IMG/VR virus record: IMGVR_UViG_3300036985_006613
Span: 1 to 37,252 of that record
DNA from: a virus
Reading direction: 5' to 3' (one strand)
DNA length: 37,252 nt
Shown here in pieces: positions 1 to 37,252 of the stretch. The position numbers and the translations under genes were made by a program. The notes under the pieces are model-generated. The model worked only from the letters and a program-made list of their open reading frames with translations. It was not told the DNA's origin and did not search any database. Each line of letters begins with the position of its first letter. The first letter of the stretch is position 1.

Positions 1-60
1 AATATGGCAGAAGGCACTGCATTGTTGGCACGTATAAAATCACTGGCACTGATTAGATGA
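1..60 (+). CDS. C-terminal end of an upstream gene (partial)
   Basis: An open frame enters from the left edge and ends at the TGA at 58-60. The roughly 19 visible residues end in a basic, Leu/Ala/Ile-rich stretch (ALLARIKSLALIR). The frame is the only long one in this stretch, and the late-type promoter of the next gene starts immediately after its stop, as expected for the end of a transcription unit. Nothing can be said about function from so short a piece. Confidence 0.45.
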   Translation, partial: NMAEGTALLARIKSLALIR

Positions 61-68
61 TTTAAATA
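61..68 (+). promoter_or_regulatory. Late-type promoter, leaderless
   Basis: The octamer TTTAAATA resembles the T4 late promoter TATAAATA. If it occupies -13 to -6 as in T4, +1 is base 74, which is the A of the ATG of the next gene. No ribosome binding site precedes that ATG. Confidence 0.55.
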
Positions 69-73
69 CAAGC

Positions 74-655
74 ATGATCAACTTTGAACATGCTGAACAA
101 ATCCTTCCCACAGTGTGGCGATTGCCAGACTTTTTTGCGGACGTTAACTCTGTCCGCAACAGTTATCGCAGTCCCGAACAATCGTGGAAAACACAATACC
201 CGGGAAGATTGTTAACCCCTTGGGCAACCAATTCCACAATAGACTCAGTGTTGGCAGCATGTGTTGCCCCTATTACACAATTGACCGGGCATGCTGTGAA
301 ACCTCAAGTGGGATATGCCAGCTTGGATTTAAGCGGCAATAAGATTATGATGCATAGATTACACACTGATATACGATGTTTTCTACAGGTATGTATGGCA
401 CAAGAGACTGACTTAGACATGTCAAGTGTATTTTGTAGCAATGCAACGGTCAATTCAACACATCCAGTGGACTACGAAGATATTAGTTTTTTCCAACCTA
501 CTGAATTGATCCAAGTACCCTATAACCCAAATGATGCTTGGTTAATGTTAAATCATCCTTGTACATTTTTTGGCACAGGGGTTCCGGTTGCACCCAATGC
601 GGTGCGTGAAACATTATGCTTTCACTTTGCGGCGGTACTGAACACAAGCACTTAG
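74..655 (+). CDS. 2OG-Fe(II) oxygenase-like protein
   Basis: This 193-residue protein has the layout of a small non-haem iron, 2-oxoglutarate dependent oxygenase. There is an H-x-D pair at His97/Asp99 after the strand LDLSG, a candidate distal His at 161, and Arg178 for the 2OG carboxylate on the last strand (RETLCFHF). The substrate is unknown; such proteins in phages have been suggested to hydroxylate proteins or sugars. It is clearly related to the convergent gene on the other strand, which has the same LDLSG...HxD block. The two genes overlap tail to tail by 42 nt. The start is supported by the late-type promoter whose predicted +1 is this ATG. The fold call is good; activity is inferred. 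Confidence 0.65.
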   Translation: MINFEHAEQILPTVWRLPDFFADVNSVRNSYRSPEQSWKTQYPGRLLTPWATNSTIDSVLAACVAPITQLTGHAVKPQVGYASLDLSGNKIMMHRLHTDIRCFLQVCMAQETDLDMSSVFCSNATVNSTHPVDYEDISFFQPTELIQVPYNPNDAWLMLNHPCTFFGTGVPVAPNAVRETLCFHFAAVLNTST

Positions 656-1198
656 TCGGGTTCCGGTCATGTTTTTGGCATGATGAATCTTGTTGTTATT
701 TAAATTGATATAACCGGTGTTTGGTATAAAAGGTGTGCCGACCCTGTTAAACTCTCCAAATGTGCGATGATCTGAAAAATCTTTTGGAGTATCACCATAA
801 CAAAACTCAGTGCCGTATACCTCACCGTGCGACCATAAAAACATTTGATAGGTGACAAACAGCAACGGATCATCCACATGATACGGGCAATGCCATCCGG
901 ATAGATCCAACCAAACTTTGCTTTCGGCCGGCACCAACTGATGCCCAACTATGCGTTCTATCTCGGGCAGCATGTCGATGCTCATTTGTTTCAACCGAGT
1001 TACAGTGGGCGAGTCGGGCACCAATTGCAGTCGAAATTCCAAGCAATCGTGTGGTCTATGCCAAGACTCGTTGTAACTAACGTGTAGTTTGCCAAAATGA
1101 TCAAAGGTTTCAGGACCAAAACAATTGGTTACTGACCACAGCTGGTCAGCAATAGGGGTTACTTCACTCATGGTATCGTAAATGTGGTGTTGTGTCAT
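614..1198 (-). CDS. 2OG-Fe(II) oxygenase-like protein, paralogue of the convergent gene
   Basis: The 194-residue product carries LDLSG followed by the iron-binding pair His107/Asp109, then a distal His172 or His173 and Arg181 (GTRLSACVQYRR). This is the expected H-x-D...H...R order of a 2OG-Fe(II) oxygenase. The longer GTG-initiated frame from 1219 is rejected because its start lies upstream of the late-type promoter at 1207-1214, whose predicted +1 is 1201. The ATG at 1198 leaves a 3-nt leader. The 3' end overlaps the paralogous plus-strand gene by 42 nt. Late expression points to action on virion components or late host products, but the substrate is not known. Confidence 0.65.
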   Translation of the reverse strand: MTQHHIYDTMSEVTPIADQLWSVTNCFGPETFDHFGKLHVSYNESWHRPHDCLEFRLQLVPDSPTVTRLKQMSIDMLPEIERIVGHQLVPAESKVWLDLSGWHCPYHVDDPLLFVTYQMFLWSHGEVYGTEFCYGDTPKDFSDHRTFGEFNRVGTPFIPNTGYINLNNNKIHHAKNMTGTRLSACVQYRRKVKA

Positions 1199-1206
1199 AG
1201 TATGTG

Positions 1207-1214
1207 TATTTACA
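1207..1214 (-). promoter_or_regulatory. Late-type promoter (minus strand), near-leaderless
   Basis: TGTAAATA read on the minus strand matches the TAAATA core shared by the other late sites here. With T4 spacing +1 is 1201, three bases before the ATG at 1198. It also settles the start of this gene against the upstream GTG. Confidence 0.5.
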
Positions 1215-1299
1215 TCCACAAATAATAATTTTAGATTTTATCTGTAGATTTTATCTGTTCCGTCTGAGCAAGAAAAGGTAAAATTTATGTCGTTTGCTA

Positions 1300-1328
1300 T
1301 TGCTCTGCTAAATAAATTCGTATACAAT
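1300..1328 (+). promoter_or_regulatory. Overlapping sigma-70-like and late-type promoters for gp32
   Basis: TTGCTC (1300-1305), a 17-nt spacer and TACAAT (1323-1328) form a reasonable sigma-70 promoter with +1 near 1335. A late-type octamer GCTAAATA lies within it at 1307-1314 and would give +1 near 1320. Dual early and late transcription would suit a single-strand binding protein needed throughout replication. Neither start has been tested. Confidence 0.5.
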
Positions 1329-1333
1329 ACAAC

Positions 1334-1372
1334 TTGTATGCACAGGCAACATACAATCTAAGTAATTTAGAT
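1334..1372 (+). promoter_or_regulatory. Structured leader of gp32: two adjacent hairpins
   Basis: TTGTATG (1334-1340) pairs perfectly with CATACAA (1350-1356) across a 9-nt loop. ATCTAA (1356-1361) pairs with TTAGAT (1367-1372) across 5 nt. The first stem lies about 53-75 nt upstream of the gp32 ATG. T4 gp32 represses its own translation by binding a leader pseudoknot at a comparable distance, so this is a candidate autogenous operator. I could not find a convincing pseudoknot pairing for the first loop. Confidence 0.45.
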
Positions 1373-1408
1373 AGGCATTTAACATAGGCAACTTTAGGAG
1401 AATATACT

Positions 1409-2389
1409 ATGGCATCATTAGCAGACATCAGAGCACGACTACAGGCAGCAGACAGTACCAAAGGCGGACAAGCCGGCGGAGGCGATAAAGCAATTTATCC
1501 GCATTGGAATATGGATGAGGGTAGTTCAGCACTACTTCGATTCTTACCCGACGGTAATACAAAAAATACATTTTTCTGGCAAGAACGAGCAATGATTCGT
1601 TTGCCCTTCAACGGCGTCAAGGGAGAAATGGACTCAAAACAAGTCATGGTACAAGTACCTTGTGTTGAGATGTGGAACGAGATTTGTCCAATATTGGCCG
1701 AAGTTCGCACCTGGTTCAAGGACAAAAGTCTCGAAGACATGGGTCGTAAGTATTGGAAAAAACGCAGTTATATATTCCAAGGATTTGTACGAGAAAACCC
1801 AATGGGTGACGACAAGCCACCAGAGAATCCAATTCGTCGATTCATCATTGGCCCACAGTTGTTCACGTTGATCAAGGCTGCCTTGATGGATCCAGAACTG
1901 GAAGAATTGCCAACAGACATGTTGCGTGGCCTGGACTTCCGCATTGCCAAAACACAAAAAGGTGGCTTTGCAGACTACAACTCTAGTAAATGGGCACGTA
2001 AGGAAACTGCACTGACCGAAACGGAACAGGCAGCAGTCACAGCACACGGATTGTTTGACCTGGGTACATTCTTGCCCAAGCATCCAACAGACGTGGAGTT
2101 AAAAGTTATCAAAGAGATGTTTGAAGCAAGTGTGGATGGTAAATCATATGACACAGAACGCTGGGGTCAATACTTCCGTCCTGCTGGAGTTAACGCACCG
2201 GCTGGCAGCGTCATCTCCAGTGACGACGATACCCCGGCAGCAAAGTCAGTTGTAGCAAGCAAGCCATCTCCAGCATCCTCATTTGAAGATGATGTTGCTA
2301 CTGCCGAGGCAGCAATTGGTGCAAGCAAGCCTGCTGGACAGAATGCACAGGATATTCTGGCTTTGATTAGATCTCGACAAAAGCAGTAA
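1409..2389 (+). CDS. 32: Single-stranded DNA-binding protein, gp32-like
   Basis: The 326-residue product coats single-stranded DNA in replication, recombination and repair. The basic N-terminal segment starting MASLADIRARL corresponds to the gp32 cooperative-binding region. The core contains the phage gp32-type stretch VPCVEMWNEICPILAEV, with two cysteines where T4 gp32 has part of its zinc site. The C-terminal third is low in complexity and rich in Ala, Ser and Asp, but it ends in a basic helix (LIRSRQKQ) rather than a plain acidic tail. T4 gp32 is 301 residues. A strong ribosome binding site (TAGGAG) precedes the ATG. The stop overlaps the next ATG (TAATG). UvsX and UvsY, its recombination partners, lie just downstream. 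Confidence 0.85.
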   Translation: MASLADIRARLQAADSTKGGQAGGGDKAIYPHWNMDEGSSALLRFLPDGNTKNTFFWQERAMIRLPFNGVKGEMDSKQVMVQVPCVEMWNEICPILAEVRTWFKDKSLEDMGRKYWKKRSYIFQGFVRENPMGDDKPPENPIRRFIIGPQLFTLIKAALMDPELEELPTDMLRGLDFRIAKTQKGGFADYNSSKWARKETALTETEQAAVTAHGLFDLGTFLPKHPTDVELKVIKEMFEASVDGKSYDTERWGQYFRPAGVNAPAGSVISSDDDTPAAKSVVASKPSPASSFEDDVATAEAAIGASKPAGQNAQDILALIRSRQKQ

Positions 2390-3129
2390 TGCTAGTTTTA
2401 TGCTACCATACTGGTGCATTAGGATATACAGTGTCGGCATTGTTCGACTGTTGTACGAAGGAAGGGAAACAAAATTTCCCTTCCTTTGTACCTGATAAGA
2501 ATTTACATCATTATAAAACTAAGTCAACATTGTATCAGATTATACATCCTGATATAAATGTCAAAAGAGAACAACTTAGTAATGTAGTTGTAAGTTCCAC
2601 CTCACACAGTATAACAGGCAGATTGCTTATATTGCTTATGGGATTAGAAAAACACACCAACGCTCGTCCAGAATTTAATAATCCAAGTATATACAAGCAA
2701 ACTGGAAAAACTTTTGGAGAACAGCTAGAAATCTTGTCGTTAACTCTAAAAGACAAAGTAATCAACAACAGCGAGTGGTTTATGGATACAGACTATCAGT
2801 TAGATATTATGAATTTTTGGCATAACACTAATGAGATAGAAATATTTTTAGTCAAGTGTGGATTTACTCCAATGTTTAATCGAGTTGAAGAATTCTGCAA
2901 GTTAGTTATAGACACAAACTCAAAATACTTTGACGCAATACAAAAATGTGTTACACTAGCACAAGATGTGATAAACAACAAGCACTATAGCATAAATTTA
3001 ACATTTTACGAAACAGCAATGTGTCACATGTTGTTGCTACAGCAAACTGGAAGATCGCACATTGATATTAAATTGTTAAATCAACAGCCGACTAGTACTG
3101 CTGACTTTATTGAAATTTTTAAGGATTAA
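2389..3129 (+). CDS. Unknown protein between gp32 and uvsX
   Basis: This 246-residue protein is not one I recognise. It starts at the TAATG junction with gp32, so it is translationally coupled to it, and it stops 2 nt before the uvsX ATG. No signal peptide, transmembrane segment or metal-site motif stands out. The N-terminus (CYHTGALGYTVSALFDCC) is hydrophobic with a glycine turn, and the rest looks alpha-helical and rich in Asn, Ile and Lys. The coding sequence is visibly more AT-rich than the flanking recombination genes, which suggests a later insertion into this block. A role in DNA metabolism is suggested only by position. Confidence 0.7.
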   Translation: MLVLCYHTGALGYTVSALFDCCTKEGKQNFPSFVPDKNLHHYKTKSTLYQIIHPDINVKREQLSNVVVSSTSHSITGRLLILLMGLEKHTNARPEFNNPSIYKQTGKTFGEQLEILSLTLKDKVINNSEWFMDTDYQLDIMNFWHNTNEIEIFLVKCGFTPMFNRVEEFCKLVIDTNSKYFDAIQKCVTLAQDVINNKHYSINLTFYETAMCHMLLLQQTGRSHIDIKLLNQQPTSTADFIEIFKD

Positions 3130-3131
3130 TC

Positions 3132-4187
3132 ATGGGAAAACCATTTGACGTAAGCAAATTCCGCAAGGAAATTACAAAAAGCATCGAAGGCCTGAGTATT
3201 GGATTTAACGATCCAACAGACTGGATCAGCACAGGCAACTATGCCCTGAACTATCTGATCTCAGGAGACTTTAATCGTGGTGTGCCATTGGGCAAAGTCA
3301 CAGTGTTTGCCGGAGAATCAGGTGCCGGCAAAAGCTACATCTGTTCCGGCAACATCATTAAGAACGCACAACAACAAGGCATCTATGTGGTGCTAATTGA
3401 CAGTGAAAATGCACTAGATGAAAAGTGGTTGCATGATCTTGGCGTGGATACTAACGATAGCAAATTGTTAAAACTGTCAATGGCCATGATTGATGATGTG
3501 GCAAAGACCATCAGCACATTCATGAGCGACTACAAAGCATTGGCAAATGGTGAACGACCAAAAGTATTGTTTGTGATTGATAGCTTGGGTATGTTACTCA
3601 CCCCAACCGACGTAAATCAGTTTGATGCCGGCGATATGAAAGGTGACATGGGTCGTAAACCCAAAGCACTTACTGCATTAGTTCGCAACTGTGTCAATAT
3701 GTTTGGCAGCTACAACGTGGGGTTGGTGTGTACCAATCACACTTACGCTAGTCAAGACATGTTTGACCCTGATGACAAGATTTCAGGTGGGCAAGGGTTT
3801 GTTTATGCAAGCTCAATTGTTGTTGCGATGAAAAAACTCAAGCTCAAAGAAGATGAAGATGGCAACAAGATAACCGATGTCATGGGCATACGTGCCGCAT
3901 GTAAGGTGATGAAAACTCGGTATGCCAAACCATTTGAAGGTGTGCAAGTTAAAATTCCTTACGAAACAGGAATGAGTCCTTACTCCGGACTAACCGACTT
4001 GATTGAAAAGAAAGCCATGCTCAAGAAAGAAGGCAACAGCTTGGTATTCACCACAAGTGACGGAGAGATCATCAAGAAGTTTCGCAAGGCTTGGGAACGC
4101 AATGACGACAGTTGTCTAGATATTGTAATGAAAGATTTTGATCATCAGAAGTCAGAGGTAAGTATCGCTGAAGGAGAATCTGAATGA
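3132..4187 (+). CDS. uvsX: UvsX RecA-like recombinase
   Basis: The 351-residue protein is the phage strand-exchange recombinase, which forms filaments on single-stranded DNA and drives recombination-dependent replication. The Walker A loop GESGAGKS is at residues 61-68 and the Walker B strand VLFVID ends at Asp150. The segment GQGFVYASSIVVAMKK fits the RecA/UvsX DNA-binding region. The length is close to the family norm (T4 UvsX is about 390 residues). It lies in a gp32-X-uvsX-acidic protein-uvsY run and overlaps the next gene by 4 nt (ATGA). Confidence 0.9.
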   Translation: MGKPFDVSKFRKEITKSIEGLSIGFNDPTDWISTGNYALNYLISGDFNRGVPLGKVTVFAGESGAGKSYICSGNIIKNAQQQGIYVVLIDSENALDEKWLHDLGVDTNDSKLLKLSMAMIDDVAKTISTFMSDYKALANGERPKVLFVIDSLGMLLTPTDVNQFDAGDMKGDMGRKPKALTALVRNCVNMFGSYNVGLVCTNHTYASQDMFDPDDKISGGQGFVYASSIVVAMKKLKLKEDEDGNKITDVMGIRAACKVMKTRYAKPFEGVQVKIPYETGMSPYSGLTDLIEKKAMLKKEGNSLVFTTSDGEIIKKFRKAWERNDDSCLDIVMKDFDHQKSEVSIAEGESE

Positions 4188-4450
4188 GTGAACTGGTAGC
4201 AAGTGAAATTTGGTCTGAACTCAAACGTTATGTAAACACCGTGGATCGGGCAGAAGCTGCTGAAACTATTGTGGCAATTTTGATTGACCATGATTCAACA
4301 GTGGACAATATAAAAGATGCATTCAAAGGTGATGTTGATATCAAACGGGCATTAACAACCTATCTAGACAATGACAAAAGCTATGAGGACGAGGAAGAAG
4401 AGGACGAGGACGAGGAAGAAGATTATAACGAAGAAAACTGGGAAAATTAA
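4184..4450 (+). CDS. Small acidic protein between uvsX and uvsY
   Basis: The 88-residue product has a helical N-terminal domain (residues 1-62) with a pattern of helices and an AFKGDVDIKRAL turn. It is followed by a tail made almost entirely of Asp and Glu (about residues 66-82). Both ends overlap neighbours, by 4 nt upstream and 1 nt downstream, so it is tightly coupled to uvsX and uvsY. The polyacidic tail resembles DNA-mimicking or SSB-type protein-interaction tails. A small transcription co-activator of the gp33 type was considered, but no motif supports it. It is probably a conserved T4-like accessory protein of unknown role. Confidence 0.75.
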   Translation: MSELVASEIWSELKRYVNTVDRAEAAETIVAILIDHDSTVDNIKDAFKGDVDIKRALTTYLDNDKSYEDEEEEDEDEEEDYNEENWEN

Positions 4451-4902
4451 TGTGGTACAGTCGGGTTGTTGCCAATCTCGCTGCGATTCCTGATTTTATA
4501 GCACACTACGAGCGCGAGCTTGATGATGCAAAAAAAGACTGCAGGATTGGCGGCGTTGTAGAAAAAAACATCACTGCATTACCCGGGCTAACTGAGCATA
4601 GATTCAATCAATTGCAAGAAATTGAAGCCATACTTAACCATCTCAATATTCAGTTGCGTAAAATACGTAGAAAACATTTTCAAAAATATCTAGAAGCATA
4701 TGCTCGCGCATTGACATCAAGAGATGCAGAAAAGTATGTGGATGGTGAAGACGAAGTGATTGATTATGAAACAATAATTAACGAGGTAGCATACTTGCGT
4801 AATCGTTGGTTGGGAATCATGAAAGGGCTGGATTCAAAACAATGGATGGCAGGCCACATAGTTAGACTACGTGCAGCTGGGATGGAAGATATTCAGGTGT
4901 AA
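4450..4902 (+). CDS. uvsY: UvsY recombination mediator
   Basis: The 150-residue helical, charged protein matches the UvsY family as found in T4-like phages of aquatic bacteria. It has a central LPGLTEHRFNQLQEIEAIL helix, a basic LRKIRRKHFQKYLEAYARAL helix, the SRDAEKYVDGE block and a C-terminal NRWLGIMKGLDSKQW segment. UvsY hexamers load UvsX onto gp32-covered DNA. Its gene directly follows uvsX and the acidic protein, in keeping with the pathway. It starts at the stop of the preceding gene (TAATG). Confidence 0.8.
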   Translation: MWYSRVVANLAAIPDFIAHYERELDDAKKDCRIGGVVEKNITALPGLTEHRFNQLQEIEAILNHLNIQLRKIRRKHFQKYLEAYARALTSRDAEKYVDGEDEVIDYETIINEVAYLRNRWLGIMKGLDSKQWMAGHIVRLRAAGMEDIQV

Positions 4903-4912
4903 AATATACGCC

Positions 4913-4920
4913 TATAAATA
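4913..4920 (+). promoter_or_regulatory. Consensus T4-type late promoter, leaderless
   Basis: TATAAATA is an exact match to the T4 late consensus. With T4 spacing +1 is 4926, the A of the ATG of the nucleotidyltransferase-cupin gene. There is no ribosome binding site. It heads the plus-strand half of the sugar island (4926-8569). Confidence 0.65.
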
Positions 4921-4925
4921 TTGAC

Positions 4926-5687
4926 ATGAAAATTGTCATTGTAACCGGGGGATACGATCCCCTACATTCTGGACACTTGGCCTACTTCAGAGCAGCCAAA
5001 AAACTTGGTGATAGACTTATTGTAGGACTCAATTCTGACGAGTGGCTTGCTCGTAAAAAAGGTCGGCCATTCATGCCCATGAGTGAACGATTTGCCCTGG
5101 TATCGTGTTTGAACATGGTTGACGAAGTTATCACATATAAAGATGCCGACGGGTCAAGTTGTGATGCTATTCGACTGGTAAAGACCAAGTACCCCAACTC
5201 AGAAATTGTATTTGCTAATGGCGGTGACCGCACACGTGATAATATCCCAGAAATGATATTTGACGATGTGGAGTTTGTGTTTGGTGTTGGCGGCCAAGAT
5301 AAAAAAAACTCGTCCAGCTGGATATTAGAGGAATGGAACAAGCCTCGTACTCCTCGCACCTGGGGAAACTATCGTGTGCTACATGAGGTTGGTACCAACA
5401 CTAAACTCAAAGAACTCACGGTGAATCCCAAAACTTGTCTTAGTATGCAACGGCATGACCAACGAGCCGAATTTTGGTTTGTGGCCGAGGGTAGTGCTAC
5501 TGTATACACCTTGGATGAGAAATCCACAGACGAGGACATCAAGTGCTCGTTAACTGTACACGAACATTGTTGGATTGCTATAAACGAATGGCACCAATTG
5601 TGTAATGAGACTGATCAACCGTTAAAGATAATTGAAATTCAATACGGGGCGTCATGTGACGAACTTGATATAGAAAGAATAAAATGA
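4926..5687 (+). CDS. HldE/RfaE-type nucleotidyltransferase fused to a cupin
   Basis: The 253-residue protein has two domains. Residues 1-135 form a cytidylyltransferase-like Rossmann domain with the HSGH motif (14-17), a GDRLIVGLNSD strand and NGGDRTRDNIPE. This pattern is typical of the enzymes that put a nucleotide onto heptose-1-phosphate or glycerol-3-phosphate. Residues about 145-245 form a cupin like the C-terminal isomerase domain of ManC (CLSMQRHDQRAEFWFVAEG). Together they could activate and isomerise a sugar for the glycosyltransferases downstream. The precise sugar and nucleotide are not readable. The stop overlaps the next ATG by 4 nt. Confidence 0.75.
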   Translation: MKIVIVTGGYDPLHSGHLAYFRAAKKLGDRLIVGLNSDEWLARKKGRPFMPMSERFALVSCLNMVDEVITYKDADGSSCDAIRLVKTKYPNSEIVFANGGDRTRDNIPEMIFDDVEFVFGVGGQDKKNSSSWILEEWNKPRTPRTWGNYRVLHEVGTNTKLKELTVNPKTCLSMQRHDQRAEFWFVAEGSATVYTLDEKSTDEDIKCSLTVHEHCWIAINEWHQLCNETDQPLKIIEIQYGASCDELDIERIK

Positions 5688-6037
5688 AAGCAGGCAAAAT
5701 TTGGGGCCAAACAGAATTACTAGAAGCCAATGGTGTATTAGAATTTCATCGTATACAGGCAACTGCCGGCGGTGTATGCTCAAAACATAAACATGAATTC
5801 AAATGGAATGGATTTTTTGTTGAATCTGGCCAAATGATTATTCGTGTATGGAAAGGCAACTATGATCTAATAGATGAAACAGTTCTAACTGCAGGACAAT
5901 ACACCAAAGTGGCACCTGGAGAATTTCATCAGTTTGAAGCAGTGGAAGATACTGTGGCATTTGAATTATACTGGGCCGAATTTGACCACAACGATATTGA
6001 ACGTGAGACTGTGGGAAAACTTAGAGGTTCAGAATGA
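5684..6037 (+). CDS. Single-domain cupin protein
   Basis: The 117-residue product is a small double-stranded beta-helix. The first cupin motif holds HKHEFKWNGFFVESG and the second APGEFHQFEA, giving two or three candidate metal-binding histidines and a glutamate. It overlaps both neighbours by 4 nt. It resembles sugar-phosphate isomerase or epimerase cupins, and its position after a nucleotidyltransferase-cupin fusion suggests it works on the same sugar. Catalysis is not proven; some cupins are only binding proteins. Confidence 0.7.
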   Translation: MKAGKIWGQTELLEANGVLEFHRIQATAGGVCSKHKHEFKWNGFFVESGQMIIRVWKGNYDLIDETVLTAGQYTKVAPGEFHQFEAVEDTVAFELYWAEFDHNDIERETVGKLRGSE

Positions 6038-7650
6038 CTTTTAAAGTTTTTATTGGGTGGGATAGTAGAGAACAAGACGCTGCAGAAGTTTGTCGATATA
6101 GTATACTTAAACACACCTCGGAGCCAGTTGAAATACATTTTCTTAAACTGAAAGAATTACAAGCACAAGATGGCCTGTATACTCGAGAGTCCGATCCAGA
6201 CAGCTCTACCGAATTTACATTTTCACGATTTTTAGTCCCATATCTTTGCAATTATACAGGCACAGCATTGTTTGTTGACTGTGACTTTTTGTTCACTCAT
6301 GACATTGCAGAGTTATTTGACTTGGCCACTGACGAACATGCAGTGCATGTGGTACAACATAATTATGTTCCGCCTAACACAATAAAAATGGATGGACAAA
6401 CACAGCATCAGTACCCAAGAAAAAACTGGAGCAGCCTCATGTTGTTTAACTGCGCTCATCCAGATTGTGCGGTATTAACACGAGATATAGTTAACACCCA
6501 AACTGGAAAATATCTACATAGATTTGAGTGGACTGACAAAATTGGCAATCTCAATAGAACGTGGAACTGGCTGGTCAACTGGTATCACGAGCCAGTTGAC
6601 GGCAAACCCAAAGCCATACACTATACCGAAGGTGGCCCATGGTTTCCTGCTCACGAACATACAGAATATGGGGCCAATTGGGTTAATGTGTATAATGAAT
6701 ATAAAGATGTCGACCCTGCACCCGTCATTGATTGTGTTCCACCCGACTTGCAAAAAATATTTGATAATCTTCTCAATTATCGTGTGGATCCTGCTGGCAC
6801 GGTGTATGGAATTACTTTACCAATTCTAACACAACAACTTGCCGCGCTGCCGGTCAACAACATAGTATCCATAAACAGCGATGTCAACTACGAAAGAAAA
6901 GGTCACATGTACGATCCCATACTACAAAGTTTTGTGCAAGGAGCCGGCGGCCAACTCAGCAACTGGGCCAAAGAAGAATTTAATACAACGCCAGTTGTGT
7001 TGCGTGGCATTACCAAACGTAAACACATGGAAGCCTGTAAAACTGCTGGCCGAGATTTTTACTATATGGATACTGGATATTTTGGCAATAATATAAAAAG
7101 AAAAATATACCATAGAATAACACGCAACGATATGCAATGGTTTGGCCCAGTTATAAATCGTCCAGCGGATAGATTTATTCAAACCGGCGTAAGTATAAAA
7201 AAAATGAGAAGAGGTACTAATATTCTCATTGCACCGCCCAGTCAAAAACTGTTAAACAACTATGATATCATTTTGGAAGATTGGTTGGCCAACGTACAAG
7301 CAGAAATACGAGCGCACACCGACCGACCTGTTGTGATTCGTACCAAACAAGGTCGTACAGCCAGACTTGTTGATGATACAATGGAGATGGCACTGGATCG
7401 AGATGTGTATTGTTTAGTTACGTTTAGTAGTATTGCAGCTGGAGAAGCCTTGCTGCTAGGCAAGCCTGCAATCACACTAGGACCAAACGCAGCCGGGCCG
7501 TTATGCAGTCACAGCATTAGTGCAATTGAAAATCTACGTATCCCTTCATTGGATGAAGTTGCAGCCTGGGCACACCACTTGTCCTACTGTCAGTTTACTG
7601 AACTAGAAATGCGTGATGGCACAGCATGGCGTATACTCAATGACCGTTGA
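6034..7650 (+). CDS. Two-domain glycosyltransferase: GT-A fused to capsule/Kdo-transferase-like GT-B
   Basis: The 538-residue protein is a fusion. Residues 1 to about 240 are GT-A-like, starting KVFIGWDSREQDA and carrying a metal-binding DxD at Asp82/Asp84 (FVDCDFLF). Residues about 300-538 are GT-B-like and resemble the Kdo/capsule-transferase group, with HTDRPVVIR and the sugar-nucleotide loop VTFSSIAAGEALLLGKPAI. The GT-B half is plainly homologous to the minus-strand gene at 10328-11137, down to the ending YCQF...GTAWRIL. Two linked activities could add two sugars in sequence. It overlaps the neighbouring genes by 4 and 11 nt. Confidence 0.75.
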   Translation: MTFKVFIGWDSREQDAAEVCRYSILKHTSEPVEIHFLKLKELQAQDGLYTRESDPDSSTEFTFSRFLVPYLCNYTGTALFVDCDFLFTHDIAELFDLATDEHAVHVVQHNYVPPNTIKMDGQTQHQYPRKNWSSLMLFNCAHPDCAVLTRDIVNTQTGKYLHRFEWTDKIGNLNRTWNWLVNWYHEPVDGKPKAIHYTEGGPWFPAHEHTEYGANWVNVYNEYKDVDPAPVIDCVPPDLQKIFDNLLNYRVDPAGTVYGITLPILTQQLAALPVNNIVSINSDVNYERKGHMYDPILQSFVQGAGGQLSNWAKEEFNTTPVVLRGITKRKHMEACKTAGRDFYYMDTGYFGNNIKRKIYHRITRNDMQWFGPVINRPADRFIQTGVSIKKMRRGTNILIAPPSQKLLNNYDIILEDWLANVQAEIRAHTDRPVVIRTKQGRTARLVDDTMEMALDRDVYCLVTFSSIAAGEALLLGKPAITLGPNAAGPLCSHSISAIENLRIPSLDEVAAWAHHLSYCQFTELEMRDGTAWRILNDR

Positions 7651-8569
7651 TGTAGTTGTATACATCAGTAGCGTGGCAAACCCTCGAAAGCATTCTAGGA
7701 AAATTGCATGCTTAGAAAGTTTTGCCGAGGGAGTTACTAAAACAGGGCACCGCGTTCACGTTGAACGGGATTTTAAATATCGCCCGGGACGATTGGCCGT
7801 GATGTTGGGGTGGGCAACAACAAATACTGGTGGACCAAACATTGTATTACGAAAACAAATCATTGCCGAGCAACAACGATGCAACTTCAAGACCATGTGT
7901 ATTGATGCTAGTTGTTGGAAATATCTTGATGACTCGGGCACTTACTTACGATACAGTCTAGGTGGGCCGTTTTATGATCGTGCAGAATACGCAAACAAAT
8001 ACAGTGGTCCAGAAAAGTGGCAAGAAATAAGTCGACAATTATCCTTACAACTGAAGCCACCCAGCGTTAACAATGGACACGTACTGATATGTATGCAACG
8101 TGACGGAGGATTTTCAATGAAGTCGTTAAATCCTATCGAATGGCTGGATACAAAAATAAAAGAGATAAGACTGCATACCACACGAGCAATTGTTATTCGG
8201 CCACATCCAAATGCTTATGAAATGCAGAACTTTAACAAATATGCATTATCACAGTATAGAAAACAATGGAATGTATCTGTTATAGATCCCAAACATAGTA
8301 AACTAACTGACAATCTAGTAGGAGCACACTCTGTGGTGCTGTTTAATAGTTCAGCAAGTGTGGCAGCAGTGTGTGCTGGTATACCTTTATTTGCTGATGA
8401 TTCAAGTTGCGTAAGTTGGGCAGTGGCAAATAAAAATGTGTCTAACATTGAATCACCAATGATATTTGATCGACAGCAGTGGATTCAAGACTTGGCCGCC
8501 GCTCACTGGAGTGACGAAGACGCCCGGACAGGCAAAATATATCAAAAGTTTTTGCCTTACTTGACCTGA
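7640..8569 (+). CDS. GT-B glycosyltransferase-like protein (capsule/Kdo-transferase group)
   Basis: I choose the ATG at 7640 (product starts MTVDVVVYIS, 309 residues) over the in-frame ATG at 7613. It gives a compact 11-nt overlap with the previous gene and a normal first beta strand. The C-terminal half contains HTTRAIVIRPHPN and VVLFNSSASVAAVCAGIPLF, the same motifs as the other GT-B domains of the island but more diverged. It meets the minus-strand methyltransferase operon tail to tail with a 13-nt overlap. The donor and acceptor cannot be read from sequence. Confidence 0.65.
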   Translation: MTVDVVVYISSVANPRKHSRKIACLESFAEGVTKTGHRVHVERDFKYRPGRLAVMLGWATTNTGGPNIVLRKQIIAEQQRCNFKTMCIDASCWKYLDDSGTYLRYSLGGPFYDRAEYANKYSGPEKWQEISRQLSLQLKPPSVNNGHVLICMQRDGGFSMKSLNPIEWLDTKIKEIRLHTTRAIVIRPHPNAYEMQNFNKYALSQYRKQWNVSVIDPKHSKLTDNLVGAHSVVLFNSSASVAAVCAGIPLFADDSSCVSWAVANKNVSNIESPMIFDRQQWIQDLAAAHWSDEDARTGKIYQKFLPYLT

Positions 8570-9126
8570 CGTTTTACCACAACAACATCATAGTTATGGC
8601 CTTTGACATTGGGCCATTTTGATGTTTTATCTACCACTTGTATATTTTCCCACACAATATCAACATCCATAATACTTTGTATTTTGTTACGCCACCACTC
8701 TGGTAATTCGACTATAAGATGTGCATTGCGTCCGTCGGGCAACTGTTTTTTTGCTGGATAACAGGCAATTCTAAAAAAGCCACAACGTTGCATTTTTTCA
8801 TTGATAATGCGTAATGTAGTATCAAGGTACTTGGGCTCAATGTGTTCTATAGCATCTGTACTGATCACAGTGTCTGTTGGATGTTTTGGCAAATGCTGAA
8901 AGTTTGGATTGCCGGGATCGTATCCGGTAACCTCAATTTCGGGATGTAGTTCTTTGATTGTGGCAATTAGTCCTCCATGCCCGCACCCAAAGTCTAACAC
9001 ACTGGTAGGCTGATATTTTTCAATAAAGTCTTTGACAAGTGGATAGGATGTATGTCCGTTACCAAACTTGCCTGCTTGATGCAAATATTCAAGTTGGGCT
9101 TTGTAATCTTTATCTAGTAGTGTCAT
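8557..9126 (-). CDS. SAM-dependent methyltransferase
   Basis: The 189-residue protein has the class I methyltransferase motif I VLDFGCGHGG, then an acidic residue ending strand 2 (EVTGYDPG), and motif IV-like VISTDAIEHIEP. This resembles small-molecule methyltransferases of the UbiG/sugar type. It is the last gene of a five-gene minus-strand operon transcribed from 11945 and overlaps the preceding methyltransferase by 17 nt. A sugar or lipid substrate fits the island, but the target is unknown. Confidence 0.75.
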   Translation of the reverse strand: MTLLDKDYKAQLEYLHQAGKFGNGHTSYPLVKDFIEKYQPTSVLDFGCGHGGLIATIKELHPEIEVTGYDPGNPNFQHLPKHPTDTVISTDAIEHIEPKYLDTTLRIINEKMQRCGFFRIACYPAKKQLPDGRNAHLIVELPEWWRNKIQSIMDVDIVWENIQVVDKTSKWPNVKGHNYDVVVVKRQVK

Positions 9127-9697
9127 TGTTCATCCAGGTAGGGTTATAGGGTTTATCTCGAAACCACCAGTGCAAGTCTGAACCTTGCCAGTTTCTAAAA
9201 AATTCTCTGTACCAATCTTGACTGCGATCAACAGAAAAGTATTGTTTGTTATATATTTGTTTTTTGGCCTTAGGCTGTTGAACATGCATGCCTATAAAAC
9301 AAGCTCGTCCGGCCAGATTCATTAATCTTTGTTTGACCCATTCTAAATCATCATCGGGTATATAGGGTAACACTTGATTGCAAATGACTAAATTATATTT
9401 TTGGTCGGCCGGCTCGCTGGAAAATTCTGTAACACACGGGTCGTATTGAACCACACTATCAACATTAAGATAGTTAATAAATTTCATAGGCGTAGTGTCG
9501 GGCCAAAATGCTGTAGTTTCTGCCCATTGCTGGCCTTTGCCACATCCATAATCAAGTACAGTCTTACAGTTATAATGTTGTGCCACATCTCGAATTTGTC
9601 GATGGTATGAAAATGTGTCTTTCCCGTCCCAACTTTTGTTTTGTTGCTGAAACACTGCACCTAGTTTGACTGATTGTTCATAATATGCACTTACCAT
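9110..9697 (-). CDS. SAM-dependent methyltransferase
   Basis: The 195-residue protein has motif I VLDYGCGKGQ, a strand-2 acidic position (VVQYDPCV) and the motif IV-like strand YNLVICNQVLPYIPDDDLEWV. The region after it is Trp- and Tyr-rich (QDWYREFF, DLHWWFRDKPY). It overlaps both neighbouring methyltransferase genes, by 17 and 7 nt, so the three are co-translated. It is not a close copy of the downstream methyltransferase despite the shared fold. The substrate is unknown. Confidence 0.75.
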   Translation of the reverse strand: MVSAYYEQSVKLGAVFQQQNKSWDGKDTFSYHRQIRDVAQHYNCKTVLDYGCGKGQQWAETTAFWPDTTPMKFINYLNVDSVVQYDPCVTEFSSEPADQKYNLVICNQVLPYIPDDDLEWVKQRLMNLAGRACFIGMHVQQPKAKKQIYNKQYFSVDRSQDWYREFFRNWQGSDLHWWFRDKPYNPTWMNNDTTR

Positions 9698-10335
9698 CCC
9701 ATAATCCAGTCATCTTTAATTTGATCTAGCTTGATCATGCCCCAGTCTTCCAACAGGCCAATGGCAGCAAACTGACCATAGTTTTTGGCATACATGTCAT
9801 GCGGTTTTTGTTCTATTACAACAACAGGACGGCAACGTTTTATGGTTTGTATTGCACCTTGCAGCACACGATATTCAAATCCTTCGCAGTCTATTTTGAT
9901 GTAGTCGACGTTTTGTAAATTCAAGCTGTCTAGTCTAACAATAGTAGTATTGCCACCTGCACTTGACGGATCAACATGCGTGTGTCCTGTATTGCCTTCG
10001 GTAATGATCATATTGACCATACCATCCTGATCGCCCAGTGCAATTGATTGCACAGTTAGATTTGATGCAGTAACATTGCGGTGTAAACACTCTCTAAACA
10101 TCTCAACCGGTTCAAATGCAATCACTTGTTCAAAGTGTTTGACCAAGTCTCGACTCCATAACCCCACGTTAGCACCAATATCTAGTGCTATTCTTTTGTT
10201 ATTAACCCGTTGTAGACTACGCAATCGCACAGGTTGTTGATATTCTGGCAAACCACCTTTGCTGATGTTTTTGGCCAGCATTTGTGGAAAATGTTTTTCA
10301 ATGTCTGGAAAGTACCATCCATAGTGTTCACGCAT
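9691..10335 (-). CDS. FkbM-family methyltransferase
   Basis: I place the start at 10335 (MREHYGWYF, 214 residues), where ATGCGTGA overlaps the upstream stop by 8 nt. The longer frame to 10407 would overlap by 80 nt. Motif I is LDIGANVGLWS (residues 51-61), followed by VIAFEPVEMF and the FkbM hallmark VDYIKIDCEGFEYRVLQGA, then VVVIEQKP. FkbM enzymes commonly O-methylate sugars or polyketides, so a polysaccharide substrate is likely here. It follows a GT-B gene directly. Confidence 0.8.
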   Translation of the reverse strand: MREHYGWYFPDIEKHFPQMLAKNISKGGLPEYQQPVRLRSLQRVNNKRIALDIGANVGLWSRDLVKHFEQVIAFEPVEMFRECLHRNVTASNLTVQSIALGDQDGMVNMIITEGNTGHTHVDPSSAGGNTTIVRLDSLNLQNVDYIKIDCEGFEYRVLQGAIQTIKRCRPVVVIEQKPHDMYAKNYGQFAAIGLLEDWGMIKLDQIKDDWIMGW

Positions 10336-11137
10336 GATATGTGTCCTGTAATATTCGCAATGCTGTGCCATTTGCCAATTCTTGATTGGAAAATTGACAA
10401 TATGCAAGATGTGACAACCATGCTTCTATACGATCTCTATCAGGATACCATGGTGATTCAATCTTGGACAGGTCCGTATTGCACACCGGCAATGCAGCAT
10501 TGCATGGGGCCAGTACAAAGGCCGGAACTCCGGCCATGATACTTTCTGTTGCTGCAATTGAGTTAAAGGTCACCAGGGCATGTGCATCTTCCAATGCTGA
10601 TTGCATGTTGTTGGTTATACGAGTTTGTCTATTGGGATTTCGTTGTCTTATCTCTATGGGTCTATCAGAGTGCTGCTTGATAGTTGCCACTGTGGTACTC
10701 AGCCAATCATCCAGATTGATATCGTAGAACACACATGGTTTCTCGTCGGGCGCAGCAATTAGTATTTTGTGACCATTCTTTTTTGGTGCAACTGGGGACA
10801 TGCCCAGTTTCCACCACCGATCAGTAGGCCGGTTGATTATTGAGTTGTGTTGCAAATTATTTGGTACAATTCTGTGCCATACTTTATCTCCACGTGGATT
10901 TTTAACATATTTCTGATTGCCAAGATATCCTGAATCTATATACCAGAAATCACGGTTATCTTGCCAACATTGCTTGATAATTTTGTGCTTCATAATGCCA
11001 CGCACAACCAACGGAGCATTGCTGTCTTGATAACGCCATGTTTCCAGTGTAGTAGGGACGGCACCACATCCGCGAGCAAACATTTCAATGTATTCGTCAG
11101 AATTTTTTTTGTTAAGAAATATCCAGTTCATTGCCAA
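10328..11137 (-). CDS. GT-B glycosyltransferase-like protein, stand-alone paralogue of the fused GT-B domain
   Basis: The 269-residue protein aligns along its length with residues about 300-538 of the fused glycosyltransferase at 6034-7650. Shared blocks include VVRGI.K, YxDxGY.GN, HRI, INRP.DR, HSDRPIEIR, LVTFNSIAATESIMAGVPAF and the ending YCQF...GTALRIL. It overlaps the upstream GT-A gene by 10 nt, so the GT-A then GT-B order of the fusion is reproduced here as two separate genes. It probably transfers an activated sugar; the donor is unknown. Confidence 0.7.
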   Translation of the reverse strand: MAMNWIFLNKKNSDEYIEMFARGCGAVPTTLETWRYQDSNAPLVVRGIMKHKIIKQCWQDNRDFWYIDSGYLGNQKYVKNPRGDKVWHRIVPNNLQHNSIINRPTDRWWKLGMSPVAPKKNGHKILIAAPDEKPCVFYDINLDDWLSTTVATIKQHSDRPIEIRQRNPNRQTRITNNMQSALEDAHALVTFNSIAATESIMAGVPAFVLAPCNAALPVCNTDLSKIESPWYPDRDRIEAWLSHLAYCQFSNQELANGTALRILQDTYHA

Positions 11138-11931
11138 TATGCTTCTGTTCTTGGAACTTTGAGATCAACACGTTTACTGCGACCGAGATCTTTTCTTGCA
11201 CCTTTGAGATGATCCAACCATGCTCCCCATTCGCTGTTGATCAATGGATGACCTTCGCCAGCAATCAAATGCCCTGACCAATCTAATTCTTTCAACGGCA
11301 AATGTTTTTTTACTGCGTCAAACACAAAACTATCATGCCATTCATCCAGGGTAAAAATACCATTTTCGGCATCATCGTATGCCTGTTGGAATTTGCTTAA
11401 AAATAATCGAGTGGCAGAACTGGTTAGATTCATTGCATATAATCCGCATTCTGTATATTTGTGTCCTCGACCCAGGAAACAAAGATCCATTCTGTCAGGG
11501 CACAATTTCTCTATATTGTTTATATCAATGGGACTATGACATATGGTATCTGCATCCATCCAAATTAACCACTGTGTTTGTGCATTTTTTGCACAGTGGA
11601 AAATAGCATAAACCTTGTGTGCAAAACGCACAGCGTCCCATTTAAATCCTTTACCGGCATCTTTCCGGCGACTGCGAACTGGGTCGTTGCTCACATTACC
11701 GTTGGCTTTTGGCACTCCCCGCCATTGAGTCTTGAATGCAACTAATTCTGAACTTGCTGTGGCTAAATCATACACAGATAAATTGGTTGCTGATTCCAAA
11801 ACCTCACATGCTTCTGCATATACTATCAGTTGAACCGTGCTAGGCCAGGTTTGCAAAAAGGTTTGAATCATTCGCTGCCCATATTTTTCATAGCCATCAG
11901 CGTTAAAAGTGGTACATACAGAGTATTTCAT
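11128..11931 (-). CDS. GT-A glycosyltransferase-like protein, first gene of the minus-strand operon
   Basis: The 267-residue protein begins with a Rossmann-type strand (YSVCTTFNADGY) and has the DxD metal site at Asp126/Asp128 in WLIWMDADTICHSP. The pattern fits a nucleotide-sugar dependent GT-A enzyme. It heads the overlapping operon GT-A, GT-B, FkbM, methyltransferase, methyltransferase. The ATG is only 1 nt from the predicted +1 of the late-type promoter at 11938-11945, with no ribosome binding site. Confidence 0.7.
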   Translation of the reverse strand: MKYSVCTTFNADGYEKYGQRMIQTFLQTWPSTVQLIVYAEACEVLESATNLSVYDLATASSELVAFKTQWRGVPKANGNVSNDPVRSRRKDAGKGFKWDAVRFAHKVYAIFHCAKNAQTQWLIWMDADTICHSPIDINNIEKLCPDRMDLCFLGRGHKYTECGLYAMNLTSSATRLFLSKFQQAYDDAENGIFTLDEWHDSFVFDAVKKHLPLKELDWSGHLIAGEGHPLINSEWGAWLDHLKGARKDLGRSKRVDLKVPRTEAYWQ

Positions 11932-11937
11932 GTGAGA

Positions 11938-11945
11938 TATTTAGT
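11938..11945 (-). promoter_or_regulatory. Late-type promoter (minus strand), near-leaderless
   Basis: ACTAAATA on the minus strand, with T4 late spacing, gives +1 at 11932, one base before the ATG at 11931. It would drive the five-gene glycosylation and methylation operon down to 8557. Confidence 0.6.
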
Positions 11946-12786
11946 GATTAAAAACATAGCCTATTATCCTTTGCAATGTGCTCTAAACAGCAGGCCGCCC
12001 ATGTTAGCCATGCTATCTGCATTGCGGTCCAATGGGATTGCCACGCAAGAATGTAGTATGGATTCTAATGCAGTATTATTATGGTCGTCACTGTGGTTTG
12101 GCCGTATGGCAGCAAATCAACCAATATATCAACATTACCGGAATTTAGGCAAGCCAGTGATATTTGTTGATATTGGCGCACTCAATCGCGGTGTAACCTG
12201 GAAAGTAGCTGTCAACAGTATCAATGCCACAGGGTATTACGGGCATGAAACAAATTTAGATTGGGACCGACCAGCAAAATTACAACTGAAATTATCAACG
12301 CCCACAAATGCAAAATCACATGTGGTAATTGCAGCTCAGCACACACGCAGTGAACAAGTGAGCGGAATTCAGTTAGAAACTTGGATAACAGAACAAATTC
12401 GATCTATTAGGAATCATACAGATAGGCCCATACATATACGTCCACATCCACGATGTCAATTGAACACTGGTAGTTTTAAACAAGTCACCATCAATAACCC
12501 TGTGGCTCTTCGGGGCACGTATGATAGTTTTGATTTGCCATTGGATTGTCATGCAATTGTAAATTATAACTCTGGGCCCGGGATACAAGCGGCCATAGCA
12601 GGTTGCCGACCTGTGGTAGATCAATCCAGTCTGGCATATCCAGTTGCAGTAAATATAGCAGACATTGATTGTGCGTATGTGGTTGATAGAAAGCAATGGT
12701 TGGTTGAAACAAGCCATACCGAATACACAGTAGAAGAATTACAACAAGGATTATGGCTAAAAAGATTAGAACCAGCACTGGCATAA
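11944..12786 (+). CDS. GT-B glycosyltransferase-like protein
   Basis: The open frame extends upstream to 11830, but that part lies inside the minus-strand GT-A gene. I take the GTG at 11944, which gives 280 residues starting with a strand (IKNIAYYPLQCAL). Motifs shared with the other GT-B domains are HTDRPIHIRPHPR and AIVNYNSGPGIQAAIAGCRPV. The next gene starts 34 nt before its stop and encodes a GT-A protein, so this is a third GT pair, in reverse order. Start confidence is low because neither promoter nor ribosome binding site is evident; a leaky divergent promoter is possible. Confidence 0.6.
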   Translation: MIKNIAYYPLQCALNSRPPMLAMLSALRSNGIATQECSMDSNAVLLWSSLWFGRMAANQPIYQHYRNLGKPVIFVDIGALNRGVTWKVAVNSINATGYYGHETNLDWDRPAKLQLKLSTPTNAKSHVVIAAQHTRSEQVSGIQLETWITEQIRSIRNHTDRPIHIRPHPRCQLNTGSFKQVTINNPVALRGTYDSFDLPLDCHAIVNYNSGPGIQAAIAGCRPVVDQSSLAYPVAVNIADIDCAYVVDRKQWLVETSHTEYTVEELQQGLWLKRLEPALA

Positions 12787-13490
12787 TAGACTGTGCCTGT
12801 GTGATACACAGCACTGGATATGATTGGACCTATGTGGAACGATTGTACAACATGCTTACCAGGAATTTGCCCAATGGCATACGGTTCCATGTGTACACCG
12901 AACACGATCGTAGTGTGCCACCTCACTTGATCAAACACATATTACAAGATTGGCCAGGTATAAGTGGTCCCAAACGATCGTGGTGGCACAAATTGCAATT
13001 GTTCAATCCCGAGCATCATGCAGGCAACCTGCTGTATTTTGATCTAGATACTGTGATTGTGCGAGATGTCAGTTGGATTACTCAATTGGATTCTAGTTAT
13101 TTGTGGGGTATCAAAGATTTTAGATATTTGCAAAATCCCGTGAGATCTTCCATCAACTCCAGTGTCATGTGGTGGAATGTGACAAAATTTGCCACAGTAT
13201 GGGATGATTTTAAAAACACAGACGTTGCCATGACCACACGTCGGTATCCGGGTGACCAGGATTATTTGTCAGCACAAGTGGGACACAACAAGATTCGATA
13301 TCTTGACCAGGATCAAATAAAAAGCTGGCGCTGGCAATGCATGGAAGGAGGCTATGATTTTCAGCGTAGAAAGCACCGGGAACCAGGCACCCCAGCACAG
13401 ATTACAGGCGATACTTCTATAATAGTGTTTCACGGTACTCCCAAGCCCCATACAATTAAGGATAACTTGGTAAAAGAAAATTGGAAATAA
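12753..13490 (+). CDS. GT-A glycosyltransferase-like protein
   Basis: The 245-residue protein has a GT-A pattern. There is a first strand CACVIHSTGYDW, a conserved KRSWWHKLQLF segment and the DxD at Asp97/Asp99 (LLYFDLDTVIV). A late SSVMWWN and a terminal histidine in VFHGTPKPH may be acceptor-site and metal residues. It resembles a family often found in phages and surface-polysaccharide loci. The first ten residues overlap the preceding GT-B gene, so a slightly later non-ATG start is possible. It closes the sugar island. Confidence 0.7.
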   Translation: MAKKIRTSTGIIDCACVIHSTGYDWTYVERLYNMLTRNLPNGIRFHVYTEHDRSVPPHLIKHILQDWPGISGPKRSWWHKLQLFNPEHHAGNLLYFDLDTVIVRDVSWITQLDSSYLWGIKDFRYLQNPVRSSINSSVMWWNVTKFATVWDDFKNTDVAMTTRRYPGDQDYLSAQVGHNKIRYLDQDQIKSWRWQCMEGGYDFQRRKHREPGTPAQITGDTSIIVFHGTPKPHTIKDNLVKENWK

Positions 13491-13523
13491 CCGGTTGACC
13501 GGTAACTGTAAGTATGTTATACT
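13490..13523 (+). promoter_or_regulatory. Sigma-70 promoter with palindrome over the -35
   Basis: TTGACC (13495-13500), 17 nt and TATACT (13518-13523) are close to the sigma-70 consensus, with +1 near 13530. The -35 is centred in ACCGGTTGACCGGT (13490-13503), two copies of a self-complementary hexamer 2 nt apart, which could be a repressor site. Confidence 0.75.
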
Positions 13524-13553
13524 GACTTCATAGTTAGAACACAGGAGAATTGT

Positions 13554-13916
13554 ATGAAGAAAACTGCAATAATTGCTCTGATTGCGATCAGTGCTGCCGG
13601 TACCTCCCATGCTTGGGGTCCAGCCGAACAGGCTGGACTGGCAGGGTTATTTCTTGGAGCAATAATTGGGCACCAAGTTAAATCCAATTCTGAACAACAG
13701 CCCAATGTTGTGTATCAGCAACAGCCAAACGTTGTGTATCAACAACAGCCTAATGTTGTGTATCAGCAACAGCCCAATGTTGTGTATCAACAACAGCAGC
13801 CCGTTGTGATTTATCAGCGTCGTCATGCACCTCATATGGATCGTTTGCCACGCGGATGGTGTGGTGTGTTGGGGCAAGATCAATACGGAAACAGGGTGTC
13901 AATTCCTTGCAATTGA
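13554..13916 (+). CDS. Exported glycine-zipper protein with PNVVYQQQ repeats
   Basis: The 120-residue product has a clear signal peptide (MKKTAIIALIAISAAGTSHA, cleavage after residue 20). Next come a short glycine-zipper-like hydrophobic stretch (GLAGLFLGAIIGHQV), four octapeptide repeats PNVVYQQQ and a C-terminal domain with two cysteines (WCGVLGQDQYGN...IPCN) that may form a disulfide. It should be periplasmic or outer-membrane associated. It has its own sigma-70 promoter and an AGGAG ribosome binding site, suggesting early expression. Envelope remodelling or superinfection exclusion is possible but speculative. Confidence 0.75.
   Translation: MKKTAIIALIAISAAGTSHAWGPAEQAGLAGLFLGAIIGHQVKSNSEQQPNVVYQQQPNVVYQQQPNVVYQQQPNVVYQQQQPVVIYQRRHAPHMDRLPRGWCGVLGQDQYGNRVSIPCN
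13698..13793 (+). repeat. Four 24-bp tandem repeats
   Basis: Units begin at 13698, 13722, 13746 and 13770, each a variant of CAGCCCAATGTTGTGTATCA + RCAA, with differences mostly at third codon positions. They encode PNVVYQQQ. A fifth, diverged copy with an extra CAG follows. The copy number may vary between relatives. Confidence 0.9.
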
Positions 13917-13924
13917 GCAAAAAG

Positions 13925-13942
13925 TGTGGTAAAAACACCACA
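13925..13942 (+). terminator. Possible weak terminator hairpin
   Basis: TGTGGT (13925-13930) pairs with ACCACA (13937-13942) across 6 nt, just after the stop of the repeat protein and just before the next sigma-70 promoter. The T-rich tail is poor (TATTT), so termination is uncertain. Confidence 0.3.
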
Positions 13943-13951
13943 TATTTCAGG

Positions 13952-13980
13952 TTGACTGTCAATGCACAATTTGCTATAAT
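13952..13980 (+). promoter_or_regulatory. Strong sigma-70 promoter for the AAA+ gene
   Basis: TTGACT (13952-13957), a 17-nt spacer and the consensus -10 TATAAT (13975-13980) put +1 near 13987, 38 nt before the ATG. The -35 overlaps the small palindrome TTGACTGTCAA (13952-13962), a candidate operator. Confidence 0.8.
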
Positions 13981-14024
13981 AGAAGCTTAGTAAGTAATTT
14001 AATCCGCACAAAAAGGAGCCAACC

Positions 14025-15056
14025 ATGAGTGCCATTCGTATTAACAAAGGTGAGTATCGTAACAAACCCGTTCACGGTACCACATTTTCTTTGGTGTCGG
14101 GCTTTGCTTCCGGCGTCAAGGGCAATTATGTAACCGTAAAAAACAACGGTATTTTTCCCAACTGTCCGGATACAATTCGTATCAAGGTAGATAATATCAG
14201 CGACATTGAATATGTAAATGGAGACACAGTGCCAGCCAAGACACTAGCATTCACTAAACCTGCACCTGTGGTGGCAGTAGAAACCGACGAACAAGCCATG
14301 GATCGTATCCGTGAGCGGTTTGATATTTTAACTGAAATGACCAAAGCCACAGTGAGTGGTGACATTCGTGCAATGATTGTGAGCGGCCCCCCGGGCGTGG
14401 GCAAGAGCTTTGGTGTAGAACGAGAAATTGACAAGGCTTGTTTGTTTGACAAACTGGCCGGCAAACGGTTAAAAGCCGAGGTAGTCAAAGGCAGTGCCAC
14501 CCCAATTGGACTATATCAAGTGTTGTACAAGTTCTCAGACGAGAACTCTGTGGTGGTGTTTGATGACTGTGACAGCATCTTGTTAGATGACGTTGCTCTT
14601 AACTTGCTCAAGGGTGCCTTGGACTCCGGCAAGAAACGAAAAATTTCATGGTTGTCAGAATCCAGTGCTTTGCGTCGTGAAGGCATCCCGGACAGTTTTG
14701 AATTCAAAGGTAGTGTGATTTTTATCACCAACTTGAAGTTTGACAAAATGAAATCGCAGAAATTGCGGGATCACTTGGATGCCTTGCAATCACGTTGTCA
14801 TTATCTAGATTTGACATTGGATACCATGCGTGACAAGTTGTTGCGGATCAAACAAATTGCCAGCGATGGCGTGTTGTTTGCAGACTATGATTTTGAGCCT
14901 GCCACATGCGACGACATTATTGACTTTATGCATACTAACAAAGATCGTTTGCGTGAAGTTAGTTTGCGTATGGCATTGAAGATTGCCGATTTACGGCAAA
15001 TGAGCATGACCAATTGGAAACGGCTGGCCGAAACCACTTGCATGAAGAGTGCCTGA
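14025..15056 (+). CDS. AAA+ ATPase of unknown role
   Basis: The 343-residue protein has an N-terminal beta-rich domain (residues 1-75) that resembles a small SH3/KOW-like barrel (VKGNYVTVKNN). An AAA+ core follows, with Walker A GPPGVGKS (121-128), Walker B VVVFDDCD (177-184) and sensor 1 VIFITN. A C-terminal helical lid follows. It is not gp44, whose characteristic N-terminal sequence is absent. It has a consensus sigma-70 promoter and an AAGGAG ribosome binding site, so it is probably abundant early. Remodelling of a host or phage complex is the general expectation for the fold. Confidence 0.8.
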   Translation: MSAIRINKGEYRNKPVHGTTFSLVSGFASGVKGNYVTVKNNGIFPNCPDTIRIKVDNISDIEYVNGDTVPAKTLAFTKPAPVVAVETDEQAMDRIRERFDILTEMTKATVSGDIRAMIVSGPPGVGKSFGVEREIDKACLFDKLAGKRLKAEVVKGSATPIGLYQVLYKFSDENSVVVFDDCDSILLDDVALNLLKGALDSGKKRKISWLSESSALRREGIPDSFEFKGSVIFITNLKFDKMKSQKLRDHLDALQSRCHYLDLTLDTMRDKLLRIKQIASDGVLFADYDFEPATCDDIIDFMHTNKDRLREVSLRMALKIADLRQMSMTNWKRLAETTCMKSA

Positions 15057-15057
15057 T

Positions 15058-15159
15058 ATGTACAAAATTTATGATGGTGAGTTGTTTTTGTTTGCTGTGG
15101 CAACCAAATACGAGGCCGACGAACATCGAGCATTGGGATTTCGAGTTGTAAGAGCATAG
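15058..15159 (+). CDS. Small protein of 33 residues
   Basis: An ATG one base after the AAA+ stop opens a 33-codon frame (MYKIYDGELF...GFRVVRA) ending at the TAG at 15157-15159, just before a terminator. The sequence looks like a compact beta-beta-alpha unit rather than random codons, and the gene is in the expected place for the last member of the operon. No function can be assigned. Confidence 0.5.
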   Translation: MYKIYDGELFLFAVATKYEADEHRALGFRVVRA

Positions 15160-15178
15160 ATAAGTCAGTTTCTTTTTT

Positions 15179-15206
15179 CCCGGGCATTGGTTGGCTCCGG
15201 CCCGGG
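15179..15206 (+). terminator. GC-rich hairpin
   Basis: CCCGGGC (15179-15185) pairs with GCCCGGG (15200-15206) across a 14-nt loop. It lacks a good T tract, so it may act as an mRNA-stabilising end structure or assist the stronger terminator just downstream. Confidence 0.45.
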
Positions 15207-15212
15207 CTTTAT

Positions 15213-15245
15213 GACAGGTACCCTTAAAAAGGTGCCTGTCTTTTT
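15213..15245 (+). terminator. Rho-independent terminator
   Basis: GACAGGTACC (15213-15222) pairs with GGTGCCTGTC (15231-15240), ten pairs with one G-U, across an 8-nt loop, and is followed by TTTTTGACTTTTT. The T tract contains the -35 of the next promoter, so terminator and promoter interlock. Confidence 0.85.
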
Positions 15246-15272
15246 GACTTTTTGTGGCAATAAGTATATACT
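15244..15272 (+). promoter_or_regulatory. Sigma-70 promoter, leaderless
   Basis: TTGACT (15244-15249), 17 nt and TATACT (15267-15272) place +1 at 15279, exactly the A of the ATG of the next gene. No leader or ribosome binding site is possible unless a start lies further downstream. Confidence 0.75.
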
Positions 15273-15278
15273 ATTATT

Positions 15279-16142
15279 ATGCCTCAACACATGCTGATCC
15301 GTTTTGGCCTAAACGGAGATTTAACCCTCAAATTTCAAATACGTGATACACCTGTAGCAGAATTATGGGTTGAGCGTATGCAAGCCCGCAGACATTACCC
15401 ATTGGATCATCCAGACAGATTTTACGGGTTTGGCACCCTTGAGCAAGAACAACTTCGCGCAGTTGAGTACATCCAACAATGTATTAGAACAATCAACTCA
15501 CACGAATCTCTTGTACAAAGACCGTTTGAGTACACACAGGACTGCCTCAATTACTTGCACAACATATTTGAACAACACCACGGACTGCTAGATCAACAAA
15601 ACAGTGATTATTGGCTTCGTGCCCCGGAGTCGGTCAGAAAAGCACTGGCTGATTTAAACTTGGCCGTGCATAGATGTGAAAGCGTGTGGTCTGGTACCAA
15701 TCCAAGATTTGTTTGCACCTGGTATGGCATGCCTAAAACACAACAACTATCTTTGGAATTGCAAGATCGACATACTGCCAGTCAAGTTGAGTTTGGCACT
15801 GTGTATCTAAACTATTGTGAAATTGGAAAAACTGTTGAGGATTTGGCCAACGATAACGATAAGTACATAAGTGATAATGCGTTTCGACCATTTAGTCATT
15901 ACAGCGCCGACTTTAATGTACAATTTCGAGATCGAGATCTTACAATCAAGTATGATAAAATTCAAAAGTATATTGACCAGCATTGTGACTTTTTCGTTGC
16001 TCGCGGCATCACAACCGTGTATAATACACAAGCAAGACCCATAAGATTACCAGTTGCAGATTTAGTTTACAACAGCAACCAAGAACAAATATTATTCCAA
16101 ATTGCACAACGGCAATGGGTACAACAAGTGACAATAGAATGA
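15279..16142 (+). CDS. Unknown conserved-looking phage protein upstream of uvsW
   Basis: The 287-residue protein is not recognised. It is soluble, with several Trp, Tyr and His residues and no signal or membrane segment. The middle region (residues about 60-125) looks helical and the C-terminal half beta-rich (VEFGTVYLNYCEIGKT, FNVQFRDRDLTIKYD). It is the first gene of a sigma-70 unit that continues into uvsW, which it overlaps by 4 nt (ATGA), suggesting early function in replication, repair or takeover. The ATG coincides with the predicted transcription start; an alternative ATG at 15291 also lacks a ribosome binding site. Confidence 0.75.
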   Translation: MPQHMLIRFGLNGDLTLKFQIRDTPVAELWVERMQARRHYPLDHPDRFYGFGTLEQEQLRAVEYIQQCIRTINSHESLVQRPFEYTQDCLNYLHNIFEQHHGLLDQQNSDYWLRAPESVRKALADLNLAVHRCESVWSGTNPRFVCTWYGMPKTQQLSLELQDRHTASQVEFGTVYLNYCEIGKTVEDLANDNDKYISDNAFRPFSHYSADFNVQFRDRDLTIKYDKIQKYIDQHCDFFVARGITTVYNTQARPIRLPVADLVYNSNQEQILFQIAQRQWVQQVTIE

Positions 16143-17608
16143 AAAGATGCACCATACAAATTCGAGATGAAGTAAACATCAAGCTAGAGGGCATAGATTT
16201 GGATGTGCGTAAGGCCTTGGTCAATGCATTCAAGTATGATATACCATATGCACGATATTTGCCGGCAGTGAGACTGGGGCGGTGGGATGGTAAAGTCAGT
16301 TACTTTCAGCTGGGCGGTAGCACATACACCAATCTGTTGCCAGAAATCATACCCATCTTAGAACGCTACAATTACGATATTGAACTGGATGATCAAAGAG
16401 AATACTCTACTACATTTGAATTTACACAGGTAACACAAGATACATTTGCTGACAAGACCTGGCCATCTAATCATCCACAAGCAGGGCAACCCATCAAGTT
16501 ACGTGATTACCAAGTTGAGATTGTCAACAATTTTTTAGGCAATCCTCAATGTATACAAGAAGTAGCAACAGGTGCAGGCAAAACAATCATGACTGCTGCA
16601 CTCAGTTGGTCAGTTGGGCAATATGGGCGAAGTATTGTAATTGTTCCTAACAAGAGTCTTGTCACACAAACTGAAAAGGATTACATCAACCTTGAACTTG
16701 ATGTTGGGGTTTACTTTGGCGACCGAAAAGAATTTGGAAAACAACATACCATTTGCACCTGGCAAAGTTTAAATGTGTTACTTAAGAATACTAAATTGGG
16801 AGTAGGTGATTGCACAATTCAAGACTTTATTCAAGATGTAGTGTGTGTGATGGTGGATGAAGTACATATGGCCAAAGCAGATGCATTAAAGACTCTGCTG
16901 ACTGGTGTGATGGCGAGAGTGCCAATTCGGTGGGGATTGACTGGGACAATACCAAAAGAGAAGTTTGAAAGCCAGAGTTTGTTGGTCAGTCTAGGTCCTG
17001 TTATAAGCAAATTAGCAGCCAGTGAACTTCAGGATCGAGGCGTGTTGGCACAGTGTCATGTGAACATTGTGCAGTTGGTGGATCATGTGGAATATCGAGA
17101 CTATCAAAGTGAACTTAAATATTTGTTAGAAGAGTCCGGCAGATTAGATACCATGTCCGAACTCATCCGCAAGGTTAACGAAACTGGTAACACCCTTGTG
17201 TTGGTTGACCGGACTGAGTGTGGTAGACAATTGGTAGAACGACTGGGTGATAAATCTGTGTTTGTATCGGGTGCCACCAAGGGTAAAGAAAGACAAGAAC
17301 ATTATGACCAAGTGGCCGATGCAACAGATAAAATCATTGTGGCAACTTATGGTGTGGCTGCTGTGGGTATTAACATTCCCCGTATTTTTAATTTGGTGCT
17401 TATTGAACCAGGCAAGAGCTTTGTTAGAGTCATTCAGTCGATTGGCCGTGGTATACGCAAAGCAGAAGATAAAGATCACGTGCAAATCTGGGATATTACT
17501 AGCACTTGTAAATTTGCCCGACGGCATCTTACTAAACGCAAGGTGTTTTATCGTGAAGCAAATTATCCGTTTACCCAAGAAAAATTAGAATGGATGAAAA
17601 TTAAATAA
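16139..17608 (+). CDS. uvsW: UvsW-type DNA/RNA helicase
   Basis: I start at the ATG at 16139 (MKRCTIQIRDE, 489 residues), which overlaps the previous stop as ATGA; the frame upstream to 16115 is unlikely. The N-terminal domain is the UvsW substrate-binding domain (KYDIPYARYLPAVRLGRWDGKV). It is followed by an SF2 core with Walker A ATGAGKT (143-149), DEVH (240-243), WGLTGTI and the C-terminal arginine-finger motif QSIGRGIRK. UvsW unwinds branched recombination intermediates and R-loops and regresses forks. T4 UvsW is 503 residues, so this is full length. Confidence 0.9.
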   Translation: MKRCTIQIRDEVNIKLEGIDLDVRKALVNAFKYDIPYARYLPAVRLGRWDGKVSYFQLGGSTYTNLLPEIIPILERYNYDIELDDQREYSTTFEFTQVTQDTFADKTWPSNHPQAGQPIKLRDYQVEIVNNFLGNPQCIQEVATGAGKTIMTAALSWSVGQYGRSIVIVPNKSLVTQTEKDYINLELDVGVYFGDRKEFGKQHTICTWQSLNVLLKNTKLGVGDCTIQDFIQDVVCVMVDEVHMAKADALKTLLTGVMARVPIRWGLTGTIPKEKFESQSLLVSLGPVISKLAASELQDRGVLAQCHVNIVQLVDHVEYRDYQSELKYLLEESGRLDTMSELIRKVNETGNTLVLVDRTECGRQLVERLGDKSVFVSGATKGKERQEHYDQVADATDKIIVATYGVAAVGINIPRIFNLVLIEPGKSFVRVIQSIGRGIRKAEDKDHVQIWDITSTCKFARRHLTKRKVFYREANYPFTQEKLEWMKIK

Positions 17609-17611
17609 TGG

Positions 17612-17640
17612 TTGACTTTGTTACATAAACATTGTATTAT
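17612..17640 (+). promoter_or_regulatory. Sigma-70 promoter, leaderless
   Basis: TTGACT (17612-17617), 17 nt and TATTAT (17635-17640) give +1 at 17647, exactly the A of ATGCGAATACTG. The longer frame starting at 17632 begins inside this promoter and is therefore rejected. Confidence 0.75.
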
Positions 17641-17646
17641 ACAACT

Positions 17647-18147
17647 ATGCGAATACTGACACTAGACAACCAACACTACGACTTGAATCAATTGCCCGAT
17701 GAGGTGGACGATTTAAGATTTTCAATATTGGACAACTCTAATCCTGCTGATCCGGACTACTATTTTATCCCATTAATCTTCTTGGAAAATTTTAACAGCC
17801 CTGCCTTGGTACTGCGAATTGGTGACGCCACTATTAAAATGCCCATGGATTGGCAGGTATTAATTGGAGAACCCGAAGTAGGTGACCTAGAAGTCTTACC
17901 ATTAACATCAATTAATGATCGCGGATTTAAAGTATTTCAATTCAACCCACTCAGCAGTTTTAGACCCAGCTTTCCCGACATTGAAATTTTAGACGTGTAT
18001 CACGAGGTATCGTGGTATGCCCCAAAACTCAAGAATGGCCAGATGCTTGCAGTTCCAATTACCAATGGATCAAAACCTGATTGTGTTTATTTTGTCAAAG
18101 ACATCAGTCGCAACTGCGAGATAGTTGACTACAACAAAGCGTGGTGA
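17647..18147 (+). CDS. Conserved T4-like protein of unknown function
   Basis: The 166-residue product starts MRILTLDNQHYDLNQLP. It is beta-rich and acidic, with phrases such as YYFIPLIFLENFNSPALVLRIGD, MPMDWQVLIGEP, and LEVLPLTSINDRGFKVFQFNPL that I associate with a conserved gene of T4-like phages of aquatic bacteria. I cannot name a function. It leads an early unit of small replication-region genes ending in gp62 and the zinc-finger protein. The start is fixed by the sigma-70 site just upstream. Confidence 0.75.
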   Translation: MRILTLDNQHYDLNQLPDEVDDLRFSILDNSNPADPDYYFIPLIFLENFNSPALVLRIGDATIKMPMDWQVLIGEPEVGDLEVLPLTSINDRGFKVFQFNPLSSFRPSFPDIEILDVYHEVSWYAPKLKNGQMLAVPITNGSKPDCVYFVKDISRNCEIVDYNKAW

Positions 18148-18148
18148 T

Positions 18149-18394
18149 ATGGGATCACTAACACCGGACGCAACTTACATATACGAGCGTAATGAAAGCA
18201 CAGTTTACGCTAGAGAAATAGGTGCTCACCCCAGCACACGAAAAGAAATTGGATGGGATTTTGAACCATTACACCATCACATGATGGATGACAAACTGTG
18301 GGGTGAAATTAGAAGAGCCGCCCGGACAAACCCCACTTTACAAGATGCACTGGATCATGCTATAATGTTATATAAATTAACAAAACATGAGTGA
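18149..18394 (+). CDS. Small conserved protein upstream of gp62
   Basis: The ATG at 18149, one base after the previous stop, gives 81 residues (MGSLTPDATYIYERNES). The frame up to 18125 overlaps the preceding gene and adds nothing conserved-looking. The protein has an N-terminal beta part with the YIYER and VYAREIG strands, then a helical C-terminus (LWGEIRRAARTNPTLQDALDHAIMLYKLTK). It overlaps gp62 by 8 nt. Function unknown. Confidence 0.7.
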   Translation: MGSLTPDATYIYERNESTVYAREIGAHPSTRKEIGWDFEPLHHHMMDDKLWGEIRRAARTNPTLQDALDHAIMLYKLTKHE

Positions 18395-18821
18395 CCGACT
18401 ACACATCATCAACGAGATGCGACAACTGGATCGCAAGAACAGACGGTTTTACGACGAGCTCACACCCGACGAACGAAAACAGTTTTCTTTGTTTCCAATG
18501 ATACGTTGGATGTCAGATGTGGACGGTAGTCGAGACTTGAAAGAGTTTTATGTGATATCTACCAACCAACGTTTTAACAAACACTTTTTTGATCTGCATA
18601 AACATCCCAAACTACAATGGTTATTGGCCACCACAGTAAGTCCAAACATGGGCACACCAAGACATAACTGGATTGGCCTTAAAAAGAAAGAACCCGGTGT
18701 CGGCAGTATTAAAAAGCAATTGACAGAGTTATTCCCGCATTATAAAACTGACGAAATTGATCTGTTGGCATCAATGACTACAAAGAAAGAACTTGATCAA
18801 TACATCAAGCAACATGGCTGA
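18387..18821 (+). CDS. 62: gp62-like clamp-loader small subunit
   Basis: The 144-residue protein resembles the short gp62 versions in T4-like phages of aquatic bacteria. Recognisable blocks are NRRFYDELTPDERKQFS, MIRWMSD, the EFYVISTNQRFNKHFF helix, PKLQWLLATTVSPNMG, RHNWIGLKKK and a C-terminal helix ending KELDQYIKQHG. gp62 pairs with four gp44 subunits to load the gp45 clamp for the polymerase. gp44, gp45 and the polymerase are not in this window. It overlaps the next gene by 8 nt. Confidence 0.7.
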   Translation: MSDRLHIINEMRQLDRKNRRFYDELTPDERKQFSLFPMIRWMSDVDGSRDLKEFYVISTNQRFNKHFFDLHKHPKLQWLLATTVSPNMGTPRHNWIGLKKKEPGVGSIKKQLTELFPHYKTDEIDLLASMTTKKELDQYIKQHG

Positions 18822-19503
18822 GACTCTGGGTAAATTTGTCTGTGAGTTTTGCAAAAAAGAGTTTGCACGTGAAAACAGCATTGCAGTTCACATGTGCGAG
18901 CCCAAGCGCCGACGAATGGAACAGAGTGAACGTGGTGTGCAGTTGGGCTTTCAAGCATACATTAAATTCTTTGAACTACAACATGGATCTGCAAAACTCA
19001 AAACGTTTGAAGACTTTTGTAACTCGTCTTACTATCGAGCATTTGTAAAGTTTGGACGCTATTGTGTAAACACACGAGTTATCAATCCTGCACAGTTCAT
19101 GATATGGTTGCTAAAGAACAACAAAAAGATAGACCGCTGGTGCAGTGATTCTATCTATACCGAATACCTGTTGTTTTATTTGCAAGCAGAAGCAGTGGCT
19201 GATGCATTGTCTCGGGCCGTTGAGTACAGCATCGATTGGAGTGAAAAAACCACACACCCGGCACACGATTGTTTGCGTTACGGTAACTCTAATGCATTGT
19301 GTCATGCAGTGACCACTGGAAAGATTAGTCCCTGGGTGATTTATAATTCAGCATCAGGACAGGAATTTTTAACCAATTTAGACACAGCACAAATAACCAT
19401 GGTATGGCCATACATCAACAGTGATGTGTGGACCAAACGATTTGCTAACTATTCATCAGATCAAGAATATGCCAAAGAGATATTAAAACAGGCGGGTTGG
19501 TAA
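18814..19503 (+). CDS. Zinc-finger-like protein of the replication region
   Basis: The start at 18814 (MAETLGKFVCEFC) gives 229 residues with an 8-nt overlap to gp62; the longer frame from 18793 is unlikely. Residues about 10-28 form a C2H2/C2HC-like finger (C-E-F-C, then H-M-C), and a basic stretch KRRRMEQ follows. The rest is helical, with many Tyr, Trp and Phe. DNA or RNA binding is suggested. It looks like a conserved companion of the clamp-loader gene in T4-like phages, but the role is not known to me. Confidence 0.7.
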   Translation: MAETLGKFVCEFCKKEFARENSIAVHMCEPKRRRMEQSERGVQLGFQAYIKFFELQHGSAKLKTFEDFCNSSYYRAFVKFGRYCVNTRVINPAQFMIWLLKNNKKIDRWCSDSIYTEYLLFYLQAEAVADALSRAVEYSIDWSEKTTHPAHDCLRYGNSNALCHAVTTGKISPWVIYNSASGQEFLTNLDTAQITMVWPYINSDVWTKRFANYSSDQEYAKEILKQAGW

Positions 19504-20315
19504 TGACTAAAAAATTAGTCGGCATTGGAGATAGTTTGGAATTTCCGTTAATCTATTGTAATGGTGATAGTTATAGTGATGAAAATTATCATGCAATTCT
19601 AAAAGGTCAAACTTACTCGCATGTGGTCAACAACCATTTTAATGGATATGTAATTAACAGAGCAATTTCGGGCAGTTGTAACAGACGTATAATTAGAACA
19701 TCAGTTCATGACCTGATTCAGCAACGACAAGTCAATCCCACACAAAAAATAATTGCACTGATTGGCCTCTCGTTTGAGTTGCGTTCTGAATTATGGGAAG
19801 AGAATACAGTAGCAAAGCATGAACAAGAATCACAGTTTTGTACTCATATCTTCACAAAAACAAACAACTGGCGGGACCTACTACTTAAAGGAGTAGATAT
19901 TTTAGATAAAACAAACCAGTTCAGGGCAGATAAAGCGTTCTTTGACAAATACAGTCAAGGTCGCGCATATTATTATAGTCCGCATGCCGAACGAGCTAAC
20001 TTGCTATGTGATTGCGTAATGTTCCAATCACTGATGAAAATTTTGGACATTGAATTTTTAATGTTCCAATCTCCAAAAGCAGAAAAATTAGAATCTGAGT
20101 ATCTTGTTGATTTTTTTAAATCTCAACTTGATACTCGCAACTTTTTTGATTTTGAGAATTTTGGATTTGTTGATTGGTGCCATCAACAAGGATTTGTGCC
20201 ATTGGATTTTTTAGATTGTCCAGAGATTGGACATCCACACGCTATTGCACATCGGGCGTTTGCTGAACAAATTCTTATACCGCATTTTGAAAGATTAAAA
20301 CAGTCGGGGTGGTAA
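19503..20315 (+). CDS. SGNH/GDSL hydrolase-like protein
   Basis: The ATG at 19503 overlaps the previous stop (TAATG). The 270-residue product has block [13 protein letters not shown] (nucleophile Ser), block [13 protein letters not shown], and a C-terminal [13 protein letters not shown] segment that can supply the Asp and His of the triad. SGNH enzymes in phages typically act on ester or acetyl groups of sugars. The gene is AT-rich and sits immediately upstream of kdsA, which suggests a surface-sugar role. A second SGNH-type gene lies at 24144. Confidence 0.65.
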
Positions 20316-20316
20316 C

Positions 20317-21144
20317 ATAAAAACTATTGAACTTGATTATTTTACAATTGGCAACAACCAACCATTGACCGTGATTGCTGGACCGTGTCAAATTGAAGAC
20401 TTAGCTCATGCCGTGGCTATGGCCTCAGAAGTAAAACGCATTTGCAACGACTTAAATGTTCAATTCATTTACAAAAGTAGTTTTGACAAAGCAAATAGAA
20501 CCAGTATAAGCACCACCCGTGGTGTGGGTATGGAACAAGGATTGGAAATTTTAAAAACAGTTAGTTCCAAAATTGGTGTCCCTACAATCACAGACATACA
20601 CGAATCATCGCAGGCCGGTGTTGTGGCCCAATCAGTTGACCTACTACAAATTCCGGCATTTTTATGCAGACAAACTGATTTGCTGTTGGCTGCCGGGGCC
20701 ACTGGCCGGCCTATCAATGTTAAAAAAGGTCAATTTTTAGCACCATGGGATATGAAAAATGTTGCAGAAAAAATTGCATCAACTGGCAATCACAATATCA
20801 TGCTGTGTGAAAGAGGTCATAGTCACGGATACAATGATCTTGTGGTGGACATGCGCAGTTTACCTATCATGGCAAGTACTGGTTATCCTGTGGTGTTTGA
20901 CTGCACTCATAGTGTTCAACAGCCCGGCAAGCTGGGTGACAAGTCTGGGGGAGACAGAACCATGGTGCCTTTTCTAGCTCGGGCCGCAGCGGCCACTGGA
21001 TGTTTGAGTGCAGTTTTTATTGAAACTCACGAGAATCCCGACACAGCCCCCAGTGATGGTCCAAACATGATCCCATTGAAACAACTGAGAGGACTGATAG
21101 GTCAGTTGAATTTCATTCACAATAATGTTAGAAACTTTGTATGA
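20317..21144 (+). CDS. kdsA: Kdo-8-phosphate synthase
   Basis: KdsA condenses phosphoenolpyruvate with arabinose-5-phosphate, the committed step to Kdo. The reading frame shows [76 protein letters not shown] and FIETHENPD, all diagnostic. The Cys in IAGPC marks the metal-dependent class. The first standard start codon is a TTG at 20365, but that cuts off the N-terminal hairpin ([15 protein letters not shown]) typical of the family. No ATG, GTG or TTG precedes it before the upstream stop, so I extend to an ATA at 20317 preceded by GGGGTGG. The true start is uncertain. Confidence 0.8.
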
Positions 21145-21710
21145 GTGCTGATATTGATATTGACTTTGCCAATCGCGAACATATACTGAAACTGATTGAG
21201 TATACACCTGCACGACAAAGCAACGGAAAAAAACATAATTCAGGTGTGTATGTCACAGACATTCCACAAGATCCTGTCAATCAATGTGCTGCCATAGACT
21301 ACGAACAAGCAGAGCAACGTGGCTATTTTAAAATAGACTTCTTGAACATGAGTGTGTATCAATTGGTCAAAAGCCCTGACCACTATCAAGAGATGTTGGC
21401 AGCTGCTCCGCCGTGGGATCGATTGTGGCAAGATAACACCTGGGCAAAGCAACTGGTACACATAGGCAACTATACTGACCTGTTAAAGAACATGCGTCCA
21501 AGCACCATACCACAAATGGCAGCTTTTATATCAATCATTAGACCAGGTAAATCACACTTACAAAACCAACCCTGGAAAGTTGTGTTTGACTCTGTATGGG
21601 ACAGCGACGATAGCAAAGGCTATACGTTTAAAAAATCTCACAGTTTATCTTATGCAATGCTGGTGAAGTTGCACATGAACTTGCTCACTCAACCCGCCGT
21701 ACCAGGGTGA
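21141..21710 (+). CDS. Miniature DnaE-like (C-family polymerase) protein
   Basis: The 189-residue protein reads as a condensed copy of the catalytic motifs of bacterial DNA polymerase III alpha. ADIDIDF (residues 3-9) corresponds to PDxDxDF with two catalytic aspartates. [12 protein letters not shown] matches the HxAGVV block, and [10 protein letters not shown] (61-70) matches the VKxDFLGL block with the third aspartate (Asp66). IRPGK resembles RPGP, and [11 protein letters not shown] matches NKSHAxxYAL. DnaE proteins exceed 1,000 residues, so the thumb, most of the fingers, PHP and tail parts are missing. It overlaps kdsA by 4 nt. It may be a non-replicative nucleotidyltransferase, a decoy or a remnant. 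Confidence 0.65.
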
Positions 21711-22062
21711 TTGATTTTCTCTTTGATTTTTTTCTAGTTATATCTAACAGGCTGCAAGTTGGCCCATGTAAAATTTCGAGATCTTTGTTTACAAATGTTC
21801 TTATGGTATAACGAAATTGCTCCCAGTCACCTCGTAAGAATATGTTTATAGGAATACTGCGATTTGACTCCCACCACCAGGTATTTGCCAATTCTAAAAA
21901 TATCAGTTTGTCAGCTTGAGCTAAAACTCCGCCAAAGTCATAGATAGTTGTAACTATATCGTCTCTATTCTGCACTATGCCCACATACTCTGTGTTTGCA
22001 TACACGCACAATGTGATAAACGGATACTTTTCCGTTAACTTGTCAAAGATATTATTGCCCAT
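21685..22062 (-). CDS. Conserved-looking small protein, divergent from a structural gene
   Basis: The 125-residue product mixes beta and alpha (ITLCVYANTEYVGIVQNRDD, TTIYDFG), then a Trp-rich stretch (NTWWWESNRSIPINIFLRGDWEQFRY) and a basic tail ([15 protein letters not shown]). No catalytic motif is evident. The gene looks like a member of a T4-like conserved family, but I cannot name it. Its end overlaps the DnaE-like gene by 26 nt on the opposite strand. Its start codon is part of the shared divergent promoter at 22060-22076. Confidence 0.65.
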   Translation of the reverse strand: MGNNIFDKLTEKYPFITLCVYANTEYVGIVQNRDDIVTTIYDFGGVLAQADKLIFLELANTWWWESNRSIPINIFLRGDWEQFRYTIRTFVNKDLEILHGPTCSLLDITRKKSKRKSITLVRRVE

Positions 22063-22076
22063 AAATATTGTTTATG
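22060..22076. promoter_or_regulatory. Bidirectional late-type promoter containing both start codons
   Basis: The 17-bp element CATAAATATTGTTTATG reads CATAAATA on the plus strand and CATAAACA on the minus strand. With T4 late spacing the two +1 sites are 22073 and 22063, each 1 nt before an ATG (22074 plus, 22062 minus). The CAT that starts each promoter octamer is the reverse complement of the opposite gene's ATG. Confidence 0.55.
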
Positions 22077-23141
22077 TATTCCACTACATCATACTTATAT
22101 CAGCAAATCACCAAGGTATTATTGATTGATACCAGCGGCGGATATTTCACAGCGAGGTACAACCCAGTGTACGCAAAACAACTAACAGTTAACAAGGGCG
22201 TGGATAACGTTCTTTTGTTTGAATTTATCAACCAGGAGGAAAAGCCGGTAAACATCACCGGCAGCACATTTGTGTTCCGAATGATCAGTCAAAATGGCGA
22301 TACATTATTACTCAGCAAGGCAATGACCATTCTCAGTGCCACACTTGGGCGTGTTAAGGTGGTATTGTCAACAGAAGATACCATTGATATGATAGCACAA
22401 CCGGCCAGCTATTCTATCCAACGATCAGCTGGAGACTATGTGCAGGCCGCATATACCGATGCAAACTCTGGCGCCAGAGCCGACTGTAATATTGTAGATA
22501 GCATACTACCGCAATTCCAGGACAGCACAAATCTATCAATCCCAACAATTTATGGACCAGCATCTTGGCCATCAACCCCTCCGGCAGGATGGCCAGATTG
22601 GGCGTTGAGCCCGCAACCACTAAACTATACCCATACTACTGAATTTTATTCCAGCAACATACCAACTCACGGCGCCAGCATGACCACCATTAAGATGGAT
22701 CTCACACATTTTACAGGAACAATCAAAGCACAAGGTGCCGATGACTATGAAGCAGTTTGGTATAATGTTACAGAAAGCACACAATATATGGATGCAACAG
22801 AAACCATATATCTTAATGTAGTGGGATTCCATCCGTTGATTCGAGTTGCACTGAATCAAAGTCAAGGATGGGGAGCGCAAGCAACTGCACAAGTAACAGA
22901 TGGAATAGTAACAGGAGTTACTGTGACTGATCCAGGAATGAATTATGTGGCCAATCCCAATGTGTTGATTGTGGGCAACGGTTCGGGCGCTCAGGCAGTT
23001 GCCCAACAATCTGGCGGGCTGGTCAATGGCATCACAGTCACTGATGGTGGAAATGGGTATCTGCCTATAACTTTTGGCAATACTACCATGGCCAGTGTGG
23101 TCATAAACAACGGAACTGTTACCAATTTGCTGTATCGTTGA
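22074..23141 (+). CDS. Virion structural protein, baseplate or fibre type
   Basis: The start at 22074 (MYSTTSYLYQQ, 355 residues) is chosen from the promoter position; the TTG at 22068 lies inside the promoter. The N-terminal domain (residues about 35-125) has the pattern LLFEFINQEEKPVNITGSTFVFRM, like the N-terminal beta-sandwich of baseplate upper proteins (BppU). The C-terminal part contains two repeats of the form GSGAQAVAQ...GLVNGITVTDGGNGY, a motif common in tail fibres and baseplate proteins. Late promoter use fits a virion role. Confidence 0.7.
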   Translation: MYSTTSYLYQQITKVLLIDTSGGYFTARYNPVYAKQLTVNKGVDNVLLFEFINQEEKPVNITGSTFVFRMISQNGDTLLLSKAMTILSATLGRVKVVLSTEDTIDMIAQPASYSIQRSAGDYVQAAYTDANSGARADCNIVDSILPQFQDSTNLSIPTIYGPASWPSTPPAGWPDWALSPQPLNYTHTTEFYSSNIPTHGASMTTIKMDLTHFTGTIKAQGADDYEAVWYNVTESTQYMDATETIYLNVVGFHPLIRVALNQSQGWGAQATAQVTDGIVTGVTVTDPGMNYVANPNVLIVGNGSGAQAVAQQSGGLVNGITVTDGGNGYLPITFGNTTMASVVINNGTVTNLLYR

Positions 23142-23170
23142 TTGCTTTTTGTCCAGCAATCTGTTATACT
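23142..23170 (+). promoter_or_regulatory. Sigma-70 promoter for primase, leaderless
   Basis: TTGCTT (23142-23147), 17 nt and TATACT (23165-23170) place +1 at 23177, the A of the primase ATG. The -35 overlaps the end of the upstream structural gene. Confidence 0.7.
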
Positions 23171-23176
23171 ATACAG

Positions 23177-24160
23177 ATGCTTGACATTGTCTCATACCTG
23201 CCCGCAAAAAGAAAACCCAGCCCTCAAGGTTGGTTAAGTTTCAATGCGGCATGTTGTGTCCATAATGGCAACAGCGCAGATCGACGTGGTCGTGGTGGTA
23301 TCAAGGTAACCGAACAAGGATGGAGTTATCACTGTTTCAACTGTTCGTACACAGCCAGTTTTATACTAGGCCGTGCTGTGAGTTTCAAAGCTCGGCGATT
23401 GTTAGGGTGGATAGGTGTGCCGGACAATGAGATTGACCTGCTCAATCTTGAAAGCATGCGCCACCGTAGTATACACGGCATTCTACAAGATCGACAACGT
23501 GTGTTTAATACGCTTGGTAGTATAGAGTTCGAAGAGTCAGATGATTTCCCTCCGTTCTCAGAAGTGGTCACGCCGGAACATCCTGTATACTGGAATTACA
23601 TTTGCAAACGAGGTGTACCCGAAGACTTTCCCGTAATGACATCAATCAAGACAGATGGTGTTCACTGGACTAGGCCGTTTGTGTTGGTTCCGTTTACCTA
23701 TGACAACCGTGTTGTAGGTTGGACTGCTAGATTCTTGGATGATAAAATTCCCAAGTACATCAATCACTCACAACCGGGTTATGTGTTTGGCACAGATTTA
23801 CAACACTCCAACTGGCAACATGTGCTTGTGATGGAAGGTATTTTTGATGCACTTTCAATTGGTGGACTTGCTGTGATGCATAATGCTGTTAGTGATAGTC
23901 AGGCAAGATTAATTCGCAGTCTCGGACGTGAGGTAACTGTGGTACCAGACCAAGATGTCGCAGGGGTAGCATTAATTGATCGTGCTGTGGAACTGGGGTG
24001 GGCAGTTAGCATACCTGAGTGGCCTGCGGGTTGCAAGGATGTGAATGATGCTGTGATAAAACTAGGACGACTAGGAGCCTTGCTAACTATCATGGCAGCA
24101 AGAGAAACCAGCCGAGTCAAAATAGAGATAAGGAAACGACAACTTGTCAAAAAAATATAA
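23177..24160 (+). CDS. 61: DNA primase, gp61-like
   Basis: The ATG at 23177 gives 327 residues starting MLDIVSYLPAKRKPSPQGW, the usual N-terminus of this family in T4-like phages. The frame upstream to 23138 runs through the promoter. A zinc-binding domain has Cys27, His29, Cys53 and Cys56. The Toprim fold shows VLVMEGIFDALSI (Glu220) and VVPDQDVAG (Asp258, Asp260). Together with the gp41 helicase one gene downstream it makes RNA primers for lagging-strand synthesis. It overlaps the next gene by 17 nt. The length is close to T4 gp61 (342). Confidence 0.85.
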   Translation: MLDIVSYLPAKRKPSPQGWLSFNAACCVHNGNSADRRGRGGIKVTEQGWSYHCFNCSYTASFILGRAVSFKARRLLGWIGVPDNEIDLLNLESMRHRSIHGILQDRQRVFNTLGSIEFEESDDFPPFSEVVTPEHPVYWNYICKRGVPEDFPVMTSIKTDGVHWTRPFVLVPFTYDNRVVGWTARFLDDKIPKYINHSQPGYVFGTDLQHSNWQHVLVMEGIFDALSIGGLAVMHNAVSDSQARLIRSLGREVTVVPDQDVAGVALIDRAVELGWAVSIPEWPAGCKDVNDAVIKLGRLGALLTIMAARETSRVKIEIRKRQLVKKI

Positions 24161-24857
24161 TAGGCTTTGGGTGTTTGGCGACAGTTATAGCACACCAGAT
24201 GTTTGTGTTTCCCCACAAGAAAGTTTTTGGGGGCTAACTGCTTCTATGTTGGGGGTTGGTACTGTTATTAACTGTAGCAGACCTAAAATAAGTTTTGACA
24301 GTGTGTGTCAAATGCTAATAGGTGAACAGCAAAGATACAACTTTAATCAAGACTTTTTTGTCATTGGCTTGCCGCCCTTGGAAAGAATTACTGTGTTTGA
24401 CGATTACAAAGACACCGCACTAGTGAGTTCCGTATTTGATACAAAAACCTGGCAGGCACAGCACAGTAATGTCACAAGCCACCATGGATTGATAAATTTA
24501 CAATACAAGGAACTTGATCGATTGTCAGTGTTGATCAGTGATCGTAGTTGGATTGAAACTCAAGTGCTACGACAGGTATTTTTAATAACTCAGTGGTTGG
24601 ATTCTTGCGACGCTAACTACATTATTGTAAATCTCAGTAAAAATTTAGATCCAAACAATCACTGGGGACCAAGCCAATACATACTAGATTATTGTGTAAA
24701 TCACAACAGATGTAAATTATTTGATGGCTCCATGTATGATGTCAACTTAGATATCAACCGGCCAGCAGACTATAATAATTTTGGATGGCACGGGCACCAC
24801 GGACCTGCTGGCAACCAACATTTTTTTGAAACAAGCGTAAAGGACAAACTTTGTTAA
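24144..24857 (+). CDS. SGNH/GDSL-like protein between primase and helicase
   Basis: A TTG at 24144 preceded by AAGGAAACGA starts a 237-residue protein with no closer ATG. It has RLWVFGDSYSTPD (block I, Ser nucleophile), FFVIGLPPLERI, and near the C-terminus FGWHGHHGPAGNQHFF, where the His residues could complete the triad. It is the second SGNH-type protein of the window and is similarly AT-rich. Its insertion between gp61 and gp41, genes that work together, suggests a moron-like acquisition. It overlaps gp41 by 7 nt. Confidence 0.6.
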   Translation: MSKKYNRLWVFGDSYSTPDVCVSPQESFWGLTASMLGVGTVINCSRPKISFDSVCQMLIGEQQRYNFNQDFFVIGLPPLERITVFDDYKDTALVSSVFDTKTWQAQHSNVTSHHGLINLQYKELDRLSVLISDRSWIETQVLRQVFLITQWLDSCDANYIIVNLSKNLDPNNHWGPSQYILDYCVNHNRCKLFDGSMYDVNLDINRPADYNNFGWHGHHGPAGNQHFFETSVKDKLC

Positions 24858-26311
24858 AAGAATACGGACTTGACGTCCAACGACTATTTCTAGAGATGAT
24901 GCTAGAAGATGCCACTGCCTATGTGCGTGTGTCCAATATATATAACCCGCAAAACTTTGACCGGAGTTTACGTGCCGCTGCAGAGTTCATTAAAGAACAC
25001 AGTGACAAACACAAGACCATGCCAGACCGAGCACAGATTACAGCCACAACTGGCATTAAACTTGCATCAGTACCCGACTTGAATGACGGACACTTTGACT
25101 GGTTTATGGAAGAGTTTGAGGCATTTACCAGACGACAAGAAATTGAACGAGCTATTCTCAAAGCAGCAGATTTACTTGAAAAGAATTCAGAGTTTGACAC
25201 CATAGAAAAATTGATCAAAGATGCTGTACAAATATCACTGACCAAGGACATGGGCACTGACTACTTTGCTGATCCAGCTGGCCGTATTAACAAATATTTC
25301 AATAGCGGTGGACAAGTTAGCACCGGATGGGGACAATTGGATCGACTGCTGTATGGCGGGTTCAGCCGAGGGGAACTAAACATCTTTGCCGGCGGATCGG
25401 GCTCGGGCAAGAGCTTGGTCATGATGAATATTGCACTGAACTGGTTGCAACAAGGACTATCAGGGGTATACATCACACTAGAACTTTCAGAAGAGCTCAC
25501 AAGTTTGCGTACAGATGCCATGTTAACCAACATGAGTACCAAAGATATTCGCAAGGATATCGATACCACCGAACTCAAAGTTAAGTTAGTATCCAAGAAG
25601 GCCGGCAAATATAGAGTCAAGGGACTACCAGCACAGAGCAACATAAATGACATTCGTAGTTATTTAAAAGAAGTGCAAATACAAACAGGAATCAAGGTGG
25701 ATTTTGTCATGGTTGATTATTTGGATTTGTTAATGCCAGTCAGCGCCAAAGTTAGCCCCAATGATTTGTTTGTGAAAGACAAGTATGTGAGTGAAGAATT
25801 GCGTAACCTGGCCAAAGAGCTGGGCATTTTAATGGTCACAGCAAGTCAGTTAAATCGCAGTGCTGTGGAAGAAATTGAATTTGATCACAGTCACATCAGT
25901 GGTGGTATTTCAAAGATCAACACAGCAGACAATGTGTTTGGTATTTTTACATCCAGAGCAATGAAAGAGCGTGGCAAATATCAAATTCAGTGTATGAAAA
26001 GTCGCAGTTCAACTGGTGTTGGGCAAAAGATTGACCTGGAATATAACATTGACACCATGCGTATTACCGACGAGGGCGGGGACGAGGGAACAGGTTATAA
26101 CAAACCACAAAGTAGTATCATGGACACAATCAAAGCACGTAGCCAAGTCAAACCCGATGAAGGGCAAGAAACCGGCAATGTGTCCACCAAATGGGAACGA
26201 GCCACAGGAACGCCAGCTTGGGAACAACCCCCACAGGACACAGCAAAGGTCACAGCGGATGTTCAAAGTGCAAAACTCAAACAACTATTGGGTCAGATTA
26301 AACAATCATGA
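24851..26311 (+). CDS. 41: Replicative DNA helicase, gp41-like (DnaB family)
   Basis: The 486-residue protein starts at a TTG (24851); the N-terminal LKEYGLDVQRLFLEMMLED fits the family, and no ATG lies before Met16. An N-terminal helical domain is followed by a RecA-like motor with Walker A GGSGSGKS (181-188), the strand VDFVMVDYLDLLM as Walker B, and TASQLNRS. The C-terminal 70 residues are low in complexity and end in a helix, perhaps the primase or loader contact. T4 gp41 is 475 residues. The hexamer unwinds the fork and pairs with the primase encoded upstream. Confidence 0.9.
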   Translation: MLKEYGLDVQRLFLEMMLEDATAYVRVSNIYNPQNFDRSLRAAAEFIKEHSDKHKTMPDRAQITATTGIKLASVPDLNDGHFDWFMEEFEAFTRRQEIERAILKAADLLEKNSEFDTIEKLIKDAVQISLTKDMGTDYFADPAGRINKYFNSGGQVSTGWGQLDRLLYGGFSRGELNIFAGGSGSGKSLVMMNIALNWLQQGLSGVYITLELSEELTSLRTDAMLTNMSTKDIRKDIDTTELKVKLVSKKAGKYRVKGLPAQSNINDIRSYLKEVQIQTGIKVDFVMVDYLDLLMPVSAKVSPNDLFVKDKYVSEELRNLAKELGILMVTASQLNRSAVEEIEFDHSHISGGISKINTADNVFGIFTSRAMKERGKYQIQCMKSRSSTGVGQKIDLEYNIDTMRITDEGGDEGTGYNKPQSSIMDTIKARSQVKPDEGQETGNVSTKWERATGTPAWEQPPQDTAKVTADVQSAKLKQLLGQIKQS

Positions 26312-26353
26312 TCACGGGTATTACTTCAGTTGATACCATAAATCTCAAACTGG

Positions 26354-27280
26354 TCAAGCAGTCACAGCCTTGATCACAACATATGCAATTACAATGGCCT
26401 GGCTCAATGAGCCAGATGTGATATTTCTTACATTGATACTGGCCGACCCGGCTGCACTTTGAGCATTTAACAAATATGAACCAGCGGTACCGCCTGATAT
26501 GTGATTTAATACCAATACATCACCAGCAGCAATGGTGCTGTTGGTCAAGGTAAAACTAACAGTGGTGTCTGATGCAAGTGCAGCCGCATTCATGGTAACT
26601 TGCCCGCAATTGGCGTTTAATGTGACTGCTGTGGATTTGTTGGTGGCCTGCGTGACTGTGCCACCTGCTCCTGTGCTATATCCAATTGCGTTACCTGTGC
26701 CAGCAAGCAATGGTCGATTTAGGTCAAACATTGTGATTGAAAATCCGTTGGAGTTGGTCAAGAATGCAAATTCAAATGTACCTGGTTGTGCAAAGGTAAT
26801 CACACTGCCCGAATATCCTTGTACCCCAATGGTACCTTGATTTACTGCTGCTGGTAAAGTAACAGTTCTAGCAGCAGTATCGATGATCAATTGTATTCTA
26901 ATCAGTCCCACAGTTCCTGACACTGGAAAATTGCTAAAACTCAAACTTATATTGCCAGTGGTTGAAATGCTTTGATACAGCCCTGCACTGTAATTCACAG
27001 CAATAGAGCCAGACGTTGCAGTGATGTTTACTGCTGTGGCAGAAAAATCTCGTATGGTAGCAGCATAAATCAATGCATCATTCATGTTGTTGTCCAATGT
27101 GGTACCAATCAATGCAGCCTTTAAAACTACTTTGAGTTGTAAATCATTTATTTCGTCTTCTGCATAGCCAAAATTGTTTTGAATATTTGTGAAGTTATCT
27201 CGAAACCCTTGTGTGTTATTGGGTTGGCCGGCAACAGGATAGTTGGTCACAATGTCATTTGGATTGATTTGGCTGGTCAT
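26354..27280 (-). CDS. Virion structural (fibre-type) protein
   Basis: The 308-residue protein begins NPNDIVTNYPVAGQPNNTQGF followed by RDNFTNIQNNF, a signature of structural proteins in T4-like phages of aquatic bacteria. The rest is beta-rich, low in Cys and high in Thr, Ser, Ala and Gly. The C-terminal module (GNAIGYSTGAGGTVTQATNKSTAV onward, residues about 205-305) is a compact domain I have seen at the tips of many phage fibre-type proteins, often as a receptor or decoration domain. Late-type promoter AATAAATA and an AAAGGA ribosome binding site precede it. It converges on gp41 across a 42-nt gap with no clear terminator. Confidence 0.7.
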   Translation of the reverse strand: MTSQINPNDIVTNYPVAGQPNNTQGFRDNFTNIQNNFGYAEDEINDLQLKVVLKAALIGTTLDNNMNDALIYAATIRDFSATAVNITATSGSIAVNYSAGLYQSISTTGNISLSFSNFPVSGTVGLIRIQLIIDTAARTVTLPAAVNQGTIGVQGYSGSVITFAQPGTFEFAFLTNSNGFSITMFDLNRPLLAGTGNAIGYSTGAGGTVTQATNKSTAVTLNANCGQVTMNAAALASDTTVSFTLTNSTIAAGDVLVLNHISGGTAGSYLLNAQSAAGSASINVRNITSGSLSQAIVIAYVVIKAVTA

Positions 27281-27308
27281 AATTGGTCCTTTAGTAAGCA
27301 GTAATAGA

Positions 27309-27316
27309 TATTTATT
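27309..27316 (-). promoter_or_regulatory. Late-type promoter (minus strand)
   Basis: AATAAATA on the minus strand gives +1 near 27303 and a 23-nt leader with the ribosome binding site AAAGGA before the ATG at 27280. Confidence 0.55.
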
Positions 27317-27330
27317 AGAATATAAAATAC

Positions 27331-27338
27331 ACTAAATA
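27331..27338 (+). promoter_or_regulatory. Late-type promoter
   Basis: ACTAAATA gives +1 near 27344, 15 nt before the ATG at 27359. It is divergent from the minus-strand late site 15 bp away and heads the virion-associated operon 27359-30208. Confidence 0.55.
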
Positions 27339-27358
27339 ATCCAAAGGTCTTGTACACA

Positions 27359-27607
27359 ATGCAAAAGAAAACACGAAGTATACTTGAAGAATTGGACAGC
27401 ATGTATGTTCAACGAGATTCTCGATTGGTACTTGAAAATCGTGCTAATAATCTCATACAAAGTGCCATACGAATACTGGAACAAATAGAAAAAGAATTTC
27501 CAGCTGAACAGGCTGAAAATCTCACACGTAAATTGTTAAATGCAATAAGATTAAAGGACTCAAGTAAGTTTTCAAGGTCCGTAAGGAAAACACATGCAGA
27601 TATATGA
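27359..27607 (+). CDS. Small helical protein, first gene of a late operon
   Basis: The ATG at 27359 (MQKKTRSILEELD, 82 residues) is preferred to the TTG at 27350. It is almost entirely helical and charged, with heptad-like spacing (NNLIQSAIRILEQIEKEF), and may form a coiled coil. AAAGG at 27343-27347 can serve as ribosome binding site. It overlaps the next gene by 14 nt. It may be a virion or assembly factor by position; the function is unknown. Confidence 0.65.
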   Translation: MQKKTRSILEELDSMYVQRDSRLVLENRANNLIQSAIRILEQIEKEFPAEQAENLTRKLLNAIRLKDSSKFSRSVRKTHADI

Positions 27608-28292
27608 AATAACTGGAAAAAAACTCACCAATGAGGGCATACTGGGAGGCCTTGCTAGTGGCATTGCAACAAGTGCTATTAAATCGGTATTGGGTCCTGG
27701 AGTGGATGCAGCATTCAAAGGCACACCGCTGAGCTCGGGGGAACGACAGGCTGCTGGTATGGCTCAGTCACAGGCGCTGATTGGACCCATGAGCACACAG
27801 GCTCAAAAAGTATGGAAACAAGAATTAAAAGACATGATTGCCATCGAGCCCGGGGCACTATCGGTGGCAGACTTAGATGCAACAAAGATTGATGTAGAAC
27901 TGAGAAAATTGATCGATCAGTTAGCAAAAGTGGATACTAGAAAATTAATCAATGCAACCGAGGCCGATGACCCAGAAGGACAACAAGAGATACTTGCAAA
28001 GGACCTGGATGACGCCAGTGTAGAAATTATCAAGCAAAGTCAAATACCAGGCACACCTAACTTGTCAGCAGCATGGGATAAAATGGCTACATTGATTGTG
28101 CAGACACAAAGTGTCATGGCCAATGCTAAGAAGGACACTCAGATAACACCAGCTGTGATCAGCATTGGTCCGGACGGCAAACCGTTGTTTGATGGGCGGA
28201 CGTACAATAAAAATGATCCAGCACATCGTTTGACAGTAAAGGCTTCGGGGCAAAATCCAGACACCTATGTGCCTGTGGTGGTAACTCCGTGA
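27594..28292 (+). CDS. Virion-associated protein of unknown function
   Basis: The 232-residue product starts MQIYEITGKKLTNEG, an opening often seen in structural or virion-associated proteins of these phages. A glycine- and alanine-rich helix follows (GGLASGIATSAIKSVLGPGVDAAF), possibly membrane-interacting. The middle is helical and acidic, and the C-terminus reads like a small beta domain (ISIGPDGKPLFDGRTY). It could be an internal or ejected protein. Evidence is only composition and late-operon position. Confidence 0.6.
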   Translation: MQIYEITGKKLTNEGILGGLASGIATSAIKSVLGPGVDAAFKGTPLSSGERQAAGMAQSQALIGPMSTQAQKVWKQELKDMIAIEPGALSVADLDATKIDVELRKLIDQLAKVDTRKLINATEADDPEGQQEILAKDLDDASVEIIKQSQIPGTPNLSAAWDKMATLIVQTQSVMANAKKDTQITPAVISIGPDGKPLFDGRTYNKNDPAHRLTVKASGQNPDTYVPVVVTP

Positions 28293-28297
28293 CACAC

Positions 28298-30208
28298 ATG
28301 AAATATCTTACAACGTTATTTGAAGGTGGCAACGTATTCAAAGACAGTGCAGGAGTTCCGTTGACCAAACGCATCAATCAAGACAATGTGCCTGCCACAG
28401 TGGCCTGGCTGGAACAAGTCACAGGGCTGGATCTCAATGGGCCACCAGATCCAGCCACTGGATATCCGTCTAGGTGGCTGGGCTCAACTGGAAAAACTCC
28501 CACATCGGGCGACCTTGACCTTGTGGTAGATTCCAACGAGATTGCCAAGGCACAACTCAAGACCAAGTTAGATCAATTTATTTCCAGTCAGGGACAGGAT
28601 CCTAAAGAATGGGTTCGATTGTCCGGCGAAGCAGTGCATTTTAAAACGCCCATTGCCGGACAAGCCAATCAGGGATTTGTGCAAACAGACTTCATGTTCA
28701 TGTCTGACGTGGCCTGGGGAACATTTTGGTTAAGCAGCGGTCCAAGCAAGTACAAAGGCGTGTATCGTAATATATTAATGAGCTCAGTAGCAAAGGCTCT
28801 GGGACTCAAAGCAAGCGCCAAGGGCATAATTAGTCGAACGTCTGATCAGTTGTTGACACTAGACCCTGCCCAGGCTGCCAAGTTACTACTGGGACCCAAG
28901 GCAACTGTGGACACACTTTCCACTGTGGAAAACATCTATGCTGCAATGTCACAGGATCCTGATCGAGACGATAAATTAAAAGATTTCCGAGAATATCTAG
29001 CTCGTGAAGGCATGCAAGAACCCACCACTGTGGCTGAAAGTGATGTGAATTTTCTAGCACGACTGCGTGATCGTATTATCAATCGCGGATATGTTGCCCT
29101 GGTGGAAGCCGAGGAGGCCGGAGTTGGCGGCCGAGCCAAAGGCATTGAACATCTTGAAGATCTAGTGTTCCGTCGCGGCACACAAGGCATTGCTGATGCA
29201 ATAGAAATTGTACAGCATGCTACTGAAAATCCACAAACCACCACAGCCAAATGGGATGGTAAGCCTGCTGTGATTTGGGGCCGCAAACCTGACACAGGCG
29301 AGTTTGTGTTAACAGACGGATCGGGATTTGAAGCCAAGGGATACGATGGTCTTGCCACAAGTCCACGCATGATGGCGCAGATACAAAGCACTCGCAGTGG
29401 TGATAGAACTGAGTTGATTCAGTTGTATGCCACACTATTTCCGGTGTTAGAAGCCACCTTGCCCACAAACTTCCGTGGTTATGTCAAGGGTGACTTGTTG
29501 TACATGAACACACCCCCAGAAATTGCCGGAAACTATGTGTTTCGCCCCAATACTGTTGAGTATAAAATTCCAGCTCGAAGTTCCTTGGGTCAACGCATAG
29601 GTAACAGCAATATGGGTATTGCGGTGCATTCAATGTATGCAGATGCTGGCGACGCCAGACAACCACTTGCTGGGGTAACATTTAATCCGGTACCAGGATT
29701 GATGTTAGAACGGCCGGCAACTCCCAAAGCATTGGCAGCAGAACCCACCAAAATCAAATCACTCAAGCAGTTGATTCGGTCTGATGGTGCCGGCATCAAT
29801 ACATTGTTTAATCCTGCTGAGTTAAAAGCACACAAGATTACAGACTTGGCCAAACTATGCGTGGACTATATAAACACCAAGGTAGGCACGCCATTAAACC
29901 CTGCTACGTTGTTACCAGAGTTTGGTGAGTGGTTAAAAACCAAAGTAACGGCACAGAAGTTTCGAAACATCATTGAATACTTGGAAAGTCCCACATCAAA
30001 CACACCCGCACTGGCAGCTGCATTCACTGCATTTATACAATTGCATGATCTAAAGATGGATATCCTAAAGCAAGCGGATCTTGAGCATCCAGGACAAGAA
30101 GGCTGGGTCATGGCCACGCCAGCAGGTTATGCCAAAGCTGTAAATCGCTTTGATCCCAATGCATTTGCTGCTCAAAATCGGCAGAGAAATAATCCGCAGC
30201 CCACGTGA
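28298..30208 (+). CDS. Two-domain nucleotidyltransferase / ligase-like protein
   Basis: The product (about 636 residues from the ATG at 28298; a GTG at 28289 is possible) appears to join two nucleotidyl-transfer folds. Numbering from the GTG, residues 62-140 match a polymerase-beta-type nucleotidyltransferase: GSTGK, GDLDLVVD with Asp75/Asp77, and a third acidic strand QTDFMF (Asp134). Residues about 318-620 resemble a covalent ligase core: KWDGKP with candidate lysine Lys321, GYVKGDLLY, EYKIPAR, and a late QEGWVMATPAGYAKAVNR like motifs IV-V. The late operon suggests the protein may be packaged or act late. Neither activity is proven. Confidence 0.6.
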   Translation: MKYLTTLFEGGNVFKDSAGVPLTKRINQDNVPATVAWLEQVTGLDLNGPPDPATGYPSRWLGSTGKTPTSGDLDLVVDSNEIAKAQLKTKLDQFISSQGQDPKEWVRLSGEAVHFKTPIAGQANQGFVQTDFMFMSDVAWGTFWLSSGPSKYKGVYRNILMSSVAKALGLKASAKGIISRTSDQLLTLDPAQAAKLLLGPKATVDTLSTVENIYAAMSQDPDRDDKLKDFREYLAREGMQEPTTVAESDVNFLARLRDRIINRGYVALVEAEEAGVGGRAKGIEHLEDLVFRRGTQGIADAIEIVQHATENPQTTTAKWDGKPAVIWGRKPDTGEFVLTDGSGFEAKGYDGLATSPRMMAQIQSTRSGDRTELIQLYATLFPVLEATLPTNFRGYVKGDLLYMNTPPEIAGNYVFRPNTVEYKIPARSSLGQRIGNSNMGIAVHSMYADAGDARQPLAGVTFNPVPGLMLERPATPKALAAEPTKIKSLKQLIRSDGAGINTLFNPAELKAHKITDLAKLCVDYINTKVGTPLNPATLLPEFGEWLKTKVTAQKFRNIIEYLESPTSNTPALAAAFTAFIQLHDLKMDILKQADLEHPGQEGWVMATPAGYAKAVNRFDPNAFAAQNRQRNNPQPT

Positions 30209-30221
30209 TTTTTACCAAAAG

Positions 30222-30229
30222 GCTAAATA
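30222..30229 (+). promoter_or_regulatory. Late-type promoter
   Basis: GCTAAATA gives +1 near 30235 and a 37-nt leader that ends with AAAGGAA before the ATG at 30272. Unlike most late sites here it has a normal leader, and its transcript ends at a strong terminator. Confidence 0.6.
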
Positions 30230-30271
30230 AGTGCAGGGTCAATGAACCCACTAACTTAAAGGAAATTTATC

Positions 30272-30661
30272 ATGGCATTTTTAACACTCGTAAATGGTGA
30301 CTCGCAACCGGTATTTGCAATTGACACACTTAATGGTCCAATTGCTCCCGGTACCAGCACTGCTGCTACTCCAGTTAACCTGGCTGGCCCAAAGCTGGAT
30401 TTCTTCCAGATCACTTGCGCTAACACCAACGCAACTCTGCAAGGTGTAAACGGTTATGTTGGCAACGTTATTCGTGCAATCCAACAAACTTCTACAGTTG
30501 CAATGTATCAAGTTGACGGCGTTCAGATCAGCGTTGGTGTATTCCCAACAGGCGCATACACTGCTGCTACTATCTTGACTGCTGCTCAAGGTGCCAACAT
30601 TGCAGGCACAAACGCAGCTTCTACCTCAACTGGTATAGGCTTCAAACTGGCTACTTCTTAA
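30272..30661 (+). CDS. Small abundant-type virion protein
   Basis: The 129-residue product is rich in Ala, Thr, Val and Gly, has no Lys-rich regions and looks all-beta. It has no signal peptide. It is the only gene between a late promoter with a good ribosome binding site and a strong rho-independent terminator, the layout of a highly expressed single gene. Codon use also looks slightly different from neighbours, with more C- and T-ending codons such as GCT and AAC. A capsid decoration or tail component is likely, but the family is not recognised. Confidence 0.65.
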   Translation: MAFLTLVNGDSQPVFAIDTLNGPIAPGTSTAATPVNLAGPKLDFFQITCANTNATLQGVNGYVGNVIRAIQQTSTVAMYQVDGVQISVGVFPTGAYTAATILTAAQGANIAGTNAASTSTGIGFKLATS

Positions 30662-30682
30662 TTGACTCTCTAAGTTGATTAC

Positions 30683-30712
30683 AACCCCGGATATAAAAAC
30701 CCGGGGTTTTTT
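30683..30712 (+). terminator. Rho-independent terminator
   Basis: AACCCCGG (30683-30690) pairs with CCGGGGTT (30701-30708) across a 10-nt loop and runs into six T residues. It isolates the small virion protein gene. Confidence 0.9.
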
Positions 30713-30717
30713 GTTGG

Positions 30718-30725
30718 GTTAAATA
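30718..30725 (+). promoter_or_regulatory. Late-type promoter, near-leaderless
   Basis: GTTAAATA immediately follows the terminator. With T4 late spacing +1 is 30731, three bases before the ATG at 30734, and no ribosome binding site is present. Confidence 0.55.
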
Positions 30726-30733
30726 CCCGTAGA

Positions 30734-31171
30734 ATGAAAATTTTATGTCGTACTTTTTTTGACTGTTCACACACTGGCACCACTGGGCGATTTAATGCAG
30801 GCAAGTTACCATACAACGACAATGTTGGCAATCCCATTGACGATCAAGATTCTTGGAATTATTCCAGAAATCAACAACGCAACTGGGAAACATTGAATCA
30901 ACTGATAAGTTTACGAACACAGCCATATGATGTGCAGGTTGTGCCGTCAGACCCAGATACTTGGCAATTTGAATTTGAAGTGGAGCATGTGGATGTGTAC
31001 GGAAGCGATAACAATTTGTCAGTATTATTAAATGAATGCAATGGCGTGCCAATGATTGTTGGACTAGGTGAAAAACTCACCAGATCGGCCACATTAATCA
31101 CGTCAGGGCCAAATCAAAGCATTTGGTTTAAACCCATAAATAATCCACTGGAGACCGATACCAATGGTTGA
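30734..31171 (+). CDS. Conserved T4-like virion-region protein
   Basis: The 145-residue protein starts MKILCRTFFDCSHTGTTG, with two early cysteines. It continues with SWNYSRNQQRNWETLNQLISLRTQP, a block I associate with a conserved gene of T4-like phages of aquatic bacteria, and ends in a beta-rich part. No enzyme motif is visible. It overlaps the next gene by 8 nt. Position in a run of late genes suggests a structural or assembly role. Confidence 0.65.
   Translation: MKILCRTFFDCSHTGTTGRFNAGKLPYNDNVGNPIDDQDSWNYSRNQQRNWETLNQLISLRTQPYDVQVVPSDPDTWQFEFEVEHVDVYGSDNNLSVLLNECNGVPMIVGLGEKLTRSATLITSGPNQSIWFKPINNPLETDTNG
31135..31142 (+). promoter_or_regulatory. Possible late-type promoter inside the end of a gene
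   Basis: CATAAATA would give +1 near 31148, 16 nt before the ATG at 31164. It lies in coding sequence, so chance occurrence cannot be excluded. Confidence 0.4.
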
Positions 31172-31427
31172 TACAACTGATATTGAAAAGAAGAGTTTAG
31201 AAGCGCATGTTGAATTGTGTGCCGAACGTTATAAACTGCTTGAACTCAAACTTGAATCGTTACATGCCAGCGGATCTTCTTTAAAAGAAATGATTGCTGA
31301 TCTTCATGCCATGGTACAGGCCATGAGTGCAAAACGAAATGATCAATTGATTGGCTGGGGAATGGGGGCTATCGGTGCATTGTTAGCCACCATAGGCTGG
31401 TTGTTGACAACTTATGTATTTAAATGA
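31164..31427 (+). CDS. Coiled-coil protein with C-terminal membrane anchor (XhlA-like)
   Basis: The 87-residue product has a helical, charged N-terminal part with heptads (EKKSLEAHVELCAERYKLLELKLESL), a short spacer, and one C-terminal transmembrane helix (LIGWGMGAIGALLATIGWLLTTYVF). This architecture and length match the XhlA/haemolysin-like family linked to phage holins, and also small membrane-anchored virion proteins. A lysis or membrane role is possible. It overlaps both neighbours by 8 and 4 nt. Confidence 0.6.
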   Translation: MVDTTDIEKKSLEAHVELCAERYKLLELKLESLHASGSSLKEMIADLHAMVQAMSAKRNDQLIGWGMGAIGALLATIGWLLTTYVFK

Positions 31428-31921
31428 ATAAAAACAAAAAATTAGAAGCATTTGCAGCTAGAGAAATTGTCAATCTTAAAAACCAGCTGATTGAGTCTGA
31501 TGGCCATGGAGGCATACTGGCATTCGGCAAGTATAAGATCACAACTGGCAACAGCAAGTCCACAGTTGAAATCCCAAATCAAGATCCACTGACATTTGGC
31601 AGCAAACGCAGCGCCATGAGTTGGTGCATAGCTGATCAGCATAATCAGCACACCCTGGCAAGAAATATACTTTTGTTAGATAACAAAAAGCATATGCTGT
31701 CAGCAGATATATACTGCCGACAAACAATAGCAGACCGTAGTAAGCATGAAGATTTTTATGAATCTGTTGTGATGAAGATTCAAAGTAAAATTGACTATGT
31801 GTTGGTATTGGAGACCGAATTAGAGAAATGTGTAAATTCGGCTAAATATATACAAATTAGAGGATTCTTAAATGAAACTGAAAGAACTGGCCGCTCAGCG
31901 TCCCACACAACAAATCGCTAA
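31424..31921 (+). CDS. Conserved-looking phage protein of unknown function
   Basis: The 165-residue protein has a beta region (GGILAFGKYKITTGNSKSTVEI), a SWCIADQHNQHTLARNILLLDNKK segment and a long helical region. There is no signal or membrane segment. Its last 17 residues overlap the next gene by 50 nt, and the late promoter of that gene lies within this coding sequence. The tail after about residue 148 may therefore be little constrained. Function unknown. Confidence 0.65.
   Translation: MNKNKKLEAFAAREIVNLKNQLIESDGHGGILAFGKYKITTGNSKSTVEIPNQDPLTFGSKRSAMSWCIADQHNQHTLARNILLLDNKKHMLSADIYCRQTIADRSKHEDFYESVVMKIQSKIDYVLVLETELEKCVNSAKYIQIRGFLNETERTGRSASHTTNR
31841..31848 (+). promoter_or_regulatory. 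Late-type promoter within the preceding gene
   Basis: GCTAAATA gives +1 near 31854, followed by AGAGGA and the ATG at 31872. The 18-nt leader is short but carries a ribosome binding site. Confidence 0.55.
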
Positions 31922-32753
31922 AGTATTCGAAAGTTACTTTGGTTCTAAGATCGAGTTTGATCGACTAACTCGTCGTCAGACACACCATCTACTATCACGA
32001 GTTCGTGGCCTACTTGGAGAACATCGCAGTGGGGCTGGCAGGTTTACAAGTCAACAGAATCCTGGTTATCTCAAATTGATAATGATGGAACAGGCACTGG
32101 CCACACGCATGAAAGAAGAAGCAATTCCTGTTGCACCCGTTGCTGGAGCAGCACCTGGAGCAGCACCCGGCGCCAAAGTAGAAATTAAAGATCCAAAATT
32201 GGCTGCTGCTCTTAAAAAGAGTCAAGGTGGTCAAACACTTAACCCAGAAGAACAAAAACTTGTTGCTGGCGCTGCCATGATGCAAGCAGAAAATCGCTTT
32301 GTTAGAATGAATCGTAGACTGATTGAAAGTGAAGTTCAACAAGCGCAAGTGGTATTGGCTGCACAAGACATGGTTGACAAAATGCAAGGCATGTTAGAAG
32401 ACGTGTCAGAATTACAGTTTAAAGAATTGCCAGCATTGGTTGATTCAATTAAAAATCAAGTGGGTGTTGACCAAGCCACACAATTCAATGGTGATGCAAG
32501 TGCTGCATTGTCAGGATTGATGCAAAACTTACAACAGGCAAAACAACAGCTGGATCAGGCTCTTGGTGTAGTAACTGGTACAGCATCACCTGCCATGGAT
32601 CCTGCCATGGGCGGCGCACCTGCTATGGATCCTGCTATGGATCCTGCTATGGATCCTGCAATGGATCCTGCAATGGATCCAGCCATGGGTGCAGAACCAG
32701 AAATGGATGCCGAACCAGTGGGTGGCGCCGGGTTAGGCCGTGCTCGCAGATAA
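31872..32753 (+). CDS. Virion structural or scaffold-type protein with PAMD repeats
   Basis: The 293-residue protein has a basic N-terminal domain (TRRQTHHLLSRVRGLLGEHR), an Ala/Pro/Gly linker, and a long helical region with the recognisable block ESEVQQAQVVLAAQDMVDKMQ and LQFKELPALVDSIKNQ, typical of a structural protein of T4-like phages of aquatic bacteria. The C-terminal 45 residues consist of PAMD repeats and a basic end. Helix content, lack of cysteine and late promoter fit a scaffold or internal head protein. It overlaps the next ATG by 1 nt. Confidence 0.7.
   Translation: MKLKELAAQRPTQQIAKVFESYFGSKIEFDRLTRRQTHHLLSRVRGLLGEHRSGAGRFTSQQNPGYLKLIMMEQALATRMKEEAIPVAPVAGAAPGAAPGAKVEIKDPKLAAALKKSQGGQTLNPEEQKLVAGAAMMQAENRFVRMNRRLIESEVQQAQVVLAAQDMVDKMQGMLEDVSELQFKELPALVDSIKNQVGVDQATQFNGDASAALSGLMQNLQQAKQQLDQALGVVTGTASPAMDPAMGGAPAMDPAMDPAMDPAMDPAMDPAMGAEPEMDAEPVGGAGLGRARR
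32589..32690 (+). repeat. 12-bp repeat tract encoding PAMD
   Basis: The unit CCTGCTATGGAT and variants occur at 32589 and 32601, and then five times in a row from 32619 to 32678, followed by CCAGCCATGGGT (32679-32690). Low divergence within the block suggests recent slippage. Confidence 0.9.
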
Positions 32754-33112
32754 TGCGAATATTTGAAGTTGATACCTCAGTTAATTCTACACCTAGCCCG
32801 GATCAATTATTAGGGTTAGTTCAGTTTCTTGCAGGCCGTGCCAATGATACAAATGGACCTAAACAAATTAGTAAAGTCGCATTTATTAGTCTTGCTCGTG
32901 ATTTAGATATTAACATTGGGCCAAACAATTTAGATGAAATTGTTGGCCAACCCCCACTCAGTGGAGTTTTGGAACCAATTGATCCAAACTCGCCAGACAT
33001 TACATTTAAAGGTGAAGGACCCGAAGGCCCAACCGAAATGCCAGTGAACAAGGCTCAGGACATTGTGGCCAATGCTGCACGATCGGCCATGAGTAAAAAT
33101 CGCGGAGTTTAG
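32753..33112 (+). CDS. Small late protein of unknown function
   Basis: The 119-residue product starts MRIFEVDTSVNSTPSPDQL at the TAATG junction with the PAMD protein, so the two are coupled. It combines a helical N-terminal part (QLLGLVQFLAGRAND), a pro-rich acidic middle (DPNSPDITFKGEGPEGPTE) and a helical end (KAQDIVANAARSAMSKN). It may be a virion or assembly partner of the upstream protein. No family recognised. Confidence 0.6.
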   Translation: MRIFEVDTSVNSTPSPDQLLGLVQFLAGRANDTNGPKQISKVAFISLARDLDINIGPNNLDEIVGQPPLSGVLEPIDPNSPDITFKGEGPEGPTEMPVNKAQDIVANAARSAMSKNRGV

Positions 33113-33119
33113 ACAAAAT

Positions 33120-33161
33120 GGTCAACTAAAAGTTGACCTAAGGCGTTAAATATAGTATAAT
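33120..33161 (+). promoter_or_regulatory. Consensus sigma-70 promoter with inverted repeat over the -35
   Basis: TTGACC (33133-33138), 17 nt and TATAAT (33156-33161) place +1 near 33168. The perfect inverted repeat GGTCAACTAAAAGTTGACC (33120-33138, 7-bp arms) ends exactly at the -35, a plausible repressor site. It could also act as a weak hairpin for the upstream operon, but no T tract follows. Confidence 0.8.
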
Positions 33162-33179
33162 GTCTATAAGGAGACTCTG

Positions 33180-33575
33180 ATGAAAAAGTTATTAACAATC
33201 TTATTGGCCCTTCCGTTATCAGTGATAGCGCAAGATATCTATGTGGTAAATGTACAACCAAAATTTATCACAGTGCAACAACAGCAATGTCATGTGCAGG
33301 AATTCCATCGAGACAGCAGCTCTGGATCTGGAACCATTGGTGCCGTGGCCGGCGGCCTGCTGGGAAGTACCCTGGGCAGCAATCGAAATGACCAGTTGGC
33401 AGGAACTGTTATCGGAGCATTGATAGGCGGTGCCATTGGTAATGAAGTTGGTCGTGAACCAGCTAGAATAGAACAAAGACAAGTGTGTAGATACATTCCT
33501 GTACAGGTTCAACAAGGTGAAATAGTCACATTTAGCTATCGCGGGCGAGTATTTACGCAAACATTTAATCAATAA
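33180..33575 (+). CDS. Exported glycine-zipper (17-kDa antigen-like) protein
   Basis: The 131-residue product has a signal peptide (MKKLLTILLALPLSVIA, cleavage near residue 17). A classic glycine-zipper two-helix segment follows (GTIGAVAGGLLGSTLG, then AGTVIGALIGGAIGNEVGR), as in the bacterial 17-kDa surface antigen family. The C-terminal domain (QVCRYIPVQVQQGEIVTFSYRG) is beta-rich. No lipobox cysteine is seen. It is probably inserted in or attached to the outer membrane. It has its own strong sigma-70 promoter and AAGGAG. An envelope-altering or superinfection role is a guess. Confidence 0.8.
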   Translation: MKKLLTILLALPLSVIAQDIYVVNVQPKFITVQQQQCHVQEFHRDSSSGSGTIGAVAGGLLGSTLGSNRNDQLAGTVIGALIGGAIGNEVGREPARIEQRQVCRYIPVQVQQGEIVTFSYRGRVFTQTFNQ

Positions 33576-33581
33576 ATTATC

Positions 33582-33809
33582 ATGACACTTAAACAAAACG
33601 CATTGCTTCAAACTACAGGACTGATTGTAGGAATGATAATACTATCATTGTGTACAAATCTAATTATTACATATTTTTCAGCCGACACTCTGGTGTATGC
33701 TGGATCTGCTGCAATAATGGGATTCTTAATATACATAATATACTCAATTGTGTTAAACAGACTTGAACATGCAGAATACTTGAAAAAACTCAGCAACATT
33801 GGACGCTAA
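33582..33809 (+). CDS. Small two-helix membrane protein
   Basis: The 75-residue product has two hydrophobic helices (residues about 10-30 and 36-58: TGLIVGMIILSLCTNLIITYF and VYAGSAAIMGFLIYIIYSIV) and a charged C-terminal tail. The size and topology would suit a holin, but no endolysin is adjacent, so this remains open. It stops directly before the glutaredoxin ATG. Confidence 0.6.
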   Translation: MTLKQNALLQTTGLIVGMIILSLCTNLIITYFSADTLVYAGSAAIMGFLIYIIYSIVLNRLEHAEYLKKLSNIGR

Positions 33810-34106
33810 ATGGAAATTGATCAATTGGTAAAAACCCACAATGTTGTGTTGTTTATGAAAGGCACAGCACAGTTTCCCATGTGTGGATTTTCTGGACGTG
33901 CCATACAGCTTCTTAAAGAATGTGGAATAAAATCTCCCTATACTGTAAATGTATTAGAAGATAATAACATTAGACAGCAAATAAAAGAATACAGCCATTG
34001 GCCAACTATTCCCCAATTGTATGTCAAAGGAGAATTTATCGGAGGGTCAGACATCATGACAGAAATGTATGAGCAAGGCGAATTACAACAATTATTAAAG
34101 GATTAA
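33810..34106 (+). CDS. grxD: Monothiol glutaredoxin (CGFS type)
   Basis: The 98-residue protein has the CGFS active site (25-28) preceded by [12 protein letters not shown], then the TIPQLY cis-proline loop and FIGGSDIM, all hallmarks of Grx4/GrxD. These proteins carry and transfer [2Fe-2S] clusters with glutathione rather than reduce disulfides. The gene sits directly upstream of iscU and iscA, so it probably serves as the delivery partner. It closely resembles proteobacterial, especially betaproteobacterial, GrxD. Confidence 0.9.
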
Positions 34107-34107
34107 T

Positions 34108-34491
34108 ATGGCATATTCAGAAAAAGTAGTGGATCACTACGAGAATCCACGCAACGTGGGCAAGTTTGAAATAGATGATACAATAGGCACTGGGATGGTA
34201 GGTGCTCCTGCCTGCGGTGATGTTATGAAACTCCAGATTAAAGTAATAGACGGTATAATTACTGATGCTCGCTTTAAAACATATGGATGTGGCAGTGCTA
34301 TTGCCTCGAGTAGTCTTGTTACCGAGTGGGTCAAAGGACGAACGCTTGACCAAGCCGCAGCTCTTAGAAATTCAGAAATAGCAGAAGAACTTGCCTTGCC
34401 TCCTGTCAAAATCCATTGTTCAATACTTGCTGAAGATGCCATCAAAGCCGCGGTAGAAGATTACCGGAAAAAGCATGATATCGTTCACTGA
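34108..34491 (+). CDS. iscU: Iron-sulfur cluster scaffold IscU
   Basis: The 127-residue protein keeps all residues needed for cluster assembly: Cys36 with Asp38 (ACGD), Cys61 (YGCGSAIASS) and Cys104 (KIHCSILAEDA). It also retains LPPVK (97-101), the sequence bound by the HscA chaperone. The N-terminus MAYSEKVVDHYENPRNVG is typical of proteobacterial IscU, and the length is normal. It begins 1 nt after the glutaredoxin gene and overlaps iscA by 17 nt. No iscS is visible here, so sulfur would come from the host desulfurase. Confidence 0.93.
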   Translation: MAYSEKVVDHYENPRNVGKFEIDDTIGTGMVGAPACGDVMKLQIKVIDGIITDARFKTYGCGSAIASSSLVTEWVKGRTLDQAAALRNSEIAEELALPPVKIHCSILAEDAIKAAVEDYRKKHDIVH

Positions 34492-34798
34492 CACGGCAAA
34501 AAATAAAATACAAAAACTTGTTACTGCCAAAAACTATGCTGGTATCCGTCTTGGGGTAAAAACTACTGGATGTTCGGGACTTGCTTATGTATTGGAATAT
34601 GTACAAGAGTATGCCGCCGAATCAGGGGTTATTAATTATGCTCAGCCCGGCTTTGTTGTTCTGGTTGGCCAGAAAGAAGAAGTTTATCTCAAAAACATGA
34701 CAGTGGATTATGTAAGGCAAGGTCTTAATGAAGGGTTTGAATTCCGCAATCCCAATGAACGTGACCGATGTGGTTGTGGTGAAAGTTTTAGAGTATAA
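34475..34798 (+). CDS. iscA: A-type iron-sulfur carrier (IscA/ErpA/HesB family)
   Basis: The 107-residue protein has the three conserved cysteines of A-type carriers: Cys33 (TTGCSGLAY) and Cys99/Cys101 (CGCGESF). It accepts clusters from the scaffold and passes them to apo-enzymes. It is co-translated with iscU through a 17-nt overlap. IscA, SufA and ErpA are hard to distinguish by eye; the operon makes IscA the natural name. Such genes are known in other aquatic T4-like phages. Confidence 0.88.
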   Translation: MISFTDTAKNKIQKLVTAKNYAGIRLGVKTTGCSGLAYVLEYVQEYAAESGVINYAQPGFVVLVGQKEEVYLKNMTVDYVRQGLNEGFEFRNPNERDRCGCGESFRV

Positions 34799-34814
34799 TT
34801 CTTGAAAGAAAATA

Positions 34815-35531
34815 TTGTATAACCCTAAATTTGAATATAAACTGATTCCTCGTGTGACCATAGACGGCAAGCGATTTTATGAAACGCCAGATGGTAACAA
34901 ACTGCCCAGTGTGACCACTATCCTTGACAAGACCAAATCGCAAGAAAAAATACAAGCACTGAACAATTGGCGAAAACGTGTGGGTGTGGAAAAAGCTCAG
35001 GAAATTACCACCGAAGCTGCAAATCGCGGCACACGCATGCACACATACCTTGAGCAATACGTTAAAGATGGAATGATTAAGGAACGTGGATCTAATCCAT
35101 TTAGTTGGCCCAGCCACGCCATGGCACAGGTGGTAATTGACCAGGGATTGAGGAATGTCAATGAATTTTGGGGTATAGAAGTTCCGTTGTACTTTCCCGG
35201 AATATATGCCGGTACTACCGACGGTGCCGGCATGCACTTGAACCAGGAAGCTATATTAGATTACAAACAAACCAATCGGCCTAAAAAACGTGAATGGATT
35301 GATGATTACTTTGTACAACTGTGTGCATACGCCGAAGCCCATAACGAAGTGTACGGCACAAAAATACGCAAAGGTGTTATTTTAATGTGTGTCAAACCAG
35401 AAATTGACCATAACAATTCAATTATTAAACCCCCAGAATATCAAGAATTTGTGCTTGAAGGGGATGAGTATGACAAATATCGTGACCAATGGTGGCGCAA
35501 GGTTGAACAGTATTATTTGCTAAATATCTAA
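34815..35531 (+). CDS. PD-(D/E)XK (RecB-type) exonuclease
   Basis: The 238-residue protein has the order of a RecB-family nuclease: SVTTIL, then RGTRMHTYLEQYV, GTTDG with the metal aspartate, ILDYKQT with the D...K catalytic pair, and QLCAYAEA. No ATG is available; a TTG at 34815 starts the frame after an in-frame TGA at 34803. A TATAAT at 34794-34799 lies upstream without a convincing -35. It probably trims DNA ends in recombination or degrades host DNA. RecB/AddB-type nucleases often carry an iron-sulfur cluster, but the cysteine set for one is not visible here. Confidence 0.75.
   Translation: MYNPKFEYKLIPRVTIDGKRFYETPDGNKLPSVTTILDKTKSQEKIQALNNWRKRVGVEKAQEITTEAANRGTRMHTYLEQYVKDGMIKERGSNPFSWPSHAMAQVVIDQGLRNVNEFWGIEVPLYFPGIYAGTTDGAGMHLNQEAILDYKQTNRPKKREWIDDYFVQLCAYAEAHNEVYGTKIRKGVILMCVKPEIDHNNSIIKPPEYQEFVLEGDEYDKYRDQWWRKVEQYYLLNI
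35519..35526 (+). promoter_or_regulatory. Late-type promoter for the tailspike gene
   Basis: GCTAAATA overlaps the end of the nuclease gene. +1 is near 35532, and TGAGGA provides a ribosome binding site before the GTG at 35549. Confidence 0.6.
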
Positions 35532-35548
35532 TACACTGAGGATTCATC

Positions 35549-37252
35549 GTGGCCATTTTACAAATATCTAGAATAACACAACGAAAAGGTCTAGCACAAG
35601 ATCTACCTGAACCATTGGCCGGCGCTGAATTAGGATGGGCCATTGACGATCGTCGACTGTACATTGGCAATGGCACCGTGGAGGATGGTGCCCCTGTGGT
35701 AGGGAACACTGAAGTATTGACAGAATTTTCAGACCTGTTGAGTTATACCACTGGGTACACATACGCCGGTGATGCTGCTGGATACACGGTACAAACTGGA
35801 CCCACAACAGGTTCTCCCATAACGCAGAGCTTGCAAAACAGATTAGACAGCCTGGCCATAGTCACAGACTTTGGCGCAACTGGCGACGGAGTTACAGATG
35901 ATACCAATGCTATCAATCGTGCTCTTTATCAGTTGTATTGTCGCCAAACAAATACACAAATTCGACGCAGTTTGATGTTTCCAGCCGGTACATATTTGAT
36001 CACCGACACACTGCTGGTTCCACCATTTGCTGAACTGTATGGAGAAGGGGCTGACTCCAGCATTATTTTATTTCAAGTTAGCAGTTGGGTTACACTGACT
36101 GCATACTCGGCAGATGTCATGGTGTTTTATGCTGCCAATGGCAACTATTATCGTGCGGTAATTGATGTTCCGCCCAGCCTGTCAGGCACAGAAATTTTGC
36201 CCACAAACACCACTTATTGGACAGCTGAGGCCTTGCCGTCCTATGTGGTACAGACTGTGGATAGTTTGCAACAGACTGGAAATAATATTGGAACCAATGG
36301 CGCCACTGCTCCAATCAATATCAATCTGCGTGACATAAGTTTTCAGACTGCTAATTCAGGAAATGATTCAGCCATCAGTCATAATATCATGCTGATTGAT
36401 CGTGCTCAGCAATTGTCAGTGGACAATGTGGTAATGCAAGGGCCATTTACCACAGCCAATGGCGATACCAGTCCAGAACAGTTATCGTGTGTGTCATTTG
36501 ATTCCAGCGCAAGCCTGCCATGCAAACAAATTAATTTCAATACCTGTGTGTTTGCCGGTGCCACCTATGGTGTTAAAACTGATAAAGATGTAACTGGTGC
36601 CACCATCCGAGGTAGCTACTTTGACACATTGTACCAGGGAGTGCTATTAGAAAGTGATACTATCAGCAGCCCTAACACCAGCCCAACTGGTATACGCATG
36701 GTTGAAAACATTTTTGATAATATATATCATGAGGCAATTGTGATATCCGGTCCAAGTCTCAATGCCAGTGCCTACAATATTTTTTATGATGTGGGTAACC
36801 TGTTCCTGGGAGTAATAACCACACCAGTCATTGACATTGATGCTGATAACAATGTCAGTATTGGTGACATGTTTGAACGCACAACTTCTCAGGCAGCAAC
36901 CCAACCTAGAATTGCATTGAACAATACTGGTAGCATTGTGTTGGGTATGAACATTCAAGGTATCAGTTACACCATTGACGGGACAGCCAATTCTACTATT
37001 GCCAATCAATTGCAACTGGGCGAATACAGCCGTACCACAGGGGTAACCAGTCAACTTACCGATAACAGTTCGGGTACGTTAGTTGTAGTCAATACTGATC
37101 TGGTCAATGCCATTCGAGCATTCAAAGTAGACTACACTATCACTCGCAGCAGTACCTATCGAACTGGCACAATAACCGTGGTATCCGGCACGGCCTTTAC
37201 ATATACAGATGACTATTCAGAAAATGCCAGCACTGGGGTTACATTGACAGTT
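35549..37252 (+). CDS. Tailspike / tail fibre with pectate-lyase-like domain (partial)
   Basis: The frame starts at a GTG (35549) and stays open to the window edge, giving 568 residues so far. The N-terminal part (ILQISRITQRKGLAQDLPEP, AELGWAIDDRRLYIGNGT) matches the attachment domain found at the start of many phage fibre proteins. Near residue 108 begins VTDFGATGDGVTDDTNAINRAL, the opening of a pectate-lyase-3 type beta-helix, followed by beta-helix-like repeats with GxN and IxxN turns. This suggests host polysaccharide binding or depolymerisation. The C-terminus and any catalytic residues beyond the edge are not visible. Confidence 0.8.
   Translation, partial: MAILQISRITQRKGLAQDLPEPLAGAELGWAIDDRRLYIGNGTVEDGAPVVGNTEVLTEFSDLLSYTTGYTYAGDAAGYTVQTGPTTGSPITQSLQNRLDSLAIVTDFGATGDGVTDDTNAINRALYQLYCRQTNTQIRRSLMFPAGTYLITDTLLVPPFAELYGEGADSSIILFQVSSWVTLTAYSADVMVFYAANGNYYRAVIDVPPSLSGTEILPTNTTYWTAEALPSYVVQTVDSLQQTGNNIGTNGATAPININLRDISFQTANSGNDSAISHNIMLIDRAQQLSVDNVVMQGPFTTANGDTSPEQLSCVSFDSSASLPCKQINFNTCVFAGATYGVKTDKDVTGATIRGSYFDTLYQGVLLESDTISSPNTSPTGIRMVENIFDNIYHEAIVISGPSLNASAYNIFYDVGNLFLGVITTPVIDIDADNNVSIGDMFERTTSQAATQPRIALNNTGSIVLGMNIQGISYTIDGTANSTIANQLQLGEYSRTTGVTSQLTDNSSGTLVVVNTDLVNAIRAFKVDYTITRSSTYRTGTITVVSGTAFTYTDDYSENASTGVTLTV

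Follow-up and report, generated by a model that had tools for sequence, protein, structure and literature searches.

The 37,252-nucleotide stretch of DNA from a large aquatic bacteriophage analyzed here (IMG/VR record IMGVR_UViG_3300036985_006613, henceforth the window) carries an island of predicted glycosyltransferases (GTs) with methyltransferases and putative sugar-nucleotide genes. The features are as follows.

4926..5687, + strand: nucleotidyltransferase (HldE/TagD-like) fused to a phosphomannose-isomerase-type cupin (PF01467 and PF01050; rfaE_dom_II at 71.9 bits, below cut-off), a probable sugar-nucleotide enzyme
5684..6037, + strand: small cupin (PF07883 at 1.2e-5, under cut-off)
6034..6708, + strand: A1, the GT8-like GT-A half of a fusion, residues 1-225, with DxD at D82/D84 (PF01501 over cut-off, fold matches)
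6709..6738, + strand: fusion linker, residues 226-235, modeled with low confidence (pLDDT < 50)
6739..7650, + strand: fusB, the GT-B half of the fusion, non-HP class (RTKQ, PSQKL; family BLAST, motif class, model)
7640..8569, + strand: GT-B, HP class (Q153, R187-P-H-P190), CMP-sugar transferase-like (AF2 model, PDB matches)
8557..9126, - strand: SAM methyltransferase (PF13489, phrog_24759)
9110..9697, - strand: SAM methyltransferase (phrog_24759 at 1e-12), paralogue of the preceding one (blastp 9e-6 between both)
9691..10407, - strand: FkbM-type methyltransferase (PF05050 at 5e-19)
10328..11137, - strand: GT-B, non-HP class (RQRN, PDEKP), sister class of fusB (BLAST, tree)
11128..11931, - strand: A2, candidate GT-A (motifs; PF00535 in orthologues)
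11944..12786, + strand: GT-B with GTG start, HP class (RPHP, QHTRS; BLAST, motif class)
12753..13490, + strand: A3, predicted GT-A with DxD at 97-99 (phrog_1962)
20365..21144, + strand: KDO-8-phosphate synthase, KdsA (TIGR01362, an equivalog model, 377.2 bits against a cut-off of 314)

An earlier note on this DNA had described a GT-A/GT-B fusion, a two-gene counterpart on the minus strand, and a third pair in reverse order, all of which exist. Specifically, an open reading frame check places the fusion at 6034-7650 on the plus strand (538 aa); the minus-strand GT-B (10328-11137) and GT-A (11128-11931) overlap by 10 nt; and the third GT-B (11944-12786) precedes its GT-A (12753-13490) on the plus strand, with a 34-nt overlap. 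The end motif said to be common to the first two GT-Bs is likewise present (YCQF..EMRDGTAWRIL in the fusion, YCQF..ELANGTALRIL in 10328-11137). A fourth GT-B indeed lies at 7640-8569, overlapping the fusion by 11 nt; it is not the lone gene it was taken for, since, wherever relatives carry the fusion, a GT-B of this type comes after it (45 of 45).

The window's GT-Bs are about 270-310 aa in size. BLAST links fusB to 10328-11137 (E=2e-62, 41% identity), 7640-8569 to 11944-12786 (E=2e-16), 10328-11137 to 7640-8569 (E=6e-13) and to 11944-12786 (E=2e-13), and fusB to 11944-12786 (E=2e-4), with shuffle z-scores of 5.8-88 among the four. By these comparisons, the four GT-B parts share ancestry beyond chance and form a single family. 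Two motif classes exist within it. In sialyltransferases and Kdo transferases, CMP is bound through a (K/R)XHP motif (PMC12887879). This CMP-binding RxHP motif is kept, as RPHP, in 7640-8569 and 11944-12786, which belong to what we call the HP class. Every HP-class member has (K/R)XHP and an invariant Gln (alignment A6), with a Q-to-H spacing of 36 versus 37 in WbbB (Q228, H265). In the non-HP class, RxHP is replaced by RTKQ (fusB) or RQRN (10328-11137), and alignment indicates that these two proteins have lost both the RxHP and the Gln motifs. None of the four window GT-Bs has the nucleophilic Asp of QXXXD (QRDGG and QHTRS in the HP class; the non-HP class is without the Gln too). Among the phage-record homologues examined, QVPQD was found only in the MW202713 homologue.

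The AF2 model of 7640-8569 (pLDDT 95.1, pTM 0.91) has the modified GT-B fold of the retaining beta-Kdo transferases (GT99/GT107/GT140). Its best 21 PDB matches are all such enzymes (KpsC, KrkA, WbbB), with E values of 9.8e-8 to 1.5e-4 and TMq up to 0.56. At the sequence level, neither the window GT-Bs nor the related records match PF05159, and the best Kdo-transferase match of the GT-B profile in the PDB, WbbB, is not significant (E 0.46). For the GT-Bs, the sequence-profile PDB search was uninformative alone, and the structure search decided. Most likely, the HP class transfers an acidic sugar, for example Kdo, from a CMP donor; because the nucleophilic Asp is missing, retaining Kdo transfer cannot be taken as settled, even here.

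KdsA is a probable donor-pathway enzyme, located about 7 kb from the cassette and outside the island. The gene is also present in a 364-kb relative, and KdsA together with KdsB adjoins an A1 homologue in cyanophage S-SCSM2R. Several large relatives are without KdsA, and among the relatives examined KdsB was found only in S-SCSM2R. A candidate KdsC beside KdsA, at 21141-21710, gave no family match.

The GT-A parts are of three kinds. A1 matches Pfam GT8 (Glyco_transf_8, PF01501; 30.3 bits, cut-off 24.3), its fold matches the GT8 structures GlyE, LARGE1, LgtC, and glycogenin (Foldseek, E 1e-7 to 1e-9), and both Asp residues of its DxD, D82 and D84, are invariant. A3 has a match to a PHROG glycosyltransferase (1e-22), invariant D97 and D99, and distant relatives that include P1 PmgQ / P7 HdmD. 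The assignment of A2 as a GT-A has weaker evidence than that of A1 or A3: PF00535 falls below cut-off in the window copy, though 8 of 12 orthologues hit it with E values down to 3.6e-5, while a DxD (126-128) and an HxxGxxK (241-247) are invariant. A2 has about 580 relatives in viral contigs. Compared pairwise, the three GT-As give shuffle z-scores of at most 0.9, and hhalign detects no homology among them (probabilities 2-25%). On these measures, one GT-B family is combined with three unrelated GT-As.

Do the two folds travel together? The notion of a GT-A/GT-B pair duplicated as a pair, its folds obligate partners, draws on the three adjacent pairs in the window and on the 41% identity of fusB and 10328-11137, both coupled to a GT-A. 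Because the three GT-As show no mutual similarity by shuffle z-score or hhalign, duplication of the pair is ruled out. Nor are the three pairs of one kind, as the third uses an HP-class GT-B. Gene order in relatives speaks to the partnership itself. The non-HP class is nearly always the GT-B fused to, or directly 3' of, a GT-A: among 211 such genes, A1 is the fusion partner of 78, another 32 come directly after A1 or its separate counterpart A1' (see below), and 61 directly follow A2. HP-class GT-Bs directly follow a lone GT-A in only 5 of 214 cases. Distinct A2 genes number 79; a 10328-class GT-B comes next in 41, and an HP-class GT-B stands divergent and head-to-head in 60, as 11944-12786 does in the window. 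A3 follows an HP-class GT-B in 37 of 52 cases. The earlier note had called for a search for the same pairings elsewhere, and A1 indeed lies directly before a non-HP GT-B in phage Mosig and in SAR11, Neomarinimicrobiota-binned, Rickettsiales, and Nitrospinota contigs; CcrSC has both side by side in the opposite order. A good many A1 genes of bacteria stand apart from any GT-B. Pairings are facultative by these counts, which rule out an obligatory 1:1 partnership. We consider the duplicated-pair reading very improbable.

What stands of the earlier note's modular, duplicated, and recombined island is the modular domains, the duplication of the GT-B family, and recombination within the island. In relatives, the fused A1 is often replaced by A1', a separate GT8 gene about 40% identical to it, with orthology preserved for the GT-B and for the flanking gene on either side. 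DNA homology to the split relatives stops at 5647 and resumes at 6755-6909, and the linker region (6709..6738) is the exchange boundary. The linker is Pro-rich in many relatives. Since the model of the fusion gives no reliable interdomain orientation (pTM 0.51), we claim no domain interface. The nucleotidyltransferase-cupin lies upstream, within 1.3 kb, at 37 of 51 fused and 9 of 11 split loci. The small cupin goes along with the fused form of the GT-A (21 of 51 fused loci, 0 of 11 split loci). Some matches in a first scan were longer (~2.4 kb) and resembled a bigger fusion; they reflect an extra upstream GT-B gene or, at locus L045, an upstream A1'.

The trees disagree about the history of fusion. 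The A-half tree needs one fused/split change, a single split, whereas 8 are needed on the fusB tree (p-AU 2e-85), 10 on that of the downstream GT-B, and 7 on that of the upstream nucleotidyltransferase-cupin. The description as modular and recombined is right because the GT-A tree shows one split, against 7-10 changes in the flanking trees. An ancestor that had both A1' and the A1-B fusion, followed by differential loss with no exchange between phages, would fit L045, where A1' sits directly upstream of the fusion. That is the only locus seen with both, repeated independent losses (7-10 changes) would be required, and for one and the same phage the nearest relative differs between flanking genes, as expected from recombination; we regard loss as unlikely. 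Exchange is our preferred reading: the pattern suggests that the first-unit GT-A has been repeatedly swapped between related phages, which may alter their sugar coat in much the way that bacteria switch capsules.

Homology, folds, motifs, gene order, and discordant trees are, as a whole, best explained by a cassette, encoded by the phage and probably acting in the cytoplasm, that assembles and caps a glycan and has an exchangeable first GT-A, a reading we hold to be probable. For the donors, the order of reactions, methyl capping, and the acceptor, we infer the following. GT8-like GT-As would add sugars from nucleotide donors, with compact GT-Bs of Kdo-transferase fold working beside them. HP-class GT-Bs would add the acidic sugar, and the non-HP class (fusB, 10328-11137) would be a dedicated GT-A partner that either uses another donor or handles the acceptor. 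The three methyltransferases probably cap the product, and KdsA and the nucleotidyltransferase-cupin probably supply donors. Ahead of an unchanged GT-B pair, the first module would be exchangeable, occurring either as the fused A1 half or as a free-standing A1' gene, so that phages could switch glycan type.

A virion protein is our first, though tentative, choice of acceptor. The second, a host surface glycan, is somewhat unlikely; the cassette would then edit host polysaccharide with host-derived surface-glycan genes, for superinfection exclusion or receptor masking. Consistent with this, SAR11 single-cell genomes hold A1 genes that share 54% identity with the phage GT-A and have A2 and GT-B genes as near neighbors (purH/rpe lie upstream in SAR11 locus L179), and Kdo-transferase-like folds are typical for capsule and LPS synthesis (PMC12887879). 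However, the window genes examined yielded no recognizable flippase, polymerase, ligase, or export gene. At 37 kb the window is a fragment, and transporters, ligases, or the gene for the acceptor may be encoded beyond its ends. The phage also looks lytic (replication genes, no integrase noticed), so lasting seroconversion would be less useful, while exclusion during infection would still be possible.

Phage DNA, as with the T4 glucosyltransferases, is a disfavored target and quite unlikely. Phage glycosyltransferases often act on DNA (PMC12619734), and replication genes (uvsX, SSB-like, helicases) are interspersed with those of the island. The folds, however, match capsule, LPS, and protein glycosyltransferases; the thymidylate-synthase/dCMP-hydroxymethylase family (PF00303) is absent in 14 possibly incomplete records, two of them of about 364 kb; and Tet/JBP (PF12851) is absent from all large relatives, among the records searched exceeding cut-off only in DLP6 and falling sub-threshold in S-SCSM2R.

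Beyond the single locus, we advance, more tentatively than the virion acceptor, that aquatic jumbo phages switch glycotype through an allelic first GT-A (a GT8, either fused or separate) that precedes a conserved GT-B pair, and that the non-HP GT-Bs are a new GT family derived from the Kdo-transferase fold, with a changed donor, working only with a GT-A partner. Large phages abound in glycosyltransferases, most of them without assignment. Here, a widespread phage GT-B family (hundreds of loci) is tied to the Kdo/CMP-sugar transferase fold, and its canonical class is set apart from an altered class, the one coupled to GT-As. Allele exchange offers a model, open to testing, of how phage coats or host surfaces vary, akin to bacterial serotype switching, and relatives of the cassette exist in culturable phages (Mosig, Caulobacter phages).

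Among known systems, KpsC (GT107) and the N-domains of WbbB (GT99) and KrkA (GT140) are the best structural matches of the window GT-B. Like them, the HP class keeps the CMP-binding RxHP and the Gln, and such Kdo transferases, too, are often modules of larger enzymes. Unlike them, the window GT-Bs are shorter and without the QXXXD Asp, half are without RxHP, and sequence similarity is not significant. The N-half of the fusion resembles GT8 enzymes (LgtC, GlyE, LARGE, glycogenin, and the viral PBCV-1 A64R) in fold, DxD, and Pfam family, but is joined by a short linker to a Kdo-transferase-like GT-B. Bifunctional capsule and O-antigen enzymes (KrkA, adding Kdo plus ribose; WbbB; WbbM) likewise carry two transferase modules on one chain; the fusion differs in being phage-borne, in its N-terminal GT8-like and C-terminal non-HP GT-B modules, and in that these also occur as separate genes. 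PBCV-1 capsid glycosylation offers virus-encoded soluble GTs, including the enzyme that A1 matches in fold, although PBCV-1 is a eukaryotic virus with a known acceptor. Finally, in the clusters of the pelagiphage Mosig and the Caulobacter phages CcrSC and CcrColossus, A1 adjoins a non-HP GT-B as in the window, but the two are never fused, and gene order is reversed in both Caulobacter phages. These cluster genes are annotated as hypothetical or putative glycosyltransferase. Mosig's cluster also holds A2-like and A3-like genes, as the window's island does.

The window encodes T4-like replication genes in its 37,252 bases, and a glycosyltransferase island spans ~4926 to 13490. Its uvsX DNA is similar to that of jumbo phages of ~350 kb, and related contigs reach 364 kb.

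1409, SSB-like protein
3132, UvsX
4926-5687, plus strand, nucleotidyltransferase-cupin
6034-7650, plus strand, fusion of a GT8-like GT-A half (A1) and a GT-B half (fusB)
7640-8569, plus strand, GT-B with RxHP motif (HP class)
10328-11137, minus strand, GT-B of the non-HP class, like fusB
11128-11931, minus strand, GT-A (A2)
11944-12786, plus strand, HP-class GT-B
12753-13490, plus strand, GT-A (A3)
16115 and 24851, helicases
20365-21144, KdsA, a clear KDO-8-phosphate synthase
23138, primase

Immediately past the island, 13554-13916 encodes a small protein that begins like a signal peptide and contains tandem PNVVYQQQ repeats, present in the closest relative alone among 24 related loci searched.

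The earlier note held that one GT-A/GT-B pairing was used three times here, duplicated and recombined. Its coordinates, orientations, and shared end motif are all correct, and the proposed kinship holds for the GT-B domains: by blastp, shuffling, and profiles, the four form one family. Specifically, five of the six GT-B pairs give blastp E-values of 2e-62 to 2e-4; the weak pair, fusB and 7640-8569, gives 0.01, yet a shuffle z of 5.8. Whichever of the four starts an iterated profile search, it ends at the same 228-229 proteins, and the two classes match profile to profile at E 6e-37. The kinship does not extend to A1, A2, and A3, among which no sequence relationship was found (pairwise z <= 0.9; hhalign probability 2-25%) and whose iterated searches return disjoint protein sets. 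Because all three carry DxD motifs, a common GT-A fold is likely; the structure model is that of the fusion, whose N-terminal half has a GT8-like fold.

Sialyltransferases and retaining Kdo transferases bind CMP through the HP motif and have their nucleophile in QXXXD (PMC12887879; WbbB, PMC9587256). In an alignment of 427 GT-Bs, either xHP or a basic variant occupies the RxHP position, and the Gln site is Q or P, with Q or S beside a non-HP motif in a few outgroups. The HP class keeps RxHP and a Gln invariant in alignment A6, and lacks the +4 Asp. Both RxHP and Gln are missing from the non-HP class, which is nonetheless strongly conserved and thus unlikely to be decaying. Among retrieved genes, near copies included, 171 of 211 non-HP GT-Bs are fused to or immediately follow a GT-A, versus 5 of 214 HP GT-Bs, excluding those behind a whole fusion. 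The high-confidence model of 7640-8569 finds KpsC, KrkA, and WbbB as its best 21 solved structures, followed at weaker scores by unrelated GT-B-like enzymes. In a viral structure library, its best matches are "capsule polysaccharide biosynthesis" proteins of Tetraselmis virus 1 and unnamed phage proteins, one of which (547 aa) may be the same fusion. At least four proteins of this virus, a giant virus of algae, are related in structure to the phage GT-B (BFVD A0A2P0VNK4, A0A2P0VP54, A0A2P0VP72, A0A2P0VP74).

Gene order was compared across 169 loci retrieved by pattern-seeded scans listing at most 80 matches, so frequencies describe that sample, and E-values of the related-locus search are relative to the candidates only. 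The stable order is nucleotidyltransferase-cupin, then the fusion or a separate GT8 gene (A1') and a GT-B, then an HP-class GT-B, which directly follows all 45 fusions. Methyltransferases, a non-HP GT-B, and A2 are oriented towards these genes. A2 diverges from an HP GT-B in 60 of 79 cases, and in many loci (37 of 52 A3 genes) A3 follows the HP GT-B facing A2. The fusion is a single ORF of ~540-560 aa in most of 80 viral loci listed (identity 50-96%); A2 has ~580 relatives.

In many relatives, A1', a paralogue 40-46% identical to A1, replaces the fusion and overlaps the next gene by 4-94 nt. That gene is mostly a GT-B 64-83% identical to fusB and, in a few, a 10328-class or HP GT-B. An HP-class GT-B immediately after A1' (L156:7453-8400, L161:7453-8400) is a third partner kind for this GT-A. 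DNA homology to split relatives runs through the upstream gene to 5647 and returns at 6755-6909, in or just past the linker. On trees of deduplicated sets (several contigs are near copies), one change parts fused from split loci in every GT-A bootstrap tree. The fusB tree needs 8, with a single clade rejected (lnL difference 164.6, p-AU 2e-85); the downstream GT-B tree needs 10, of which supported branches force at least 9, and the upstream nucleotidyltransferase-cupin tree 7, at least 5 of them forced. These counts carry no direction, fused to split or the reverse; that bacteria and other phages have the genes apart suggests the separate state is ancestral. Besides exchange of the first GT-A, differential loss may explain the fused/split pattern, given L045:2995-5320, the sole locus seen with both A1' and the fusion (8-nt overlap).

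Among bacterial records, single-cell genomes of SAR11 contain A1 (~50-56% identical), and GT-B and A2 genes lie nearby (L179, L182). In cell AG-337-L15 (L179:4992-10398), purH and rpe precede a chromosomal form of the cassette made up of A1, a non-HP GT-B, a TPR protein, A2, and a second GT-B; this last one has QLPHD, keeping QXXXD and losing HP. A1 also occurs on other marine contigs assigned to bacteria, and some of these contigs may be phage DNA contaminating MAGs. Two contigs of Neomarinimicrobiota MAG RS350 (L186 and L187; 335 and 153 kb) both carry the cassette, nucleotidyltransferase-cupin included, and possibly represent a binned jumbo phage.

One 364-kb relative also has KdsA, and in cyanophage S-SCSM2R it adjoins the A1 homologue together with KdsB; it was not found in the other relatives examined. 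Gram-negative hosts make CMP-Kdo themselves. KdsA in the window is therefore support for, not proof of, a Kdo-type donor. The best reading of the cassette is a predicted soluble set for glycan building and capping. A virion protein is the preferred candidate acceptor, since soluble viral glycosyltransferases of similar GT-A fold act there (the PBCV-1 capsid enzyme) and none of the window genes examined was recognised as serving polymer export. The host surface, to which cassette homologues in bacteria point, ranks next, and phage DNA is least likely.

Moraphages, another aquatic jumbo lineage, have four glycosyltransferase orthogroups in their core genome (PMC12619734). A3 is distantly related to P1 PmgQ ("putative morphogenetic function") and P7 HdmD, suggesting from sequence that both may be glycosyltransferases. 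In annotated phages, the same parts are separate neighbouring genes. Mosig has one cluster of A2-like, A1-like, GT-B, sulfotransferase, GT-B, and A3-like genes; CcrSC has two GT-Bs followed by A1, as does CcrColossus. MW202713 has an A2-like gene (L005:3263-4027), a methyltransferase, and a GT-B (L005:4792-5613), the first and last unannotated in the public record; its GT-B has the complete signature of Kdo transferases, QVPQD plus RPHP.
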